Positions 1 through 64,000 of a DNA stretch of 64,000 nt are shown here, piece by piece. This stretch comes from Agarivorans albus. GTDB lineage: Bacteria; Pseudomonadota; Gammaproteobacteria; Enterobacterales; Celerinatantimonadaceae. Under the pieces are notes generated by a model. The model saw nothing but the letters and a program-made list of their open reading frames with translations. It ran no database searches and was not told the DNA's origin. The stretch is from the NCBI RefSeq assembly GCF_019670105.1, contig NZ_AP023032.1, positions 1,792,972 to 1,856,971 on the forward strand, written 5' to 3'. Numbering within the stretch: position 1 is the stretch's first letter; the number at the start of each line of letters is the position of its first letter. Made by a program: the position numbers and the translations under genes.

Positions 1-724
1 TCATATCCGATGCTTGACCAATGCCCATTACGCCGCGCTTCTCGGCGGCAATAAGTGGTGCAGGGCTGTCGGTGTGCTGCAGAATAATGTCTACGCCTTG
101 GTCCATAAGGGCGTTGGCGGCGTCTGCTTCTTTACCTGGATCGTACCAAGTATTTACCCACACAATTTTAATTTGCACGTCCGGGTTTACACTTTTTGCG
201 CCTAAGTACACCGAGTTAATGTCACGGATCACTTCCGGAATGGGGAACGAGGCAATGTAACCAATCACATTGGTTTTGGTGGTCATGCCAGCGGCCACGC
301 CTGATACATAACGGCCCTCGTAGGTACGCAATACATAAGTAGATACGTTTTTGCTGCGTTTGTAGCCGGTAGCGTGTTCAAAGGTAACTTTAGGAAAGCG
401 TTTAGCGGCCTTGATTGTTGGGTTCATAAAACCAAAAGACGTTGTGAAGATAACGTCGTGACCTGATTTGGCCAACTGGGTAATCACTCGCTCTGCATCT
501 GCGCCTTCAGGAACGTTTTCTACAAAGGTGGTACTAACTTTTCCGCCAAAGTGCTGCTCCATCTCAATTCGACCTTGGTCGTGTTCATAACTCCAACCGT
601 GGTCTCCTACAGGGCCAACATATACAAAGCCTACTTTTAGTGGCTCGTCGGCAGCCATGCTAACTGGTGCTATTAAGGTGGTTACAGCAAAGGCTGCAGC
701 ACTTATCCATTTATTTAGTTTCAT
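1..724 (-). CDS. BMP-family ABC transporter substrate-binding protein (3' part outside window)
   Basis: Periplasmic binding protein of the BMP/PnrA family, which capture purine nucleosides or related purines for an ABC importer. About 241 codons are visible; the C-terminus lies beyond the left edge. The ATG at 724 has a GGAG ribosome site six bases upstream and opens a signal peptide of about 25 residues ending near SMA-ADEP. The mature start LKVGFVYVGPVGDHGWSY and the GHDVIFTTSFGFM segment are typical of the family. The matching permeases and ATPase are at 16.5-20.1 kb, so binding protein and transporter core are split, but both carry the same operator-like repeat (here 779-796). Ligand is inferred from context. 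Confidence 0.9.
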   Translation of the reverse strand, partial: MKLNKWISAAAFAVTTLIAPVSMAADEPLKVGFVYVGPVGDHGWSYEHDQGRIEMEQHFGGKVSTTFVENVPEGADAERVITQLAKSGHDVIFTTSFGFMNPTIKAAKRFPKVTFEHATGYKRSKNVSTYVLRTYEGRYVSGVAAGMTTKTNVIGYIASFPIPEVIRDINSVYLGAKSVNPDVQIKIVWVNTWYDPGKEADAANALMDQGVDIILQHTDSPAPLIAAEKRGVMGIGQASDM

Positions 725-778
725 TTAGAACTCCGTTTCTTGGAATGGCGGTTAGTTAAAAAATTGAAGTAGCAAAAA

Positions 779-796
779 GCTGGCCACTTGGTCATG
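779..796. promoter_or_regulatory. Candidate RutR-type operator upstream of the BMP gene
   Basis: An imperfect inverted repeat, GCTGGCCA-CT-TGGTCATG, lies 55 bases upstream of the start codon at 724. It matches the form TCTGACCA-NN-TGGTCAGA seen at three other places in this window (4859, 20183, 21043). It resembles the known RutR consensus TTGACCA-NN-TGGTCAA. Binding is inferred. Confidence 0.55.
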
Positions 797-967
797 TTTT
801 TTGATTTAAGTCAATAAATCCCAATTTCACAAGCTTTGTTGAGTTTAGTTGAAGGAATTGTTAATGCGACGGTTTTAAATGAATGATTGTTTGTGGTGCA
901 GCAAACGCTAGCTACGCACCAATGTTAGGCGATTTTGCGTGGTAAATGATTAGGGTAGGCGAGGTGT

Positions 968-1000
968 AAAAAGAAAAAAGAGCCGCGCAAAGCGGCTCTT
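968..1000 (-). terminator. Rho-independent terminator of the agarase gene
   Basis: A perfect 9-bp stem (978-986 with 992-1000) closes a 5-base loop. Read on the minus strand it is followed by a long T-rich run. It sits 14 bases past the agarase stop codon. Confidence 0.9.
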
Positions 1001-1013
1001 AAACCTTACTGGT

Positions 1014-4000
1014 TTATTCTATAAAGCGGAGAAGTTGGTTAGCTTGGTTACCACAATTCCATTGCTGAATGCTGGCTTGGTTAGTGCTAGCGGCATTTTT
1101 TACATCAATACATTTTGCGGAAGGTTTAGCACGCAGCTCAAACCAACCATCTTGTTGTTCAACTAACTGCCAAACTTGGTTTGGGTTGTTGTTATCACAA
1201 GAATACTGCTGCAATTTCCCACCATTGGCGGTGGTGCCACTGGCTAGGTCGACACATTTGTTGCTCACCTTAGCTTTAATGGTGTACCAGTTGTCTCCGA
1301 GAGGCGTAAACAAAAAACGTTGGTTGTCGTTTAGAGTATTACAGGTCCATTGGTGATATTGACTACCGTTAGTGGTTTTGCCACCTGCTACGTCCATACA
1401 TTTAGCGCTGTGTTTAAATTGCAGGTTAGTCCAAGTGCTCGGTGCAGTAAGTGCGTCACTTATAACGCTTACATTGTTTACTTGGTTAGTGGCTAAGTTA
1501 CTGTGCCAATCGGTTCCTAATGGGCGGATACTGTTTTTAACGGTATAGGTGTTGGCGGCCTGTGCCACTTCATCAAGTTCAACGGTAAGTTGTACGCTGC
1601 CTTCACCTGCTTCTACTTGCTCGGTAGCTTGAGCCAACCATTGATTGTTCAGCCATAGCTCAACCACTACGTCACGCTGTTGAGTCGCGCTGTAGTCAAC
1701 CGTAAATTGATAGCTCTGAGCCTGCAGCAACTCGGTAGAAGGCATCACTAGCTTAGTGGTGTCTTCACTAGGAAGGTCGCTAACAATTTCAATATTGCTA
1801 ATCTGCTCGAAATCAAGATTGTCTTGCCACGATGTGCCGCTTGGGCGAATAGAGCCTTTAAGCTTGTAACCTTGGCTACCTGCGGCCGGTGCGGTGCTAA
1901 GGTCAATAGTGACTGAGGTAGTGCCCGAACCAGGAGGCACACTGGTTTTGCCAGAGGCTAGCCAGTTTTGTTCATCCCATAACTCTACAACCAAGTCACG
2001 CTGTTGCATGGCCGAGTAATCAAGCTTAATGGTGTATTGCAGAGCGCTAGTGAGTTCTTGGTAGCTTTCTACAAACACGATTTGGTCGTAGTTTGCGCCG
2101 CTGTCACTTTCAATCACAATATCGTTGATTTGGGTTTGTTTGATAATGCTAGCAACATCGCCACCTTGAGGGCGAATATTAGCCTTTATGATGTAGCCCG
2201 TTTCGCCAGATACCGTTTCATTTGCCAAGGTAACATCTATGGTTTTAGTACCTTCTCCAGCAGCTACGTTAACAGTTGTGCCCGCTAGGTAACTTTGGTC
2301 TTTCCAAATGGATACGGTTAAGTCACGGCTTTGGCTGGCGCTGTAATCCAGCGTAACGGCGTAATTTTTACCCGGTGCTAGGCTGTCGATGGTGTTGGTA
2401 AAGCTTACTGCATCTTGGGTTACGGCAGCGTTACTTTGGTTGTTCACCTCTAAAACCACCGAGCTTACGCGACCATCTGAATCGGGGAAGGTTATGCTAA
2501 CAACATTGTTTTTGCTCAGTAAATTGTTGGGTACTGGGATATGCAAGGCGCCAAAAAAGTCATCGCGTGAGCTTTGATCGCCACCTTTCCAGTTATTCGG
2601 AACAGTTAACGCAGTGCCGTTTATTTTCACGACTGGCTTTTTCGATTTGTTGTGTTTACGCCCAATACTCACTTTTAGGTTTGAGGTACCTTGGCCGGCA
2701 CTAACGTTGTTAATCGCAAAGTTAAGCGCTTTGTTGGCAGAAATGGTTTGTAAGTTAGTGGTGCTGTAATAGCTGTTTACATGTAGCGTGTTGTCTAGGT
2801 CGATGTTTTGATTAAAGCTGTATTGCAAAACAACCGTTTCGCCAGCAATTAAGCTCAAGCTACTTGGAGCATTTACATTACTGTTGTCTTGATAAACTGG
2901 CGCAGCATTTGGGTAAATTTTTAACGATTTCTTAGCTACCTTATTGATGCTACCTAAGCTGCTTACAAAATCTAAACTAACTTGCTCGGTATTCTCAGAC
3001 AAACTATTAAGCGCAACGTACGCTTTGTTGCCATCTACAAATGCTTGTACTTGAACATCTGGATTAGAACTTTGGCTTTTAACTCGAACCCCTTTTACGT
3101 CTGACCATAGTTGGTAGAAGTGAATACGTGGGGTCCAGAAGAAGCGGGTAGGTTTGCCGTTAACAATGCTGCTTGGGTCAGGGCGAGTAATTACCGCGCC
3201 GTATGGTTCCCAGTTGTTTGCGGCATTGTAATGCCAGCTAGCTTTGCCGGTAATAAAAGGAATAGAAGTTAGTAAGCGATCTTGGCGGTCTAACAGCTGG
3301 AATAACATGTTGTTGATAGAACGAACCGATTGCACGCTAGCAATGTCGCTGTAGGTGTCGCCGTAACCTTTTTCAATGCCACCATATTCGGTAATGGCCA
3401 GCGGTTTAACCTGTGCCCATTTGTGGTAGCTGTAGCTTTCAACTAAATCTAAGATCGCGTCTAAGTTGCTACCAGAGCGTTGACTATTCGCGCCAGTTAC
3501 GTTTACGCCATCGTATAAATGTACCGAAAAGGCATCCATGTATGGGCCTGCGCTATCCATGAACATTTTCATGCGGGTATCAAAGTGCCTAAAATCCCAC
3601 AATTCCATCGACGGCCAAGCACCAGCATAACCGATCACTTTGGTATCTATGTTTTCTTGGTCAAACTTTTTACCAATTTGCTTGAACAGCTCTGTGATTT
3701 TTGAGCGTGCTAGATCGGCATCGATCCCAAACTCACCGGCATGTACAAAGGGCTCGTTAATTGGCTCATAAAAAATGGGGCGAGTGCTGTCATCAAAGTA
3801 GTGTTTAAAGTAGTTGGCTGCCCACTCGGCGGCTTTTACAGGGTCTTGATTGGCTGCAAATGCGTTTCGCGGATGGTCGGTAACAATGTAGCGATTCGAG
3901 AAATAAGCATAGTTGTTGTGGTTTTTGGTGCTACTAATGTTTTTGGCACCATTGGTTTTAGCGGTGGCTTCGTTAGGGTAGGAATCATGCCCTTTGTGAG

Positions 4001-4256
4001 CCGAAAACGGACTCCAAAAGCCGCGGCCAAAGCCAGCGTTTAGATCGTTAGTTAAATACTCAAGCTCATCATTGGTAACTTGGTTTTCTGAGTGGGTGGT
4101 ATGTAGGTTAAAGTATTTTTCGCGATCTAACTGAGATTCGCCGCCAATAAACTTTTGGGTGTTTAAGTCGATGCTTACGCTAGTGGCTGCGTAGGCGCTG
4201 CTAGTCAACAGACTAAAGCATGCACCAACCAGCGCCGAGGCTGTGGATAATTGCAT
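1014..4256 (-). CDS. Secreted GH86-type beta-agarase/porphyranase with three repeats and a ricin-type lectin tail
   Basis: Extracellular endo-acting galactanase that should cut agar or porphyran. Residues 1-23 are a signal peptide (ending AYA-A). The GH86-type catalytic region covers roughly 24-480 and carries IGGESQLDREKYFNLH and VTDHPRNAF. The likely acid/base is Glu168 in YEPINEP and the likely nucleophile Glu290 in AITEYGG. A beta-rich linker (about 480-640) leads into three related modules of about 100 residues (about 645-945), each with a core like DYSAxQxRDLxVxLW; they are probably carbohydrate-binding but I cannot name the family. Residues from about 955 form a ricin-B/CBM13-like domain with repeated KCMDV/KCVDL/KCIDV and QW motifs. 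At 1080 residues it is long for GH86 because of these add-ons. It is monocistronic, with a terminator downstream and a CRP-like site 270 bases upstream. Agarase versus porphyranase cannot be decided from sequence. Confidence 0.9.
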   Translation of the reverse strand: MQLSTASALVGACFSLLTSSAYAATSVSIDLNTQKFIGGESQLDREKYFNLHTTHSENQVTNDELEYLTNDLNAGFGRGFWSPFSAHKGHDSYPNEATAKTNGAKNISSTKNHNNYAYFSNRYIVTDHPRNAFAANQDPVKAAEWAANYFKHYFDDSTRPIFYEPINEPFVHAGEFGIDADLARSKITELFKQIGKKFDQENIDTKVIGYAGAWPSMELWDFRHFDTRMKMFMDSAGPYMDAFSVHLYDGVNVTGANSQRSGSNLDAILDLVESYSYHKWAQVKPLAITEYGGIEKGYGDTYSDIASVQSVRSINNMLFQLLDRQDRLLTSIPFITGKASWHYNAANNWEPYGAVITRPDPSSIVNGKPTRFFWTPRIHFYQLWSDVKGVRVKSQSSNPDVQVQAFVDGNKAYVALNSLSENTEQVSLDFVSSLGSINKVAKKSLKIYPNAAPVYQDNSNVNAPSSLSLIAGETVVLQYSFNQNIDLDNTLHVNSYYSTTNLQTISANKALNFAINNVSAGQGTSNLKVSIGRKHNKSKKPVVKINGTALTVPNNWKGGDQSSRDDFFGALHIPVPNNLLSKNNVVSITFPDSDGRVSSVVLEVNNQSNAAVTQDAVSFTNTIDSLAPGKNYAVTLDYSASQSRDLTVSIWKDQSYLAGTTVNVAAGEGTKTIDVTLANETVSGETGYIIKANIRPQGGDVASIIKQTQINDIVIESDSGANYDQIVFVESYQELTSALQYTIKLDYSAMQQRDLVVELWDEQNWLASGKTSVPPGSGTTSVTIDLSTAPAAGSQGYKLKGSIRPSGTSWQDNLDFEQISNIEIVSDLPSEDTTKLVMPSTELLQAQSYQFTVDYSATQQRDVVVELWLNNQWLAQATEQVEAGEGSVQLTVELDEVAQAANTYTVKNSIRPLGTDWHSNLATNQVNNVSVISDALTAPSTWTNLQFKHSAKCMDVAGGKTTNGSQYHQWTCNTLNDNQRFLFTPLGDNWYTIKAKVSNKCVDLASGTTANGGKLQQYSCDNNNPNQVWQLVEQQDGWFELRAKPSAKCIDVKNAASTNQASIQQWNCGNQANQLLRFIE

Positions 4257-4526
4257 TTATTTCTCCATGATAGTGTTTTAAAAACATGTGGCATGGGTGT
4301 TAGTTAAATGCTTTGCTGATGCCTTAGCTTTGTTAGCTAATTATTGGCGGCAACAAATCTAGTTTGCGCAATGTAACACTCATATCATCCTGATATTGCT
4401 AAGCTTTGTCCCTTCACTTTATTACTTTCTTGTTTATTAAGGGGCACTTAAACCAAAACTGGTTGGGCAAGATACTAGAGCAGCATCAATTGACATTTAA
4501 ATTAAGAATTAAATTTATCATTAAGC

Positions 4527-4542
4527 TGTGAGCCTTATCACG
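4527..4542. promoter_or_regulatory. CRP-like binding site
   Basis: TGTGAGCCTTATCACG matches the CRP consensus TGTGA-N6-TCACA at 9 of 10 conserved positions. It lies 271 bases upstream of the agarase start and 374 bases upstream of the permease. Carbon-catabolite control of the agarase is the likelier role, since agar use is normally repressed by better sugars. This is inference. Confidence 0.55.
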
Positions 4543-4858
4543 TTAATATCCAGAATTAGCGCGAGCCTGTCGCTAATAAAAGACAGTTATCTCACTGTTA
4601 TTTAAGGATTTTGATTCGCACTGCCAGTCAAGAGTAAAACACTAAATCGGCGCATTTTATGTGATGCTCGGCATTGGTAGTTGCTGGTGCAGGTATTGGT
4701 GAGAGCGCACCAATTAAACGCGTAATGATATCAATGTTGCTAGCTCGTTGAGCGATGGTTTATTGGCAATGTTCCCCGTCTAAGTGATTGAATAAATGAT
4801 AGTTGTTGTAGGCTGGTTGTTGCAAAAAGGTAAATTGGCAAGTTCCTTGCGTTATTAA

Positions 4859-4876
4859 TCTGACCTAGTGGTCAGA
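4859..4876. promoter_or_regulatory. Candidate RutR-type operator upstream of the NCS2 permease
   Basis: TCTGACCTAGTGGTCAGA is a near-perfect palindrome (arms TCTGACC/GGTCAGA; eight-base arms if flanks are counted). It lies 39 bases before the permease ATG, where a bound repressor would block transcription. It is the cleanest of four related sites in the window. Confidence 0.65.
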
Positions 4877-4915
4877 TATCTGCTTGTGATATAGCGAAAT
4901 AACAGGGAGTAAAGC

Positions 4916-6304
4916 ATGAGTGCAAATACGGAAAAAGCGATACCAAAGGAGTTGTTGTACCAACTAGAGGAGAGACCTGCGGTAGCAGAAGCATTTTTTG
5001 CTGGGCTACAACATGTATTGGCATGTTTTGTTGGCGTGATAACCCCAACCTTGATTATTGGGGGCGTATTAGGCTTAGGCTCGCACATTCCCTACCTGAT
5101 TAGCATGGCGCTCATTGTATCTGGCGTTGGAACCTTCATTCAGGCAAAAAGGTTAGGCCCTATTGGCGCAGGCATGATTTGTGTGCAAGGGACCAGTTTT
5201 GCTTTCTTAGGCTCGATATTGGCGGCAGGCTTTATCGCTAAAAGCCAAGGCGGCGGTCCCGAAGAGATATTGTCGCTAATATTTGGCGTTTGCTTTTTGG
5301 GCGCTTTTATCGAGATTTTCTTATCGCAAATGCTGGTTAAAATGAAGAAAATCATCACGCCATTGGTGACCGGAATAGTGATTACCATCATTGGTATTTC
5401 GCTGATTAAAGTAGGCATGACCGATTTGGCGGGGGGCTTTAAAGCTGCCGATTTTGGTAGCTTACAAAACCTAGGTTTAGGTTTCACTGTGTTGGCAATT
5501 ATTATTGCTTTAAACCGTTCGGCAAACCCTTGGCTGCGTCTCTCATCAATTGTTATTGGTCTGCTCGCTGGTATGTTAATCGCGCTATTTATGGGGAAAG
5601 TAGATTTTTCTTCGCTAGGCTCACAACCTTGGGTGAGTATTCCTATTCCGTTTAAATATGGTTTTAGTTTTGACTGGGTAGCCTTTCTTCCTATTGCGCT
5701 TATCTACTTTATTACGGCAATAGAATCGGCTGGCGATATTACCGCTAACTGCGCTATCTCGCAGCAAGAGATTAAGGGAGACAGCTACTTAAAACGGGTG
5801 CGTGGCGGAGTGCTAGCCGACGGCGTTAACTCCTTAATTGCCGCTGTTTTTAATACTTTTCCAAACACTACCTTTAGCCAAAATAATGGAGTGATTCAAC
5901 TAACCGGCGTAGCCAGTCGGTATATAGGTTATTACATTGCACTAATACTAGTGGTACTGGGACTATTCCCCATATTAGGCGCTGTTTTACAGCAAATTCC
6001 TAAACCAGTACTAGGCGGAGCCACCTTGGTGATGTTTGGTACAGTGGCGGCAGCAGGGATTAAAATTATTGCTAGCGAAACACTTAATCGCCGCAAACTA
6101 CTTATTATGGCAGTGTCTTTTGGGGTAGGTTTAGGCGTGACAATGGTACCCGACCTATTACAACACGCGCCTAAATTGGTTCAAAACATCTTTGGGTCAG
6201 CAGTTACCTCCGGTGGTTTAGTGGCTATCTTGCTTAGTTTATTATTACCTGAGCAGCCATCTTCTGTTGCGGCTCAACTCAAACCGAGTACGCAACAATC
6301 GTAG
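4916..6304 (+). CDS. NCS2-family xanthine/uracil permease (XanP/UraA type)
   Basis: Inner-membrane proton symporter of a purine or pyrimidine base. The 462 residues, about 12-14 hydrophobic segments, and the N-terminal ELLYQLEERPAVAEAFFAGL followed by QHVLACFVGVITPTLI resemble E. coli XanP more than UraA. Family signatures present are VQGTSFAFLG, ESAGDITA and the QNNGVIQLTG segment (NCS2 motif Q-N-x-G-x4-T). GGGAG lies seven bases before the ATG. Distance to the purine cluster is 10 kb, but the shared operator and likely substrate tie it to the BMP transporter, deaminase and allantoinase. Xanthine is the best guess; uracil or urate are possible. Confidence 0.9.
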   Translation: MSANTEKAIPKELLYQLEERPAVAEAFFAGLQHVLACFVGVITPTLIIGGVLGLGSHIPYLISMALIVSGVGTFIQAKRLGPIGAGMICVQGTSFAFLGSILAAGFIAKSQGGGPEEILSLIFGVCFLGAFIEIFLSQMLVKMKKIITPLVTGIVITIIGISLIKVGMTDLAGGFKAADFGSLQNLGLGFTVLAIIIALNRSANPWLRLSSIVIGLLAGMLIALFMGKVDFSSLGSQPWVSIPIPFKYGFSFDWVAFLPIALIYFITAIESAGDITANCAISQQEIKGDSYLKRVRGGVLADGVNSLIAAVFNTFPNTTFSQNNGVIQLTGVASRYIGYYIALILVVLGLFPILGAVLQQIPKPVLGGATLVMFGTVAAAGIKIIASETLNRRKLLIMAVSFGVGLGVTMVPDLLQHAPKLVQNIFGSAVTSGGLVAILLSLLLPEQPSSVAAQLKPSTQQS

Positions 6305-6356
6305 AATTAATGAGCCTTAGAGTTTACTTGTATAATTAACTTAGCTTTGGCAGAAT

Positions 6357-6386
6357 GCGGGCAGGTGCTAAGGGGCGCCTGCCCGC
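6357..6386 (+). terminator. Stem-loop after the NCS2 permease
   Basis: GCGGGCAGG (6357-6365) pairs with CCTGCCCGC (6378-6386), extendable to 12 bp with one G-U around a six-base loop. There is no U-run after it, so it may be a weak terminator or an mRNA-protecting hairpin 50 bases past the stop. Confidence 0.4.
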
Positions 6387-6496
6387 CAAGAGGAACTCAC
6401 CCTTAAGCACATGCTTAGTTACACATCATTACGACACTGTATGTCATTCTGAATATTGTTTTGCGGGGAACAACTTAAGTATTTAGGAGCATAGAG

Positions 6497-7000
6497 ATGT
6501 TATCTGCCGTTGAAGAACTTAAAATTCGCAGTAAAATTTTGCTTAAACAGCGCCATACTGCCGATTCCCCATTAGTAAGTTTAGCTAAAGACAAATCACC
6601 ACAACTAAAACATGCCTTGTTGTATGTAGCGCGAGAAGCGGGCTTTAAAGACTGGCAACACGCTCAAAGTGTATTATCGTGTCAGCACAAGCAAACCATG
6701 CAACAAGATAGCGGCAAGTTTTGGTACTCGCCTGCTTGTATGGCGTTGCTTAATCATTGGTGCGCCAATTATCCAGAGGCTCTGGCTCTGCAAGCCAAGC
6801 AGGGAGGGGTAATTCTTCCCTATAAAAGCCAATATGTAGTGGCCAAGGCAAGTTATATTGAGGCTTTGGGTTTATCACCCAAAGATCCACTTTGGGAACC
6901 GCTGGAATACAACTGGTGTGAAGGCTCGTCTGCGCTGCGCCAAGAGTTAGCTTACAAGCGCTTGTTGGCAATGCAAACGCTGCGCTATAAAGCTTGTTAA
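6497..7000 (+). CDS. Uncharacterised soluble protein
   Basis: 167 residues with no family I can name firmly. AGGAG seven bases before the ATG supports the start. The N-terminal third (basic helix, then LKHALLYVAREAGFKDWQHAQ) resembles the short helical segment of some glyoxalase-superfamily or toxin-antitoxin associated proteins in which a GF-x-DW motif follows a helix. The remainder is rich in Trp, Cys and Tyr. No signal peptide or membrane segment. The gene is 95 bases from the monooxygenase-like gene and may be co-transcribed with it. Confidence 0.6.
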   Translation: MLSAVEELKIRSKILLKQRHTADSPLVSLAKDKSPQLKHALLYVAREAGFKDWQHAQSVLSCQHKQTMQQDSGKFWYSPACMALLNHWCANYPEALALQAKQGGVILPYKSQYVVAKASYIEALGLSPKDPLWEPLEYNWCEGSSALRQELAYKRLLAMQTLRYKAC

Positions 7001-7095
7001 TAGCCAATTAGTTGCAGCGTTTTCCCGCACAAAGGCTTATTATTGATATTTTTAAGAATGGCGAGCTCAGCTCGCCGCTTTATTAAGGAAGCCTT

Positions 7096-7446
7096 ATGTC
7101 TAAAAAGATCTATTGCATTGCCATGTTTAAACCTAAAGCTGGTAAACAAAACGAGCTGTTTAAAGTATTGCAAGCGTTAGAGCCAAACACCTTGCGCGAA
7201 GATGGCTGTATTCAATACACGGTTACACGCCAAATTGACAACCCTTTTGCTCAGGGCACTGGTTATCCCATCGCCTTTCAAGAGATTTGGGCGGATAAAG
7301 AAAGCTTTGAAGCGCACTGCCAACGCAAAGAAATTAGCGAGTTTTTTCAAACCCATTGTGTTGCAGAGACAGGCTTAGTAGAAGATTCAAATGTTTGTGT
7401 ATACAGCGACGAAGCAGAAGATTTTGACGCGCCAGTATTTGCTTAG
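7096..7446 (+). CDS. Antibiotic biosynthesis monooxygenase (ABM) domain protein
   Basis: Single-domain dimeric alpha+beta ferredoxin-like protein of the ABM/YgiN type; relatives act as quinol monooxygenases or heme-degrading or detoxifying proteins without a bound metal. The 116-residue length, opening strand YCIAMFKPKAGKQNELFKVLQAL, and EIWADKESFEAHCQRKEISEFF helix are typical. AAGGAA precedes the ATG. A strong terminator follows 13 bases past the stop. Substrate is unknown. Confidence 0.8.
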   Translation: MSKKIYCIAMFKPKAGKQNELFKVLQALEPNTLREDGCIQYTVTRQIDNPFAQGTGYPIAFQEIWADKESFEAHCQRKEISEFFQTHCVAETGLVEDSNVCVYSDEAEDFDAPVFA

Positions 7447-7458
7447 TCTTAAGTAGAT

Positions 7459-7484
7459 AAGAGCGCCGATAGAGCGCTCTTTTT
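7459..7484 (+). terminator. Rho-independent terminator of the ABM gene
   Basis: AAGAGCGC (7459-7466) pairs with GCGCTCTT (7474-7481) around a seven-base loop, followed by a T-run. It marks the left border of the accessory region that follows. Confidence 0.85.
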
Positions 7485-7538
7485 GCTCAGCGATAGGTTT
7501 CTTCATCAGCGAGAAGTGAAGCTATAAGTTAACTCGTG

Positions 7539-7819
7539 TTTGCCCCTTTATGTGTTAGCTATAGAGTAAAAGCTTTCGCCTGCGGCGACGTCATTTTTCT
7601 TTGACGAGCAAAGAAAAACGAAGCAAAAAGAAAACTCGCCCTGCATCTTCTTAGATCCTCCGTTGCACATTCACAAGGGAGTTGAAGTAACTCGCTACGC
7701 TCAAACAGACTTCAACTCTGCTCCCTTGTTCATTTGCGCTACTCGGCGAAGATAATGGGATTGAAAAGCACAGTCTTGGCTATTGAGTGTATGAAACGTT
7801 TTTGCCCCTTTATGAGTTA
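7539..7819. repeat. Hairpin-rich noncoding element between 19-base direct repeats
   Basis: TTTGCCCCTTTATG-n-GTTA occurs at 7539-7557 and 7801-7819, with one mismatch. Between the copies are two strong hairpins: TTTTTCTTTG/CAAAGAAAAA (7594-7618, 10-bp stem, five-base loop), and a long interrupted stem CAAGGGAG-TTGAAGT (7674-7688) with ACTTCAA-CTCCCTTG (7709-7728). No open frame covers it. It looks like a dispersed structured repeat of the genome, but only one copy is in this window. Confidence 0.45.
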
Positions 7820-7911
7820 CAACCCAAAGTTCAAACAATGATGTTCAGGTAACTTTGATATACAAAAAGTAATGAACAGCAAAAGATAAGAGTTGGTCCT
7901 ATTTGTTCACA

Positions 7912-9000
7912 CTATTCAGTTAGCATGAGCTTTGCTTTAAGAAACGTAAGTTTGATGTCATCAGTTTTGGTGAACTTAAACTTACCGGCAGTAGAAGCGT
8001 TAAACCTTTCAAAATAGTATTCGAGTAGCGGATCGTATCCGCCACCGTGAACCCAAGTGTAGAACTTACCAAGTTCATAACGTAACTCTTTATCAAGGTC
8101 AGATCTTATTTTCAGTTCAATATCGTTTGCTAGGTCAACGATGTTCATTTCTTGAAGATTCGTCTTAATCTCTTCAATCATAGGTAGGAGGGATTCTTTA
8201 TACTTATCAGCCAATAGCACAAGGTCAGCGTCAGTTACTTCCGCTTCAAAAATCATAATCAGGTCATCAATCTCCCCGTTATAGTAATCGTTATCTAATC
8301 GTTTTTCTGACTCAGTACGAAGAACATAGAGTTGTTCTAAAGGATCTGATTTAGTCTCAATCTTTTCTTTTGAAAGTTTGTGTTGATACTCAACAAACAG
8401 TGTTTCAATCCTATCAGCAATAACATCAAGATACTCATATCGAATTCTGAGAAATTCCAACAGCTCATTGATATTGAGGTTTAACGTTAAGTCTTCTATA
8501 CCAACATCTCGACTGTACAAATGAACACTCAAATCGCCAGTGTTGAAATGACTTGGGAATGGCCAACTTGCGAAACGCTTTGAATTTTCTTGATTCAGGT
8601 TTACGGGGTGAGCACCGAAACACGCCCTGATAGTTTTAAAGTAATTGTTATCATCTTCATTAGCGAAGAGGCGATCTTTGAAGCATTTCTTTTCACCATA
8701 AAACGGGTCTTTCTTACCAGTCATAAACACTCGATGGAGTTGTTTTATTGACTCAAAAATGAGGTCTATTGAAGAGATCAGAGAGTAGACCTGCATACAT
8801 CTACTATCTATGTTTTTGTCAAACTCTGGCGCATTTTCTAAGTGCCGAACAGAGACAGAGATCCAATCCATAGCAGAGCAAACGAGGTTAAAAAGATTCT
8901 TACCACCTTTATCTTTGTATATTTGATATACAAAGCTAGAGTTTGAGTTAACTAAGTCTCGAAAATCACTGATTTTATCGTCACTAATAACGTTTCTCAC
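7912..9000 (-). CDS. Unrecognised 362-residue protein of the accessory island
   Basis: A soluble, acidic, helix-rich protein with no motif I recognise. It has no signal peptide or membrane segment. The N-terminal half contains SAMDWISVSVRHLENAP and SLISSIDLIFESIKQLH, amphipathic helices that could be HEPN-like, but an R-x4-6-H catalytic motif is not evident. The C-terminal half is a long acidic helical stretch ending FNASTAGKFKFTKTDDIKLTFLKAKLML. Codon use and composition are more AT-rich than the flanking housekeeping genes. It sits with another orphan membrane gene and an integrase remnant, the setting of a mobile island; a defence or cargo role is possible but unsupported. Confidence 0.6.
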   Translation of the reverse strand: MRNVISDDKISDFRDLVNSNSSFVYQIYKDKGGKNLFNLVCSAMDWISVSVRHLENAPEFDKNIDSRCMQVYSLISSIDLIFESIKQLHRVFMTGKKDPFYGEKKCFKDRLFANEDDNNYFKTIRACFGAHPVNLNQENSKRFASWPFPSHFNTGDLSVHLYSRDVGIEDLTLNLNINELLEFLRIRYEYLDVIADRIETLFVEYQHKLSKEKIETKSDPLEQLYVLRTESEKRLDNDYYNGEIDDLIMIFEAEVTDADLVLLADKYKESLLPMIEEIKTNLQEMNIVDLANDIELKIRSDLDKELRYELGKFYTWVHGGGYDPLLEYYFERFNASTAGKFKFTKTDDIKLTFLKAKLMLTE

Positions 9001-9127
9001 CCTCTAATCGCCTTCTAACTAATTGAAAATATTATGAAGAATGGCAATGATGATAGTGATGATTCTTCAATTCTTCAACTTCTTCATTGATTTGAAGTGT
9101 AGTGATACGCTGAGTTTAGTCACTTAG

Positions 9128-9289
9128 TTAGATTTGAGCGATGACGACCTCTAGCCAGTTGTATTGCCAGACATTATCCGAAGACAAATAAAGAACTGAA
9201 CCTCGACGTAGCTTTTGTCCTAGGACGTGCTGAAGCTGATCTCGGCAAACACGCTTTGCCCCATTATCAACTTCGACGACCAAACTCAC
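9128..9289 (-). pseudogene. Decayed coding fragment (about 53 residues)
   Basis: The open stretch ends in DNVWQYNWLEVVIAQI and stop, and contains VVEVDNGAKRVCRDQLQHVL, which reads like the end of a real protein. Only a GTG at 9289 with poor ribosome-site context could start it, and an upstream TAA closes the frame within about 30 codons. I read it as the remnant of a lost island gene. The rest of 9001-9492 shows nothing. Confidence 0.35.
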
Positions 9290-9492
9290 ATTTTCTGTTA
9301 ATCGTGACTTCCTAAAATTTTACTCATGTGGCGTTGGTGATACCTATGCATTGGCAGTGAGTATTTAGAAATAAATTCTAGGTTGCTTCGGGACAAAAGC
9401 GACTTAGAGTCTTCTCTAGTGATTGTCCTTACATCTCTATAAATGGTTCCGTTGGAAAAATATAGTTAGCGTAAAGGTGTATCGAGGGCTTC

Positions 9493-11073
9493 TTAAACCA
9501 GTTTTTCAAAAGTTGATTCTCTTGATTTGAGAACATGGTCAACTCGTGAGTAGTACCTAACCAAAGCATTAATTACATTTCTATCTGGGGATGAGTGCTC
9601 GTACTGCTTAATCGCATTAATAACAATGAGTTTGCTAAGCCTTTCGTTACTAGAGGCATCCAGCTCTTTGATTAATTTGACGATCATCTCTAGATAGTAC
9701 ACATATTGGCTATCGGTAAGCTTGTTCGACTTAACTAAAGTATAAAATGTACTACCTAGCGTAGAAGCCGCCCAGCGTATAGGTACAGTGTTAACGTCGA
9801 GTTGAACCATGGTGTTGTCATCAGTGTTGTGTGTGGCTGCGCCAACCCAGTCCCTCAATGCATCTAACGATTGATAGATGAGATAGTCGAAACGAGTTGG
9901 GAACTCACGGTCTTTGTCTACATCAGAGCTAGGCATATAGTTTTCTAGTATTTGTTCTACATACTTTTCTATATACATCAACCACATATTGTCTTGGTGG
10001 CCTGTATGGATAGCTCTTGATATCATCACGTTGAAGAAGTGAATATTGACGAAAATAGGGCATGCCCATTTTTCTTCTTCGTAATAGGTATATGAGAAGG
10101 GTTGATTATAATAACTGTCATCGCCTTTTTGTTTTTTGATAAATTCTAGCGTGTAATCTCCGATGGGCTTCCAGATTCCAATTTGAGAAGCAATCTCGAT
10201 GTCTTTGAAGTAGAAGCTTAATAGAGGATTTGAATCATCAATGTAGTACTCACCTGTGTAAGAACAATTCTGGTTATCTCGAAGTTCTCGGTAAAGTTGG
10301 CTGGATCTATTGGCAATCAATTCTCTCAAAAATAATGTGTTAAACTCGTCATCAGCTCTGAAACCAACGGTTGTAAACTTCGCACAAAGCAATGGTTGTG
10401 TTTGAGCTAAATGCCCTACAAAAAGGTGAGACTTAAATACGTCGGAGATACTTGAGGATACATCTTCTTTGTATTTGCTGTGATCGGGTAAGCAATACGA
10501 CATTGCGAACGCAAAAGGCTTCATCAGATTAAAAAGAATTGTTTTGAAGCGACTACTCATTGAACTATCATCAGGTTCATCGCTCAGTTCTAAGTCAATA
10601 AGCTCTCTAATAGATGGTCGATAAGGTGCTAGTAATTTAGTGCGAATTCGGTCGAACCAATGGTCTTGAAAAGTAGTGATAAATTGATGATGGTACTTAT
10701 CCATCAAGAACGCCAACTGTTCGAATCTCTGGTTTCTCAGTAAATGACTTGATTCTTTCTGCCAATCAAAAATTTTTGTTTTAGGAAGACGCTTCCCTCC
10801 AAGCTTCAAAGCTAGGTAAAGTAAGATCGCGACGATAGCAGTAAACGCTGTGAGCTTCTCATCAAAACCCCATAGCCATTTTAGCGGTAAGGCTAGGCCA
10901 ATAGCATCCAACACAGGTAGGTAAATACTGTAGAGTAAAGTGATGACCAAAAATCCAATTACTGACTTGTCAACCCATGAGAACCTCAGTTTCAAATCAA
11001 TTCGCTTCTCTTCAGCGAGCAGTGTATATCCAGCCACTAATATGGCTAGTACTGTCAGGGCGTTTGCGTCCAC
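9493..11073 (-). CDS. Unrecognised membrane-anchored protein with large cytoplasmic domain
   Basis: Start chosen at GTG 11073, which has AAAGGA six to nine bases upstream; an ATG at 11109 lacks a ribosome site. The product is 526 residues. Two or three hydrophobic segments lie at the N-terminus (ALTVLAILVAGYTLL; KSVIGFLVITLLYSIYL; LTAFTAIVAILLYLAL), then a basic linker and about 400 soluble helical residues. No family recognised; no ATPase, nuclease or protease motif seen. The topology (membrane anchor plus large cytosolic part) resembles effector or sensor proteins of phage-defence islands, but this is only an analogy. Confidence 0.65.
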   Translation of the reverse strand: MDANALTVLAILVAGYTLLAEEKRIDLKLRFSWVDKSVIGFLVITLLYSIYLPVLDAIGLALPLKWLWGFDEKLTAFTAIVAILLYLALKLGGKRLPKTKIFDWQKESSHLLRNQRFEQLAFLMDKYHHQFITTFQDHWFDRIRTKLLAPYRPSIRELIDLELSDEPDDSSMSSRFKTILFNLMKPFAFAMSYCLPDHSKYKEDVSSSISDVFKSHLFVGHLAQTQPLLCAKFTTVGFRADDEFNTLFLRELIANRSSQLYRELRDNQNCSYTGEYYIDDSNPLLSFYFKDIEIASQIGIWKPIGDYTLEFIKKQKGDDSYYNQPFSYTYYEEEKWACPIFVNIHFFNVMISRAIHTGHQDNMWLMYIEKYVEQILENYMPSSDVDKDREFPTRFDYLIYQSLDALRDWVGAATHNTDDNTMVQLDVNTVPIRWAASTLGSTFYTLVKSNKLTDSQYVYYLEMIVKLIKELDASSNERLSKLIVINAIKQYEHSSPDRNVINALVRYYSRVDHVLKSRESTFEKLV

Positions 11074-11187
11074 TGTATTTCCTTTTGTAGTTTTTAACGA
11101 TATAAGCATCGAGATGACAGCGGAAAGCCACTATTGTAATGGTTTTAATTTAGCCACAGCATCACTTGCTATAAGAGTTCAAATTGT

Positions 11188-11369
11188 TCACGTCTCACAA
11201 CTCTCTGAAATCCTTAGCGGATCCTCAATCTGACACCAAGGTATTCAATCGTGCTTTCTAACTTAGCATGACCTAGAAGTAATTGAATAGCCCTAAGATT
11301 CTTCGTTTTAGCGTAGATCAAAGAAGCCTTTGTTCGGCGCAGTGAATGTGTGCCGTATTGCGTTTTTAT
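11188..11369 (-). pseudogene. C-terminal remnant of a tyrosine recombinase (integrase), frameshifted
   Basis: Minus-strand translation gives YGTHSLRRTKASLIYAKTK then AIQLLLGHAKLESTIEYLGV, i.e. the H-x-L-R-R box, the GH box and the catalytic Tyr region of phage-type integrases. After YLGV a one-base shift restores a plausible tail (IEDPLRISESCET, stop at 11188). No start codon or N-terminal catalytic half exists; the frame is closed by TGA at 11370-11372. It marks a former insertion event at the right edge of the 7.5-11.4 kb accessory segment. The rest of 11110-11511 shows nothing coding. Confidence 0.75.
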
Positions 11370-11511
11370 TCATTAATGATTTTCATATGGTGTGAAGAAT
11401 TTGTCAGTTCAGAATACATAAAGTAATGAGTTGAGAGTTATTTAGACCATCGACTCTAAATTCTTTCTGTCCAAAAATAAGCTAGTTAAAACTGATAACT
11501 CTAGCTCCTTG

Positions 11512-12222
11512 CTATTCGCTGTATATCACCAATGACGCTTCCGGCAGGCACTGGCTAGCTGCTTGATTGAAAGCATTAATAAAGCCGGGGTTTTCATTTA
11601 AGTAGGTGTTGCCAAAATAGACTGCGATGGGCTTGCTTACTACCACTTGGCGGTCGATATAGGCGCTGCGATTAGTTTTCTCGGTAAGTTTTAGCATCGC
11701 CGCCTCATTAGCTAAAATGATGTCGGCTCGATCGCGTATTAACCCTTCTAGCAACATTTCTGGTTCAACGGGTCGATAGGCTACTTTCACGCCTTTTGCT
11801 TTTAGCCATTGCGCCATGTTTGACCCTAGGTAAGCCCCCACGCGTGCGTTCTTTAAGTATTCGTCATCAATTGGTTGGTTAATAACATCTGCTAAATAAA
11901 AATACGCCCAGTTTTGTTTACCAATAAAGCGGCTGGCTGTAGCGTAACTGTCACGCTCAGCATTTTGGGAACCCGCATAAAAACCATCTAATTGGCCTCG
12001 CTGGGTCATTGATTGGGCTCTCGCCCAAGGCAAAAAGTCGATGCTATATTCAACGCCCATGCTCTCTAATGCGCAGACTACAACGTTATCGAAGGGGCCT
12101 GCGGGCTTTCCATCTTGTGGCCAGGTATAAGGGGGACGATCTTGCGTGCCCAAGTGAATGGCTTGAAAAGCGAAACTGGGCAGGGATATAAAAACTAGGC
12201 TAAAGAGAATGTTGCGTATCAT
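11512..12222 (-). CDS. Periplasmic solute-binding protein (SBP_bac_3/amino-acid type)
   Basis: 236 residues with a signal peptide (1-18, ending SFA-F). The mature part has the two-lobed PAAT-family pattern: DRPPYTW near the N-terminus, FDNVVVCALESMGVEYSIDFLPWARAQSMTQRGQLDGFYAGS, then VGAYLGSN and DIILANEAAMLKLTEK. No permease or ATPase is adjacent, so it may be an orphan binding protein or a sensor-like receptor. Ligand unknown; a polar amino acid is typical of the family. Confidence 0.8.
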   Translation of the reverse strand: MIRNILFSLVFISLPSFAFQAIHLGTQDRPPYTWPQDGKPAGPFDNVVVCALESMGVEYSIDFLPWARAQSMTQRGQLDGFYAGSQNAERDSYATASRFIGKQNWAYFYLADVINQPIDDEYLKNARVGAYLGSNMAQWLKAKGVKVAYRPVEPEMLLEGLIRDRADIILANEAAMLKLTEKTNRSAYIDRQVVVSKPIAVYFGNTYLNENPGFINAFNQAASQCLPEASLVIYSE

Positions 12223-12370
12223 GAGGAACCATTTGTATTAACTATTACCTCAAAAGCATAGTGCAGCTCGGTGAGCTTTTCATAAATTTTAAGCGGGTAG
12301 GCAAGCGACGTAAACTTAAGTTATCCAGACTGCTTTGTTATGGATATTAGCCACCAAGTTTCTCAGGGGT

Positions 12371-12405
12371 TAAAAAGTAAAACGCCACTGTATTAGTAGC
12401 GTTTT
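12371..12405 (-). terminator. Rho-independent terminator of the SDR gene
   Basis: AAAACGC (12379-12385) pairs with GCGTTTT (12399-12405), with extra pairs inside. Read on the minus strand a short T-run (ACTTTTT) follows. It lies 26 bases past the SDR stop. Confidence 0.7.
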
Positions 12406-12430
12406 AAAGACTTTCTAGTTGCTCTAATTA

Positions 12431-13219
12431 TTAGATGAGCGTTTCTATTAATTCAACAACTTGGCCAGTCTTCTGGGCGTTTAGCGCATCGGGGTGGGGT
12501 GAGGCAAATTGGCCGATGTCGTTGTCAAAATATAGGCCGGCAGCATCATTAAACTCTTCCGATAAGCTGGCTCTTACTAGTATATCTGCACCAATGTTTA
12601 AATCGCCGCCAGCAATACCGTAGGCGTCTTTCACCATTTTGCTGCCAAGTAGCGATTTAGGATTAACCGATACGACGATTGGGCCACTGTCTTTTAGCGC
12701 TAAGCCCAATTCGCGAGACCACATGGTTAGTGCCAGCTTGCTTTGCGCATAAGCAGAGTTGTCACTAAGCTGACGATTGCCTCTTAGCGCGTCCAAATCT
12801 ACTGTGGCTTGGGCAGCAGATGATAGGTTCACAACGCGACCACTTTTACCCATCAAAGGTAGTAGCGCTTTGGTGAGCTTGTATGGGGCAAGGGTGTTTA
12901 CTATAAAGCGTAAATCTTGCCCTTGAGCATTGCGCGGATCGGGGATGTTAAATACCCCAGCATTGTTAATCACTACATCTAAACTGCTGTACTTGCTCGC
13001 TACTTGTTTGGCTAGCTCATCAACTTGCTCAAGCTTGGATAGGTCGGCTACAAAGGTATCTACTTGTGCACCATTCACGCTTAATTGATTTTTAACAGAC
13101 TCGAGTTTGGCTGGATTACGGCCATGAAGCAGCACCTTATGACCCTGCTCTAGCAATTGCTTGGCGGTAACTAAACCAATGCCGTCGGTTGCACCGGTAA
13201 TTAAAATGGTTTTGCTCAT
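12431..13219 (-). CDS. Short-chain dehydrogenase/reductase
   Basis: Classical SDR oxidoreductase of 262 residues. Nucleotide-binding TGATDGIG at residues 8-15, with HGRNPAKLE after strand two (Arg34, NADP preference likely), NNAG at 85-88, Ser around 133-134 and catalytic Tyr157-x3-Lys161. The layout (ALLPLMGKSGRVVNLSS) resembles retinol-dehydrogenase-like or WW-domain oxidoreductase-like SDRs. Substrate cannot be deduced. It is monocistronic, with a terminator downstream and a MITE-like element about 130 bases upstream. Confidence 0.9.
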   Translation of the reverse strand: MSKTILITGATDGIGLVTAKQLLEQGHKVLLHGRNPAKLESVKNQLSVNGAQVDTFVADLSKLEQVDELAKQVASKYSSLDVVINNAGVFNIPDPRNAQGQDLRFIVNTLAPYKLTKALLPLMGKSGRVVNLSSAAQATVDLDALRGNRQLSDNSAYAQSKLALTMWSRELGLALKDSGPIVVSVNPKSLLGSKMVKDAYGIAGGDLNIGADILVRASLSEEFNDAAGLYFDNDIGQFASPHPDALNAQKTGQVVELIETLI

Positions 13220-13352
13220 GTGCTTGATACCTATCTTAAAATTGAAAGCCTAAAAGCGAATGCCTTAAGTTGTTTTAAATAGTAGATGTTGAACCTAGCA
13301 ACTACAACGGCTGTTAGTGAGAAACAGTTTTTAGATTTTGTTAATAATTACT

Positions 13353-13607
13353 TAGGGTCTGTTGATCTTTGGTGTTGAAATTTTGTTCGAGATAAGCGGG
13401 CTTTAATCGAGGCGAGCACTTAGAAGCCTAGTGGTCTAAGCGAGAAGTGCTTAACAAAGAGTAAAGTTCGCTTATCCGAACCCTTCGGTCAGCATTTATT
13501 AGCCATTTATTCAGCGTTAGCGAGTGATGATTAAGCCCACTTAACTGCACACTCACTGCCTTGCCTAAATGGCTGCAAAAACCATCAGCAAAGATCAACA
13601 GACCCTA
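13353..13607. mobile_element. MITE-like element, 255 bp, 17-bp terminal inverted repeats flanked by TA
   Basis: TAGGGTCTGTTGATCTTTG (13353-13371) is repeated perfectly in reverse at 13589-13607. Taking the outer TA as target duplication leaves 17-bp inverted repeats starting GGGTCTG. The interior encodes nothing. A shorter related element lies at 47174-47239 in the opposite orientation. TA duplication fits IS630/Tc1-like transposition, which would need a transposase elsewhere. The rest of 13220-13762 shows no gene. Confidence 0.8.
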
Positions 13608-13762
13608 GTTAAATAAACCACTGACAAGCGCTGGTAGTGGTTATCTGGCAAACAATATTCAAGTACATGTAAATGAATTTAGCTTACTTGTATAACCGAG
13701 AGCGTTACACTTACTTGCTGAATAAATAGTGGTGTGGGTTCAGTTTAAAGCTGGGGGAAGTA

Positions 13763-14194
13763 ATGGCTAAATTTGAGTTTTCGACAGGGGCATTGGCACC
13801 GATGCTTAACTCCGCCTTGGCTGCGGGGTTTGAAGAGCATAGTCAATCACAAGACGCGCCAGCGTATCACAAGCAGCGTTTAAATTGGACGCTGCAAAAT
13901 GCAGAGGAAAAACTTATTGCCGCGCTTACCGCAGACTTACTGTGGGATTGGTTATACATAGACGAGCTGTGGGTAGACGATAGCTGCCGCGGTCAAGGCA
14001 TGGGCCAGCAGCTTATGCAGCAAGCCGAAGACTATGCTAGAGACAAAGGCCTGAGTGGTTTATGGTTATGGACCCAAAGCTGGCAAGCACCCGCGTTTTA
14101 TAAGCGTTTAGGGTTTAGCGAGTTTACCCGTTTTGACAACTTTCCTACTGGACACAGCAGAATAGGTTTAAGAAAGGCAATTGCTAAAGATTAA
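13763..14194 (+). CDS. GNAT-family N-acetyltransferase
   Basis: 143-residue acetyl-CoA-dependent acyltransferase. Motif A is visible as YIDELWVDDSCRGQGMGQQLM (about residues 66-87; the R/Q-x2-G-x-G pyrophosphate loop), followed by GLWLWTQSWQAPAFYKRLGF, the usual motif B. GGGGGAAG lies six bases before the ATG. Acceptor substrate unknown. The gene converges on another GNAT gene. Confidence 0.85.
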   Translation: MAKFEFSTGALAPMLNSALAAGFEEHSQSQDAPAYHKQRLNWTLQNAEEKLIAALTADLLWDWLYIDELWVDDSCRGQGMGQQLMQQAEDYARDKGLSGLWLWTQSWQAPAFYKRLGFSEFTRFDNFPTGHSRIGLRKAIAKD

Positions 14195-14251
14195 GCTGCT
14201 ATAAAGCCCTACAACTCTTAAGTAAGTAGGTTATGGGGCTTCAATCCAGTT

Positions 14252-14755
14252 TTAATCACTTAATTGTTTATGCATGATTAGGCAGTCTACATAACCTAAC
14301 TTGGGGTGTAAGTAGGCCTTTGGAATGGTGCCGATAGTCGCAAAGCCGAGCTTGTGCCAAAGCGCAATAGCAACGGTATTAGTGGCAACTACAGAGTTAA
14401 ACTGCATAGCTTTAAAGCCTAGCTCTAAGGCAATATCCTGAGAGTGTTCGCATAGTTTACGCGCTATGCCTTTTCCACGAGCTGCTTCGCTTACCATATA
14501 ACCACAATTGCAAATATGTTTGCTGGGGCCCATGGCGTTGGGTTTTATGTAATAAGTCCCTAAAATTTGCTGCTTGTGTTCAAACACAAAGCTTTTTAGC
14601 GGCAACTCGCACCAAAGCTGAAAGGCTTGTTGTTCGCTCATGTCTGGATCAAAGGCGTAACTTTGCTGCGCCTGTATTACTGCCTTAAAGCTTGGCCAAA
14701 ATGCACTAAAGTCGGCTTGGGTCATGGCTCTAATCACTGGCGTTTTCCTTTTCAC
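14252..14755 (-). CDS. GNAT-family N-acetyltransferase
   Basis: 167 residues; motif A is CGYMVSEAARGKGIARKLCEHS (R-G-K-G-I-A loop around residue 95), with NTVAIALWHKLGFATIGTIP as motif B. The C-terminal GYVDCLIMHKQL is common in GNATs of the L-amino-acid/phosphinothricin-like group, but the acceptor is unknown. It starts 30 bases after the 5'-nucleotidase stop on the same strand and may be the last gene of the nucleoside-uptake operon. Confidence 0.85.
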   Translation of the reverse strand: MKRKTPVIRAMTQADFSAFWPSFKAVIQAQQSYAFDPDMSEQQAFQLWCELPLKSFVFEHKQQILGTYYIKPNAMGPSKHICNCGYMVSEAARGKGIARKLCEHSQDIALELGFKAMQFNSVVATNTVAIALWHKLGFATIGTIPKAYLHPKLGYVDCLIMHKQLSD

Positions 14756-14785
14756 TTAATCAATTTTGCGTGTTATCTAGGCCTA

Positions 14786-16465
14786 TTAGACCAAATATTG
14801 TTTGCTACTGGCAAAGGCAACAAAGCTGTCGCTCATGCTGAGCTCTAAATCGTGATGATCCCAGCTGTTTAATAATGCGTCGTAGCCTTCTTTTCCTGCC
14901 AAGGTGTAGGCGGAAGAAACGCCGCGATAAACCCGCTGGGGCTGCAACGCTTGCCAGCCTTGCTCTTCTTCAAGTTGTATTTGGCTAACGCGCTGCCCAA
15001 GAGGTTTGTGGGCTTGGTAGCTATAACGCAGTTTGAAAAAGTAGGGAAAGCTGCCATCTCCAGTACCCATTAAACCATTGTTAGTGGCATTGTTAATGGC
15101 ACCTTCAATGGCCATGGCTAAATCTTCGCCCTTAATTAAATAACTCATTAAGGTTATTTCGAAGGGCAGTAAGCGTCCACAAATATCAGCCTTACTCAAA
15201 GGGCCTGCTTTTAGCGATACGCGAACGCCGCCAGCATTGTGCAAGGCAAAATCGGTAGGGTGCTTGGCAGCAGAGGCTTGGTAAAATCCTTGGCAAATTA
15301 GCGGCGCAATTTCACTGCCATTGGGTAGCTCTTTATTTGGCATTCTACTATGGCGTAAAGGCTGGCTGAGCATGGTCACTACTTGGCTTTTCATTTGTTC
15401 AACCACTGGACGATATTGTTGATTGATGATCTCGCTGATTTGCTGATCATCAGAGCACTTTAATAGCCCTGGTGCGGTAGCCAAATAGTCGCTAATGAGA
15501 CGGCGAGTTTCATTGCAAACCATCTGCCCGTTTTGTTTGGCTTGCCAGTTGTCATCGATAAGAAACTGGGTTCCGCCTTCAAGCTTAATAACCTTGCCAT
15601 TCTTATCAAAATGTAAACAACTTAAACCTATGGATTCTGCATGTTTACCAGCTTGTAGTATTAAGCACTCATTCTGCCATTGTCCGCTATTTCCGGTACT
15701 TGCTAGCCCCAAATGCTTAAAATCGCCGGTTAATGTGTGTGAGTGGCCACCAACAATCACACTTATGCCAGTTACGGCTTTGGCTAAGGCGATGTCGCCG
15801 TCATAGCCCAAATGGCTAAGTATGATGATGTGATTCACGCCTTGTTGCTTTAAGTGCTTAACCGTAGCTTGAGTGGTTTTTATGGCGTTCAAAAAATGGC
15901 AGTCGGCATCGGGGCAACCAATGTTGTGCATCTGGTCGTGAGTGATGCCTACAATGGCTAATTGCTGGTCGCCTAAGGGCTTAAGCAGATAGTTAGCAAT
16001 GGCCAGCTCGTTGTTGTAGTAATACAGATTGTTATTGGGTGCTAAAGGTAAATGCTTTTGCTGATCTTCTTGGCTTAAATCCATGTTGCCGGCAAGACAG
16101 GGGAAGTTAACCTGATCAACAAATTTAGACACTGGAGCATTGCCAAGATCAAACTCATGATTGCCAATAGTCATAGCATCTACCGACATCAAATTGAGTA
16201 AATGAGCGTTAGCTTCACCTTTAAACTGGCTAAAGTACAAACTGCCTTGAAAGCTATCGCCAGCGTGTAAAAACAGGCTTGAGCTATTATTTTGTTTTGC
16301 TAAGTCTTGGTGTTGTTTTACCGCTGTAGCAAACCTTGCATACCCGCCGCAGTATGCGTCTACTTGGTAAACCTCTTGGTTTATGGTCACTTCAAAATGA
16401 ACCAAAGTCGGCTCAAAATGAGAGTGGGTATCGTTGATGTGAGCAAGGTACAGCGAATAAGTCAT
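14786..16465 (-). CDS. 5'-nucleotidase/2',3'-cyclic phosphodiesterase-type metallophosphoesterase
   Basis: 559-residue member of the UshA/5'-nucleotidase family. N-terminal calcineurin-like domain: INDTHSH (Asp12, His14), GDSFQGS (Asp70), GNHEFD (Asn102, His103) and GGHSHTL give the di-metal site. The C-terminal 5'-nucleotidase domain (about 350-559) contains HNAGGVRVSLKAGPLS and VYRGVSSAYTLAGKEGYDAL. No clear signal peptide, unusual for a family that normally works in the periplasm. It lies 84 bases after the second ABC permease on the same strand, so it likely supplies or processes nucleosides in the same purine pathway. Confidence 0.9.
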   Translation of the reverse strand: MTYSLYLAHINDTHSHFEPTLVHFEVTINQEVYQVDAYCGGYARFATAVKQHQDLAKQNNSSSLFLHAGDSFQGSLYFSQFKGEANAHLLNLMSVDAMTIGNHEFDLGNAPVSKFVDQVNFPCLAGNMDLSQEDQQKHLPLAPNNNLYYYNNELAIANYLLKPLGDQQLAIVGITHDQMHNIGCPDADCHFLNAIKTTQATVKHLKQQGVNHIIILSHLGYDGDIALAKAVTGISVIVGGHSHTLTGDFKHLGLASTGNSGQWQNECLILQAGKHAESIGLSCLHFDKNGKVIKLEGGTQFLIDDNWQAKQNGQMVCNETRRLISDYLATAPGLLKCSDDQQISEIINQQYRPVVEQMKSQVVTMLSQPLRHSRMPNKELPNGSEIAPLICQGFYQASAAKHPTDFALHNAGGVRVSLKAGPLSKADICGRLLPFEITLMSYLIKGEDLAMAIEGAINNATNNGLMGTGDGSFPYFFKLRYSYQAHKPLGQRVSQIQLEEEQGWQALQPQRVYRGVSSAYTLAGKEGYDALLNSWDHHDLELSMSDSFVAFASSKQYLV

Positions 16466-16549
16466 GACTACTCCAAACTAGCGGGCAAGCATAATACGTT
16501 AGTTTGCTGGCTAGCTTGAAGTATTTGCTTCAATAAATTGGCCTGCTTA

Positions 16550-17479
16550 TTAATGGCGGCGAGCGTCAAAGGGTTTAGCTAGGCTCATTGGGGCCGCTAA
16601 TTTCTGGCGAATTGGGTTGGCACTAATCATTACCATTACCACAATAGTTGCCACGTAAGGCATCATCGCTAGCAAGTTAGGCGATATGGTAAAGCCTATA
16701 CCTTGCATCACTAAGTGCAAAATAGAGGCTGCGCCAAACAGGTAAGCGCCTACCATTAAATAACCTACACGCCATGATGCAAACACCACTAACGATAACG
16801 CAATCCAGCCGCGGCCAGCGGTCATGTTTTCCATCCACATTGGGGTATAAGAAAGCGACATATAAGCGCCAGCTAAGCCTGCCATTGCGCCGCCAAAAAG
16901 CACCGCAATATAACGAACCTTTATTACCTTAATGCCAAGAGCATTAGCCGAATAGGGGTTTTCGCCAACAGCGCGCAAGGTTAAACCTGCGCGGGTTTTA
17001 TTCACAACCCACCAAGTTATTGCCACTAAAGCAAAACTGCCATATACCAAAATGTCATGCTGAAATAGCAAGGCCCCAAGCATTGGAATATCACTTAACA
17101 AAGGAATTGAAATCGCCTTAAAGCCGTTAATGGTAGAGCCAACCAAGCTTGCACCTAAGAAAGCACTTAAACCGGTGCCAAAAATAGTAAGCGCTAGGCC
17201 AGTTGCCACTTGGTTGGTATTAAGGTTTAACGAGAGAAGCCCAAATATACCCGCCATTAACATGCCTGCAATCACCGCTAGCAATAAACCTAAGGCTAAG
17301 TTGCCAGTAAAGTAGGCGCCGGCAAAGCCTGCCATGGCGCCCATTAACATCATGCCTTCTTGGCCCAAGTTAAGTACGCCTGATTTTTCACAAATTAGCT
17401 CGCCTAGCGCTACTAATAACAAGGGGGTTCCAGTTTTAATTGCTGCTACCAATATTTGTTGCAGTAGTTCCATGTCCAT
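16550..17479 (-). CDS. BMP-type nucleoside ABC transporter, permease 2
   Basis: 309 residues, about eight to nine membrane segments, of the BPD_transp_2 permease family (NupQ/YufQ type). The segment VALGELICEKSGVLNLGQEGMMLMGAMAGF is characteristic of these nucleoside importers, and LTLRAVGENPYSANALGI is the coupling loop that contacts the ATPase. Its ATG overlaps the stop of the first permease by one base (TAATG). It forms the importer with the upstream ATPase and permease and, by inference, the BMP protein at 1-724. Confidence 0.9.
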   Translation of the reverse strand: MDMELLQQILVAAIKTGTPLLLVALGELICEKSGVLNLGQEGMMLMGAMAGFAGAYFTGNLALGLLLAVIAGMLMAGIFGLLSLNLNTNQVATGLALTIFGTGLSAFLGASLVGSTINGFKAISIPLLSDIPMLGALLFQHDILVYGSFALVAITWWVVNKTRAGLTLRAVGENPYSANALGIKVIKVRYIAVLFGGAMAGLAGAYMSLSYTPMWMENMTAGRGWIALSLVVFASWRVGYLMVGAYLFGAASILHLVMQGIGFTISPNLLAMMPYVATIVVMVMISANPIRQKLAAPMSLAKPFDARRH

Positions 17480-18585
17480 TATGCAGCTCCTTGCTTAGCA
17501 CTAGATGAAGAGGGTTGCGCTACGCCCGCGCTGGGCTGCCAGACTATTTTGTAATGAATGAGAAAGTCGCAAGCGAGTAAGAAAAACAGCAATACACCTT
17601 GGAATAAACCAGTGATGGCAGTGGGCATACCTAGTTCTATTTGGGCTAAATCGCTGCCCATGTATAAAGTACCCATGAAGAATGCCGCGAAAATAATGCC
17701 AAAGGGATTTAGCCTGCCAAGGTAGGCCACAATAATGGCGGCGTAACCATAGCCCGGAGACACTTGCGGAATGAGCTGACCAATTGGACCGGTTACTTCT
17801 GCCACACCAGCAAAACCTGCCAGTGCGCCGGCGCTTAGCATTACGCTCCAAACAATAAATTTGCTGCTGTAACCTGCGTAACGCGCAGCAGGTTGGTCGG
17901 AGCCAAATACTCGCAGCTGAAAACCAGGTAAGGTGCGATACAAAATGATCCCAGAGCCAATGGCAAATACCACTGCCAAGAGAATACTAATGGAGGCGCG
18001 ACCATCCTCCATTATGGTAGGCAGCAATACACTGTCGGCAAAAATGGCTGACTCTGGGAAACCAAATCCGTCTGGGTCAATTAAAGGGCCATGCACGCCC
18101 CACAGCAGCAAGTACAAGCCAATGTAGTTGAGCATGATGGTGGTAAGAATAAGGTTGGTATGAAATAGCTGATGCAGCAGAGTAGGGATGGCCGCCCAAA
18201 GCATACCGGCTAATGCCCCTGCTGTGAGAGTAACCAATAACCACCCATAGCCACTTTGCTCATTGGCTTGCAGCGCAAAATAGCTGCCGACTAACGCGCC
18301 AACCAGCAACTGGCCCTCTGCGCCAATGTTCCAAATATTGGCTTTGTAACACAAGGCTAAACCCGTAGCACAAAGCAGCAAAGGAGTGGTTTTTACCATT
18401 AACTCGCCTAAGTTATAGCTATCACTTAGCGGGTCGATGATAAACACTTTAAAGGCGGTGGCTGGGTTTATATCTAGGGCCCAAAACATCACACTAGACA
18501 CCAACATGGTGAGAACAATAGCGATGAGTGGCGAGAGCCAAGACATTAACTTTGATGACTCTAAACGGGCTTGAGTTTTAAGCAT
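17479..18585 (-). CDS. BMP-type nucleoside ABC transporter, permease 1
   Basis: Start placed at ATG 18585, which has a full AAGGAGG ribosome site; longer frames to 18711 run into the ATPase gene without one. 368 residues with about nine or ten membrane segments; NIGAEGQLLVGALVGSYFAL and VFGSDQPAARYAGYSSKFI are the family signatures (NupP/YufP type). It overlaps the ATPase stop by eight bases, indicating translational coupling. Confidence 0.9.
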   Translation of the reverse strand: MLKTQARLESSKLMSWLSPLIAIVLTMLVSSVMFWALDINPATAFKVFIIDPLSDSYNLGELMVKTTPLLLCATGLALCYKANIWNIGAEGQLLVGALVGSYFALQANEQSGYGWLLVTLTAGALAGMLWAAIPTLLHQLFHTNLILTTIMLNYIGLYLLLWGVHGPLIDPDGFGFPESAIFADSVLLPTIMEDGRASISILLAVVFAIGSGIILYRTLPGFQLRVFGSDQPAARYAGYSSKFIVWSVMLSAGALAGFAGVAEVTGPIGQLIPQVSPGYGYAAIIVAYLGRLNPFGIIFAAFFMGTLYMGSDLAQIELGMPTAITGLFQGVLLFFLLACDFLIHYKIVWQPSAGVAQPSSSSAKQGAA

Positions 18586-20128
18586 ACGCTTGGCCTCCTT
18601 GCTCGCTATCGTTATGGACAAATCCACCGGCAATCCATTTGCCAATTTCTTCGATATTGGTTTGCTCGGTATGCACCGCCGCAGAAAGTTGTCCCTCGTA
18701 TAAGGCGGCAATGCGATCGGAGATCATAAACAGCTCATCGATGTCCTCTGACACCACCAAAATGGCAGCACCTTTATCACGAAGTTCAATCAGTTGGCGA
18801 TGAATTGCGCTGGCTGCGCCAATGTCTACGCCCCAGGTCGGGTGAGCGCAAATCAAAATTTCTGGATTTTGGTCTACTTCTCTACCAATAATAAATTTTT
18901 GTAGGTTACCGCCCGATAGGCTCTTAGCTTGGGCGTGAGCGTTATGACACTTAACGTCATTTCGATGAATAATGGTTTTGGCGAGCTCCACCACTTTGTG
19001 CGGCAAAATTAGCCCTTTGCTTACCAAGCCTTTGCGCGCGCTGGTAAGCAAGGTATTGTCGGCCAAACTCATCTCTGGCACCGCGCCTTGGCCTAAACGG
19101 TCGGTGGGTACATAGCTCATACCTAGCAAGCGGCGCTCGCCAGCATGTAATTTACCCACTTTGCGTTTACCAATTAAAATGTTGTCGGCTGCCGCGCGAG
19201 TATCTTCGCCGCTAAGTGCTTCGAGTAAATCTTCTTGGCCATTACCAGCAACCCCGGCAATACCTAAAATTTCGCCGCGATGCAGACTTAAGTTCACCTT
19301 ATTTAGGCCTGTACCGAAGGGATTGGTGGGTGGCACGCTCAAATTATTCACTACCATTAACTCGTCTGAGCCAATGCGTTTTTGGTAGCGTTCCGATAGT
19401 TGGGTATCGCTACCAACCATCATGCCAGCAATTGATTCTGGCGTTTCTTGTGAAGGAATACATTCTCCACTCACTTTACCGCCACGTAATATAACGGCGC
19501 GGTCACACAGCTCGGTCACTTCTTTTAGCTTGTGGCTAATAAACAAAATACTGCAGCCCTGGCTTGCCAAGGTGCGTAATACTTTAAACAAACCGGCCAC
19601 TTCTTGGGGGGTGAGTACCGAGGTGGGCTCATCTAAAATCAGCAGTTTTACGTCTTGAATTAAGCAACGCAAAATTTCAAGCCGCTGGCGCTCGCCAATG
19701 CTTAGGTTATGCACGTAACGGTCGGGCTCAACCTTTAGCTCGTAGGCATTGCTTAGCTCAACGATCTTTGCTCGCAGCGCTGCGGCATCTTTAACTACAC
19801 CAGCATCTAAGCTTAACGCTATGTTCTCTTGCACGGTGAGAGTTTCAAATACCGAGAAATGCTGAAACACCATGCCAATGCCCATGGCTCTGGCCATGTT
19901 AGGCGAGCGTATTAATTGCTCTTTCCCTTTCCATAGTAGGCCGCCTTCGTCGGGCTGAATCACTCCGTAGATCATTTTGACCAGGGTGGATTTCCCTGCG
20001 CCATTTTCACCTAGTAGCGCCAAGATTTCTCCTTCGGCTAAGTCTAGGCTTACTTTGTCGTTGGCAATTACACCGGGGTAACGTTTTGTCACTCGCCATA
20101 ACGACAACAAGCTTTGCTCTGGTTTCAT
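18578..20128 (-). CDS. BMP-type nucleoside ABC transporter, ATPase with two ABC domains
   Basis: 516 residues in the sugar/nucleoside-importer layout of two tandem ATPase domains (NupO/YufO type). First domain: Walker A GENGAGKST at 40-48, signature LSIGERQRLEI, Walker B LLILDEPTSVL. Second domain: degenerate Walker A GVAGNGQEDLLEAL, signature LSGGNLQKFIIGREV, and LICAHPTWGVDIGA in place of a normal Walker B, as is typical. First gene of the operon; the operator-like repeat at 20183-20200 is 55 bases upstream. Nucleosides (purine) are the probable cargo. Confidence 0.92.
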   Translation of the reverse strand: MKPEQSLLSLWRVTKRYPGVIANDKVSLDLAEGEILALLGENGAGKSTLVKMIYGVIQPDEGGLLWKGKEQLIRSPNMARAMGIGMVFQHFSVFETLTVQENIALSLDAGVVKDAAALRAKIVELSNAYELKVEPDRYVHNLSIGERQRLEILRCLIQDVKLLILDEPTSVLTPQEVAGLFKVLRTLASQGCSILFISHKLKEVTELCDRAVILRGGKVSGECIPSQETPESIAGMMVGSDTQLSERYQKRIGSDELMVVNNLSVPPTNPFGTGLNKVNLSLHRGEILGIAGVAGNGQEDLLEALSGEDTRAAADNILIGKRKVGKLHAGERRLLGMSYVPTDRLGQGAVPEMSLADNTLLTSARKGLVSKGLILPHKVVELAKTIIHRNDVKCHNAHAQAKSLSGGNLQKFIIGREVDQNPEILICAHPTWGVDIGAASAIHRQLIELRDKGAAILVVSEDIDELFMISDRIAALYEGQLSAAVHTEQTNIEEIGKWIAGGFVHNDSEQGGQAYA

Positions 20129-20182
20129 TTTGCGTCCATTCGTTTATGCATTCTATCCGCTTGGCTGGTCTTACTGCATAAA

Positions 20183-20200
20183 TCTGACCAACTGTTCAAG
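20183..20200. promoter_or_regulatory. Candidate RutR-type operator between the ABC operon and the TetR gene
   Basis: TCTGACCA-AC-TGTTCAAG, left arm perfect and right arm partly conserved. It lies in the divergent region between the ATPase (start 20128) and the TetR gene (start 20406), so it could control both. Confidence 0.55.
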
Positions 20201-20405
20201 TTAAGCGCTGTAGCTAATAAGTTGCAATTGTTGGTTTTTTGTTGTGCTTTGATGGTGCGAAGTATGGCAAGTTTTGGCGCGTTATGGTGCGTTTATCGCT
20301 ATTTTTAGTAAAGCAAACTTAGTGCTAGTGATTTATAAATTAATCATTAATAATACTTTGGTATAAAGTTTCGGCATTAAAGTTCAACAGGGAGAGTGGG
20401 TTAGC

Positions 20406-21035
20406 ATGGCTAAAGCTACGGCAGGTCAAAGTGGCGCAATTAGAAAAAAGAATGAACGGCTTATTCTTAAAGCGGCAACCAATGAATTTGTGAAACACGG
20501 TTACCAAGGCACTTCCTTACAAGCCATTGCCGATAGAGCCGAGTTGCCCAAGGCTAACATCCTGTATTACTTCAAATCCAAACAAGGCCTATACAAAACC
20601 TTGCTCGAAGATATTGTAGACATGTGGAACGATGCCTTTGAAAACACCACCGCTAACGATGACCCCGAGCAAGCAATTAGCGCTTATATTCGCTCTAAAA
20701 TGCGTTACAGCCGCAGCCACCCTAAAAGTTCTCGGATCTTTGCTATGGAAATTATCCAAGGTGCACCTAACCTAAAGGGCAACTTGCAATTTCCGGTTGT
20801 AGATTGGACTAAAAACAAATGTAGCTTGATTCAAGCTTGGGTCGACCAAGGAAAAATTGCAGCTATAGAACCTTTATACCTGCTGTTTTTGATTTGGGGT
20901 GCTACTCAATTTTACGCCGATTTTGATACCGAGATTAGAATGATCAACGGTAAAACCTTAAGCGCAGAAGAGTTTGCCAAAGCCGAGCAAAACGTGATTG
21001 ATATAGTTATTCGCGGGATTGGCTTAAAAAGCTAA
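20406..21035 (+). CDS. RutR-like TetR-family transcriptional regulator
   Basis: 209 residues. N-terminal HTH (about 20-65) with TSLQAIADRAELPKANILYYFKSKQGLY, and a C-terminal ligand domain that follows E. coli RutR along its length: YSRSHPKSSRIFAMEIIQGAP and LLFLIWGATQFYADFDTEI are close to the equivalent RutR segments. RutR senses uracil/thymine and controls pyrimidine and purine genes. Here it stands between the nucleoside transporter operon and the deaminase/allantoinase pair, and RutR-like operators lie near all four units. Ligand unknown; a purine is plausible. GGGAG before the ATG. Confidence 0.85.
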   Translation: MAKATAGQSGAIRKKNERLILKAATNEFVKHGYQGTSLQAIADRAELPKANILYYFKSKQGLYKTLLEDIVDMWNDAFENTTANDDPEQAISAYIRSKMRYSRSHPKSSRIFAMEIIQGAPNLKGNLQFPVVDWTKNKCSLIQAWVDQGKIAAIEPLYLLFLIWGATQFYADFDTEIRMINGKTLSAEEFAKAEQNVIDIVIRGIGLKS

Positions 21036-21042
21036 AACAAAA

Positions 21043-21060
21043 GCTGAGTGCTTGGTCAGA
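21043..21060. promoter_or_regulatory. Candidate RutR-type operator upstream of the deaminase gene
   Basis: GCTGAGTG-CT-TGGTCAGA: right arm perfect, left arm keeps CTGA. It lies eight bases past the TetR stop and 49 bases before the deaminase ATG. The weakest of the four sites. Confidence 0.45.
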
Positions 21061-21108
21061 TTTTTGCTTATGCTTTAGCTACTACGCTAACAGGACAAGC
21101 ACTAAGTA

Positions 21109-22521
21109 ATGTCGCCACTCTCTAATCAAGCTCAAACTAGTTCAGCTATACCAGCAAGCCAAACCACTTGGATTAAAAATCCTTTAGACGTATTTAGCGG
21201 AGCTATCAGCGGCCCCGATGCCGAGCGTGATTTACGCGGTGGCATTGTGATTCAAGGAAGCCAAATAATTGAATGTATTGCAGCAGGGCAGCAGCCGGTT
21301 ACAGCAGTAGATCAACAGCTCGATGCCAGCGATATGGTGTTACTGCCTGGCTTAATAAATACCCATCACCACTTTTATCAAACCCTTACACGCTGCTTAC
21401 CGGCTGCAATTAATCAGCCGTTATTTCCTTGGTTACAAACACTTTACCCAGTATGGGCTGGCCTTACTGCTAAGCACATCGAAGTTGCCACAGAGATTGC
21501 TTGTTGGGAGCTAATGTTGAGCGGCGCGACAACGGTGGCCGATCATCACTATGTATTTAACCATGCCTTAAGCGAGGCGATAGATATTCAAGCCGAGGTA
21601 GTAGGGCGCTTGGGAGTGCGGGCAACCTTAACCCGCGGCAGTATGAGTTTGTCACAAAAAGACGGCGGCTTGCCGCCAGACTCTGTAGTGCAAACCGAGC
21701 AGCAAATTCTTGATGATAGCCTGCGTTTAATTAAGCGCTATCACAGTGCTGAACAAGGCAGCATGCTTAACTTGGCGCTTGCGCCATGCTCACCTTTTTC
21801 GGTGACCGAATCGCTAATGTGCGACACCGCCACGTTAGCCAAAGAGCAAGGTGTACGACTGCATACTCACCTTGGTGAAACCATTGATGAAAACGACTTT
21901 TGTTTGAGAACGCTAGGCATGCGACCGGTAGACTATTTGGAGCATTGTGGGTGGCTAGGGCCACAAACGTGGTTAGCCCATGGCATTCACTTTGACCAAA
22001 CTGAAATTCAACGTTTAGGTGCTGCACAAGTTGGAATAGCACATTGCCCAACCTCTAACATGGTGCTGGCATCGGGCATTTGCCCCACCTTAGACTTAGC
22101 CAAAGCCGGTTGTAAGCTAGGCATGGCGGTAGACGGTTCAGCCTCTAACGATAGCTCTAATATGATTCAAGAGTTACGCCATTCATTAATGCAGCAGCGC
22201 TTGCGTTATCGCGCCGATCAAATCACTCACCAGCAAGTGCTTAATTGGGCAAGCCAAGGCAGCGCCGCGGCATTGGGGCGCGATGATATTGGCGTTTTGG
22301 CGCCAGGTAAGCAGGCAGACATTGGTTTGTATAAGTTAGATGGCCTTAATTTTTCGGGTGCTCACGACCCATTAGCCGCTTTGATTTTATGTGGAGCAAG
22401 CCAAGTGAGCACACTGATGGTAGCGGGTAAGTGGATTATTGAAGACGCTGATGAAACCCGCGCCCAGCTAGAACAACTAAAATTACAGCATCACCAATTA
22501 GCCATTCAATTGGTGAACTAA
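21109..22521 (+). CDS. 8-oxoguanine deaminase-like amidohydrolase
   Basis: Zinc hydrolase of the amidohydrolase superfamily, 470 residues. Metal site: HxH in NTHHHFYQTLTR (His86 and His88), His in HTHLGET, His in LAHGIHFD, and Asp in AVDGSASNDSSNM. NTHHHFYQTLTR and DGSASNDSSNM are characteristic of the 8-oxoguanine deaminase/atrazine chlorohydrolase-like (TrzN/guanine deaminase) group, acting on 8-oxoguanine or guanine to give urate or xanthine. Followed after eight bases by an allantoinase, so it supplies the purine-to-allantoin route. Guanine deaminase is the main alternative. Confidence 0.85.
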   Translation: MSPLSNQAQTSSAIPASQTTWIKNPLDVFSGAISGPDAERDLRGGIVIQGSQIIECIAAGQQPVTAVDQQLDASDMVLLPGLINTHHHFYQTLTRCLPAAINQPLFPWLQTLYPVWAGLTAKHIEVATEIACWELMLSGATTVADHHYVFNHALSEAIDIQAEVVGRLGVRATLTRGSMSLSQKDGGLPPDSVVQTEQQILDDSLRLIKRYHSAEQGSMLNLALAPCSPFSVTESLMCDTATLAKEQGVRLHTHLGETIDENDFCLRTLGMRPVDYLEHCGWLGPQTWLAHGIHFDQTEIQRLGAAQVGIAHCPTSNMVLASGICPTLDLAKAGCKLGMAVDGSASNDSSNMIQELRHSLMQQRLRYRADQITHQQVLNWASQGSAAALGRDDIGVLAPGKQADIGLYKLDGLNFSGAHDPLAALILCGASQVSTLMVAGKWIIEDADETRAQLEQLKLQHHQLAIQLVN

Positions 22522-22529
22522 GGATAACT

Positions 22530-23432
22530 ATGAGCAACAATAACTACCCTCGAGATTTATTCGGTTACGGCCAAAACCCGCCCAAAGCAAACTGGCCAAA
22601 TAAAGCCAAAGTTGCCCTGCAATTTGTGGTTAATTATGAAGAGGGGGGCGAAAACTGCGTATTACATGGTGATAGTCATTCCGAGAAGTTTTTATCGGAA
22701 ATAGTTGGGGCAGAGGCATATCCCGATCGCCATATGAGTATGGAATCCATATACGAGTATGGTAGCCGAGCAGGTTTTTGGCGCTTGCATCGTTTGTTTG
22801 TGAGCCAAGGGATCCCAGTAACCGTGTTTGCCGTTGCTATGGCCTTGCAGCGCAACCCGGAAGCGGTAAAAGCTATGTTAGATGCCAACTGGGAAATTGC
22901 CAGCCATGGTTTAAGATGGATTCACTATCAAGATTTTAGCGAGCAGCAAGAGCGTGAACACATAGAGCAAGCCATTGCTATTCATCAACAAACTACTGGC
23001 TCGAAACCTAAAGGCTGGTATACCGGCCGCACCAGTCCGCATACCCTAAAGTTAATTGCCGAGCGTGACGATATTCTCTATTGCGCTGATAGTTACGCCG
23101 ACGACTTACCCTATTGGGACAACAACTACAGCAAACCCTTGTTAATGGTGCCCTATACCCTAGACACCAACGACATGCGCTTTGCTACCCCACAGGGCTT
23201 TAACAGCGGCGAGCAATTTTACCAATATTTAAAAGATGCTTTTGATGTGTTGTATTTTGAAGGTGAAACCACACCCAAAATGCTTAGCATTGGCTTGCAC
23301 TGCCGCATAATAGGCCGCCCAGCAAGGTTTGCTGCTTTACAGCGTTTTATTCAATATACCCAGCAATTTGAAGGTGTTTGGTATGCCACCAGAGAGCAAA
23401 TTGCAGAGCATTGGGTGAAGGAAAAGCTTTAA
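22530..23432 (+). CDS. puuE: Allantoinase PuuE (polysaccharide-deacetylase fold)
   Basis: Opens the hydantoin ring of allantoin to allantoate. 300 residues of the PuuE type: NYPRDLFGYGQNPPKANWP, VNYEEGGENCVLHGD, and EAYPDRHMSMESIYEYGSRAGFWRL are the diagnostic N-terminal blocks, with ASHGLRWI, GWYTGRTSPHT and LHCRIIGRPAR later. AAGGATAAC precedes the ATG, eight bases after the deaminase stop, so the two are an operon. Urate oxidase and xanthine dehydrogenase are not in this window. Confidence 0.93.
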   Translation: MSNNNYPRDLFGYGQNPPKANWPNKAKVALQFVVNYEEGGENCVLHGDSHSEKFLSEIVGAEAYPDRHMSMESIYEYGSRAGFWRLHRLFVSQGIPVTVFAVAMALQRNPEAVKAMLDANWEIASHGLRWIHYQDFSEQQEREHIEQAIAIHQQTTGSKPKGWYTGRTSPHTLKLIAERDDILYCADSYADDLPYWDNNYSKPLLMVPYTLDTNDMRFATPQGFNSGEQFYQYLKDAFDVLYFEGETTPKMLSIGLHCRIIGRPARFAALQRFIQYTQQFEGVWYATREQIAEHWVKEKL

Positions 23433-23444
23433 GGTCATGGCGTT

Positions 23445-23478
23445 CATTAGAACTCTGGCATTAACCTGAGCTCTAATG
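23445..23478. terminator. Stem-loop between convergent genes
   Basis: CATTAGAACTC (23445-23455) pairs with GAGCTCTAATG (23468-23478) apart from one position, around a 12-base loop. It lies between the converging puuE and DUF6765 genes. There is no clear U-run on either strand, so termination is only a guess. Confidence 0.4.
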
Positions 23479-23502
23479 AGGAGTGGTTGGAAAGGATATT
23501 TG

Positions 23503-24942
23503 TTAGCAATGTTCAAAAAGTTGGGTTACCTCTTCAGACAGTGCGCTGGTTTGTTGAGACCAAGAACCTGTAAATTTGTAGATATTGTGCGTATCTAAGT
23601 AGCTTTTAACAAAATGAAAATGATAGTCTGCTGCGATTTGGAACAAATATAAATCACTGTTTACATTTACGTATAATTTACCATAACGGTCTAATCGTTT
23701 GGTTCCCTCTATTAGCCCATTAAGCACTGCATTTTCATGCGGTTCGGCTACTACATCTATGTCGGAGGTGGGGCCCTCTTCGAAGATCTCCTTCCAAGCG
23801 TCAGCAGATACTTTACGGCCAGCGACCCATTTTTCTTTTTCTAGTTTATAAGGTGTTTCTATAGCTTTTTGAGCTTTATGTAGTTGTTCTTGCATTACTT
23901 GGTCAAAGACAATTTTGCCATTTCCGTTAGCTTGATTAAATAAACTAGTGAGCTCTAACCAAGCTGCTAAGTATTCTTTACGGTTATCTCGCTGGGTGAC
24001 TTGATGGGGAGAAGCCCAGCAAGGCTTATACTCAAATTTTACAAAACTGAAATCTGGCATGTGGCCCATCCAACCATGTCCTAGATATGAAGAGCCATTA
24101 GGAACCGCTTCAAAATTTTTATTTCCTAATTTGCTTGTTGATGAGAGTACTTTGTTTTTCCATCCAGACTTGCCGTCATTATAGTTAATTGATTGCCTAC
24201 CGTATCCCATCTCTGATGGTTTCCATGAGTCCGGGTCATAGTTCACATCCCAATAAGTATTCATTACATTGCTCACGCCACAAAAATCTTGATGAGCCCA
24301 TGTATCAGCGATCACATGTGCGCGAATACCTAACAGAATTAGTTTAAATCTGTTTAGGCAATCTTCCTTGTTTTTAAGTATCTCTTGTCCGCCAACAGCG
24401 TAATTAAGGATGGCCTCAAGCCTGTCATTGTTAGTGGCGCATTCAATAGCATCGAGAAGTAATTGGCGGGATAGCGCACTTTGAGGTCGATTTAGCAGCT
24501 TGCCATATTTAAGGTCTTCAACCGTGTTTGGATTGTACTTTTTAAGTATACTTTTCCCCTGGTTGGTATCACGAACTTGGAACTCTGGCAATTGGCTCGC
24601 CACTGGGGCCCCATGAATCATCTCTTGGCTTGGAGTATTTGGTGGGCAGTCATAGTTACCTGGGGTGAAATGGTAAGAGCACCATAAACCATCTTCTGGT
24701 GATAAGCCTGATCCTAGCAGCCCTCCTTGATAGGTATATCGAGGGTATTCAAGTTGAGCCACAATATTGTAGTTATCTGATTTTGTGTCGTCGGTCACTA
24801 GTTCCCAGTATGCCGCGTAGGTTTGTTCGCTAAAAAAATCGATGAAATTGGCCGCTTTTGCGATTAAAGTGGCCTCATCTCGATTGAACCCACCCGTTTT
24901 AGCTGAGTAATATGTTCCGTAGTAATGAAAGTCTTGGTCCAT
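23503..24942 (-). CDS. DUF6765-family protein
   Basis: 479 residues, no signal peptide. The N-terminus MDQDFHYYGTYYSAKTGGF and the block IRAHVIADTWAHQDFCG (His209, Asp213, His217) are typical of DUF6765, a family of unknown function whose spaced His/Asp residues look like a metal-dependent hydrolase site (phospholipase C or HD-like). Ten or so Cys residues are scattered. It is the last gene of a four-gene minus-strand set: regulator, PatG-like protease, 49-residue peptide, then this gene, after a hairpin terminator. Read-through or its own promoter would be needed to express it. A role in processing or handling the peptide is speculation. Confidence 0.75.
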   Translation of the reverse strand: MDQDFHYYGTYYSAKTGGFNRDEATLIAKAANFIDFFSEQTYAAYWELVTDDTKSDNYNIVAQLEYPRYTYQGGLLGSGLSPEDGLWCSYHFTPGNYDCPPNTPSQEMIHGAPVASQLPEFQVRDTNQGKSILKKYNPNTVEDLKYGKLLNRPQSALSRQLLLDAIECATNNDRLEAILNYAVGGQEILKNKEDCLNRFKLILLGIRAHVIADTWAHQDFCGVSNVMNTYWDVNYDPDSWKPSEMGYGRQSINYNDGKSGWKNKVLSSTSKLGNKNFEAVPNGSSYLGHGWMGHMPDFSFVKFEYKPCWASPHQVTQRDNRKEYLAAWLELTSLFNQANGNGKIVFDQVMQEQLHKAQKAIETPYKLEKEKWVAGRKVSADAWKEIFEEGPTSDIDVVAEPHENAVLNGLIEGTKRLDRYGKLYVNVNSDLYLFQIAADYHFHFVKSYLDTHNIYKFTGSWSQQTSALSEEVTQLFEHC

Positions 24943-24969
24943 GATCTTGCCTTATTTTTATGAGAATTA

Positions 24970-25005
24970 ATAAAGAAAAAGCGCATAGAGCTTACTCTAT
25001 GCGCT
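24970..25005 (-). terminator. Strong hairpin terminator after the 49-residue peptide gene
   Basis: AGCGCATAGAG (24980-24990) pairs perfectly with CTCTATGCGCT (24995-25005) around a four-base loop. On the minus strand TTTTTCTTT follows. It begins eight bases past the peptide stop, so the peptide can be made in excess of the DUF6765 protein. Confidence 0.88.
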
Positions 25006-25012
25006 AAAGTGC

Positions 25013-25162
25013 TTAGCTCAATACGCCATTAAGAGCGCCTTGGCCTGCTTTTTTCAGTACATCTAATACACCGCCCCAAAATGCTGGGTTTACGCCGGCA
25101 GCTTTTGCTTCAGCGATACGGTTAGAGCGGTCTACACTTTGAGCTTGAATTGGCATTTTCAT
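25013..25162 (-). CDS. Small peptide, 49 residues; possible RiPP/bacteriocin-like precursor
   Basis: Start ATG at 25162 with AAGGA seven bases upstream; stop at 25013-25015. The sequence opens MKMPIQAQSVDRSN, continues RIAEAKAAGVNPAFW, then a GG pair at residues 30-31 and the tail VLDVLKKAGQGALNGVLS. The first part looks like a hydrophilic leader; the last 20 residues form a Gly/Leu/Val-rich amphipathic helix like many membrane-active peptides. There is no Cys and only one tail residue (Ser49) with a side-chain hydroxyl, so lanthionine-type chemistry is unlikely; proteolysis or head-to-tail joining would fit better. It lies 81 bases after the PatG-like protease gene on the same strand, and two small hairpins (25192-25199 region and 25209-25223) sit in its leader. 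Substrate status is inferred from context. Confidence 0.7.
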   Translation of the reverse strand: MKMPIQAQSVDRSNRIAEAKAAGVNPAFWGGVLDVLKKAGQGALNGVLS

Positions 25163-25243
25163 AATAATTTCCTTTTACTAGTTAGTTGGGGGAGTCCCCG
25201 GTACATACCGTCAAACATTGACGATAATTTGGTTCTGCAATCA

Positions 25244-27190
25244 TTAGTAGGCATGCCAGCTGCGCAGCGTTCCAACGGTTACAGGGATTAGGTCACTCAC
25301 GTCTACTGTGTAGCGGTATAGTTTGCGAGCATTGGTGAGGCGTTCATTAGGGTTGAAGAATTCTAAAACTACATCCCAGCAATCAGAGTCTGGACGGCAA
25401 ACAGGACTTGGTTCAGCGCTAATTTTACTTAGAACTAAATGTTGGCTGAATGCATCATCAAAGATCTCTTTCATCTGATAAGCATTTGTTGCAGCGTAAT
25501 TAATCGCTCGCTCTTGAGAGGCTCGACCTAGGTTTCGCAGCTCGTAGTACACGCGATTTAAGAAGTTACATAACAGGGTACTTTGCTCTTCATTACCAGA
25601 GGCGCTGCCAAGTACCTCTTTTGCTAGGGCGTCTGAGCTCCAGTTAAACATGCCGCGTAATACAGGAGAAATTTTCGGAATAACTTGGCCGTTAAATAAT
25701 CGAGTCTCACCAGAAACGACGCCTGCAATTGAAACCCGTTCAATGCCTTGAGTTTCTTGTTCATTAAGAAATTGAACGAGGCGGGCGTATTGAATAACGG
25801 CAAATTGATTGTCAGGTTCAACGGCATAAACAGGAATACCATCAATCTTAAGCAGCCAAATTAGTGCGTTTGATTGCTCTGCGTTATCGCCGTCATTGAG
25901 ATGCTTTGCCATCTCAATGGGATCAAAGGGGTGACCTTTTTTACTTCCCATCACTTGTGTGAAGTAATCTAGCCTAGCTTCTGTTCCAAAGTCATACCCC
26001 AAGGTGCCAACAATAAAGATTTTGTCTTGGGAGGCGGCCACTCTGGGGTCGCTGCTGGAACAAGGACTTATCTCTTGAGTACTGACTTGAGAAGGCGTTT
26101 GGTGTACGTTTATTTGAGGAGCTGAATCTGCCACTGATGGCAGCTGAAGGCCTACAGGTTGGCTTAGCTCTGCCGAGACTGGGCTTTCAGTATTGCTTGA
26201 ACTTGCAGGAATTATGGGTTCATCAATCGCAGTTTGTGCAGGGAGTACTGCTGCATCTGTTTGGTTATTGCTTTGAGTATCAGACATGGGTAGGTACCTT
26301 TGGTTTTGTTGTTGAGGTTTAGTGAGTAACTCCTGCTTAACCCTTTCTAGTACTGCAGGAATGTGAAGTTTTCGGTAGGTGCTTTTGGATTTCTCATCTG
26401 CACCAGAACAAATAACGCTGGCACTATCTATCAGTATCTCTTTGGTTTTTTTTACCGAGTTTGGGCTGAGGTTAGATAAGCCAAGTGCAGATTGAATTAA
26501 GGCTGCGGTTGCGCTAACAACAGGTGTTGAGAAACTGCTTCCCGATATGACGCTGATTGAGCCTTGGTTTTTTGCTACAGGCATATTTACACCCGAAGCA
26601 AGCAACATTTTGGTTTTTAGCTTGGTGCCATGGTTGTTAAACGGTGCTGGGTTGCCTTTTTCGTCACAGGCCCCAACTGCGAGCACATAATCTAGAGAGG
26701 CCGGAAGCGATTCGGTATTTTTGGCGTCGTTACCCACTGCTGCAACGATTAATATCCCCTGTTTTTTGCAGCGCTGAACCGCATTACGCAGTTCCTGTGA
26801 GCCTAAACCATTTAGCGAGGGGGTTGCTCCGCTCACGTTTACAATGTTACAGCCATCGCTCGCTGCTTTATTTATTGCGTTGGCTAAGGTGATTTCTGAG
26901 CAGCCAATAGGGTTACCTGATTTATCCTCACTAAATACTGGGTAGCTTAATATGGTGGCTTTTGGTGTTAGCCCAATGGCTTTACCAGCTATTAAACTCG
27001 CGACTGCTGTACCATGAATGGAGTTATTTGGGGCTGATTGGCATATGGTTGCTTCATCAAATAGTTGGTGGTTTGAATCAATCGAGCCATCTATTATCGC
27101 AATCTTGATACCTTCTCCATTGTTACCTATATTCTGCAGTTGCTCGAGGCTATTAGCACTGGGCTTAGAGGCTGTTATTCCCTGACTCAT
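25244..27190 (-). CDS. PatA/PatG-like subtilisin-family peptide-maturation protease
   Basis: 648 residues, cytoplasmic (no signal peptide). Residues 25-235 are an S8 subtilase domain with intact triad: Asp34 (AIIDGSID), His59 (IHGTAVASLIAG), Ser219 (GSSFSTPVV), and oxyanion Asn154. A Gln/Ser/Pro-rich linker (about 285-385) joins it to a C-terminal domain (about 388-648) starting KIFIVGTLGYDFGTEARLDYF, with GIERVSIAGVVSGETRLFNG and ISPVLRGMFNWS. That domain matches the conserved C-terminal region of the cyanobactin maturases PatA/PatG, which cleave and macrocyclise precursor peptides. No YcaO cyclodehydratase, prenyltransferase or oxidase genes are nearby, so this is not a standard cyanobactin cluster. 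The 49-residue gene just downstream is the obvious candidate substrate. Confidence 0.85.
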   Translation of the reverse strand: MSQGITASKPSANSLEQLQNIGNNGEGIKIAIIDGSIDSNHQLFDEATICQSAPNNSIHGTAVASLIAGKAIGLTPKATILSYPVFSEDKSGNPIGCSEITLANAINKAASDGCNIVNVSGATPSLNGLGSQELRNAVQRCKKQGILIVAAVGNDAKNTESLPASLDYVLAVGACDEKGNPAPFNNHGTKLKTKMLLASGVNMPVAKNQGSISVISGSSFSTPVVSATAALIQSALGLSNLSPNSVKKTKEILIDSASVICSGADEKSKSTYRKLHIPAVLERVKQELLTKPQQQNQRYLPMSDTQSNNQTDAAVLPAQTAIDEPIIPASSSNTESPVSAELSQPVGLQLPSVADSAPQINVHQTPSQVSTQEISPCSSSDPRVAASQDKIFIVGTLGYDFGTEARLDYFTQVMGSKKGHPFDPIEMAKHLNDGDNAEQSNALIWLLKIDGIPVYAVEPDNQFAVIQYARLVQFLNEQETQGIERVSIAGVVSGETRLFNGQVIPKISPVLRGMFNWSSDALAKEVLGSASGNEEQSTLLCNFLNRVYYELRNLGRASQERAINYAATNAYQMKEIFDDAFSQHLVLSKISAEPSPVCRPDSDCWDVVLEFFNPNERLTNARKLYRYTVDVSDLIPVTVGTLRSWHAY

Positions 27191-27295
27191 TTTCTTATCC
27201 TTTCACCAAGGTTGAGTGTTTTTTGTACTCAAGATTTATTGATAGATTAGTGAGTAAATTGAGGGGGCTCAATGTCAGGTTGGCGTCAGTTTAAG

Positions 27296-27324
27296 GTCAC
27301 CTTGGTATCAAGTTACAAGGTGAC
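27296..27324. promoter_or_regulatory. Inverted repeat between regulator and protease genes
   Basis: GTCACCTTG (27296-27304) pairs with CAAGGTGAC (27316-27324) around an 11-base spacer, 106 bases before the protease ATG. No T-run, so it could be an operator for the neighbouring XRE regulator or an mRNA hairpin. Confidence 0.45.
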
Positions 27325-27339
27325 TTCAATGACTTTTGA

Positions 27340-27755
27340 TTAACTTAAGTGATTAAACACTTTCGCTATTTCCGGATCATGTTGATTTTTCTTTAAATGC
27401 TCTAAGAGTCGATTAGAAATAGTCGCAATCTCAATTTGCTCGCTTGTTTTGTCTAAACTAATTAGTGAGAGCCAGTGGATCAGGCTATAGCGGATGCCGT
27501 TTGGCAAGGAGGGGCTTAAGCGAGGAGTTTGGTCTGTATTAGTAAGAGATTCACGGTCTAAGCTGAATAATTCGCAGTAGTTTTTTAGTGTGTTGAAGGA
27601 TATGTGCCCATTCTTTTCAGCTCTCTTAATAGTTGAGGGCGATATATAGCACTGGTTTTTGTAACTAATGTCGGATAATTGCTCCTGGCTAACCCCCTTT
27701 TTAACCTAAGATTTTTTAGCAATTTCGAATCAATTTTAGTTCCTTTATTACTCAT
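27340..27755 (-). pseudogene. XRE-family HTH regulator interrupted by a frameshift
   Basis: ATG at 27755 with AAAGGA six bases upstream opens a frame that reads LLKNLRLKRG and then loses sense. Reading one base back after the run TTAAAAAGGGGG (about 27692-27703) gives SQEQLSDISYKNQCYISP, TIKRAEKNGHISFNTLKNYCELF, a normal XRE helix-turn-helix, and continues to a stop at 27340. The 416-base span is one base short of a whole number of codons. A missing A or G in the run, a sequencing error, or a programmed -1 shift would all explain it; TAG just upstream prevents a separate start. About 138 residues if restored. It is the first gene of the minus-strand set with the PatG-like protease. Confidence 0.7.
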
Positions 27756-28020
27756 TGTGCATCCTTTCGAGTTTAATTGATTTAGTTTCTATGCGGCTTG
27801 GTGCTGTTTTACAACACATGAACCATTATCAATATTAGCTGATAAAAATATTATTATATTTTAAATGTGCGATTTGTGGATATAAGCAGATAGGTTAATG
27901 GTTCAGATGAGACTTTTTGAGGTGAGGATTTACGACATCAGAAAAATCAGGGCGGCGATTAGGGAGAAGAAATTATAAGTAAGCAGCACTAAGTGCTGCT
28001 TCTTGTGATTGTTTGTATCG

Positions 28021-28284
28021 CTAACCGTCTAAAAGTTCGTGGTCTTTAGGCAGTTGGTTAGCTAACCACAGTACCAGTTTGTGGCGCATTTCTGGGCCGG
28101 TGATTTTGTCTTTAGGTAACGGTGTTAGTCGTTTGTCTTCGGCTAACAACATGTATAAGGCTTCTACTTTGTCTTTCTCTGATATGCCAGGTGGAAACTT
28201 GGCAAAACCGCGTTGCAGTGCGTATACCTCACCAATTTGTAAGGCTTTTTTTAGTAACTGAGCTTCATGTTTATATTTTTTCAC
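28021..28284 (-). CDS. DUF5062-family protein
   Basis: 87 residues, basic, soluble. MKKYKHEAQLLKKALQIGE, ISEKDKVEALYMLLAEDKRL and MRHKLVLWLANQL match the pattern of DUF5062, small proteins of unknown function common in Vibrio and relatives. No obvious partner: the PhnE gene downstream is on the same strand but the 190-base gap following the upstream region carries a dispersed repeat (28291-28360) directly before the start. Confidence 0.7.
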   Translation of the reverse strand: MKKYKHEAQLLKKALQIGEVYALQRGFAKFPPGISEKDKVEALYMLLAEDKRLTPLPKDKITGPEMRHKLVLWLANQLPKDHELLDG

Positions 28285-28290
28285 TAATCA

Positions 28291-28360
28291 TCTCGCTGCG
28301 TAGCCGTTTTTCTTCAACATACGGTAAAGCGCTGGCTATTAACAGCGTTTAGCTCACTAA
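28291..28360. repeat. 70-base dispersed repeat, copy A
   Basis: Ungapped hand alignment with 32366-32435 gives about 56 of 70 identities, highest in the last 25 bases (TTTAGCTCACTAA shared exactly). It lies just upstream of the DUF5062 start; the interval to the PhnE gene at 28475 contains nothing else. Confidence 0.6.
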
Positions 28361-28474
28361 TTGATGCTTCGTTTTTAGTTTTAACGTGTTCAGCTTAAAT
28401 AGTAATCAGTGTGCCAAGGGGAAGAGATGCCTAAGGCGCTAGATGGCCTCAAGCATTTCTTTTGTAGAGGAGTA

Positions 28475-29284
28475 TTAGATGAATGCTCGTCTGCAGCGCG
28501 CTGATATCCACTCAGAAAAGATTACTGTAGATAATATCGCTAAGAATATTAATGCTACTTGCGGCCAAGCCAGCGTGGCTAAAGACTCGTTTAAACGCAA
28601 GCCTATACCTCCGGCGCCAACTAAGCCAAGAACGGTAGATTCTCGAATATTAATATCCCAGCGGAAAATCGTGGTACCAATAAATGTAGGCATAATTTGC
28701 GGCACCACTGCGTAATCTAATACTTGTAGTCTAGAAGCGCCTGTGGCGTTAATTGCTGCTACTTGGTTTGGGTTTATTTCTTCTATCGCTTCGTACATTA
28801 GCTTGGCCACAAAACCAATAGAACGTAGGGCAATAGCGATAATACCTGCGAGTAATCCTGGCCCCAGAACCGCCACTAAAAGCAAGGCCCAAATCAACGA
28901 ATTAATAGAGCGGCTTGCAGCAATAATGAAGAGGGCAATTGGGCGAACCAACCATTGACTAGGCGTTGTATTGCTCGCTGCCAAAAAGGCTACTGGGACC
29001 GCCATTACTACGCCCAAAGCTGTGCCGAGGGTAGCAATATTGAGGGTGTCCCATAAAGGCTGCCATAATTGAGACATATAGCTCCAGCGAGGCGGCCACA
29101 TTCTGCCGCTAATATCCGCTAGTTGGGTTGGGGCATCACTAACAAAATACCACAGGGTGTCGCGGTTCATTTGTTGCCAGCAAAATACACAAAGTGTGAT
29201 AAATAAAAACCATATGAACCATGATGTTAAGCGTTGGCGGCGCGAGTGTTTTTCCCAATATGCGGGATAGCTTGCTTGTGTCAT
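28475..29284 (-). CDS. phnE: Phosphonate/phosphite ABC transporter, second permease
   Basis: 269 residues, about six membrane segments. The EAA-type loop (ALRSIGFVAKLMYEAIEEINPNQVAAINATGASRLQ) and the end motif NIRESTVLGLVGAGGIG are characteristic of PhnE. It starts ten bases after the first permease stop. Two PhnE paralogues in tandem are common for phosphonate, phosphite or 2-aminoethylphosphonate importers; they probably form a heterodimeric channel. No C-P lyase genes are nearby. Confidence 0.9.
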   Translation of the reverse strand: MTQASYPAYWEKHSRRQRLTSWFIWFLFITLCVFCWQQMNRDTLWYFVSDAPTQLADISGRMWPPRWSYMSQLWQPLWDTLNIATLGTALGVVMAVPVAFLAASNTTPSQWLVRPIALFIIAASRSINSLIWALLLVAVLGPGLLAGIIAIALRSIGFVAKLMYEAIEEINPNQVAAINATGASRLQVLDYAVVPQIMPTFIGTTIFRWDINIRESTVLGLVGAGGIGLRLNESLATLAWPQVALIFLAILSTVIFSEWISARCRRAFI

Positions 29285-29294
29285 CTCGCGCTCC

Positions 29295-30101
29295 TTATTT
29301 TATTCGTTTTCTAATTTGCCCAGAGGCAAACTCGGCTAGCATCACTAAGCCAATAATCACTAAAAGAATCGCCGCTGCAGAATCGTATTCGTAGCGATCC
29401 ATGGCGGTGTTTAGAGTGGCACCAATACCGCCCGCGCCAACAATGCCTATTACTGCTGACTCTCTAAAGTTAATGTCTAGGCGGTACATGCTTAAACCTA
29501 TTAACCGCGGCATAACTTGCGGTTGTACTGCATAGTTAACCTGTTGTAACCAGCTTGCACCGGTGGCTTTGATGGCAGTAAGAGATTGTGGTTCTATAGC
29601 TTCTATTTCCTCGGCAAACAATTTCGCCAAAAAGCCAATCGTGGCGAAGGTGAGGGTAACGAAACCGGCAAACGCACCAAAGCCGAAAAGTGCGACACAT
29701 AAAATAGCTATGATGATCTCTTGAAAGCTGCGGGCTACCGCAATTACGCTGCGACAAAACAAATACAGCCAAGTTGGAGCTAGGTTGCGAGCAGCACCTA
29801 AGCCGAAGGGAATTGATAAAATAACTCCCGCTACCGTAGCACATAAGGTCATGGTTAAGCTTTCTAGTATGCCGTCTACAATATGTGGCCAACGAGAACT
29901 AAAATCAGGAGCAAGAAAGCCTTGAATAAAGCGCCAACCGCGCTCTCCGCCTTCATAAACCCGTAGCCAATTAATTTCAACTGAATTGAGGGCCAGATAT
30001 AAGTAAACAGCGGTAAGCAACAATAGGCTGTAACGTAAGATTGGCTGTTTAATAAGGTGAGGTTTTTTCCAGGTATCTGGATAATTTGCAAGCGAGTTCA
30101 T
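29295..30101 (-). CDS. phnE: Phosphonate/phosphite ABC transporter, first permease
   Basis: 268 residues, about six membrane segments, with FATIGFLAKLFAEEIEAIEPQSLTAIKATGASWLQ as the coupling loop and NFRESAVIGIVGAGGIG near the C-terminus, the PhnE signature. Its ATG overlaps the PhnC stop by one base. It is similar in layout to the second permease downstream. Confidence 0.9.
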   Translation of the reverse strand: MNSLANYPDTWKKPHLIKQPILRYSLLLLTAVYLYLALNSVEINWLRVYEGGERGWRFIQGFLAPDFSSRWPHIVDGILESLTMTLCATVAGVILSIPFGLGAARNLAPTWLYLFCRSVIAVARSFQEIIIAILCVALFGFGAFAGFVTLTFATIGFLAKLFAEEIEAIEPQSLTAIKATGASWLQQVNYAVQPQVMPRLIGLSMYRLDINFRESAVIGIVGAGGIGATLNTAMDRYEYDSAAAILLVIIGLVMLAEFASGQIRKRIK

Positions 30102-30916
30102 TAGGCACTTGCCTTTAATAAAGTAACCTGTGGCTCTGGTGTATCTTCTTCATTTGACTCACTTTGTTGCCAGTCTTCTTCGCCATAAATTAGTGTGAGC
30201 ACATCATCGTTAAGCTGTGCTGGGCTGCCATCAAATACCACTTTTCCTTGTTGCAGACCTACAATGCGCTGAACAAACAGTTTGGCTAAATTTACATCGT
30301 GAATATTAATGATGGCCGGCAAACCTTGCTCTGCACATATTTCACTAATTAGCCGCATAACTTGCCTAGCAGTGCGTGGATCTAAGGCCGCAGTTGGCTC
30401 ATCGATGAGTAGTAACTCTGGATTTTGCGCTAAAGCTCGCGCGATACCTACGCGTTGTCGTTGCCCTCCAGATAAAGCGTCTACGCGTTTATTGGCATGC
30501 TCTAACAAACCAACTCGGTCGAGTAAGGCATAGGCTTGCTGAACATCTTTACCCGGGAACTTACGCAATAGGCTACTCATAAATGATACGTAACCTAGGC
30601 GACCAGAAAGTACGTTTTCCATTACGGTTAGGCGTTCAATTAAGGCATATTCCTGAAAAATCATCGCAATCTTTCGCCGCGCTTGGCGAAGGCGAGAACC
30701 ACTGATGTTAGTTAGGTCTTGCTGTTTAAAAAGGACCTGTCCGCCGGTGGGATTATTAAGCCTATTAATGCAGCGTATAAGCGTTGATTTGCCAGCGCCA
30801 GAAGGCCCAATTAGCCCGACTATTTCTCCAGCATTAACTTCCAAGCTGACATCACTAAGTGCTTTGTCTTTAGCTGAGTAATGCATGCTTAGTGACTTTA
30901 ACTGCAGGGTTGCCAT
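30101..30916 (-). CDS. phnC: Phosphonate/phosphite ABC transporter ATPase
   Basis: 271 residues. Walker [10 protein letters not shown] (about 36-44), Q-loop [24 protein letters not shown], signature [15 protein letters not shown], Walker [13 protein letters not shown], switch His in NIHDV. Length and the [11 protein letters not shown] segment fit PhnC. Energises uptake with the two PhnE permeases and the upstream PhnD binding protein. Confidence 0.92.
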
Positions 30917-30999
30917 TGTGAGTACCTCAAGTTTACAACCCGTTTAAATACCGGCTGTATGCATAATGGATTTAAAAATTTGTTTATAAAAAGGGGAGT

Positions 31000-31026
31000 A
31001 AGCAACACCAAAGTAAGGTGTTGCTT
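31000..31026 (-). promoter_or_regulatory. Intercistronic hairpin between phnD and phnC
   Basis: AAGCAACACC (31000-31009) pairs perfectly with GGTGTTGCTT (31017-31026) around seven bases. On the minus strand a T-run follows only after seven more bases. Such a hairpin behind a binding-protein gene usually protects its mRNA or partly terminates, giving more PhnD than transporter. Confidence 0.65.
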
Positions 31027-31040
31027 ATAAACAGAGCGGG

Positions 31041-31976
31041 TTAGCTGCAGCTGTAAGATACTTGGTTGGCAGTATCAATAGTGCGAATTACCGACCAGTG
31101 TTCTTGGTAAGTAATAGGAATAAATTGAGATTCTCCATTACGGGTAAACTCTTCTTGAAGCTTGGTGCCTTGCCAGTCAAAGCTAAAGAATGCGTCTTTA
31201 ATTTTGGTTTGCAGCTCTTCACTTAAGTTATGCGCTACACCGTAAGCAGTAGTAGGGAAGGTTTCAGAGGTATATACCGATTTTATATCGCTTTGTTTTA
31301 CTACTTCGCGATCCAGCATGCGAGTTAATACAGAGTTAGCAATCGCAGCCGCGTCGTAATCCTTATGGGCTACACCAATAATAGAGTTATCGTGGGCTCC
31401 AGAGAAAGCAGTATTAAAGTCTTGATCTGGGGTTAAGCCAAACTCTGCCCCTAAAATAGCTGAAGGTGCTTTAAAACCTGAGTTAGAGGTTTGCGAGGTA
31501 AAAGCTACATTTTTGCCGCGAAGATCGTCGATGGTGTTAATGCCAGAATCCGGATGAGTGATGATCTCCATTTCGTAACCAAAAGAGCCGTCATCGCCAG
31601 CCATTATGGTGAATGGAACAAAACCAGCACAGTTCACTGCTAAAGGAGTCGAGCCAGTGTTAAAACCTGCTACATGCAAGCGGCCAGCGCGCATTGCTTC
31701 AATTTGAGCTGCGTTATTTTGCACCGGGAAAAAGCGTACTTTTTTACCCGTTTTGTCGGCTAAATGGGTAAGAAACTCTCCCCAGACATCGGCGTAAACA
31801 GATGGATCTTCAACCGGCGTATAAGCAAAGATTAAGGTGCTTGGATCAACTTGCTTAGCTGCTTCAGGAATGTCTGCGGTTAGGTTACCGCTAGTGTCTT
31901 GGTAGCGCTTATCTAAAGAAGCAAAAGCTGAGGTGCTAAGGGCTAAAGCAATAGCGGTGCCGAGAAGTTTTTTCAT
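31041..31976 (-). CDS. phnD: Phosphonate/phosphite-binding periplasmic protein
   Basis: 311 residues; signal peptide 1-19 (ALSTSAFA-S). Mature protein follows PhnD: LIFAYTPVEDPSVYADVWGEFLTHLADKTGKKVRFFPV, MRAGRLHVAGFNTGS, DLRGKNVAFTSQTSNSGFKAP, and DYDAAAIANSVLTRM. First gene of the phnD-C-E-E operon. Several PhnD paralogues bind phosphite or methylphosphonate rather than 2-aminoethylphosphonate; the ligand cannot be read here. No Pho-box was recognised upstream. Confidence 0.9.
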   Translation of the reverse strand: MKKLLGTAIALALSTSAFASLDKRYQDTSGNLTADIPEAAKQVDPSTLIFAYTPVEDPSVYADVWGEFLTHLADKTGKKVRFFPVQNNAAQIEAMRAGRLHVAGFNTGSTPLAVNCAGFVPFTIMAGDDGSFGYEMEIITHPDSGINTIDDLRGKNVAFTSQTSNSGFKAPSAILGAEFGLTPDQDFNTAFSGAHDNSIIGVAHKDYDAAAIANSVLTRMLDREVVKQSDIKSVYTSETFPTTAYGVAHNLSEELQTKIKDAFFSFDWQGTKLQEEFTRNGESQFIPITYQEHWSVIRTIDTANQVSYSCS

Positions 31977-32181
31977 GTTCTAAACCTACTAAGTAATGGC
32001 TTTAAAAAATTTGGCCTTACTATATGAGTGGTTTATGACACTTTGGTTTCTTGATTGTTAAGCATAAAAAACTGAATATAAAAACAATATCAGATTATTG
32101 CATTGTTGTGTGGAGTTGTGACTGTATCGTAAACCATAATTCGTTGGGCGTTTAGCGCTACGCTGTCGTTCCACTTTTTCA

Positions 32182-32300
32182 TTAATTTTTCTTCATCAGC
32201 TCAGCAATTCTTATTAGATGGCCGTGTATGCCAGACATCTCAGTTAGGTTCATCATTACATCACTAAGAATACTAAGCCCTAGTGAAGCCAGCACAATAC
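32182..32300 (-). pseudogene. Truncated duplicate of the 33461-34171 gene
   Basis: Minus-strand translation reproduces the end of the neighbouring gene: VLASLGLSILSDVMMNLTE, GIHGHLIRIA, then directly ELMKKN and stop. The 24 residues that separate RIA and ELMKKN in the intact gene are missing, in frame. About 40 codons remain and no start. Around it, 31977-32562 holds no other gene. Confidence 0.8.
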
Positions 32301-32365
32301 GGAGGGCTCTTTTTAGTAAAATGCGTCATGTTGTACTTTTTCACTCTTTCACTCTTTCACTTTTG

Positions 32366-32435
32366 ATTTCGCTGCTTAGCAATTTCTCTTCAACGCGCTG
32401 TATAGCGCCAGCTATTAGCAGTGTTTAGCTCACTA
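32366..32435. repeat. 70-base dispersed repeat, copy B
   Basis: Matches copy A (28291-28360) without gaps, about 80% by eye. Lies just downstream of the truncated duplicate. A run of CTTTCACT-type short repeats (32338-32360) precedes it. Confidence 0.6.
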
Positions 32436-32562
32436 AATATCGCGAAAGCCGAACAAATTCACCAATTTGGTGTATGGCATTTGCCGTGCTTTTCTTTTTT
32501 AATAGTTGGCTAGCTCAACCCATAGGGTTGGAGGGAGTGGTATTTAGAACAAGGAATTTATT

Positions 32563-33351
32563 TTGAGCCAGCAGTTACCCGTTACCGCCATTTTGTATGA
32601 TGCCGTGTCTTTGCCTTTTCGTTATTTTCGAGATCTTCTTAATATTGGCGCTCCGCTGCTTTTTGTTATGTTTATTGCAGTGTTGTTTGCGTCACTTTCG
32701 TTAGAAGTTGGTGACAGTTACTTTAGTAATATTGGTATAGCTTTTTTGAGCATTGCTTATATAACTACAGCGCTGCAGGCCTTGGTTGGTGCTCACCGTT
32801 TGTTTCTTAACAAGCGATTGCCTAGCGAAGAGAGGGTGTTTAACTGGACAGGTAATGAGGTCCGCTTTGCAGGTTGGAGCTTGCTGTTAATAGTTTGTGT
32901 TGCTTTGGTATCTTTGCCGGTGGTTGGTATTAGTGGCGTACTTGTTGGCAGCATGGTTTTGGGAGAAAACTCACCTCAATTAGTCGCTCAAATTGTATCA
33001 TTAGCGATTACCTTCCCGGTGTATTATTTTGTTGGTCGGTGGTCGTTAGTCCTTCCTGCAAGTGCTATTGGCATTAGGGGGAAGAGCTTATCCTGGGCCT
33101 GGAACTTAAGTGATGGAAATGGTTGGCGTTTAGCCCTGTTAATGGGGTTGCTTCCTACTAGCAGTAATATGCTTCTAAGCATAATTGCCGTTGAGGATAG
33201 CTGGCTATTTGCGATATTTTCAACAGCGGTATCTTTGTTAGTAGCTACTATCCAAGTGGGTGTTTTGTCACTTGGCTATAAGTTTTTAACCGACAATCAA
33301 GTTGATGAAGAGGAAGAAGACAAACCACAAATTGGCACGGTAGAACTATAA
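32563..33351 (+). CDS. Uncharacterised multi-pass membrane protein
   Basis: 262 residues from a TTG start with AAGGAA upstream. About six hydrophobic segments (for instance LLFVMFIAVLFASLSL, YITTALQALVGAHRLFL, WSLLLIVCVALVSLPVVGIS, YYFVGRWSLVLPASAIGI) and an acidic tail DEEEEDKPQ. The GRWSLVLPASAI segment with a preceding loop resembles DUF-type membrane proteins fused or related to the glycerophosphodiester phosphodiesterase membrane domain, but I cannot assign it. Monocistronic, with a terminator-like hairpin 14 bases after the stop. Confidence 0.6.
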   Translation: MSQQLPVTAILYDAVSLPFRYFRDLLNIGAPLLFVMFIAVLFASLSLEVGDSYFSNIGIAFLSIAYITTALQALVGAHRLFLNKRLPSEERVFNWTGNEVRFAGWSLLLIVCVALVSLPVVGISGVLVGSMVLGENSPQLVAQIVSLAITFPVYYFVGRWSLVLPASAIGIRGKSLSWAWNLSDGNGWRLALLMGLLPTSSNMLLSIIAVEDSWLFAIFSTAVSLLVATIQVGVLSLGYKFLTDNQVDEEEEDKPQIGTVEL

Positions 33352-33364
33352 CTAATAGACTCAC

Positions 33365-33391
33365 AGTACTCGTTATAATTAAACGGGTACT
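33365..33391 (+). terminator. Hairpin after the membrane-protein gene
   Basis: AGTACTCGT pairs with ACGGGTACT (one G-U) around nine bases, followed by only TTGCT. Weak terminator at best; it also lies downstream of the converging 33461 gene. Confidence 0.45.
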
Positions 33392-33460
33392 TTGCTATTA
33401 AACCAAAAGAAAGTGCTTGGAACCTCTAATTGGCTGCAAGCACTAATCAATTGCCGTTCA

Positions 33461-34171
33461 TTAATTTTTCTTCATCAATTCAGCAAATCGAGTCGACGCA
33501 AAGTTGAGTCCTGCGCTTCCTCCTCCCAAAAGACCGCCGGTTATGAGTACGTCGGCGATTCTTATTAGATGGCCGTGTATGCCGGATATTTCGGTTAGGT
33601 TCATCATTACATCGCTAAGAATGCTAAGCCCTAGTGATGCCAGCACAATACCCGAGATAAACACAAAAAAGGTTACGTCTCGGTTGCATGTTGATTGATG
33701 CCTAGCCAGCGAAAACTCATAGCTGTGTTTAATGCACAATAGCGCGGCTCGGTATTCATCAGCGGTATCTTCTGGTGGGATAAGCAAATCAACCATTTGT
33801 TTATCTAACACTTTTTGCGCGACTTGGATCTCTCGTTCAAACACCATTTTTAGCACGTTTAAGTGTTGGCTTTCATCAGATAGGGTTTCTTTAATTCTGG
33901 ATATTCTTAAGGTCCAATCGGCTACTTTTCGATTTCGGTAGTTACTTACAAATACTGCAGCAGCGCGCTCTACCGCAACCACAATAAATAGGTATTTTAG
34001 GAAAATGTCGCTGCCTTTATCTGATAACTCGGGATTCACTACCAAAAAGTGAATGTCTTTGTAGCCCCAATAAAACGCCGCTATCAGGCTGGTAACAAAG
34101 ATGATAACTGCCACCACTACTTGCCAGGTGCCCGTGGATTTTTTGCTAGGGTGTGAGTTGGTATTAGCCAT
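33461..34171 (-). CDS. Uncharacterised membrane protein, partly duplicated nearby
   Basis: Start taken at ATG 34171 (MANTNSHPSK), with AGGA nine bases upstream; a TTG at 34198 would add nine residues without a better site. 236 residues. Membrane segments: WQVVVAVIIFVTSLIAAFYWGY, a possible one at IFLKYLFIVVAVERAAAVFV, then VTFFVFISGIVLASLGLSIL and a Gly-rich segment LITGGLLGGGSAGLNF. A central charged helical region (WTLRISRIKETLSDESQHLNV) separates them. No family recognised. The last 41 codons recur in damaged form at 32182-32300. Confidence 0.6.
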   Translation of the reverse strand: MANTNSHPSKKSTGTWQVVVAVIIFVTSLIAAFYWGYKDIHFLVVNPELSDKGSDIFLKYLFIVVAVERAAAVFVSNYRNRKVADWTLRISRIKETLSDESQHLNVLKMVFEREIQVAQKVLDKQMVDLLIPPEDTADEYRAALLCIKHSYEFSLARHQSTCNRDVTFFVFISGIVLASLGLSILSDVMMNLTEISGIHGHLIRIADVLITGGLLGGGSAGLNFASTRFAELMKKN

Positions 34172-34459
34172 AAGCTTTAGTCCTGATTGTTCGAGCAATC
34201 GGTCATTTGCTACTTAGCGCCCACTCTATGCTGTGGGGTCTAATTATAGTTTAGGTTGTTATTACAAATTTGTCGGGGGAAACAGCAACCTAGCAGTTGC
34301 TGTTTCTAGCAGTTGTTTAGCTGCCACTTGCCAAGTTGGCTTATTTTAGAAAGTACTGCTAGATGAGGTTAGTTAACTGTAGCAATAGTGTTCTGTTGCC
34401 GTTAAAATCCCGCGCAATTCAAGATTAGGCTGTTAGCCCAAGTAAAGTGAGTTTGAAAC

Positions 34460-36709
34460 ATGAGTAGAAAGATTGAGTTACTTGCCCCCGGTGGTGATGT
34501 AGAAGCCATAAAGGCGGCGGTAATCGCTGGTGCCAATGCGGTGTATTGTGGTTTAGATACCTTTAATGCCCGTAACCGTGCCTCAAACCTTTCTTTTGAT
34601 GATTTGAATGGTATTTTACGCTTGGCGCATAAGTATGATTGTGAGGTGTTTCTCACCCTAAACGTGGTCATTCTTGAACAAGAAATTCCTGCCATGGTTA
34701 AGTTGCTTAACAAACTGGTAAATACCAGCCTTAACGGGATTATTGTGCAAGACTTGGGCATGTTTAACTTAGTTAAGAAGCATTTCCCAAGCTTAGATAT
34801 TCATGCTTCTACCCAGCTCACAACCCACAACGAAGGGCAGGTAGAGTTTTTGGCAAAGCTTGGCGCTTCTAGGCTAAACCTGTCACGCGAGTTAAATTTG
34901 GCTGAGATAAAAACGCTAACGGCTTTAGCACATAAACATGATGTATTAACCGAGGTGTTTGTACATGGCTCGTTATGTATCGCCTTTTCTGGTCAGTGTT
35001 ATTCAAGTTCGGTAAGTGTGGGTAACTCAGGTAACCGCGGCCGTTGTAGCCAAGCATGTAGAGACGAATACGAAATCACCAATGCTGGTAATCGCTTCCC
35101 ACTTAACCTTAAAGACAATTCTGCTTATTTTGATTTGCCAGAGCTGGTGGATGCACAAGTAGACTCACTTAAAATTGAGGGCCGTATTAAAGGTGCTCAC
35201 TATGTTTACACCGTGGTGGATAGCTGGCGTAAACATATCGACAAGTTTGTTGAGACCGGAAAAATTCTAGCCGACGATTCAAACCTATACCGAGTATTTA
35301 ACCGAGATTTCACCAATTCCTTCTTAAAGGGCAACCTTACCAAGGATATGTTTATCGATAACCCGCGTGATAACAGCGTGCAGCATGCAGTTCAAAAATA
35401 TAACGCTATATCAGTGGTAGAGATTAAAGAAGCCAGAAAAGGCTTGCACGCAGAGCGCAACGAAATTGGTGATGAACTAGCCGAAAAAGTTAAGTACTTG
35501 AGCATTGCTAAGCAGCCTTTAAAGGTTCAGTTTTCTGGTGAATTAAACCAACCCTTGCGTTTAATTCTCACTGTTGGTGATAAGGATAAAGTGTATCAAT
35601 TGGCGACTGAAGAGTTGCTTAGCCAAGCCGGTAAACAATCTTTAGACCAAGCCCTGCTTGAGAAGCGTTTTAAAAACTTCGCTAACCGAGATTACGATTA
35701 CGCTGAGTTTGATTGCTCAGGTTTAGCAGCTAACTTAAGTTTGCCACTTAAGCAAATTAGTGAGCTGAAAAACCAGGCTATATTGGCCTTAAACAATTCT
35801 GTGCCACATGTGCCAGCGGTAGAGGTGCCAGCCTTGCCTAAGCATCCTCGCACAGAAGGTAAACCAAGCATGTCGCTGCTTATTGCAGATGAAAAAGACT
35901 TACACCTATGTGATTTAACCGAATCAGATGTTTATTTTAAGCTGCCAGAGAGCTTTAAAACTGGCAATAATAAATACATTGATATTTTCTTACGTAATCC
36001 GCGATTAATCCCGTGGTTCCCAGCGGTGTTAATTGGTAAAGATTATCTAGAAGCGGTGCGTTTACTGGAAGAAGTTCGCCCAGCACGTATTGTAAGTAAC
36101 AATACCGGTGTGGCTTTTAAGGCTTACCAAATGGGCATTGAGTGGATAGCCGGACCATTCTTAAATACCACCAATTCACACGCTTTAGTCACTTTAAAAG
36201 AAGAGCTTAATTGTGCTGGTGCGTTTATTTCTAACGAAATTAATCGCATGCAAATTCGAAATATTACCAAGCCCGATAACTTCAAATTGCTCTACAGCAT
36301 TTATCACCCTATTTTGATGATGACTAGCCGGCAGTGTTTCTTCCAACAAACTGTAGGCTGTAATAAGCCTGCGATTGAAGATGGCTGCATGCTTAAGTGT
36401 ACTAAGGCTACCACTATTACTAATGTGAAAGGTGTGTCATTTGCGGTCGACAAACAAAAGGGCGGTTACCCAAGTATTTACAACCACGAGCAATTCTTGA
36501 ACTTTGATATTGTGAATGATCTAGCAGGCCAGTTTGACGAGTTTTTTATCGACTTAACCAACATAGGCGCCGGCTCGAAAGCTGAGTTAGACAAAACGGT
36601 GTTGGTCACTCAGTTTGAGGCATTTCTGCAAGGGGATGAGCAAGCGCAACAACAGCTTAGTAGTATGGTTACAGTGGCAACAAACGCCCAATACAGCCAA
36701 GGCTTGTAA
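34460..36709 (+). CDS. U32 peptidase-family protein (RlhA/YdcP-like, probable RNA-modifying enzyme)
   Basis: 749 residues. The N-terminal 330 residues follow E. coli RlhA/YdcP: IELLAPGGDVEAIKAAVIAG, ASNLSFDDL, IVQDLGMF, LDIHASTQLTTHN and ELNLAEI. Four Cys in FVHGSLCIAFSGQCYSS and GRCSQACR (Cys173, 180, 196, 200) are the conserved iron-sulfur ligands of U32 enzymes that hydroxylate rRNA or tRNA using prephenate-derived chemistry. It is about 100 residues longer than RlhA; the extra C-terminal part carries more Cys (SRQCFFQQTVGCNKP, GCMLKCTKA). Exact RNA target cannot be stated; a true peptidase role is now doubted for most U32 members. Confidence 0.85.
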   Translation: MSRKIELLAPGGDVEAIKAAVIAGANAVYCGLDTFNARNRASNLSFDDLNGILRLAHKYDCEVFLTLNVVILEQEIPAMVKLLNKLVNTSLNGIIVQDLGMFNLVKKHFPSLDIHASTQLTTHNEGQVEFLAKLGASRLNLSRELNLAEIKTLTALAHKHDVLTEVFVHGSLCIAFSGQCYSSSVSVGNSGNRGRCSQACRDEYEITNAGNRFPLNLKDNSAYFDLPELVDAQVDSLKIEGRIKGAHYVYTVVDSWRKHIDKFVETGKILADDSNLYRVFNRDFTNSFLKGNLTKDMFIDNPRDNSVQHAVQKYNAISVVEIKEARKGLHAERNEIGDELAEKVKYLSIAKQPLKVQFSGELNQPLRLILTVGDKDKVYQLATEELLSQAGKQSLDQALLEKRFKNFANRDYDYAEFDCSGLAANLSLPLKQISELKNQAILALNNSVPHVPAVEVPALPKHPRTEGKPSMSLLIADEKDLHLCDLTESDVYFKLPESFKTGNNKYIDIFLRNPRLIPWFPAVLIGKDYLEAVRLLEEVRPARIVSNNTGVAFKAYQMGIEWIAGPFLNTTNSHALVTLKEELNCAGAFISNEINRMQIRNITKPDNFKLLYSIYHPILMMTSRQCFFQQTVGCNKPAIEDGCMLKCTKATTITNVKGVSFAVDKQKGGYPSIYNHEQFLNFDIVNDLAGQFDEFFIDLTNIGAGSKAELDKTVLVTQFEAFLQGDEQAQQQLSSMVTVATNAQYSQGL

Positions 36710-37038
36710 CTCTCTAACAAGCACTGCTGGTATTTTGCTAGCAGTGTTTTGACGACTATTTGATCAGCGTTGCTTGGTAGAGGGGTACCTTGTTAAAAAG
36801 CACTTCTCCCGTTGTTTTTAAGCATTTGGTTCGCTTAGCGTCACGCTCATATACGTGCGCTGTTTGATGATTTATTACGCGCTAAGTATGCTGTACACCC
36901 TCTCAATATTGACTCATCCCTCATTAGCCTGATAGCATCGCCACTTTATTGATTTTAAAGTTAATACCTAGCAACTAAAACAGGCAAGGAACCGCATGTT
37001 TAAGGCAGCAAACCAAGGCGGCGTAGAGCGAGGCAAGT
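36710..37038. other. Intergenic region before the toxin gene
   Basis: About 330 bases holding the terminator at 36722 and, near its right end, an ATG at 36996 whose frame closes after 19 codons across the toxin start. No other feature seen. Confidence 0.5.
36722..36750 (+). terminator. Rho-independent terminator of the U32 gene
   Basis: CACTGCTGG (36722-36730) pairs with CTAGCAGTG (36738-36746) with one G-U, followed by TTTT. It begins 13 bases past the stop. Confidence 0.85.
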
Positions 37039-38067
37039 ATGCAAGCAAACGCTAATCCTATCGAGCAATCTAAATTCAACCAAACACTGCTAGTAGACCC
37101 ATTTGGCCAGTCTTATTTTTTCTTGCCTGCTCAAGCTAATACTCATGACGTACCTGCAGAGCAAGTTCAAAATAGTATTGAGAAGTACAACATTGATGCC
37201 TTGTTACAAAACCATAGCGTCTCATGGGGCCAGCAATTTGATATTGATAGGCTCTATCAGCAAGTTTCTAATGACTACTTAGCACACCACAAATCTCGCC
37301 AAGATAAACTCAGCTGGTTAAGCCGCAGCATTATGAGTGGAGAGGTAAGTGTATTTAAGGGTGAAAACTTTGCGCCGTTGCCACCAACCGATGCCGAAGG
37401 CGGAATTCCGGTAGCTGCTTCAACAGCTGTTGGTAACTCTCAAAGGCCAGCTGAGCGGCCTTCAAAAGCGCTTGGACTTGGAGGCTATAGTAATGAATTC
37501 TTAGAAGGAAGCTCAGCTAATCAAGCTCAGCCTAACTTTGATATAAATAACGAAGCTATTCCCATAGATAAGCAAGCTTCAATAGATACGATGACTAAAC
37601 TAGCTAAAAGTGAAGGGGATTCTATGCAGCACATAAAGGCTAGGGAGACCGTTGCTAGAGATTATTTGGAAAACAATGGGTTTACTAAGGACCAAATTCA
37701 CGATGCTTTGGGCTCTCCTGACGGAACCAAGGACGGTGGAGTAGATCTAACTCAGCCTTTGGAGGTAATCAGTTTCCCACCTCCGGAATCTATGTCTCAA
37801 CATGTTAAGTCACATGGTTATCCCGGGAATTGGTTTGATCCTAAATCTAATCAGTCTCCTGATTCTTTAGGCATCAGTGGTGAAGGAAGAACTTCCAAGC
37901 CTTTTACAGTAGTTAAAGGTACAGGGTTAAAATCGTCAGCTAAACCAGTAAAAGATAACTGGACCACTCCAGGTGTAGATGTTCATTGCAGTGGCGGTGG
38001 AACCCAACTGCTAGTCAATGATGAGATAAAAAACAAAATTATTGAAATAAATCCAAAGGGCATTTAA
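37039..38067 (+). CDS. Polymorphic toxin with type-46-like C-terminal domain
   Basis: 342 residues. The N-terminal ~110 residues (TLLVDPFGQSYFFLPAQAN and a helical stretch) look like a delivery or marker region I cannot name; residues about 110-185 are a low-complexity Pro/Ser/Gly linker. From about 195 the protein reads like polymorphic toxin type 46: YLENNGFTKDQIHDAL, VDLTQPLEVISFP, GYPGNWFDPKSNQSPDSLGIS, and the closing SGGGTQ (Gly319-Gln323) after NWTTPGVDV. That family is thought to be ADP-ribosyltransferase-like. No Rhs repeats, VgrG or PAAR partner is in the window, so the secretion route is unknown. The next gene begins immediately after the stop, the normal arrangement for an immunity protein. 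Confidence 0.75.
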   Translation: MQANANPIEQSKFNQTLLVDPFGQSYFFLPAQANTHDVPAEQVQNSIEKYNIDALLQNHSVSWGQQFDIDRLYQQVSNDYLAHHKSRQDKLSWLSRSIMSGEVSVFKGENFAPLPPTDAEGGIPVAASTAVGNSQRPAERPSKALGLGGYSNEFLEGSSANQAQPNFDINNEAIPIDKQASIDTMTKLAKSEGDSMQHIKARETVARDYLENNGFTKDQIHDALGSPDGTKDGGVDLTQPLEVISFPPPESMSQHVKSHGYPGNWFDPKSNQSPDSLGISGEGRTSKPFTVVKGTGLKSSAKPVKDNWTTPGVDVHCSGGGTQLLVNDEIKNKIIEINPKGI

Positions 38068-38355
38068 GTGAATTATAAAAATCTTGTAGCATCGACGAAC
38101 CTTGCATTAACTGAGTTCTCAAAGAAAAATATCGCTTCTATAGAGCTCGCGGTATACGACTCCATAATAGAGCAGCTAAAATTTATATTGCATGAAGCAA
38201 ATTTAGGGAACGACCCTAGAGATAGCCTGCCCCAAGGGCAAACTTTTACTTATGGTGTAATCTCATCAAGAAATTTTGCTTCTCCCGAAGAGCTAAAGCT
38301 AAAGCGCTTCTTAGATGATGTTACGTCGCACCTTTATCCTGAAGACTTCAGCTAG
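38068..38355 (+). CDS. Probable immunity protein for the upstream toxin
   Basis: 95 residues from GTG at 38068, directly after the toxin TAA with no spacing, which implies translational coupling. Small, acidic, soluble and helical (NLALTEFSKKNIASIELAVYDSIIEQLKFILHEA), as expected for a cytoplasmic immunity protein. No family recognised; function is inferred from position. Confidence 0.65.
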   Translation: MNYKNLVASTNLALTEFSKKNIASIELAVYDSIIEQLKFILHEANLGNDPRDSLPQGQTFTYGVISSRNFASPEELKLKRFLDDVTSHLYPEDFS

Positions 38356-38396
38356 TTGCTGAGCTTAGCGGCTTAGTTGATTGGTCTCTGATGTAA

Positions 38397-38549
38397 AAGG
38401 CTTTTAGTTTAGATAATCTAAGCCGTTGTGGTCACCCTGATATGGATTTATGCCAAAGCTTTAAGATGAGTGATGATTTTTTGTTTAACCAAGGGATGTT
38501 AGATCTGTTTAAAGACATTGCCAAACGCCATAAAATGGGGACCTTATAA
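38397..38549 (+). pseudogene. Orphan C-terminal coding scrap next to the toxin pair
   Basis: An open stretch closed by TAA upstream (38394-38396) reads SLDNLSRCGHPDMDLC, then SDDFLFNQGMLDLFKDIAKR and stop. An ATG at 38442 could give 35 residues but has no ribosome site. Its end-of-gene position beside a toxin/immunity pair suggests a displaced toxin or immunity tail left by module exchange. Confidence 0.35.
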
Positions 38550-38581
38550 GTTTAATACAGTCAGGGAGCTAATCCGCTAAC

Positions 38582-39265
38582 GTGTCTACATTACCTATAT
38601 TGTACTCTCTGCAAAACTGTCCTTATGCGATGAGGGCTCGATTGGCTATTTTGCTGGCGGGGCAAGCTGTGCATTTGCGGCCGATTGTTATGAAAAACAA
38701 GCCTGAAGAAATGCTAGCCTTGTCGCCAAAAGGAACGGTACCGGTATTGGTTTTAGCTGATACCCTCAACGCTGAAGCAACTCAATATCAGGTTATTGAT
38801 GAGAGCCTAGATATAATGCTGTGGGCGCTAAGGCGTAACGATCCTAATGATTTATTGTATTCATCGCGAGGCGATGCGCTAGATGAAATACTGCAAGTTA
38901 TTGAGCATAACGATCAGCAATTTAAGCCGGATTTAGAGCGCTACAAAGACGCAAAACGCTACCATCATCAAGACCTAGAAGCATGCAGGCTAAAGTGTGA
39001 GCCTTTTGTGCAAGACTTGGAGCAACGTTTAACTAAACACCGGTTTCTAATGGGCGATAAAGCCAGCCTTCTTGATTATGCTTTACTGCCGTTTATTCGA
39101 CAGTTTTCCAAGGTTAACCGACAGCTTTACCTAAATGGCCCATATACTCACTTACAAGCTTGGTTAAATCTGCATTTGCAAAGTCGCCTTTTTTCTAAAG
39201 CGATGTTTAAACATCCTCTATGGTTGGACACTCAGCAAGACATTGTATTTGGAGAGAGTTACTAG
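38582..39265 (+). CDS. Glutathione S-transferase-family protein
   Basis: 227 residues from GTG at 38582. Thioredoxin-fold N-terminus PILYSLQNCPYAMRARLAILLAG with CPYA (Cys13), then KGTVPVL (cis-Pro) and the all-helical C-terminal domain (about 90-227) with FLMGDKASLLDYALLPFIRQ, the usual N-capping Asp. The cysteine suggests an omega/Grx2-like GST with thiol-transferase rather than Tyr/Ser chemistry. Monocistronic with a strong terminator. Confidence 0.88.
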   Translation: MSTLPILYSLQNCPYAMRARLAILLAGQAVHLRPIVMKNKPEEMLALSPKGTVPVLVLADTLNAEATQYQVIDESLDIMLWALRRNDPNDLLYSSRGDALDEILQVIEHNDQQFKPDLERYKDAKRYHHQDLEACRLKCEPFVQDLEQRLTKHRFLMGDKASLLDYALLPFIRQFSKVNRQLYLNGPYTHLQAWLNLHLQSRLFSKAMFKHPLWLDTQQDIVFGESY

Positions 39266-39311
39266 CTTACGGCCTTCACGCTGTCATTTATAGTAGCTTG
39301 TTAACTGTATT

Positions 39312-39342
39312 AATAGCTCCAGCAAATGCTAGAGCTATTTTT
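39312..39342 (+). terminator. Rho-independent terminator of the GST gene
   Basis: AATAGCTC (39312-39319) pairs with GAGCTATT (39332-39339), with an inner AGC/GCT pair, then TTT. The A-run on the other side may let it also stop the converging DUF2834 gene. Confidence 0.85.
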
Positions 39343-39363
39343 AATCGATTAACCCATTTCTGA

Positions 39364-39696
39364 CTAAGGGATACCCTGAACAGCTGCAGCGGTTTGTTGA
39401 TTTCTTATTTTAAAGTACAAGTACGCTGGTAAAGCGCAGCTTAGGCCTATGGATAAGTTGATCACAATAAACCAGTACGGTTTTGGACGATCTGCTTGCT
39501 TATCGCTAAACATGAACAGCCAAAACACCAGTGAGCTAATCAGTAAATCAGTACTAAAGCCACCTGCAGCGCCATTTGCAAAAAGGGCAGGAATAAATAG
39601 CCCTAAATTAAAGCCATGTGCCGTAATAAACTCAATAAAAAACACATAGGGCACAATGGCTCCTGCTATAGCCAAAAACAGATAGAGATGTTTCAT
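39364..39696 (-). CDS. DUF2834 membrane protein
   Basis: 110 residues with three membrane segments: LYLFLAIAGAIVPYVFFIEF, GFSTDLLISSLVFWLFMFSD, and WFIVINLSIGLSCALPAYLYF. FNLGLFIPALFANGAAGGFSTDLLISSLVFW is typical of DUF2834. GGAGCAATT precedes the start. It is divergent from a MarR gene with a palindrome between them, so that regulator probably controls it. Function unknown. Confidence 0.82.
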   Translation of the reverse strand: MKHLYLFLAIAGAIVPYVFFIEFITAHGFNLGLFIPALFANGAAGGFSTDLLISSLVFWLFMFSDKQADRPKPYWFIVINLSIGLSCALPAYLYFKIRNQQTAAAVQGIP

Positions 39697-39749
39697 AATT
39701 GCTCCTTATGTATACTTGGTTGACATAAGCGTAGTGACTAGGGGTGATT

Positions 39750-40229
39750 ATGTCAACAAGGTTGACACGGGTGGGCGTTGCGATGGTTGATAGCCACGCT
39801 TTGCAGTTGGTTATGGCAACTAGCAAAATTCAAGATTTAACAAGTAATTACTTATCTAAGGCTCTCTCTAACAAGGGCTACAGTTCAATTAGCCCTGCCA
39901 CCTTAAGTTTTTTAAGTGCGTTAGATTGCGGGATTAATTTTGGTTCGGAAATCGCGAGAAATTTAGGTGTGAGTCGCCAGATGGTGGCTAAAACAGTAAA
40001 AGATCTAAGTAACAAAGGGTACTTGGAACAGCGAGAGGGAGTAGGTAAACAAAAGCAAATTTTGTTTACTCATCAAGGTGAGTTGTTAATGGCTGATGCG
40101 AGGTTGTTGTTGGCTGAATTAGACCAACATTTAGCGAATGCCATTGGCAAAGAGCACTTAGGTGATTTGGTTAATGGTTTTAGCCAATTAGAAGCGGTGC
40201 TTAGTACTAAGCTGAATAATGAGGGTTAA
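39750..40229 (+). CDS. MarR-family transcriptional regulator
   Basis: 159 residues from ATG 39750; GTG 39744 and ATG 39783 are alternatives. The last would keep the whole winged-helix domain and move the palindrome at 39751-39767 out of the coding region, so it may be the true start. Core: SISPATLSFLSALDCGINFGSEIARNLGVSRQMVAKTVKDLSNKGYLEQREG, the HTH plus wing. Likely autoregulates and controls the divergent DUF2834 gene. Ligand unknown. It overlaps the end of the convergent DUF4344 gene by four bases. Confidence 0.8.
   Translation: MSTRLTRVGVAMVDSHALQLVMATSKIQDLTSNYLSKALSNKGYSSISPATLSFLSALDCGINFGSEIARNLGVSRQMVAKTVKDLSNKGYLEQREGVGKQKQILFTHQGELLMADARLLLAELDQHLANAIGKEHLGDLVNGFSQLEAVLSTKLNNEG
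39751..39767. promoter_or_regulatory. Palindrome at the MarR start
   Basis: TGTCAAC-AAG-GTTGACA is a perfect seven-base inverted repeat with a three-base centre. A half site (GGTTGACA) recurs at 39718-39725 nearer the DUF2834 gene. MarR dimers bind such palindromes. Confidence 0.6.
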
Positions 40230-40996
40230 GGTTGTTTTAAGTAAGTGTGCCAGCTTTGGTTAGTTTGCTGGTACTGGTGAATGCAAAACTCTTGGCGCTC
40301 TGCCAAGTAGCTGGTGTCAATCTCATTTAGCAATTTGGGGTAGCGTTTAGGGTTAGAGCCATACACTAAACACAGGGTTGAAAAATAGCGTTGTAAATCA
40401 AAACTGTGTTCATTTATATATTCACTTAACTCGTAAAAATTGGGTTTATCTTCAGATTCAAACGCAAACATGTCGGCTGCACTAATTGCTACTTCGTCAC
40501 CCAGTTCAACGTAGTTGAGTAATACAATGGTGGCTAAATTGTCTGCGGCATCTTCCTCTTTGCCAAGGATTGGTATTTGCTGGTCGGTAATGTAAGCGTG
40601 GCCTAACTCATGTAACAGGGTGTGCAATAGAGTGTCTATGGCCGCATCTTCTGCGCTTATGCCATAGCGTTTTTGGTAGTTGTTGTTGGCGAAAAACTCT
40701 AGGGTCTCGGCAACAAAGGCATAAGGAATGTAAATACCATGAGCGTCTGGGTCGTACAGTGGGCCATCATTGATGCCATATTCCAAAGTTACTGCTCGTC
40801 TAAAGTTGAACAGCTGTGTGACTAACTGACTAAAGTGCTGGTTTATATTACTGCGTTTTATAAGCGCACGGCTTTCTTTATCGGCTTGGCTTACCGCTGG
40901 TTGCATTACTATTTGAATGTTTGTTGCGTGTTGGTTTGCTAATGTCGGATAAGCAATAAGCCCCAATAAAATGACAAGTATCTTAATAAGCTTCAA
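40226..40996 (-). CDS. DUF4344-family secreted metallopeptidase-like protein
   Basis: 256 residues with a signal peptide (1-20, ending TLA-N). Zinc-peptidase motif HELGH at 129-133 inside TLLHTLLHELGHAYI, with a downstream acidic GKEEDAADNLAT that supplies the likely third ligand. YGINDGPLYDPDAHGIYIPYAF and SEYINEHSFDLQRYF are typical of DUF4344. Predicted periplasmic or surface peptidase; substrate unknown. Confidence 0.82.
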   Translation of the reverse strand: MKLIKILVILLGLIAYPTLANQHATNIQIVMQPAVSQADKESRALIKRSNINQHFSQLVTQLFNFRRAVTLEYGINDGPLYDPDAHGIYIPYAFVAETLEFFANNNYQKRYGISAEDAAIDTLLHTLLHELGHAYITDQQIPILGKEEDAADNLATIVLLNYVELGDEVAISAADMFAFESEDKPNFYELSEYINEHSFDLQRYFSTLCLVYGSNPKRYPKLLNEIDTSYLAERQEFCIHQYQQTNQSWHTYLKQP

Positions 40997-41152
40997 TAGC
41001 AGGCCTCTAGGTATTTAGCGACTGGTGCTTTTAGCTTAGCTGTTATTTCGCTTGCTAGCCTTAGCTTGTGATGGCCTTATGTGAAGTTAAGTAAACCCAG
41101 AAATGAGCCAGCAAATCTGGGTTTAAAGTTAAAGCTTGGGTAAGGCTAAAGC

Positions 41153-41443
41153 TTACTCAGGTACCGCGTAAGTACTAATGTTCATAAACACCGCTTGCTC
41201 CCTAAGTGGCAAAAGCGCTTGATAATTAGGGCTGTCGTACCAGCTTTGCAAATTGCTCATACTGGGAAACTTAATTACTCCCACAGCATCATGCTCATTT
41301 GCACCACTAAGGTTGCCAGAAAATTTCCCTTTTATTACCAGCTCACCGCCATACTCGCCCAGTGTAGCGGCTGCTTGTTGGCCATATTGCGCAAATTTTT
41401 CTGGGTCTTTTACTTGGCTAGTTGCAACAAAAAATGCAGTCAT
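41153..41443 (-). CDS. DUF1330-family protein
   Basis: 96 residues forming one ferredoxin-like domain: AFFVATSQVKDPEKFAQYGQQA, GELVIKGKF, and VIKFPSMSNLQSWYDSPNYQALLPLRE, which is diagnostic of DUF1330. AAGGAA before the ATG. Divergent from a TetR gene, with GTACAA-type repeats in between, so probably its target. Enzymatic role unknown. A stem-loop AAACCCAG/CTGGGTTT (41093-41124) follows the gene. Confidence 0.85.
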   Translation of the reverse strand: MTAFFVATSQVKDPEKFAQYGQQAAATLGEYGGELVIKGKFSGNLSGANEHDAVGVIKFPSMSNLQSWYDSPNYQALLPLREQAVFMNISTYAVPE

Positions 41444-41515
41444 GTCTCGGTCTTCCTTTTAGTTGGCTTGCATAAAATCAAGATGTAACAGGGCATGTTA
41501 ACTGCGCCCAACAAG

Positions 41516-41684
41516 GTACAATATTTATTGTACACATGCGTACAATTTAGTTTTATAAATTGTTTTTGTCCATAGATGTACAAAAAATAAATCACAAATA
41601 GTCGTTTCATCTGAAGAGCAAGCTTAGATGGCCAACTTCTGGAGCAGAGATTAGGCAGCTAAGTACAATTATGCTAATTTGTAC
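41516..41684. promoter_or_regulatory. Cluster of GTACAA-type operator palindromes
   Basis: GTACAATA-TT-TATTGTAC at 41516-41533 is perfect. TTGTAC-n6-GTACAA overlaps it (41529-41546), and GTACAA-n10-TTGTAC lies at 41663-41684. They cover the region between the divergent DUF1330 and TetR genes and are likely the TetR protein's own sites. Confidence 0.65.
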
Positions 41685-41717
41685 ACATGTGAACATATTG
41701 AGCAGTATCAGAAGAAC

Positions 41718-42305
41718 ATGGGTAGAGCAGCGAAGTTTGATCGTTCAGCAGCAATAGAAGATTGCATGAATGAGTTTTGGTTACATGGTTACGAGGCCTG
41801 TTCGGTTAAAGCCTTATCCGAAAAACTTGGCATAACGCGTTCCAGTTTTTATAACGCATTTGGTAGTCGCCAAGCGCTGTTTTTAGAAACCCTAGATTTA
41901 TACGCCACCATTACCCCTGATCAAGTTTTAAACCAGCCAGAGCAACATACTAATGTACTCGCGCTAATTAACGCATTTTTCGCAGATGTATGCCGTTTTA
42001 GAGCAAGCGATCCCGAAGCGCGTGGATGTTTGGTGATTAACTCGATCTCTGAGTTAGTGGCTGTAGACGAAGAATTGGGTGAAAACCTAAGCAAAATGGT
42101 GCACGCCAACATTGCCCGCTTCGAGCAGCTATTGCAACTAGCAGTGGCTAAAGGGGAGCTAGAAGAACAGCAAACTAGAGAGAAAGCTTTAGCGCTACAA
42201 AGTTTACTAATGGGAGTTAGCGTGTTGTCAAAAGTTGTTACCAGTGAGGCGGAATTATTGGTGATAGTTAAGCAAACGTTAACTGGGCTTGGATTAGCTA
42301 AATAA
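41718..42305 (+). CDS. TetR-family transcriptional regulator
   Basis: Start taken at ATG 41718 (MGRAAKFDRSAA) because the operator-like repeat at 41663-41684 would otherwise lie inside the gene; an in-frame TTG at 41679 is the alternative. 195 residues. HTH: AIEDCMNEFWLHGYEACSVKALSEKLGITRSSFYNAFGSRQALF. The C-terminal half with GCLVINSISELVAVDEELG is of the TetR_C_16-like/AcrR group. Probably represses the divergent DUF1330 gene and itself, and may control the following cupin gene 32 bases away. Confidence 0.85.
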   Translation: MGRAAKFDRSAAIEDCMNEFWLHGYEACSVKALSEKLGITRSSFYNAFGSRQALFLETLDLYATITPDQVLNQPEQHTNVLALINAFFADVCRFRASDPEARGCLVINSISELVAVDEELGENLSKMVHANIARFEQLLQLAVAKGELEEQQTREKALALQSLLMGVSVLSKVVTSEAELLVIVKQTLTGLGLAK

Positions 42306-42337
42306 TCAAATTGGCTTAATTAAGGGGCGTAATAGTT

Positions 42338-42652
42338 ATGGACAATCTATTTGCTAAGTTGCCTAGGGATAAGACCCAAGAGCATTTTAGTGACTTACTA
42401 CAAGCCGATGGATTAAGGGTTGAGCGGATTGTTTCTTATGGACAAGCCTCACCTGAACAGGGTTGGTATGACCAAGAAGAAAATGAATGGGTAAGCGTTT
42501 TAGAAGGCTCGGCAGTTATAGAGTTTGATAACGGCCAGCGTGTTGTTTTAGGAAAGGGTGATTACTTAAACATCCCCGCACATCAAAAGCATCGAGTAGC
42601 AGAAACAGCGGAAAATGTGGCGACTATTTGGTTGGTGATTTTCTACAAATAA
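42338..42652 (+). CDS. Cupin-domain protein
   Basis: 104 residues, one cupin barrel. Motif region: GWYDQEENEWVSVLEGSAVIEFDNGQRVVLGKGDYLNIPAHQKHRVAET, with the second motif's PxxxxHR intact (His in HQKHRV) and the first degenerate. Similar to stand-alone cupins annotated as phosphoribosylaminoimidazole-carboxylase-like or metal-binding sensors; substrate unknown. Co-directional with and close behind the TetR gene. Confidence 0.82.
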   Translation: MDNLFAKLPRDKTQEHFSDLLQADGLRVERIVSYGQASPEQGWYDQEENEWVSVLEGSAVIEFDNGQRVVLGKGDYLNIPAHQKHRVAETAENVATIWLVIFYK

Positions 42653-42759
42653 ACAACGAGCCTATGCGCAATTAAGGCGTTTTAAAACACGATCTTACTC
42701 AATACTTAAAACAGTTATTAGGATTAAAGTAAATATAGAAATCAATAAAGGAGACTCTC

Positions 42760-43314
42760 ATTACTCTACTAAAAGTTTTATCTGATTTGGAAACATCAAT
42801 TGATGAAGCTTCATCACATTTTGAGACTTGGTGGGCTTTAGGATTTTCAGAAAATAGACATCGATTTAAAGAAGCTTTTGAAAGTCCCGACTATAACTAC
42901 TTTTTGCACACATGTTGTGTGGCCAATCAAATTGCCATGTTTATGGCACTCAGCCGAGCTTTTGATACCTGCACTAAATCATCACGTTTTCGAAAGTTGA
43001 GAACGCTGCTGCTTGAGGAAGGGCTAGAAAACCTGGCGATGATTATAGATGAGAAGCTGTCGCCATTTAAGTCTTTAATAAGTCGGATTTTGACGATTAG
43101 AAGTCAATTAATAGCTCATTCTGAGACTAACAAGACTGATGAGGATGTTCTGGGAGCTAATGGAGTTAAGCCTGAAGAGATTCGAAGCTTAATTGACGCG
43201 TCTAAAGATGTACTAGTTGCAGTGGCTATTACTCTTAGGGTACACAATCTTTGTTTTTCGACAGGCCGTCATAATCATTCAGCCTTAGAAATTCTAAAGA
43301 AACTAGAATCATAG
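42760..43314 (+). CDS. HEPN-domain protein, AbiU2-like, apparent ATT start
   Basis: The best ribosome site, AAGGAG (42748-42753), is followed after six bases by ATT at 42760; no ATG or GTG lies between the upstream TAG (42736-42738) and TTG 42787, and the TTG has no ribosome site. Read from ATT the product is 184 residues. It matches the AbiU2-type HEPN pattern: SIDEASSHFETWWALGFSE, YNYFLHTCCVANQIAMFMALSRAFD, and IRSQLIAHSET with R-x5-H. AbiU2 relatives are linked to abortive infection and toxin-antitoxin functions as RNases. No antitoxin gene is adjacent. Confidence 0.7.
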   Translation: MTLLKVLSDLETSIDEASSHFETWWALGFSENRHRFKEAFESPDYNYFLHTCCVANQIAMFMALSRAFDTCTKSSRFRKLRTLLLEEGLENLAMIIDEKLSPFKSLISRILTIRSQLIAHSETNKTDEDVLGANGVKPEEIRSLIDASKDVLVAVAITLRVHNLCFSTGRHNHSALEILKKLES

Positions 43315-43359
43315 GTTAGAACTAATATAAGCGGTCTAACTATCTTAAGGGGGACCAAC

Positions 43360-43725
43360 ATGTTTAACGTAACAAAAGTGGCTGACAACCGTTTAGATAT
43401 TGAATTCGGCGGGAAGCTTGATGCGGACGAAATGAAACTAGCCTTAGATGAACTTAGCAGCAAAGTACAAGGTATAGAGCAGGGGCTAATGCTTTATCGA
43501 ATCGAAGACTTTGCATTACCTACCTTAAGTGCCTTAGCCGTAGAATTTGCACGTATTCCCGAGATGTTTAAAGTGATCCGCCAGTTTAAACGCGCCGCAG
43601 TGTTGTGCGACAAGCAATGGGTGCAAACCATTAGCGAGCTTGAAGGCAAGCTTATTCCAGGCTTAAGCATTAAAGCGTTTGATATGGTTCAGGCTGACCA
43701 AGCCGAGCAATGGCTCAACAGTTAA
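43360..43725 (+). CDS. SpoIIAA-like (STAS/SEC14-type) protein
   Basis: 121 residues: MFNVTKVADNRLDIEFGGKLDADEMKLALDEL followed by a VQGIEQGLMLYRIEDFALPT strand and VIRQFKRAAVLCDKQWVQTISELEGKLIPGLSIKAFDM. This is the SpoIIAA-like domain found as a single-domain protein in many marine gammaproteobacteria; it may bind lipids or protein partners. Ribosome site AAGGGGG upstream. Function unknown. Confidence 0.75.
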   Translation: MFNVTKVADNRLDIEFGGKLDADEMKLALDELSSKVQGIEQGLMLYRIEDFALPTLSALAVEFARIPEMFKVIRQFKRAAVLCDKQWVQTISELEGKLIPGLSIKAFDMVQADQAEQWLNS

Positions 43726-43765
43726 TAGAACACTTACAAAACAAAGCTACGCAATAGTTGGCTTT

Positions 43766-43796
43766 GCTGCTAGGGTGTAAATACATTCCTAGCAGC
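43766..43796. promoter_or_regulatory. Long hairpin between two small genes
   Basis: GCTGCTAGG (43766-43774) pairs perfectly with CCTAGCAGC (43788-43796), and the loop itself contains a TGTA/TACA pair. It ends 15 bases before the next ATG and has no T-run. It may be a terminator lacking a U-tract or a translation control element. Confidence 0.5.
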
Positions 43797-43811
43797 CAAT
43801 AGGGTACTGGT

Positions 43812-44237
43812 ATGCCATTTTCCTTACCTAACATTTCGCGAAGTTTTCTAGCCAGTTGCTTAGCTCTTAGCTTTTACTCCATTTCGGCCTTAGCTAACGA
43901 TGTCACAATAGTGGCCGCAGAGTTTACTCAAGATGGCCAACGAACCTGGAAGGTAGATGTATCACTTATGCATAGCGATACAGGTTGGGATCACTATGCC
44001 AATATGTGGCGAGTAGTGGATGTAAATGGCACGGTTTTGGGAGAGCGCGAATTATTACATCCCCATGTTAATGAGCAGCCCTTTGCTCGCAGCTTAAGCA
44101 AGGTGCCACATCCAGCTGTTGGTTCCATTGTTTATATCGAAGCGCGCGATAAAGTACATGGTTGGTCACCACAACGTTTTGAAGTTGATTTAAGCCAAGC
44201 ACAACAAGGGCATTTGTTGGTGGAAATGCCTAAGTAA
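43812..44237 (+). CDS. Uncharacterised secreted protein
   Basis: 141 residues; a long signal peptide (about 1-28, ending SALA-N) and one beta-rich domain: VTIVAAEFTQDGQRTWKVDVSL, HSDTGWDHYANMWRVVDVNG, LLHPHVNEQPFARSL, VYIEARDKVHGWSPQRFEVDL. The pattern is Ig-like. Probably periplasmic. No family I can name; homologues are often single genes in marine gammaproteobacteria. Confidence 0.65.
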   Translation: MPFSLPNISRSFLASCLALSFYSISALANDVTIVAAEFTQDGQRTWKVDVSLMHSDTGWDHYANMWRVVDVNGTVLGERELLHPHVNEQPFARSLSKVPHPAVGSIVYIEARDKVHGWSPQRFEVDLSQAQQGHLLVEMPK

Positions 44238-44282
44238 TCGTTTTAAGCGACGCTTAAATTCGCTGCTTTAGTTCGTGTATTA

Positions 44283-44312
44283 GGGCTTTAATGGAATGAG
44301 TCGTTAAAGCCC
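44283..44312 (+). terminator. Hairpin after the secreted-protein gene
   Basis: GGGCTTTAA (44283-44291) pairs perfectly with TTAAAGCCC (44304-44312). No T-run. A second small stem (TTTAAGCG-A-CGCTTAAA, 44242-44258) lies just before it. Either could end the transcript. Confidence 0.5.
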
Positions 44313-44493
44313 AATAGTTGGATTATTGGCATAGTTAAATTTTAAGTGCTTGGCAGCAGCGTTAGCCATTAGCATTTTTGTCACTTAACGCTGCAAATAT
44401 TTTCGCCTTTGCTTTAACTTGCTGTTAATTAAAAAATAATGAATTTTACTGACTTTTAGCTCTATTATTGCCGACGTTTGCAACTAAATCTTA

Positions 44494-45654
44494 ATGTTAG
44501 AAAATGCGAATTTGAAACAATTTGTTACTAGTTTGTATGTTAGTCTGTACTTGGAAAGGGAAGTCTCAGATAACAATATGCAAATTAAAAAACTAATAAA
44601 CTTAGGGGCCGAAGGGCACTCTTTTGCTGCCGTTAGCCGCATAAAGCTAACCAATATCATCGCCTTAATAACCACCGTTATATCTGGCTTATACTCACTC
44701 AACTATTGGCTACTGCTTGATAATAGCGGTGTTGCTTCAATTAATCTTGGTTTTACAGTGGCTTACTTTGCCACCTTAGCATTTATGCACCGGGGTCATG
44801 TATCTGGAGCTAAAACCTGGTTTTTCTCGGTGTTAATGGTGCATTTACTGGTTTGTACCAATGTGTATGTGACCAATCAAAGTGGTTTTCACTTGTACTA
44901 TTTCTTGGTGCCTACTGGCGCATTTTTGCTGTTTGAGCTTCATCAGCGACGAGAGATGCTGGCATTAAGCGCAGCCTCGGTAGGTTTGTTCCTTTACTGC
45001 GAAAACACCCTTAATTTAAATCCGCTTATAGAGCTAGATGCTGCCACCAATCACTTGCTTTATCAGTCGGTGGTATTGGTGAATATGATTGAAGTGGTTT
45101 TTGTGCTGACCATTTTTGCGCGACAAATTGAAGCCAACGAAAAGCAACTTACCTTACAAGCGTCGACCGATTCGCTAACCGGTTTGGCAAATCGCCATTG
45201 CTTCTTTGCTGAGGGTAACGAAATGCTCGAGCATGCCAACAAGTTGCACCAAACAATGAGCTTGGTCTTGCTCGATTTTGATTATTTTAAAAGCATTAAT
45301 GATCGTTATGGTCATGTGGTTGGTGACTTGTGCTTAGTTGAAATAAGCAAAGAAATTAATGCGATTTGTCGCGAGCAAGACTTGTTTGCCCGTATTGGTG
45401 GCGAGGAGTTTGTTATTGCCATGCCTAAAACCAACTTAGAGCAAGCGCAACAAGTAGCCGAGCGAATGCGCGAGCGGGTATCTAAACACATTATTCCTAT
45501 CGTGGGTGAAGCTAACTTTACCTGCACCGCCAGCTTTGGAGTGGCAAGTAGCAGCGATGTGAAGTCATTAAAGACCTTGCTGCAACAAGCAGACAAAGCC
45601 TTGTATATGGCTAAGGAACAGGGGCGAAACTGCGTTCAGTTGTATAGTGCTTAA
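44494..45654 (+). CDS. Diguanylate cyclase, membrane-bound (GGEEF)
   Basis: Makes cyclic di-GMP from GTP at the inner membrane. 386 residues from ATG 44494; ATG 44578 (MQIKKLINLG) is the likelier start by domain layout, and neither has a clear ribosome site. Five or six membrane segments at about 50-205, then a GGEEF domain from about 220: STDSLTGLANRHCFF, LLDFDYFKSINDRYGH, and intact RIGGEEFVIAMP. A primary inhibitory-site RxxD five residues before GGEEF is not obvious (REQDLFAR). Role in biofilm/motility switching is the family norm. Confidence 0.88.
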   Translation: MLENANLKQFVTSLYVSLYLEREVSDNNMQIKKLINLGAEGHSFAAVSRIKLTNIIALITTVISGLYSLNYWLLLDNSGVASINLGFTVAYFATLAFMHRGHVSGAKTWFFSVLMVHLLVCTNVYVTNQSGFHLYYFLVPTGAFLLFELHQRREMLALSAASVGLFLYCENTLNLNPLIELDAATNHLLYQSVVLVNMIEVVFVLTIFARQIEANEKQLTLQASTDSLTGLANRHCFFAEGNEMLEHANKLHQTMSLVLLDFDYFKSINDRYGHVVGDLCLVEISKEINAICREQDLFARIGGEEFVIAMPKTNLEQAQQVAERMRERVSKHIIPIVGEANFTCTASFGVASSSDVKSLKTLLQQADKALYMAKEQGRNCVQLYSA

Positions 45655-45855
45655 GCATATCGTTATTGTTTGACTCGTCGTTTTAGACAAGCTAAATCCG
45701 CTTGTTTATAACGGTGATTTAGCCTGCCTAGCCTCAGGGCATGTTTACCTACTGTTCTTTGCCTAATACCTCAATCACAAGCTGTTAGTTGACCTTAAAG
45801 GTGCTGATTAATTAGTTTAGTTTCGTTATGTTTTAATTGTCATCACTCGAACCGG

Positions 45856-45880
45856 AAAGCACTTTTATTTGTGCTTTTTT
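45856..45880 (+). terminator. Terminator-like hairpin upstream of the hydrolase gene
   Basis: AAAGCAC (45856-45862) pairs with GTGCTTT (45871-45877) around TTTTATTT, then TTT. It lies 200 bases past the diguanylate cyclase stop and 48 bases before the next gene. Confidence 0.6.
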
Positions 45881-45927
45881 GTTCACTATTCGCCAAGGAG
45901 TGGGCAATTAATAACGAGAGAATGACT

Positions 45928-46986
45928 ATGAAAAAATCGATGATTGCTTTAACCATTGCTGCGGTAACGTTTGGCGCTGTACAAACTGCTAATGCATGTT
46001 CTCGCATTACCTTAGATACTCCCCACGGCGTTTCGCAAGTACGTACTCTAGATTGGGGTGTTCAGCTTGGAACGGTTGCTATTCTTCATCCAGTAGGTAC
46101 AGAAGTAACAACTAAAGACGTACCTTCATATAAAACTGCGGCAACTTGGACAGTAAAGTACCCAACGCTCGCTTTAGAAGAGCGTGAAGTATTTGTTGAT
46201 ACAGTAGGAGAGGCTATTAATGCCGCAGGCTTATCTGCGTCTACCTTGTATTTATATGACTCAGCGGAGTTTATTAAAGACTATAAAGATAACGGCGCAC
46301 CGGCGGTAAACTGGGGTGATGCTGCAAGCTTTATGGCTGAAAATTTCGCTACAGTAGAAGAAGCTGTGAAAGCGTTTGAAGCCAAGCAATTCCAGTTTGC
46401 TTGGGTAGATGGCATTCATGGCGACCAGCACGGTTTACATATTTCGGTTCAAGACAAAAGCGGCGATATTGCGTTATTTGAGCTAAATAAAGGCGGGGAA
46501 ATGCGGGTACACCGCGGTAGTGTGAATGATCAAATGCGGGTAATGGCTAATGCGCCACTACAGCAATATCATGAAGCAAACGCTCAAGCTGCAGGCGATA
46601 TGAGCCTTACTGAAACTGGCCACAAAATTGGTTCTAGCATTTCATCGGCAGATCGTATGCTGCGTGGTTTGTACCATTCAGCAAATGTTGAATTTAAGCA
46701 AGATGCAAACTGGGCACAAACCGAAGGTAAGCTGCAGTCTACCTTTGACGCAGGCAACCTAGTACCACAAGACATTATTGATCCCGCTAACGGCGAAACT
46801 TACGCTACTTGGATTCAATATACTTACAACTTTGACAATGGCTCATTCAAAATGCGTAATTTAGATACCTACGCAGAAATTCGCATCGATTTAGCAGAAG
46901 CCTTTAGCGCAACAGAGGTTTCGTGTGCAAACTTGGTTGAGCAAGCAGAAACGCAATCTACGGCTTTATTTGGTAGCTGTGGTTAG
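45928..46986 (+). CDS. Secreted choloylglycine-hydrolase-family (Ntn) amidase
   Basis: Linear amide C-N hydrolase. Start at ATG 45928, seven bases after GAGAG; the ATG at 45922 is close behind. 352 residues. The signal peptide ends ANA, leaving Cys24 (ACSRITLDT) as the new N-terminus: the catalytic nucleophile of this Ntn family is exposed by export. Further conserved elements: VRTLDWGV (Arg and Asp), WVDGIHGDQHGLHISVQD, VMANAPLQQYHEA (Asn) and SSADRMLRG (Arg). Substrates in marine relatives may be acyl-homoserine lactones, penicillin V or bile salts; undecided. Confidence 0.87.
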   Translation: MKKSMIALTIAAVTFGAVQTANACSRITLDTPHGVSQVRTLDWGVQLGTVAILHPVGTEVTTKDVPSYKTAATWTVKYPTLALEEREVFVDTVGEAINAAGLSASTLYLYDSAEFIKDYKDNGAPAVNWGDAASFMAENFATVEEAVKAFEAKQFQFAWVDGIHGDQHGLHISVQDKSGDIALFELNKGGEMRVHRGSVNDQMRVMANAPLQQYHEANAQAAGDMSLTETGHKIGSSISSADRMLRGLYHSANVEFKQDANWAQTEGKLQSTFDAGNLVPQDIIDPANGETYATWIQYTYNFDNGSFKMRNLDTYAEIRIDLAEAFSATEVSCANLVEQAETQSTALFGSCG

Positions 46987-47004
46987 TGATTACCCCAATC
47001 AATG

Positions 47005-47029
47005 AAGGCGGCTTTTAGTCGCCTTTTTT
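47005..47029 (+). terminator. Rho-independent terminator of the hydrolase gene
   Basis: AAGGCG (47005-47010) pairs with CGCCTT (47020-47025) around nine bases, then TTTT. It begins 18 bases past the stop. Confidence 0.75.
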
Positions 47030-47173
47030 GTGGGCCGTGCCCAGAGTCCAGTATCCAGTGGAGAAACTTAAAGCATATGCGGTTTTTAATGAAACGAATG
47101 TTGGAATGAAAGTAGATAGTTAATACAACACCGCTTAGGACAATGATGACTTAGGATAAGCGTGATAATCTAC

Positions 47174-47239
47174 TAGGGTCTGTTGATCTTTGCTGATGGT
47201 TTTTGCAGCAATTTCAACACCAAAGATCAACAGACCCTA
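47174..47239. mobile_element. Internally deleted copy of the MITE-like element
   Basis: 66 bp with the same TAGGGTCTGTTGATCTTTG ends. Its left arm (through GCTGATGGTTTTTGCAGC) is the reverse complement of the right end of the 13353-13607 element, and its right arm (AATTTCAACACC...) is the reverse complement of that element's left end. So it is inverted and lacks about 190 internal bases. Confidence 0.8.
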
Positions 47240-47268
47240 ATCATTAGCTTGAAAATAAGAGTTCGCAG

Positions 47269-47901
47269 ATGCAAGCCAAACATGAATGGAGAAAAAAGGA
47301 GAAGAGTTTCTATCTCCCGAAAAACAAACCAGAAACCCTTACCGTTCCTAAGTTTTCCTTTATAAGTATTCAAGGCGAGGGGAGCCCTGCAAGCAGTGCT
47401 TTTACCAAAAAGGTAGAGGCCTTATATGCGCTCGCTTACACCATTAAAATGATGCCTAAAAAAATGGATAAGCCACCGCAAGGTTATTTTGATTTTACCG
47501 TTTATCCCTTAGAAGGTGTTTGGGATATTAGCGACAAAGCAAAAGCCAACTTCGATGGCACCATTAATAAAGATGAGCTGGTATATCGTTTAATGATCCG
47601 CCAGCCAGACTTTGTCGACCAAGCGTTTTACCGTGATATGCTTGAGCTAGCAAAACAGAAAAAAGCTAACCCTCTTTTTGAACAACTTAGTTTTGAGCAA
47701 ATAGAAGAAGGGAAAACGGTACAAATGCTACATGTAGGCCCATTCGATGATGAGCCGCAAAGCTTTGAAAAAATGGAAGCCTTTGCCGTCGCTGAAGGTC
47801 TTGAGCGACTATCTAAAGTTCATCGAGAAATTTACCTGTCAGACCCTCGAAAAGTAACACCAGACAAGCTTAAAACCGTACTCAGGTTCCAAGTAAAATA
47901 A
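47269..47901 (+). CDS. GyrI-like small-molecule-binding protein
   Basis: 210 residues: KHEWRKKEKSFYLPKNKPE, FSFISIQGEGSP, FTKKVEALYALAYTIKMMPKKM, VYPLEGVWDI, and EGKTVQMLHVGPFDDEPQSFEKMEAFA are the usual blocks of GyrI-like domain proteins (SBP/Bacterial_HTH AraC effector-domain fold, stand-alone form). These bind hydrophobic or cationic compounds; the stand-alone ones have unknown targets. The MITE-like element ends 30 bases before the ATG. Confidence 0.82.
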   Translation: MQAKHEWRKKEKSFYLPKNKPETLTVPKFSFISIQGEGSPASSAFTKKVEALYALAYTIKMMPKKMDKPPQGYFDFTVYPLEGVWDISDKAKANFDGTINKDELVYRLMIRQPDFVDQAFYRDMLELAKQKKANPLFEQLSFEQIEEGKTVQMLHVGPFDDEPQSFEKMEAFAVAEGLERLSKVHREIYLSDPRKVTPDKLKTVLRFQVK

Positions 47902-48080
47902 CCAGCAACAAACAATAGATTTACCGGTGTTTGAAGCAGCTTAAATTTGAGCATAGTTTGCCAAATTATGTTTTACTTTTATTGGTGTAAATAGTCTTTT
48001 CTGCTTAGGGCTTTGTACAAACTCCATGCTAATCTGATGATCTTTCGCGCATAAAGCAAAACACTAATGGAGTAGTAGCA

Positions 48081-48725
48081 ATGTTAGGTATTAACGAGTT
48101 CTGGCTATTTGTCGTTTCGGGTATTTTGCTAAATTTGATCCCAGGGCCAGACTCTTTGTATGTAATGGCGCGCAGTGCTAGCCAAGGTTTTAAAGCTGGC
48201 TCGGTGGCCGCGTTAGGCATTGGTGCGGGTACCTTTGTACATATAGCTGCGGCGGCGTTTGGTCTTTCTGCTATTTTAGCAAGTTCGGCTGCGGCTTTTA
48301 CCGTGATCAAGGTTATTGGCTGTATTTATTTGTTGTATATGGGCTTTTCGATGGCCCTTACAAAAAACACCCCCGATGCTACTTTGCCCTTAAGTAACAA
48401 TCAGGGCGCTGTAACCAGCTATTCCAAAATATTTAGCCAGGGCTTTCTTACCAATAGCTTAAACCCTAAAGTGGCGTTGTTTTTCTTAGCATTTGTTCCC
48501 CAGTTTATCGATGCCGCCGAGCCAAACAAAGCTTTGGCATTTGTGGTGTTAGGTTTGGTGTTTAATCTTAACGCTATGATTTGGGGCCATATTTTAGCTT
48601 GGTTAAGTGCTTCTATTTCTCATCGCGTACAGGCAAGTGACAAAATTAAGTGTTGGTTAAATCGTGGTTTAGGCGGCTTATTTGCTGCCTTTGGTATTCG
48701 CTTAGCTTTTTCTGAACTGAGCTAA
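48081..48725 (+). CDS. LysE/RhtB-family amino-acid exporter
   Basis: 214 residues, six membrane segments. FWLFVVSGILLNLIPGPDSLYVMARSASQGFKAG is the family signature, then LLYMGFSMAL and FSQGFLTNSLNPKVALFFLAFVPQF. Exports an amino acid such as threonine or homoserine lactone in relatives; substrate not predictable. Followed 28 bases later by an MFS gene on the same strand. Confidence 0.9.
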   Translation: MLGINEFWLFVVSGILLNLIPGPDSLYVMARSASQGFKAGSVAALGIGAGTFVHIAAAAFGLSAILASSAAAFTVIKVIGCIYLLYMGFSMALTKNTPDATLPLSNNQGAVTSYSKIFSQGFLTNSLNPKVALFFLAFVPQFIDAAEPNKALAFVVLGLVFNLNAMIWGHILAWLSASISHRVQASDKIKCWLNRGLGGLFAAFGIRLAFSELS

Positions 48726-48753
48726 AGCTCGGTTACTTTCATCAAGGATTATG

Positions 48754-49920
48754 ATGCAGCGTTCTAAGAAACAACTTTTGTTAATGATGGCATTTTTAAT
48801 GCCCTTTAGTTTTTCCATATGGATGGTTTTACTCAACAATTTTGCTATTGAAGTTGCGCAATTTACCGGTCGCGAAATTGGTATTTTGCAAAGCTTGCGT
48901 GAGGTCCCTGGCTTTTTAGCCTTCACCGCAATTTTTGTACTGTTAGTGCTCAAAGAGCAAACCTTCGCTCTGCTCAGCCTGTTAGTGCTGGCGATTGGTA
49001 TTACCCTTACTGGGTTCTTTCCCAGTGTTTATGGTTTGTACTTTACTACGGTACTTATGTCGGTGGGTTTTCATTACTTTGAAACAGTTAACCAATCACT
49101 CACCTTACAGTGGATCCCAAAAGATGAAACGCCGGCATTTATGGGTAAAGCTTTAGCGGTGAAAGGTGCTGCAGCGGTGTTAGCCTATAGCTCTTTATGG
49201 GCTCTACTCGAGTACACCGAGTTTGAATATGTATCGCTTTACGCCATGTTTGGTGGAGCAACCATAATAGCGGTGTTGTTTATAGCCTTAAGGTTTCCGC
49301 ATTACACCGCAGAACACGAACAACACAAACGACTAATATTGCGCCAGCGTTATTGGCTGTTTTATACCTTAGTCTTTTTAAGTGGAGCACGTAGGCAAAT
49401 CTTCGTGGTGTTTGCCGGCTTTTTGATGGTAGAGAAGTTTGACTATTCAGTGTCAGACATCGCCTTACTTTATCTTGCTAACCAAGTGCTAAATATTCTG
49501 TTTGCCGGAAAAATTGGCCAGTTGATTGGGCGTATCGGTGAACGTAGAGCGCTAATTATTGAGTACACAGGGCTAATTTTTGTATTTGCTGGATATGCTT
49601 TGGTGGACACAGCAGAGTGGGCAGCGGGCTTATATATTATCGATCATCTGTTTTTTGCTATGGCGATAGCGATAAAAAGTTACTTCCAAAAAATTGCCGA
49701 TCCAGCCGACATTGCCAGCTCGGCGGGGGTGAGCTTTACCATTAACCATATTGCAGCGGTGGTATTGCCCGCGTTGTTGGGATTTGTTTGGCTGTATTCT
49801 TCATCTTTAGTATTTTGGATAGGGGCGGGCATTGCAGTGGCTTCATTGGCCTTTTCGTTTTTGGTGCCACGTCATCCCGATCAACATCAAGAAACCACTT
49901 GGGCGGTTAACGCTCGTTAG
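48754..49920 (+). CDS. MFS-family transporter
   Basis: About 388 residues from the second of two adjacent ATGs (48751/48754), chosen because AAGGA lies five bases ahead of it. Twelve hydrophobic segments; charged loops such as GREIGILQSLREVPGFLAFT and HEQHKRLILRQRYWLFYTL, and GKIGQLIGRIGERRALI after segment eight. No drug/sugar-specific motif recognised. Likely co-transcribed with the LysE gene. Confidence 0.82.
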   Translation: MQRSKKQLLLMMAFLMPFSFSIWMVLLNNFAIEVAQFTGREIGILQSLREVPGFLAFTAIFVLLVLKEQTFALLSLLVLAIGITLTGFFPSVYGLYFTTVLMSVGFHYFETVNQSLTLQWIPKDETPAFMGKALAVKGAAAVLAYSSLWALLEYTEFEYVSLYAMFGGATIIAVLFIALRFPHYTAEHEQHKRLILRQRYWLFYTLVFLSGARRQIFVVFAGFLMVEKFDYSVSDIALLYLANQVLNILFAGKIGQLIGRIGERRALIIEYTGLIFVFAGYALVDTAEWAAGLYIIDHLFFAMAIAIKSYFQKIADPADIASSAGVSFTINHIAAVVLPALLGFVWLYSSSLVFWIGAGIAVASLAFSFLVPRHPDQHQETTWAVNAR

Positions 49921-49921
49921 T

Positions 49922-50212
49922 TCACACCATAATGGCGATGATGCTGCCAACCGTGCCAATGGCTTTTAATACTTGTCCTGCGGTATAGGCGCCATCATCG
50001 TTGTCTTTAACCTCATTGGGTTTGTCCATACCTAAGGCTCCGTAAGCAAAAGACTTAACAGCGCTGTCTTCTGGCTCGTTTGGTTTTTGGGTGGCGGTTT
50101 GCTCTGTAGTATTTGTTGGCGGCAGTGGGGCTTTAACTGCTTGAGCTTGTTGCGCAGCTGCTTGTGCCATATATGCGTTACTTGCCGAGCCATTAATCGA
50201 TGATAAAGACAT
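49922..50212 (-). CDS. Small uncharacterised protein
   Basis: 96 residues: MSLSSINGSASNAYMAQAAAQQAQAV, a Pro/Thr-rich middle, and VLKAIGTVGSIIAIMV as a hydrophobic tail. AAGGGAATTTATTGGGA precedes the start. The Ser/Ala/Gln-rich opening resembles small proteins of flagellar or secretion systems, but no such gene is adjacent. Convergent with the MFS gene, one base apart. Confidence 0.5.
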   Translation of the reverse strand: MSLSSINGSASNAYMAQAAAQQAQAVKAPLPPTNTTEQTATQKPNEPEDSAVKSFAYGALGMDKPNEVKDNDDGAYTAGQVLKAIGTVGSIIAIMV

Positions 50213-50470
50213 TGCGTCATTCCCAATAAATTCCCTTTACAGTCATTTTATCGGCAGAGCTTGCGAGGAGTTAAGCAATAGTTTTAGCTTTTATAATATC
50301 CGTAGTTGTTTATTTTTAACCAGTAATATCAAAAGCTTAAAACCAACAAGTAAAGCCTACATCAACTAAGAAACAATTGTTGATCCTATCCATAAAATAG
50401 CCGAATTGTTATTGCTGAAAATGTTTACCCTCGTTAACGTCAATAACCACTACGGAAAGTATTGTTGGTT

Positions 50471-52531
50471 ATGGGGTACAACATGGTAGAACGATTTAAC
50501 TATTTCAATCGCTTGAGAAAAATGTCGATTTCGCGGCAAGTGGTTACGGTGGTAGCTGTCATCGCTAGTACCTTTGTTACAGCTATTCTTATTGCCATTG
50601 TGGGCTTAAATAATATTCAAAGCCGCAACCAAACCTTAGCAACGCAATCGTTGGTGGCCTTACAAAATGCTTCTGAGGTAGAAGCCGCATACTTACAAAT
50701 GAACCATTTGGTTCTGGCTATTCTCACCTCGAATAATCAACAACAATTGGATGACCTGTACCAAGGCTGGCAACAACAGCGTGATGCTACAGAGTCTTTA
50801 TTAGAGCGAGCTATTGCTGGCTCAACTGCTCAACAACAAACGTCTATTATCGCTGGTTTCTCTGCTTCTAAGTCTATGGTGCACCAGTTAGACGAGGAGT
50901 TGGTGGCGGTATACCAAGCGTTATCACAAAGCTATAGCGAAGCTGACGAGCTGACCAAATTATTTAATCAGTTTATTTTGCAATCTACCGAGCTGTATAA
51001 CGACATGGGGTATCAGGTTGAACCTTACGCCTTGGAAGATCAGTATATTCGCGATATCTACCGAACGTATATGGCCGCCTCGCAGCGCGTTCAGCTTAAG
51101 GTATTTGAGTTGGTGTCGGTAAACGATCCAAATGCGGTGAACAAAATACTCGCAACTATTCGCTCCAGCACTACTCGCTTAAGTACTAGTTTCGAAGATT
51201 TAAGCTTTGAAATTGAATCGATTAACAGCCACGCCGATATTCAAAGTAACTGGGCATTCTTTATTAAGCATGTGCAGCAACCTCAAGGTTTGTTATCACG
51301 GATACTTGAAAACAAACGAAACATTCAGCAAGTCGGCTTAAAACGTACCGAGTTAGAAAGCGAAATCGAAAAACAAATTACCGCACTTAGGCAGTTAGTA
51401 AGCACTATTGATAGCCAGACCGATACGATGGTTAACGAGGCAGAAAGCCTGGTGACAAAGGTAAGCATTAGCGCCAGCGTTGCCGGTTTTATAGCCTTAT
51501 TGGTTGCCGTTGCTGCGTGTATTTCGATTAGCCGTTTAATCAAACGACCGATAGATGATTTGGCTACTGTTACCCGAGCCATGGCCAAAGGTGATTTTAC
51601 CCTACACATGCAAAGCAATTGGAATGGTGAATTTGCCAAAGTAGCAGGCTGGGTGAATGAAGTTGCCGAGAATACCAATCGTTCTTTAAGCGAAATTGCT
51701 CAAGTGACGAACGAACTAGAAACCATGGCCAATAGTAACGCCAATATAACCGGTGAAATTAAAGGCAAAAACGACCATCAGAATACCAGTTTAGCTAGCG
51801 TTGGTAGCGCCATTACGCAAATGGCGAATGCCAGCCAAGAGATTGCCACCATTGCTAGTGATTCCTTCCATCAAACCGAAAGTGCAGACAATCGTTTAAA
51901 AAGCGGTACCAGCGTTATGCTGCAAAACCAGCAAACTATTCAAGCCTTGCAGCAGCATATTTACAGTACTCACGGAGCAATGGAGAGTTTGTTAAGCGAT
52001 GTGCAAGACGTTAAGTCGGTATTAGAAGTTATCCAATCCATTGCCGATGCCACCAACTTGCTGGCGTTAAACGCAGCGATTGAAGCGGCAAGGGCTGGCG
52101 AGTATGGCCGCGGGTTTTCGGTAGTAGCCGACGAAGTAAGGTTGTTGTCTATGCGCACTGGTGAGCAAACGAAGCAAATTGCCAAAGTAATGGCCCGCCT
52201 AGAAGAGCAAGCAAGCACGTCTATGGAATTGATGGACGAAAGCCGTAGCAAAATGGGTGACACCGTAAGCTTAAATAACCAACTATCTGAGGCGATTTCA
52301 GAGGTAGGTGAAGATATTCAGCAACTTAGGGATATGTCTCACAGCATTAGTACTGCTACCGAGCAGCAGCGCGAAGGTGCTAGCAGTATCACCAAGGAAA
52401 TGGCTTTATTAGCTCAGCAAGCAAAAGAAAACAGCCAAACATTAGATACCCTAGCTGCTGAAGGCCAGCGCTTAAACGCGCTGTCAAATCAGCAAGAAAG
52501 TAATGTTGGTCGCTTTAAGCTAGCAAGCTAA
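50471..52531 (+). CDS. Methyl-accepting chemotaxis protein
   Basis: About 686 residues. TTG 50462, ATG 50471 and ATG 50483 are all possible starts. Membrane segment about 20-42, a periplasmic helical sensor of about 280 residues (rich in Gln/Asn/Glu, of the long four-helix type), second membrane segment [27 protein letters not shown] ([22 protein letters not shown]), then the signalling hairpin with [33 protein letters not shown]-terminal methylation segment present; no pentapeptide tether at the end. Signal unknown. Confidence 0.88.
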
Positions 52532-52791
52532 AAATGCTCGCTAAGCTCTTCATCACTTAAATTAGATACATCCCATTGGCATAAGCTCAGCATCGATTGC
52601 AGTGCAGCTTGGGCCAATGGGCTATGGCTATGCAGCGCCTGCTGTTTTGTGTGTTTGGCCATGGTGGCTGGAGAGGCTGCAGCCACTAGCTTATCACTGG
52701 CTTTGTCTTTAACTTGCGCGCTGTTCAAATGGTTTATGTTTTTGCGATAGTGCATAAGCTGCTGATTGGCTTTAAGTTCTAAACTAGTCAT
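52528..52791 (-). CDS. Small uncharacterised protein
   Basis: 87 residues, basic N-terminal half ([22 protein letters not shown]) and acidic end ([16 protein letters not shown]). Its stop overlaps the MCP stop by four bases from the other strand. No family recognised; GGAAAACA precedes the start. Confidence 0.45.
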
Positions 52792-52980
52792 TGTTTTCCT
52801 CTAAGAGCTGTTGTTAAACACAAGGCTATTTTGCGCCCATTAAGAGGAATTAAAAACAGATGGTCTTTGGGTATATCCTTCCTTATATTGTTTTTATATG
52901 TAGCTTTATTACCATTTCTCTGAGATTTTTTCTAAATAAAGCTAAAATGAGGAAGTTTTTACGATAAAGGAGGTAGGGTT

Positions 52981-54723
52981 TTGCAGGCGATTAAACTACT
53001 AAGGTACTACTTAAAGCTTACCAAGTTTGGCACTAAAGAACCGGTTAAGCTGGCTTTGGCCGATATTGCAGAAGCGATAAGCACTAGCCCACGACATGCC
53101 CGAACTTTGTTAAAACACATGGCCGAGCTTGGGTGGCTTAACTGGCAGCCAAGTGTTGGTCGCAACCAGCGCTCACATTTGAGCTTGTTGTTTAGTGAAG
53201 CCGATCTAAAGCAACATTTGGCTAAGGCACAAATTGATTCTGGAGATTATAGCGCTGCGTTAGCGCTGCTAGACGATGACCAACAATGGTTTGGCCGGCT
53301 ACTTATTGCTACCTCTGGTGCTAGCCATCGAGATGGTTCTCTTAATCTACAGCTAACCTATTCGCGGCCTTTCTCGGCCGTGCTACCCCACTTGTTGCTA
53401 CGTAATAGTGAGCGATTTTTACTGCGGCAGCTGTATGCTAATTTGGTTAGGTGCGACACCGAGGGGAACATTCATTCAGACTTAGCCCATCATTGGCAGT
53501 GTGATGAGTCCTTTAAGGTTTATCGCTTTTACTTGCGACCACAGCTGCAATTTCACGATGGCAGTGTAATCGATGCCTATGCTGTTGCCGCCTTGTTTAA
53601 TACGCTGCAAACTAATGCCCAATATCAACATGAACTAAGCCATGTCACTAGTGTTAAAGCGGCTAACGCCTTAACGGTAGAATTTACCTTAGCCAGCAGT
53701 GACCAGGGCTTTGCTGGCCTATTGGCAGACCCAAAGTATGCCATTCAACCAGCTTTGCAACTTAGCCAAACAGGGGAGAGCAGCAAGCAAGTGATTGGTT
53801 CTGGCCCCTTCACGTTAATTGCCCACAATAGTCAGCGGATCCATTTGCAGGCAAATTCTAGCTACCACGGTTATCGCGCCTTGCCCGACGAGGTGAGCAT
53901 TTGGTTTGTCGCCAAAAGCTCGGTAGCAAAAGAAGGGCAATACGCTTTTACCAGCAATGATCAAAGCCAGCCTCAACATCTACAACAACGTTTAGAATTT
54001 GGCTGCCAATACCTGCTGTTTAATCAACAGCGGCAAACGCTTAACTACAGCCAAAGGCGCTGGCTATCAAGCTATTTGCAGCCCGAAGCACTTTTGCTTG
54101 CAGCAGATAAAAGTTTAAAAAGCATGGCCGTAGAGCCTGCTTTTAGTTTGTTAGACATTTGGCCAGACTGTTTTAGTTTGGCTGCAGAGAGCGTCCCGCT
54201 ACCCAACGAGCTTAGCATTGGCTTTTATCAACATGATGATTTGCAATTGTACGCCGAAACCATTGCCAAGTTGCTTGAGCAAGTAGGCGTAAGCACTCAA
54301 CTAACAGCGTATTCCTATGCCGAATTAAACCATGCTGCTAGCCAAAATACGTTAAGCCAAGACCTGATAGTGACAAGTTACAACTTAGACGATAACCGAC
54401 CAGCATCGGCGTTTCGGTGGTTGTTTAACGACCCGATTATTAAGCATTGTGTCGGCAGTGATAATTGGCAATGGATGCAAGCGCAGCTTAGTGACGTTCG
54501 TGAAAATGCTGCGCTGCAAGACTACTTCAGCAAGATGACGCCGTTGGCCAATACCTTAGTAAGTGAATATTGGTGTTTGCCCATGTTTCATCATTGGCAA
54601 TCTTTGCGTTTTCAAAACGTGTTGCAAGGCGTTGCGATGACAGATTGGGGCTGGCCACAAATTAAAGATGTATGGACCTCACAACAGTTTTCTAAGGCTG
54701 AGCCGCTCAAATTTAGCTGTTAA
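52981..54723 (+). CDS. SgrR-family transcriptional regulator
   Basis: 580 residues from TTG 52981, with AAGGAGG seven bases upstream. N-terminal HTH of the SgrR type (LRYYLKLTKFGTKEPVKLALADIAEAISTSPRHARTLLKHMAELGWLNWQPSVGRNQRS) fused to an extracellular solute-binding-protein-like domain (from about 95): LQLTYSRPFSAVLPHLLLRNSERFLLRQLYANLVR, IHSDLAHHWQCDESFKVYRFYLRPQLQFHDGSVIDA. E. coli SgrR senses glucose-phosphate stress and drives the SgrS RNA; no SgrS-like RNA or sugar-phosphate gene is adjacent, so the target here is open. Confidence 0.88.
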   Translation: MQAIKLLRYYLKLTKFGTKEPVKLALADIAEAISTSPRHARTLLKHMAELGWLNWQPSVGRNQRSHLSLLFSEADLKQHLAKAQIDSGDYSAALALLDDDQQWFGRLLIATSGASHRDGSLNLQLTYSRPFSAVLPHLLLRNSERFLLRQLYANLVRCDTEGNIHSDLAHHWQCDESFKVYRFYLRPQLQFHDGSVIDAYAVAALFNTLQTNAQYQHELSHVTSVKAANALTVEFTLASSDQGFAGLLADPKYAIQPALQLSQTGESSKQVIGSGPFTLIAHNSQRIHLQANSSYHGYRALPDEVSIWFVAKSSVAKEGQYAFTSNDQSQPQHLQQRLEFGCQYLLFNQQRQTLNYSQRRWLSSYLQPEALLLAADKSLKSMAVEPAFSLLDIWPDCFSLAAESVPLPNELSIGFYQHDDLQLYAETIAKLLEQVGVSTQLTAYSYAELNHAASQNTLSQDLIVTSYNLDDNRPASAFRWLFNDPIIKHCVGSDNWQWMQAQLSDVRENAALQDYFSKMTPLANTLVSEYWCLPMFHHWQSLRFQNVLQGVAMTDWGWPQIKDVWTSQQFSKAEPLKFSC

Positions 54724-54867
54724 TTCAGCCGTTCCAAGGTAGCTGTTGCAAAATGCAAGTTTACCACATTGTCTAAAGTGAAATTAAGTTTAACTTACTG
54801 ATTATTAACAAATAAAAATCTTGGTATGAAATTCGCTATTCAACACTTGAATCAAGTGGAGAATGTA

Positions 54868-56298
54868 ATGGGCGAATTATTACCAAGAGTTTATTTAATC
54901 GTTGATGCGCTATGGCGCAGACGTTATCTAATTGTCTTGCCAATACTTCTGATGCCAGTGGCGGGAGCACTCGTATCAATGTTTACCGACAAACAGTATG
55001 CCTCGCATACCAGTATGTTGGTGCAAGAAACCGCCAGCTTAAACCCATTTTTGGAAGACCTAGCCGTGTCGGCCAACGTGGAAGGGCGCATGGAAGCTCT
55101 AACCACCCTGCTGCACAGCCGCCACGTTTTAAGCGAAGTGGCGATTGAACAAGGTTTGATGTTTGAAACCGACAGCGCCAGTAAAAAAGAGCAAGTGATT
55201 AATCGATTGTCGGCTTCGTTAAGTGTTCGCCAAGTGGGTAAAGATCTCATTCGCATCGACTATAAATCGCCTAATCCTCAGGGAATGAGCCAGTTATTAG
55301 AAACCGTTTCTAAGCACTTTGTAGAGCAATTACTAGCGCCAGAGCGTTCGTCAATTAAAGAGTCTGAGCGCTTTTTGCGAGAGCACTTAAGCCTAAGCAG
55401 CATGGAGCTAGAAGAAGCCGAAGAGGCGCTAGCAAATTACCGCACCCAACATGCCGATGCATTACCAGAGCAGCATTCGGCAAACATTGAGCGTTTATCA
55501 CAAGTTCGTCAACGCCTTATCGAACGAGAAGCAGAGCTAGCGGGTGCTAAGCAAAGCTTGGGTAGCATCGATCAACAATTGTCGCGCACCAATCCAGTAT
55601 TAACCCGTTTAGAAGAACAAATAGTACTTAACCGAGCCGAGTTGGCCACTTTGATGTCACGCTACACCGAAGGTCACTCAAAAGTTCTCGCGGTTAAACG
55701 GGTATTGCGCCATTTAGAAGAAGAACGAGCTCAAGTATTAGCGCAACCCGAATCGGCAGTAAGTAACCACGACAGCTCGGCTTTATTGCAGCAGCAAATT
55801 TCTATTACCGAATCTAATGGCGAAATGCTGATTGTGCAGGTTGAAGCCTTAATGATTGCCCGCCAACGAGTAGATGCATTGGCCGAAGAGGTCTCGCAAT
55901 TACGCAGTTTGGCGTCTTCTTTACAGCGCCAAGTGGGATCGGTGGGTGAGCAAGAGAAGCAGTTGCGCATTCTAAATCGTAACCTGCGGGTTAAGCGTAG
56001 CCTGTATGAAAATTTACTCACTCGCTATGAGATGGCGCAAGTAACCGGTGCGCTTGGCGTATTTGAACAGTCTGATCGGATCAAAATTATTGACCGCCCT
56101 TACACACCCAGTGGCCCATCAACCTTGCCTTTATGGATGTTTGTTGTTGCTGGATTAGTGGGAGGCATAGCCCTAGGAATTAGCTTAGCGGTAATTGCCG
56201 AGCTCACAGACTCAAGCTTACGCACCATTAAAGAAATTGAAGACATCGCAGGCGTATCGGTATTAAGCCGCATTCCGCCGCTTAAAGAATCGCATTAA
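54868..56298 (+). CDS. Polysaccharide co-polymerase/chain-length determinant (Wzz/GumC type, no kinase domain)
   Basis: Start set at ATG 54868 with GGAG six bases upstream; the frame extends to ATG 54826 without a ribosome site. 476 residues. First membrane segment YLIVLPILLMPVAGALVSMF, a long periplasmic coiled coil (about 170-420, rich in E/Q/L/R), second membrane segment TLPLWMFVVAGLVGGIALGISLAVIAEL, and a short cytoplasmic end without a tyrosine-kinase domain. Pro-rich PYTPSGPSTLP before the second segment is the family mark. Sets export/chain length of an exopolysaccharide; first gene of a three-gene operon. Confidence 0.88.
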   Translation: MGELLPRVYLIVDALWRRRYLIVLPILLMPVAGALVSMFTDKQYASHTSMLVQETASLNPFLEDLAVSANVEGRMEALTTLLHSRHVLSEVAIEQGLMFETDSASKKEQVINRLSASLSVRQVGKDLIRIDYKSPNPQGMSQLLETVSKHFVEQLLAPERSSIKESERFLREHLSLSSMELEEAEEALANYRTQHADALPEQHSANIERLSQVRQRLIEREAELAGAKQSLGSIDQQLSRTNPVLTRLEEQIVLNRAELATLMSRYTEGHSKVLAVKRVLRHLEEERAQVLAQPESAVSNHDSSALLQQQISITESNGEMLIVQVEALMIARQRVDALAEEVSQLRSLASSLQRQVGSVGEQEKQLRILNRNLRVKRSLYENLLTRYEMAQVTGALGVFEQSDRIKIIDRPYTPSGPSTLPLWMFVVAGLVGGIALGISLAVIAELTDSSLRTIKEIEDIAGVSVLSRIPPLKESH

Positions 56299-56311
56299 AG
56301 AGGATGACCCA

Positions 56312-57394
56312 ATGAGTATTTGGATCCAAGTAGTACAACACTTACAACCTGGCGGCATCGAAACTATGGCGCTTGACCTGCAACGTATGGAAGAAGCGCA
56401 TGAGCAAGGCATAATTATTTCTTTAGAAGGTACTAAAGAAGAAGCCTTAGCCGCATGGCCTCGTTTGATTCCTTTTGCCGACCGCCTAATGTTTTTAAAC
56501 AAGCCAGCTGGCTTTAGCTGGAAAACCCTGTGGAAACTTACCAACTTGTTTCGCCGTTGGGCGGTGCCAGTGGTGCATACTCATCACATTGGGCCGCTCA
56601 TTTATGGTGGCATTGCTGCCCGTTTAGCCAGAGTAAAAGTAGTTATTCATACCGAGCACGATGCCTGGCATTTGCGGCAGCAGCGCCGTCGCATTTTGCA
56701 AGGTGCAATTCTTAAATGGGTTAAACCGATGCTAGTGGCCGATGCCAATTTGGTAGCCGGTGAACTAAAAACTGCCTTAGGTGTAACCGACGAAAATGTA
56801 CAAGTGATTAAAAACGGCATCGACACTCACAGTTTTACCCCCGGCAATAAACTCATCGCTCGCGAGGCCTTAGGTTTACCTAATAACTGCCAAATAATTG
56901 GATGTGCAGGGCGTTTAGAAGTAGAGAAAGGTCAAGCCGTATTAATTGAGGCGCTGCCATTTTTACCTGCCGATGTGCACTTGGCCTTTGCCGGAGACGG
57001 CAGCCAACGCCAAGGTTTAGAGCAGTTAGTAGAGAGTTTGCACCTTAGCCATCGGGTACATTTTTTAGGCGCACTAGATTGCATGCCACGCTTTTACCAA
57101 AGTTTAGATTTGTTTTGTTTACCGTCTTATTTTGAAGGCTTATCGCTGGTTATTTTAGAAGCGCAAGCCTGTGAGGTGCCAGCAGTGGTGACTAATGTAG
57201 GTGCCTCTACCGAAGCCTTATGCCCGCGCACTGGCACAGTGGTAGAGCCAGGTTCTGCGTTTGCTATGGCGCAAGCTTTAGAGCTTAAGCTCGAAAAACC
57301 GAGTAGCGGAAATCCACGCCAATTTGTTAAGCAGTCGGGCGATTTACGCACTACTGCACGCAATTACGCGGCCTTACGTCACCGTTTCTTATAA
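56312..57394 (+). CDS. Glycosyltransferase family 4 (GT-B)
   Basis: 360 residues. Opens IWIQVVQHLQPGGIETMALDLQR, and the acceptor half includes VVHTHHIGPLIYGGIAARLARVKVVIHTEHD. The nucleotide-sugar half (from about 175) has IIGCAGRLEVEKGQAVLIEAL, FAGDGSQRQGLEQL and the E-x7-E donor motif in SYFEGLSLVILEAQACEVP. Transfers one sugar in the repeat-unit assembly. Starts 13 bases after the co-polymerase stop. Confidence 0.9.
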   Translation: MSIWIQVVQHLQPGGIETMALDLQRMEEAHEQGIIISLEGTKEEALAAWPRLIPFADRLMFLNKPAGFSWKTLWKLTNLFRRWAVPVVHTHHIGPLIYGGIAARLARVKVVIHTEHDAWHLRQQRRRILQGAILKWVKPMLVADANLVAGELKTALGVTDENVQVIKNGIDTHSFTPGNKLIAREALGLPNNCQIIGCAGRLEVEKGQAVLIEALPFLPADVHLAFAGDGSQRQGLEQLVESLHLSHRVHFLGALDCMPRFYQSLDLFCLPSYFEGLSLVILEAQACEVPAVVTNVGASTEALCPRTGTVVEPGSAFAMAQALELKLEKPSSGNPRQFVKQSGDLRTTARNYAALRHRFL

Positions 57395-57404
57395 GGGGAT
57401 AATC

Positions 57405-59216
57405 ATGAACGCATTAATTTATGTAACCTTAATCGCAATGTTCTTGGTGGTTTATCATCACGCTTTATATCCTTTGTTGTTAAAGCTTTTGAGCAAAGAC
57501 AAAACGCAAAATTCCGAGGATGATATTCAAAGCGTTGCGCGCAAATATCACCAACGCGAGCAAGATCAGCAATTGCCCAGCATCGAGTTACTTATTCCTG
57601 CTTATAACGAGCAAGATTACATTGCGGCAAAGCTGATTAACCTCGCTACCTTAGATTACCCCGAAGATCGCTTAAGCATAAAAGTGATATGCGATGGCTG
57701 CAGTGACGATACCGCCAGCGTTGCAAGAGCGTGTTTAGAAGACTTAGCGTTTTGCAGCTTTTCCATAGAGATATGTGAACAGCTGCAAAACCAAGGCAAA
57801 GTGGCTGTGCTTAACCAGCACATTTCGCAAAGCAAAGCCGACATTGTGGCATTGTCTGACGTATCAGCGCTTATTTCGGTAGACGCAATGTTAATTGCAG
57901 CGCAGCATTTTGGCCAACCACAAGTTGGCGTAGTGTGTGGTTACTATCACCTGCTAAGCCCTGGTTCGGTAGGTGAGCAGGCTTACTGGAATTACCAACG
58001 CGAAGTAAAACGTTGTGAGGCAAACATGGGCGCACCTTTGGGCGCTCATGGCGCATTTTATTTGATTAAAAAGTCTCTATTTAGAGTAATGCCAGACGAC
58101 ACCATTAACGATGACTTTGTTATTCCCATGGACATAGTCGCCCAAGGCTACAGGGCTGTTTACGAACCAAACATTCGCGCTTTAGAGCTCGAACACGCCG
58201 CCGACAGCCAAGACCGCAGCCGCAGAAAGCGCATTGGAGCGGGTAACTTACAGCAACTCATTCGTCTTCGACATATGTTGCTACCGCGTTTTAAAGGTGT
58301 GGCCTTTACCTTCTTCTCTGGCAAAGCCTTACGAGTAACCATCCCTGTATTTATGCTCACCAGCTTTTTTGGGGCCATGGTGTTAGCTGCGCAATCTGCA
58401 GTATTTGCAGTGTTATTTGCTTTGCAGGTTGTGGCATACAGCTTAGCGATGTTGCCGCGCTTTATGCCTAATGCAAAACTACCAAACGCAATAGGCAGCC
58501 TAAATTATTTAGTAGAAGGGCACTTCTCTAGCATGATGGGCTGTGTAGATTACCTTCTTAAAAAGCTACAGCGTCGCTACTTAAGTGGCTTTGTAAGCCC
58601 CTTAGTTGCAGTGGGTAAAAGACTATTTGATGTGCTGGGGGCAACGATATTGCTGTTGGTATTTAGTCCCTTATTTCCTTTGGTGGCATTAGCCATAAAG
58701 CTGGATAGTAAAGGGCCGGTTTTCTATCAGCAAACTCGAGTAGGCTTAATGTCTGACAATGTAGTGCAGCTGTTCGACATTTTTAAGTTTAGAAGTATGC
58801 GGGCCGATGCCGAATCTGGCATTGGTGCTGTTTGGGCGGCAAAGCAAGACAAACGCATTACTCGAGTGGGGCGGTTTTTACGTAAAACCCGAATTGATGA
58901 ATTACCACAACTCATCAATGTACTTAAAGGCGAAATGTCTTTGGTTGGGCCACGACCAGAGCGCCCAGTTTTCTATCAAACGCTAGAAAACTCCATCCCT
59001 TTTTATAGTGAACGCACAGTGGGTGTAAAACCCGGCATTACCGGTTTAGCGCAGGTAAACTTAGCCTACGATTGCTCAATCGAAGACGTTAAACAAAAAC
59101 TCGCTTACGACCACTGTTACGCATTAAGCCTTAGCCAATGCAGCTCTTGGCTCTATCAAGACATAAGCGTACTGCTTAAAACGGTGTGGGTAGTACTAGC
59201 GGGAAAAGGGCAATAA
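57405..59216 (+). CDS. Fusion of a GT2 glycosyltransferase and a priming phosphoglycosyl transferase
   Basis: Start at ATG 57405 with AAGGGG seven bases upstream; the longer frame from 57324 overlaps the GT4 gene. 603 residues. Residues 1-22 a membrane segment; GT2 domain about 50-290 (IELLIPAYNEQDYIAAKLI, VICDGCSDDTA, VALSDVSALI, DDFVIPMDIVAQGYRAVYEP); two membrane segments about 310-355; then a bacterial sugar-transferase domain about 415-603 (LFDVLGATILLLVFSPLFPLV, LFDIFKFRSMR, TRIDELPQLINVLKGEMSLVGPRPERP). The last domain normally loads the first sugar on undecaprenyl phosphate. So one polypeptide would both prime and extend or otherwise glycosylate. Confidence 0.88.
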   Translation: MNALIYVTLIAMFLVVYHHALYPLLLKLLSKDKTQNSEDDIQSVARKYHQREQDQQLPSIELLIPAYNEQDYIAAKLINLATLDYPEDRLSIKVICDGCSDDTASVARACLEDLAFCSFSIEICEQLQNQGKVAVLNQHISQSKADIVALSDVSALISVDAMLIAAQHFGQPQVGVVCGYYHLLSPGSVGEQAYWNYQREVKRCEANMGAPLGAHGAFYLIKKSLFRVMPDDTINDDFVIPMDIVAQGYRAVYEPNIRALELEHAADSQDRSRRKRIGAGNLQQLIRLRHMLLPRFKGVAFTFFSGKALRVTIPVFMLTSFFGAMVLAAQSAVFAVLFALQVVAYSLAMLPRFMPNAKLPNAIGSLNYLVEGHFSSMMGCVDYLLKKLQRRYLSGFVSPLVAVGKRLFDVLGATILLLVFSPLFPLVALAIKLDSKGPVFYQQTRVGLMSDNVVQLFDIFKFRSMRADAESGIGAVWAAKQDKRITRVGRFLRKTRIDELPQLINVLKGEMSLVGPRPERPVFYQTLENSIPFYSERTVGVKPGITGLAQVNLAYDCSIEDVKQKLAYDHCYALSLSQCSSWLYQDISVLLKTVWVVLAGKGQ

Positions 59217-59815
59217 AAGAGTTGTTTACGGTAGCTCGTAAACTTGGTGACTTCTTGTTTACCCGCAGAGGTTGCATGACATTTATACTGAAAATTGATG
59301 AAGGCCATAATCCAACATAGATAGGCTTTCTTTTTTCTAATACTTTAGCTTCACATTCACGCTTTCTAACTAAACTGATTGAGTAAATGGCTTTTAGTAG
59401 AGTACACCCAACAGAATTATTCGCTCTCTACCCACTCTGTACAATCTAATAATTACGCCCCTCGAATAAAAGAGCTGATCAAATTTTGAACAACTTGTTG
59501 ATGACTAAAAAGACTATAACTATTATTGATTATAGGTGCTAGCTATGTGCTGATTTTAACTGGTCTTTTGTTATCGGCACATGCTTGTTTCGCCGAGAAA
59601 CTTACATAAGAGTATGGTCTGCACATTAGTTGCATTCCAACGCTTTAGTTGTGTGTCTAGTCTCGATTTGTGTCGACTAAGTACGATGTTTTGCGGAAGA
59701 CCTATGTAAAACGAACTGTTCAATAAACTACGCACTTTCGACGCCGAACGGAGCGAGGGTTAGCCGTTGTATTTCTTAAAAACTATTCCTAGAAAAGTAT
59801 TTGAGGAGAGTAAAA
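59217..59815. other. Gene-poor stretch with a signal-peptide-like scrap
   Basis: About 600 bases without a full gene. A stem GTTTACG/CGTAAAC (59224-59243) follows the exopolysaccharide operon. GTG 59547 to TAA 59609 reads VLILTGLLLSAHACFAEKLT, which resembles a signal peptide cut off after 20 residues, probably a decayed secreted protein. The rest shows nothing recognisable. Confidence 0.4.
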
Positions 59816-60826
59816 ATGACAATGAGAATACTATCTATTGATGGAGGTGGCATAAGAGGGATATTGCCCGGCCAGATATTAGTGTCGCTTGAAGAAAAGC
59901 TAAAAATTAAATCCGGAGACCCTACCGTAAGAATAGGTGATTATTTCGATTTGGTTGCAGGTACAAGCACTGGTGCGATTCTAAGTGCTGCATATGTATG
60001 CCCTAGTGATGATGGTAGCCAAAGACCAAAGTTTTCTGCTCAGGAAGCTGTCAATTTCTATCTCGAAGATGGTGACGAGATTTTTGATGTCGGTTTCTGG
60101 CGGTCCATCGGAACAGTAGGTGGAGTTCGTGACGAAAAGTATTCAGCCGATGAGCTTGAGAGAGTACTGAAATCGGCCTTTGGAGATATAAAGCTCAGTG
60201 AGTTATTAAAACCAACTTGCCTCGTTTCATATGATGTGAAACGACGTATTCCCATCATTTTCAAACAGCATACCGCAATAGATAAAAAAAGAGACTTCAA
60301 GGTGAGAGATCTTTTGCGTGGCAGTACAGCTGCACCAACGTATTTTGAGGCTGCTCGTATTTACTCGTTACCCCCACTTAAACAAAAATATGTACTGATT
60401 GACGGGGGCATGGTTGCTAACGACCCAACTTTATCTGCTTATTCAGAGGCAATTAAATTTGAAGATGTTAGTGGTATTAAAGATATGATAATTGTCTCTA
60501 TTGGTACAGGAAAGCAGTTAAAAGGCTATACCTACTCGGAAATTAAGGATTGGGGGCCTCTTGGTTGGGCAAAACCATCCATTGATATTGCCCTTGAAGG
60601 AGGGCCGCAGATGACAGAGTATTATTTGAATCAGATTGCTTCAACTGTTGATAACTCAAAATACTATAGGATTCAGCCAAACTTGTATGATGCCGATTCA
60701 GCATTGGATAATGCAACACCAGAGAACTTGGAAAATTTACGGGATGCAGGAATAAGAAATGCGGAAGCTTATGATGAGAAATTGGAAGAAATCGCAGAAA
60801 TGCTAATAAATAGGGAAAAAAGTTAA
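59816..60826 (+). CDS. Patatin-like phospholipase (CapV-like)
   Basis: 336 residues from ATG 59816 (MTMRILSIDGGG), preceded by GAGGAGAG. Patatin signatures: oxyanion GGGIRG (about 10-15), nucleophile elbow GTSTG (Ser about 50), and DGG in YVLIDGGMVAND completing the Ser-Asp dyad. FKVRDLLRGSTAAPTYFEAARI is usual. No signal peptide, so cytosolic. CBASS CapV effectors have this architecture and length, but no CD-NTase, ubiquitin-like or other CBASS gene is here, so the phage-defence role is only a possibility. Stand-alone lipid-signalling patatins are the alternative. Confidence 0.85.
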   Translation: MTMRILSIDGGGIRGILPGQILVSLEEKLKIKSGDPTVRIGDYFDLVAGTSTGAILSAAYVCPSDDGSQRPKFSAQEAVNFYLEDGDEIFDVGFWRSIGTVGGVRDEKYSADELERVLKSAFGDIKLSELLKPTCLVSYDVKRRIPIIFKQHTAIDKKRDFKVRDLLRGSTAAPTYFEAARIYSLPPLKQKYVLIDGGMVANDPTLSAYSEAIKFEDVSGIKDMIIVSIGTGKQLKGYTYSEIKDWGPLGWAKPSIDIALEGGPQMTEYYLNQIASTVDNSKYYRIQPNLYDADSALDNATPENLENLRDAGIRNAEAYDEKLEEIAEMLINREKS

Positions 60827-61073
60827 GGCGCAGATAAACTGAATTTTGATTAGTAGCTTCATCTTTTAGTGGTCAACACAGTAAGCGACATCTGTGGTTT
60901 TTTGTGAACATCTAGTCCAATGAAAAACGTGCTAGATTTAGACATGTTGATTTCCCTTTCTGTTTAGACTCTGCATCTAACAGTATGGCCCTAGTTTGAC
61001 TAACCCTCGATAAACGCAGGAGGTCGGCACTTTAACTGGGGAGCATTATGTCTATGCACTTTAGGAGAGTACA

Positions 61074-61811
61074 ATGGATGAATCTAGAAAAGTACAATTG
61101 CAAGTTTCATTTGTTAGTGGCTTGGGGGGAGCAATCATTGCCGCTGCAGTTACATATTGGAGTGCTGTAGATAAATCAAAAAATGAAGCAATTTTAAATA
61201 AAGCATTAGCAGATTCTAAAGAGCAATATCTGGAGCAAATTAAAGACTCGATAGGTAATATAGCGAGAGCTGAAGCTAATGCTGAAACTGCTGCCATAAA
61301 TGCGCAAAAGCTGATTTCAAATTTAACAGCTCAAGAAGAAAGGGCAAACTTAATACTTTCAAAGTTATCTACTATAGAAAAAGATTCTAGCAATCAAGTC
61401 GTAGAGTTAAATGACAACAATATGGAAAAATTACAAAAAGGGCTAGCTTCAGAATATGAAAAATTTCAGATGCCCTCTGGAGCTGTGATTTCATTTAATT
61501 TAGCGAGATGTCCAAAAGGCTGGAAAGAATTTGAACCTGCTTATGGACGTTTTGTCCGAGGTATAGATAAAACAGGGCGAATAGATCCTGACGGCGTTCG
61601 CTTGTCTGGTAATATCCAAAATGATATGTTTTCTCAACACGACCATGGTGGCAACTATTCTTTTTTTCAACCAGCAGGTGCAGGTGGTGCAGATCATAAA
61701 AACTTAATGATTCAAGGTGGCGTTGGGGCTCAATCTTTTAAACTACAATCTAATGGCGGTATAGAGACTAGGCCTAAAAATGTTGCTCTTTTATATTGCG
61801 AAAAGCAGTAA
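61074..61811 (+). CDS. Membrane-anchored coiled-coil protein with tail-collar-like domain
   Basis: 245 residues; AGGAG six bases before the ATG. One membrane segment (VSFVSGLGGAIIAAAVTYWSAV), a coiled coil about 35-120 (AEANAETAAINAQKLISNL), then a phage tail-collar/fibre-like domain: MPSGAVISFNLARCPKGWKE, YGRFVRGIDKTGRIDP, MFSQHDHGGNY and RPKNVALLYCEK, the common end of such domains. It is not in a phage. It ends eight bases before an attC site, so it may be a cassette gene. Cell-surface adhesion or trimer display is a guess. Confidence 0.72.
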   Translation: MDESRKVQLQVSFVSGLGGAIIAAAVTYWSAVDKSKNEAILNKALADSKEQYLEQIKDSIGNIARAEANAETAAINAQKLISNLTAQEERANLILSKLSTIEKDSSNQVVELNDNNMEKLQKGLASEYEKFQMPSGAVISFNLARCPKGWKEFEPAYGRFVRGIDKTGRIDPDGVRLSGNIQNDMFSQHDHGGNYSFFQPAGAGGADHKNLMIQGGVGAQSFKLQSNGGIETRPKNVALLYCEKQ

Positions 61812-61818
61812 AGTGCAA

Positions 61819-61910
61819 AACAATCGCTTCAAAAAGGCCGTAAAAAGCTTGGCTGCGTCACTTCGTTCCTAATTTTAGCCAAACATTTTATGCCTGTTAA
61901 GCGGGCGTTA
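61819..61910. repeat. Integron attC site
   Basis: Outer box AAC (61819-61821) mirrors GTT (61907-61909), with three-base spacers inside. CGCTT (61825-61829) mirrors AAGCG (61899-61903), and AGGC (61835-61838) mirrors GCCT (61892-61895). An inner stem TTGGCT/AGCCAA (61849-61854 with 61877-61882) completes the fold. GCGGGCGTTA at the right end is close to the right end of Vibrio-type attC sites. The recombination point would be G/TTA at 61907. No integrase gene is in the window. Confidence 0.75.
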
Positions 61911-61922
61911 AGTTTCACAATT

Positions 61923-62243
61923 ATGTATAGCTTGAAAGATATTAAAGAAAGATCCGAATCAGAGGATGAGTTAGTTGTTGGTTACTCCGATGCAATAAAG
62001 CTGCTAGATATTTTCGAACAAAATAATACGCAAGCGCATGGCTGGGAAGGCTGGCTTAAATCTGAAGATGGTAAACTTAGCCATTCTCAAAAATATCAGG
62101 GAACCAGTGATCTCTCAGCTTTGCCAAACACATCAGCAATATCTCTTATAAAAAGCACTATCATGCGGGCTCATGCAGAGTGGCAAGAAAAGCCGGAAGT
62201 AAGTAATGCCTGTTTGTTGTTCTGCATTACTATTAATACCTAG
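61923..62243 (+). CDS. Integron-cassette-type uncharacterised protein
   Basis: 106 residues from ATG 61923 (MYSLKDIKERSESED), 16 bases after the attC recombination point; an in-frame ATG at 61890 lies inside the attC itself. The sequence DELVVGYSDAIKLLDIFEQ, AHGWEGWLKSEDGKLSHSQKYQGTSDLS and PEVSNACLLFCITIN matches a pattern I associate with cassette proteins of unknown function in Vibrio integrons. Small and soluble. No second attC was found after the stop. Confidence 0.65.
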   Translation: MYSLKDIKERSESEDELVVGYSDAIKLLDIFEQNNTQAHGWEGWLKSEDGKLSHSQKYQGTSDLSALPNTSAISLIKSTIMRAHAEWQEKPEVSNACLLFCITINT

Positions 62244-62385
62244 TGAATCAATTGTTGTTGCCTCATAGCTGAGCTGCAGCGCATTGACCGTAGCTGCCGT
62301 ATAGCTGCATTGGTGTGGCTTGTCCCACTTTTTCATTTTTCCATTTTGCTACAATGGACAATCGGTAATAGCTATTGGAAGTGCA

Positions 62386-62931
62386 ATGAGCGAGTTTGAG
62401 AATATGTGCTTAGGGAGGGAGTATGATGCTGATAGTCCTGAACTTACTCAAATTAGAAATAAAGCATTTGAGTTACTCCAACAGATCAATCAACGACAGT
62501 TTGAAGCTGCCAAACCTTATGTTGCTGAGCTATTAGCGCATTTAGGTAAGGGCAGTATTATTTGCCCACCTTTTTTATGTGAATACGGCAAGACCATTTC
62601 TGTGGGTGACAATACCTATATTAATATGGGGGTTACGATGCTAGACAACGCTCCTGTTAAAATTGGTAACAATGTACTTATTGGCCCAAATACGCAGTTT
62701 TATACTCCAACTCACCCCTTAGACTATCAGCGTCGTAGGACATGGGAGGTTAAGTCTTTGCCAATTACGGTGGAAGATGATGTGTGGATTGGTGGCAATG
62801 TTGTTGTTTGCCAAGGCGTAACTATTGGGGCTCGCTCTGTTGTGGCAGCAGGCTCGGTTGTTACAAAAAATGTAGACCCGGATTCTCTTGTTGGAGGCAT
62901 GCCTGCAAAACGCATTAGAGCTCTAGTTTAG
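62386..62931 (+). CDS. Sugar O-acetyltransferase (maltose/nodulation-type, left-handed beta-helix)
   Basis: 181 residues from ATG 62386 with GGAAG upstream. Hexapeptide-repeat acyltransferase of the Maa/LacA/NodL group: MCLGREYDADSPELTQIRNKAFELLQQINQ, CEYGKTISVGDNTYINMGVTMLDNAPVKIGNNVLIGPN, YTPTHPLDYQRRRTWE (catalytic His), and GSVVTKNVDPDSLVGGMPAKRI. Acetylates a sugar with acetyl-CoA. Acceptor unknown. It could be chromosomal or a cassette gene at the edge of the attC region. Confidence 0.88.
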   Translation: MSEFENMCLGREYDADSPELTQIRNKAFELLQQINQRQFEAAKPYVAELLAHLGKGSIICPPFLCEYGKTISVGDNTYINMGVTMLDNAPVKIGNNVLIGPNTQFYTPTHPLDYQRRRTWEVKSLPITVEDDVWIGGNVVVCQGVTIGARSVVAAGSVVTKNVDPDSLVGGMPAKRIRALV

Positions 62932-62999
62932 TCACGAACAAGCAATTAGCTGTTTAAGAGTACTAAAGGCTCGTCGAGCTTTCGCAATGCGATTGTTGC

Positions 63000-63656
63000 T
63001 TATTGCGCTCGCTTAAAGGTTAAAATATACCCTTTAAAAACTTCATCAATGTAGTCGGTATGTACGGGTTTGGCATGGCTTGATGTGTAGCCAAATTCAA
63101 CCATTTTTGCGCTTAGCTTACTTTTTCGGCCACGTCCTGGATCAACAATAATTACTTCGCTGGAAGGCTTTGAGTGGTCGTTAATGAAGTTAGCCAGTTG
63201 GTCTATATGTTCATTCTCGTAGAGTAAATCGCTACCAATTATCACATCGAACAGCCCTAGGGTGTCGTGTTCATCTGCCCAGCCAACTCTTTCATAGTTA
63301 ATGCTTTTGTCGCCATTTAGTTTGGTATTCCTGTTGAGAAAGGTTTCAACCTCGGGGTGATAATCGGTGGCGGTAATATTGGCAAGTTGTTTGTTTAACA
63401 ATAAACTGCTGAGTCCGATACCGCAGCCTACTTCTAATATTCTTTTGGTACCTGTGTCATAGTCGGCCATGTAGTGGGCGAGCACAAAGCTTGAAGGCCA
63501 AACTACACCAAATATTGGCCAAGAGGCAGAGCTTATACCGAGTTTTTCGGCAATGCCTGTTGGGTCGTGAAACTCTTGTCTATTGCGTAAGGTGCACAGG
63601 TGTATATCGGTCTTTCCAAACTCAACCGTTTGGTAGGATAGGCGTAATTTTGTCAT
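63000..63656 (-). CDS. Class I SAM-dependent methyltransferase (METTL21/NNMT-like group)
   Basis: 218 residues. FGVVWPSSFVLAHYMADY then the SAM-binding ILEVGCGIGLSSLLLNK (motif I), ATDYHPEV (motif II) and VIIGSDLLYENEHIDQL (with the DLLY in place of the protein-lysine MTase DVVY). The layout resembles METTL21-type protein-lysine methyltransferases and small nicotinamide-type enzymes found in marine gammaproteobacteria. Substrate unknown. Confidence 0.82.
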   Translation of the reverse strand: MTKLRLSYQTVEFGKTDIHLCTLRNRQEFHDPTGIAEKLGISSASWPIFGVVWPSSFVLAHYMADYDTGTKRILEVGCGIGLSSLLLNKQLANITATDYHPEVETFLNRNTKLNGDKSINYERVGWADEHDTLGLFDVIIGSDLLYENEHIDQLANFINDHSKPSSEVIIVDPGRGRKSKLSAKMVEFGYTSSHAKPVHTDYIDEVFKGYILTFKRAQ

Positions 63657-63891
63657 TAGGCTGTCTCAACAAATAAATGAGCGCTAAGCCAGGTATCGGT
63701 GATAAATGACAAAACGAGATGTTTTCTCTAGGGTATAGCAGTTTGCTTAAATGGCAATGTATTTAACAAAGTAATCAATATTTTAGTGTTGTTGCGCAAT
63801 GAAGTTCCGATAAAATTGGTAGTACCTACTCGCTCTTGGCGCGCACGATCAGTATCATGTTTGCTAAGTAAAATTTAAGAAGTTTAAAGAG

Positions 63892-64000
63892 ATGTCATTT
63901 CCCGCTTGCCCCAATTGCCAATCTGAATATGTTTATCTAGATCAAAGCCAGCTTATATGCCCAGAATGCGCCTTTGAATGGAACCCCGATGAAGTTGCAG
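63892..64000 (+). CDS. PhnA/YjdM-like zinc-ribbon protein (3' end outside window)
   Basis: The visible 36 residues read [16 protein letters not shown] and [14 protein letters not shown], two CPxC pairs of a zinc ribbon, as in the YjdM/PhnA family. The ATG at 63892 follows an AAGA-rich stretch. The name PhnA is historical; the family is not part of phosphonate uptake, so no link to the phn operon at 28-32 kb is implied. Confidence 0.8.

Follow-up and report, generated by a model that had tools for sequence, protein, structure and literature searches.

What does a cyanobactin-type protease do in a gammaproteobacterium, in a small cassette that pairs it with a 49-residue peptide? The locus lies in the 64-kb window, the whole stretch of Agarivorans albus DNA that was analysed, and its four genes all stand on the minus strand in the order given by the first-pass annotation: HTH regulator, protease, peptide and DUF6765 protein. 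They occupy a segment (23429..27974, no strand assigned) that is absent from congeners, whose homology stops at 23414-23428 and restarts at 27975 or beyond, and we infer that this cassette was horizontally acquired rather than lost elsewhere. The annotated absence of YcaO, prenyltransferase and oxidase genes was borne out: the cassette's four genes include no oxidase, prenyltransferase or exporter, and tblastn with one cyanobactin YcaO query gave no match within the 64-kb window. Rfam gave no match above threshold over 22500-29000. A phage origin was considered and rejected, the viral_contigs scan returning 7 weak subtilase matches only with the protease alignment and none with DUF6765; the peptide had no tblastn match in plasmid and phage records.

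The protease (25244..27190, minus strand, 648 aa) was assigned by TIGR03895 (483.4 bits; curated cut-off 421.05), Pfam, structure matches and alignment. A disordered linker separates its S8 domain (about 26420-27118, minus strand) from PatG_D and PatG_C (about 25256-26023, minus strand; hereafter the DUF), and Pfam found neither an oxidase domain nor an I9-type prodomain. The predicted model has a mean pLDDT of 80.6, with low values at residues 296-324 and 326-386. The subtilase triad had been called intact, and D34, H59 and S219 are indeed invariant across 32 aligned proteins, 31 of which also share N154 while the remaining one has a gap there. Alignment of the C-terminal domain to PatG likewise held up, with a match to the PatG DUF structure 4uvq (E 5e-50). 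The label 'PatG-type' did not: the S8 domain was closest to PatA-type structures (4h6w, 2e-35; 3zxx, 1e-33) and reached only 3e-15 with the PatG macrocyclase 4aks, and residues 10-645 aligned at 34% with a PatA-type protease from an annotated cyanobactin cluster. Because PatA structures match far better and this alignment is near end-to-end, the protease is, judged from its sequence, a PatA-type, leader-cutting enzyme and not the macrocyclase PatG. PatG macrocyclases have a macrocyclase-specific insertion. The host genome contains a single PatG_C match, which is this protease. With the host's own genome counted, PatG_C is present in 6 of 369 genomes of the host class and TIGR03895 exceeds its cut-off in 2 of 398 genomes of the phylum, 146 of which match it at E 0.001, almost all at subtilase level; in the 59 nearest other genomes, only subtilase parts of the protease were covered among the matches listed.

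The precursor peptide gene (25013..25162, minus strand, 49 aa, MKMPIQAQSVDRSNRIAEAKAAGVNPA/FWGGVLDVLKKAGQGALNGVLS) was recognised as an ORF with homologues and has aaaagga just 5' of its ATG. As the annotation had stated, the peptide lacks Cys and nearly lacks Ser/Thr (Cys 0, Thr 0, Ser 3); TIGR03678, TIGR04446, PF19155 and all of Pfam and NCBIfam gave no match up to E 1. It begins with a leader tag, PIQAQSVDR (25127..25153, minus strand), whose pattern P.Q..[PS][VI].R recurs in PatA-type loci. PatA-like enzymes cleave after G(L/V)E(A/P)S (PMC10885120), and GVNPA (25082..25096, minus strand), the predicted cleavage site with the cut after A27, stands at the expected place, two positions off this consensus and ending in Ala instead of Ser. 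Among 109 candidate peptides, which take in some chance ORFs and PatB-like proteins while the regex missed two canonical precursors, G[VILA].PS occurred in 21 (0.5 in shuffles) and a site-like motif in just 57 (13 in shuffles). The predicted core (25016..25081, minus strand, 22 aa) is Cys-free and amphipathic with a charge of +1, and its hydrophobic moment was equalled in just 0.9% of shuffles; the precursor ends in NGVLS, with no AYDG-like signature or follower behind the core.

Comparison shows the whole peptide to be homologous to Cys-free peptides of L078, L084 and L088, whose proteases are alphaproteobacterial, and of L066, whose protease is from Nostoc (z 9-18; 0/2000 shuffles), so that the homologues expected near such proteases were found. 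Amphipathicity of the core is clear in the window, L088 and L066, borderline in L078a, L084a and L084b and absent in L078b. When peptide relatives were scanned, some scored, at the leader, under the cut-off of cyanobactin precursor families, which was passed solely by a canonical cyanobactin precursor (1/8 relatives with NCBIfam, 1/9 with Pfam). Short helical membrane-active peptides include frog-skin temporin/brevinin types, and the window core resembles these in its F-L/W-G start and its predicted hydrophobic, weakly charged helix, a resemblance for which no homology is claimed.

The same pairing was sought in 58 PatA-type loci (L038-L095) from one scan, whose patterns included CR[PQ]DS[DE]C[WY] and from which the best 80 of 88 (78 distinct) were taken. 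These loci include near-duplicates (among them L091/L092, L063/L077 and L052/L095), truncated or broken members (among them L071, L075 and L094, left out of the protease tree), and L042 (Thiotrichaceae), identical in sequence to L029 of G091, a genome of the host's class. In 39 of the 58 loci, small ORFs with P.Q..P[VI].R occurred in the first 1.5 kb downstream (67 ORFs in 87 kb). The remainder of that strand had 12 in 625 kb and the opposite strand 3 in 825 kb, which puts the downstream density about 40-fold above the remainder of the same strand, and 20 shuffles of the downstream stretches gave a mean of 0.05 such ORFs. A looser motif reached 50/58 loci (100 ORFs versus 5.0 in shuffles), leaving eight without, and a wider regex over 61 loci (the 58 plus three plasmid loci) missed L051, L060, L069 and L088, although inspection by eye shows one in L088. 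Of 20 lower-ranked loci, tagged ORFs were present in the three with PatG domains (L096 and L102 by Pfam, L100 by CRPDSDC) and in 0/17 of the remaining contrast subtilase loci (4 with less than 1.5 kb searchable; 14 Pfam-checked). Protease-only cassettes like that of the window were seen in Cyanobacteriota, Pseudomonadota, Planctomycetota, Acidobacteriota, Actinomycetota and Bacillota. Since the same protease-peptide pair recurs in dozens of loci, the pairing goes beyond chance, and the proposal that the peptide is the substrate of the adjacent protease, previously made from position, is now well supported by linkage, homology and the contrast loci.

Protease type and peptide type also co-vary in this comparison of sequences. 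The window protease clusters with those of L078, L084 and L088 (support 100/99), and the same four-member split was recovered when each domain was used separately (DUF 0.992, S8 0.986), the S8 tree containing an inner group of the window, L078 and L084 (0.844). The Nostoc L066 protease was placed elsewhere despite its window-like peptide, and the branch leading to the window protease is long (1.89). By raw identity L078, L084 and L088 are not outstanding: the best whole-protein match is L040 (39%), and DUF identity to the window is 46% for L078 versus 49% for L038.

Upstream, the regulator gene (27340..27755, minus strand) is open in two frames, its first ~19 residues lying in one and the remainder in another. 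The frame break of the annotated 'frameshifted XRE regulator' was therefore seen; the XRE identity is likely, short of proven, because the 3' piece alone matches HTH_19 (E 0.001) and HTH_3 (E 0.003) only below Pfam cut-offs. An HTH regulator also stands upstream in L078, there above the Pfam cut-off. The break suggests possible decay of the cassette. An inverted repeat lies between regulator and protease (27291..27329, minus strand), a possible operator, and pattern matching found a terminator-like hairpin of 11 pairs with a T-rich tail directly 3' of the peptide gene (24980..25005, minus strand; fold z -2.3), a pattern present at 6 sites in the region versus 4.9 expected. A patatin-like phospholipase was observed near three PatA loci (L056, L078 and L094).

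The reading we favour, with a probability of about 0.7, is that of a minimal, horizontally acquired, cyanobactin-related protease-only cassette releasing a linear amphipathic peptide of ~22 residues. The PatA-type protease would recognise the 49-residue precursor via its N-terminal tag and cut after AGVNPA, freeing the otherwise unmodified 22-residue FWGGVLDVLKKAGQGALNGVLS, which would probably act as a membrane-active amphipathic helix. No ring would be closed: a PatG macrocyclase is missing, as is a C-terminal signature on the precursor. Transcription would probably run through protease and then peptide, mostly ending at the hairpin with some read-through into DUF6765, and the HTH regulator, now broken, would once have stood upstream of the protease. 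Against this reading stand the Ala at the predicted site and the site-like motif in little more than half of the candidates, the place of L066 in the tree together with the long window branch and the unremarkable alphaproteobacterial identities, the uneven amphipathicity of related cores and the broken regulator with its hint of decay; the absence of an exporter from the cassette is awkward for a secreted membrane-active product.

Were the protease instead a transamidating macrocyclase, the product would be a head-to-tail ring, and the C-terminal domain is indeed common to PatA and PatG (PMC4259220). We consider this highly improbable in view of the S8 structure matches, the alignment of nearly the whole protein with a PatA-type protease, the single PatG_C match in the genome and a precursor that ends with its core. 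Of the earlier 'proteolytic or cyclising system with a new precursor type', the proteolytic part and the unusual precursor thus stand, and cyclisation falls with the missing AYDG-like signature and the 34% PatA alignment. The peptide could instead be an inhibitor, propeptide or regulator encoded apart from the protease, and not its substrate: a peptide bearing the tag would bind the protease, in which Pfam found no I9-type prodomain. Yet in many loci one protease is followed by several tagged peptides with mutually unrelated cores, canonical cyanobactin precursors bear the tag as well, and cut-like motifs separate leader and core at a frequency above that of shuffles, which makes such a role quite improbable.

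Another possibility is that the helix, once freed, has its target within the producer itself and not in competitors, causing self-killing or growth arrest under control of the regulator, as in abortive defence. The lack of an exporter, the HTH regulator upstream here and in L078 and the phospholipases near the three PatA loci would fit, but most relatives' cores are Cys-rich and of no obvious lytic kind, and PADLOC models gave only generic subtilase and weak IetS S8 matches for the protease and none for the other two proteins; we regard this as unlikely.

The DUF6765 protein (23503..24942, minus strand, 479 aa; PF20551, 150.1 bits against a gathering cut-off of 26.6, E 1.5e-43) had been proposed as a partner of the system. 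It may be a necessary third component, perhaps a metal-dependent hydrolase, by which the peptide is modified, exported or neutralised. In favour of this, its gene falls within the inserted cassette behind the peptide's hairpin, D4, H6, D35, H91, H209xxxD213xxxH217, H289 and D297 are invariant in five aligned members, and a Nostoc MAG, the sole such case among 11 genomes of the genus, combines, on different contigs, a similar Cys-free peptide with a DUF6765 of 53% identity. Such a role is nevertheless doubtful, as DUF6765 was found near the protease in 0 of 67 other PatA-type or related loci (two of which are one and the same contig) within the stretch covered, and the L078, L084 and L088 genomes gave no match to it. 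Of the expected co-occurrence of protease, peptide and DUF6765, the protease-peptide pair therefore recurs and the third member, as a general partner, does not; no convincing tagged peptide was found around DUF6765 in L169, L170, L172 and L176. The order of the invariant His and Asp residues is suggestive of the PLC/P1-nuclease ligand order, but this candidate was rejected, since hhalign against ten S1/P1 nucleases gave a probability of 0.2% and no solved structure matched. The AlphaFold2 prediction from a single sequence (pLDDT 31.6) carried no usable information.

The N-terminal leader segment is common to the window peptide and the canonical precursors of L041, L045, L048 and L065. A second motif, LAEL[SAD]E, absent from the window leader, was found in 4/4 YcaO loci and 0/54 others, where a locus is called YcaO-free if the sequence covered gave no YcaO, because 6.5 kb on both sides was available in 38/58 loci and a single YcaO query was used; the YcaO-free set takes in L093, matched in the N-terminal part alone, and L059, with a match of 27 residues next to a SagB. 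Tentatively, P-x-Q-x-x-P-V-x-R may be a general address tag read by PatG_D/PatG_C, and the cyanobactin leader may consist of two separable modules, with LAEL[SAD]E serving YcaO. PatB-like proteins also bear the tag, and in Gloeothece the DUF sits on a methyltransferase. Consistent with such reading, precursors whose cores are unrelated carry the tag, as do these PatB-like proteins, with or without YcaO, and the DUF is present on PatA and PatG (PMC4259220) as well as the Gloeothece enzyme. Against it, PMC4259220 reports that isolated PatG-DUF showed no PatE' binding by NMR and that protease domains are active in isolation, and co-occurrence alone does not tell which of the two, the DUF or the PatA-type S8 domain, would read the tag. 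The DUF is described there as a solved fold with no known role, the question on which that article closes; one enzyme with one 49-residue substrate offers a small system for studying it directly. If the tag is read by the DUF, protease-only cassettes would make up a class of tag-and-cut peptides that is widespread and has no name as yet.

Compared with cyanobactin systems, the window protease has the architecture of PatA (TIGR03895; 4h6w, 3zxx) with near end-to-end alignment, and the peptide shares with PatE-type precursors (TIGR03678, TIGR04446, PF19155) the N-terminal leader segment, its predicted cut site bearing a partial resemblance to RSII, but it has no LAEL[SAD]E, no follower and a long Cys-free core, and in the cassette no YcaO, second (PatG) protease, oxidase or prenyltransferase gene was found. 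The host, moreover, is a gammaproteobacterium, with the Thiotrichaceae L042 as a class-mate carrying such a locus. RiPPs in the strict sense carry a post-translational change that goes further than loss of the leader. Linear cyanobactins have heterocycles and modified ends, the enzymes for which are not in the window cassette. Like the named examples, aeruginosamides and viridisamide (PMC4663559), the predicted window product would be linear after leader removal. Some PatG macrocyclases have an oxidase domain, and some known cyanobactins lack the D protein (PMC4603692); therefore YcaO-free clusters as such are not new. NHLP/Nif11 precursors likewise combine a conserved leader with hypervariable cores, but the passages describing them present them as long and place them in YcaO-containing clusters that lack PatA/PatG-like proteases (PMC4603692, PMC10783134). 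Among the titles and abstract openings listed for open-licence PMC articles, none described a non-cyanobacterial cassette that pairs PatA with a precursor and has no YcaO; closest to it came a standalone 'cyanobactin peptidase' of Roseomonas oryzae, likewise outside cyanobacteria, with a product predicted to be cyanobactin-like, the passage concerned giving no precursor or mechanism (PMC8776678). Keeping protease, DUF and the leader's first segment while dropping YcaO and LAEL[SAD]E, the cassette presents a leader that evolution may have dissected. The cassette likewise draws attention to peptide genes that lack annotation, the window peptide matching no Pfam or NCBIfam family. Its Cys-free core type, common to distantly related bacteria, may be an antimicrobial or a self-acting peptide.

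On the minus strand, in the order that the first-pass annotation had described, are an HTH gene (27340-27755) whose coding sequence is spread over two open frames, the 648-residue protease (25244-27190), the 49-residue peptide (25013-25162) and the 479-residue DUF6765 protein (23503-24942). The genes flanking this cassette are matched in all six same-genus genomes (G001-G006; one match, in G006, at only 64%), and a search of these genomes for a PatA-like protease returned none, the best matches being weak and subtilase-only. The two flanks are 135-397 bp apart in G002, G003 and G004, are separated by ~1.3 kb of other DNA in G001, lie on different contigs in G005 and are far apart in G006. Because same-genus homology with the window stops at 23414-23428 and restarts at 27975 or later, the four genes are, by sequence comparison, a unit of ~4.5 kb that was gained in the window's genome or lost in its relatives, gain being the simpler reading.

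With TIGR03895, the PatA/PatG model, the protease scored 483.4 bits, above the cut-off of 421.05. It carries the Pfam domains S8, PatG_D and PatG_C, the latter two forming a C-terminal domain (DUF), and the window's genome has no other PatG_C match. Its triad D34/H59/S219 and the DUF cysteines C598 and C604 are invariant among 32 aligned proteins, and N154 is present in 31 of them, with one gap. The structure model consists of two confident domains and a low-confidence linker between them (about 296-386). By sequence, the S8 domain matched two N-terminal cyanobactin proteases of solved structure (4h6w, E = 2e-35; 3zxx, 1e-33), and the PatG macrocyclase 4aks much more poorly (3e-15); the C-terminal part matched the PatG DUF 4uvq (5e-50). 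Residues 10 to 645 aligned (34%) with the PatA-type protease of Gloeothece verrucosa, whose cluster also has genes annotated as PatB and PatC. On these comparisons the window protease is PatA-type and not a PatG, and the earlier suggestion of cyclisation is not supported, since the S8 domain fits PatA-type structures far better than the macrocyclase.

The peptide had been taken as the substrate from its position alone. A four-protease alignment was scanned against the genomes of 84,980 species, giving 78 distinct loci among the best 80 of 88, of which the 58 that came first (L038-L095, among them a few truncated ones) served as the PatA-type set and the other 20 as the contrast set. The leader tag P.Q..P[VI].R occurred in small same-strand ORFs within 1.5 kb downstream of the protease in 39 of the 58 PatA-type loci (67 ORFs in 87 kb), compared with 12 ORFs in 625 kb elsewhere on the protease strand, 3 in 825 kb on the opposite strand and a mean of 0.05 in shuffled downstream stretches; a looser motif reached 50 of the 58 loci (100 ORFs; shuffles, 5.0). 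On reading, the tagged ORFs consist of this leader and a varied core, often as two or more genes in tandem. Three contrast loci had tagged ORFs, and these are the ones whose proteins show PatG domains (by Pfam in L096 and L102, by the CRPDSDC signature in L100); the tagged ORF of L096 looks PatB-like. None was found in the other 17, of which 14 (all but L103, L106 and L107) were scanned with Pfam and four had a downstream stretch shorter than 1.5 kb. Within the window, the widened motif P.Q..[PS][VI].R picked out a single small ORF, the 49-residue peptide, and a protein search found no second copy in its genome. When ORFs of at least 90 residues were clustered, the protease was the only family in nearly all loci (57/59; next family, 14). 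By comparison, the substrate guess and the assignment of the peptide as partner of the protease are thus well supported.

The whole window peptide aligned with Cys-free peptides behind PatA-type proteases (z 9-18; 0/2000 shuffles as good) in two alphaproteobacterial MAGs with two such peptides each (L078 and L084), Bradyrhizobium algeriense (L088) and a Nostoc MAG (L066). The four L078/L084 peptides contain PAFLG (PAFWG in the window) and share its hydrophobic Gly/Ala-rich tail. A 60-protease tree that made no use of the peptides placed the window protease with those of L078, L084 and L088 (100/99), and L066 elsewhere; the same four, all with the three Pfam domains, grouped by the DUF alone (0.992) and by the S8 domain alone (0.986) among 32 proteins. 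As the window branch is long and other proteases are equally close by raw identity, the grouping is regarded as strong but not final. Peptide kinship and protease grouping together therefore indicate that protease type and core type mostly travel together across distant bacteria.

Canonical precursors of L041, L045, L048 and L065 carry a related first segment (e.g. MPQQAQPVNR) followed by LAEL[SAD]E, which was present in all four loci with the cyanobactin heterocyclase YcaO and in 0/54 without YcaO in the available stretch. The first segment is found both with and without YcaO, and three relatives of the window peptide match TIGR03678 or TIGR04446 below cut-off, the matches starting at the leader; the window system would therefore work in the same way as the cyanobactin PatA step, with related parts, but it lacks defining features of cyanobactins: YcaO (none found in the 64-kb window with one query), PatG, a precursor-family score above cut-off and the C-terminal signature. 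According to PMC4603692, some known cyanobactin clusters lack the D protein. A precursor-like start, P.[QL]..P[VI].R, was also seen on PatB-like proteins downstream of PatA in L041, L045, L048, L065 and L066, and in the Gloeothece locus L035 (10556-10771); the tag on PatB-like proteins of five loci hints that PatB may be a client of the same enzymes as the precursors.

PatA-like enzymes are described as cleaving after G(L/V)E(A/P)S (PMC10885120). G[VILA].PS stands at the leader-core border of 21 of 109 candidate peptides (shuffles, 0.5), and a broader pattern in 57 (shuffles, 13), nearly half having no such site. The window peptide reads GVNPA, and its L078 and L084 counterparts GANPA, SVQPA, SVNPA and GVGPA. 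Cutting after A27 would free FWGGVLDVLKKAGQGALNGVLS (2228.23 Da), a predicted core of charge +1 whose helical hydrophobic moment is matched by 0.9% of its own shuffles. The freed peptide may be membrane-active, either within the producing cell or beyond it; the four cassette genes include no exporter. A hairpin with a T-rich tail directly follows the peptide gene, which would fit a transcript made mainly for the peptide; shuffles of the region contain such patterns no less often.

The earlier proposal of DUF6765 as a partner is not supported by comparison: none was found in the 67 other loci searched, and the L078, L084 and L088 genomes gave no match. It is rare (5/274 class genomes, the window's own included), and structure-based comparisons gave no match. 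The window protein is 53% identical to that of the Nostoc MAG bearing the L066 peptide, the only one of 11 genomes of its genus searched to hold both; this co-occurrence is weak evidence of a link, since chance would be about 1 in 11 and the genome is a MAG.

In L035 (8059-10458), an annotated PatA/PatG protease consists of two methyltransferase domains and PatG_D/PatG_C, with no S8 Pfam match, and in the class-mate L030 the DUF is its own gene beside a separate subtilase. A DUF fused to methyltransferases or standing alone, along with the protease as sole near-universal family, suggests, but does not prove, that the tag is read by PatG_D/PatG_C. We rate this reading as less likely than not. 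Two statements of PMC4259220 count against it: the isolated PatG-DUF gave no PatE' binding by NMR, and the protease domains are remarked to be active in isolation. The window system offers a testable link to the question of what the DUF does.

In the class-mates L030 (8077-10638), L031, L032 and L033 (213-449), the subtilase and PatG_D/PatG_C are encoded by two different genes (confirmed by Pfam in L030). Small peptides come next, several of them rich in Cys, and their leader resembles MN[IM]P.FTA[EQ].SL; in L033 the PatG_C end precedes MNMPGFTAETSLY... This leader is possibly a cousin of the tag, and the peptides perhaps a large unnamed family. Eight alphaproteobacterial PatA loci (L068, L070, L074, L081, L089, L090, L092 and L100) encode one more small protein, perhaps an accessory factor, which starts much like the tag and has FM.....GR.W and QL.TF in common between loci. 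Patatin-like phospholipase genes lie no more than a few kb from PatA-type proteases in three unrelated bacteria (L056 9738-10910, L078 10693-11709, L094 2390-3136), and CAP-domain proteins recur near YcaO-less cyanobacterial PatA loci (identified with Pfam in L043, and in L055, L058, L086, L087 and the plasmid loci L036 and L037 from similarity or annotation). An Okeania MAG (L046, 9012-9890) carries a tandem array of four genes for tagged precursors, of which three are almost the same and the other is masked in part.
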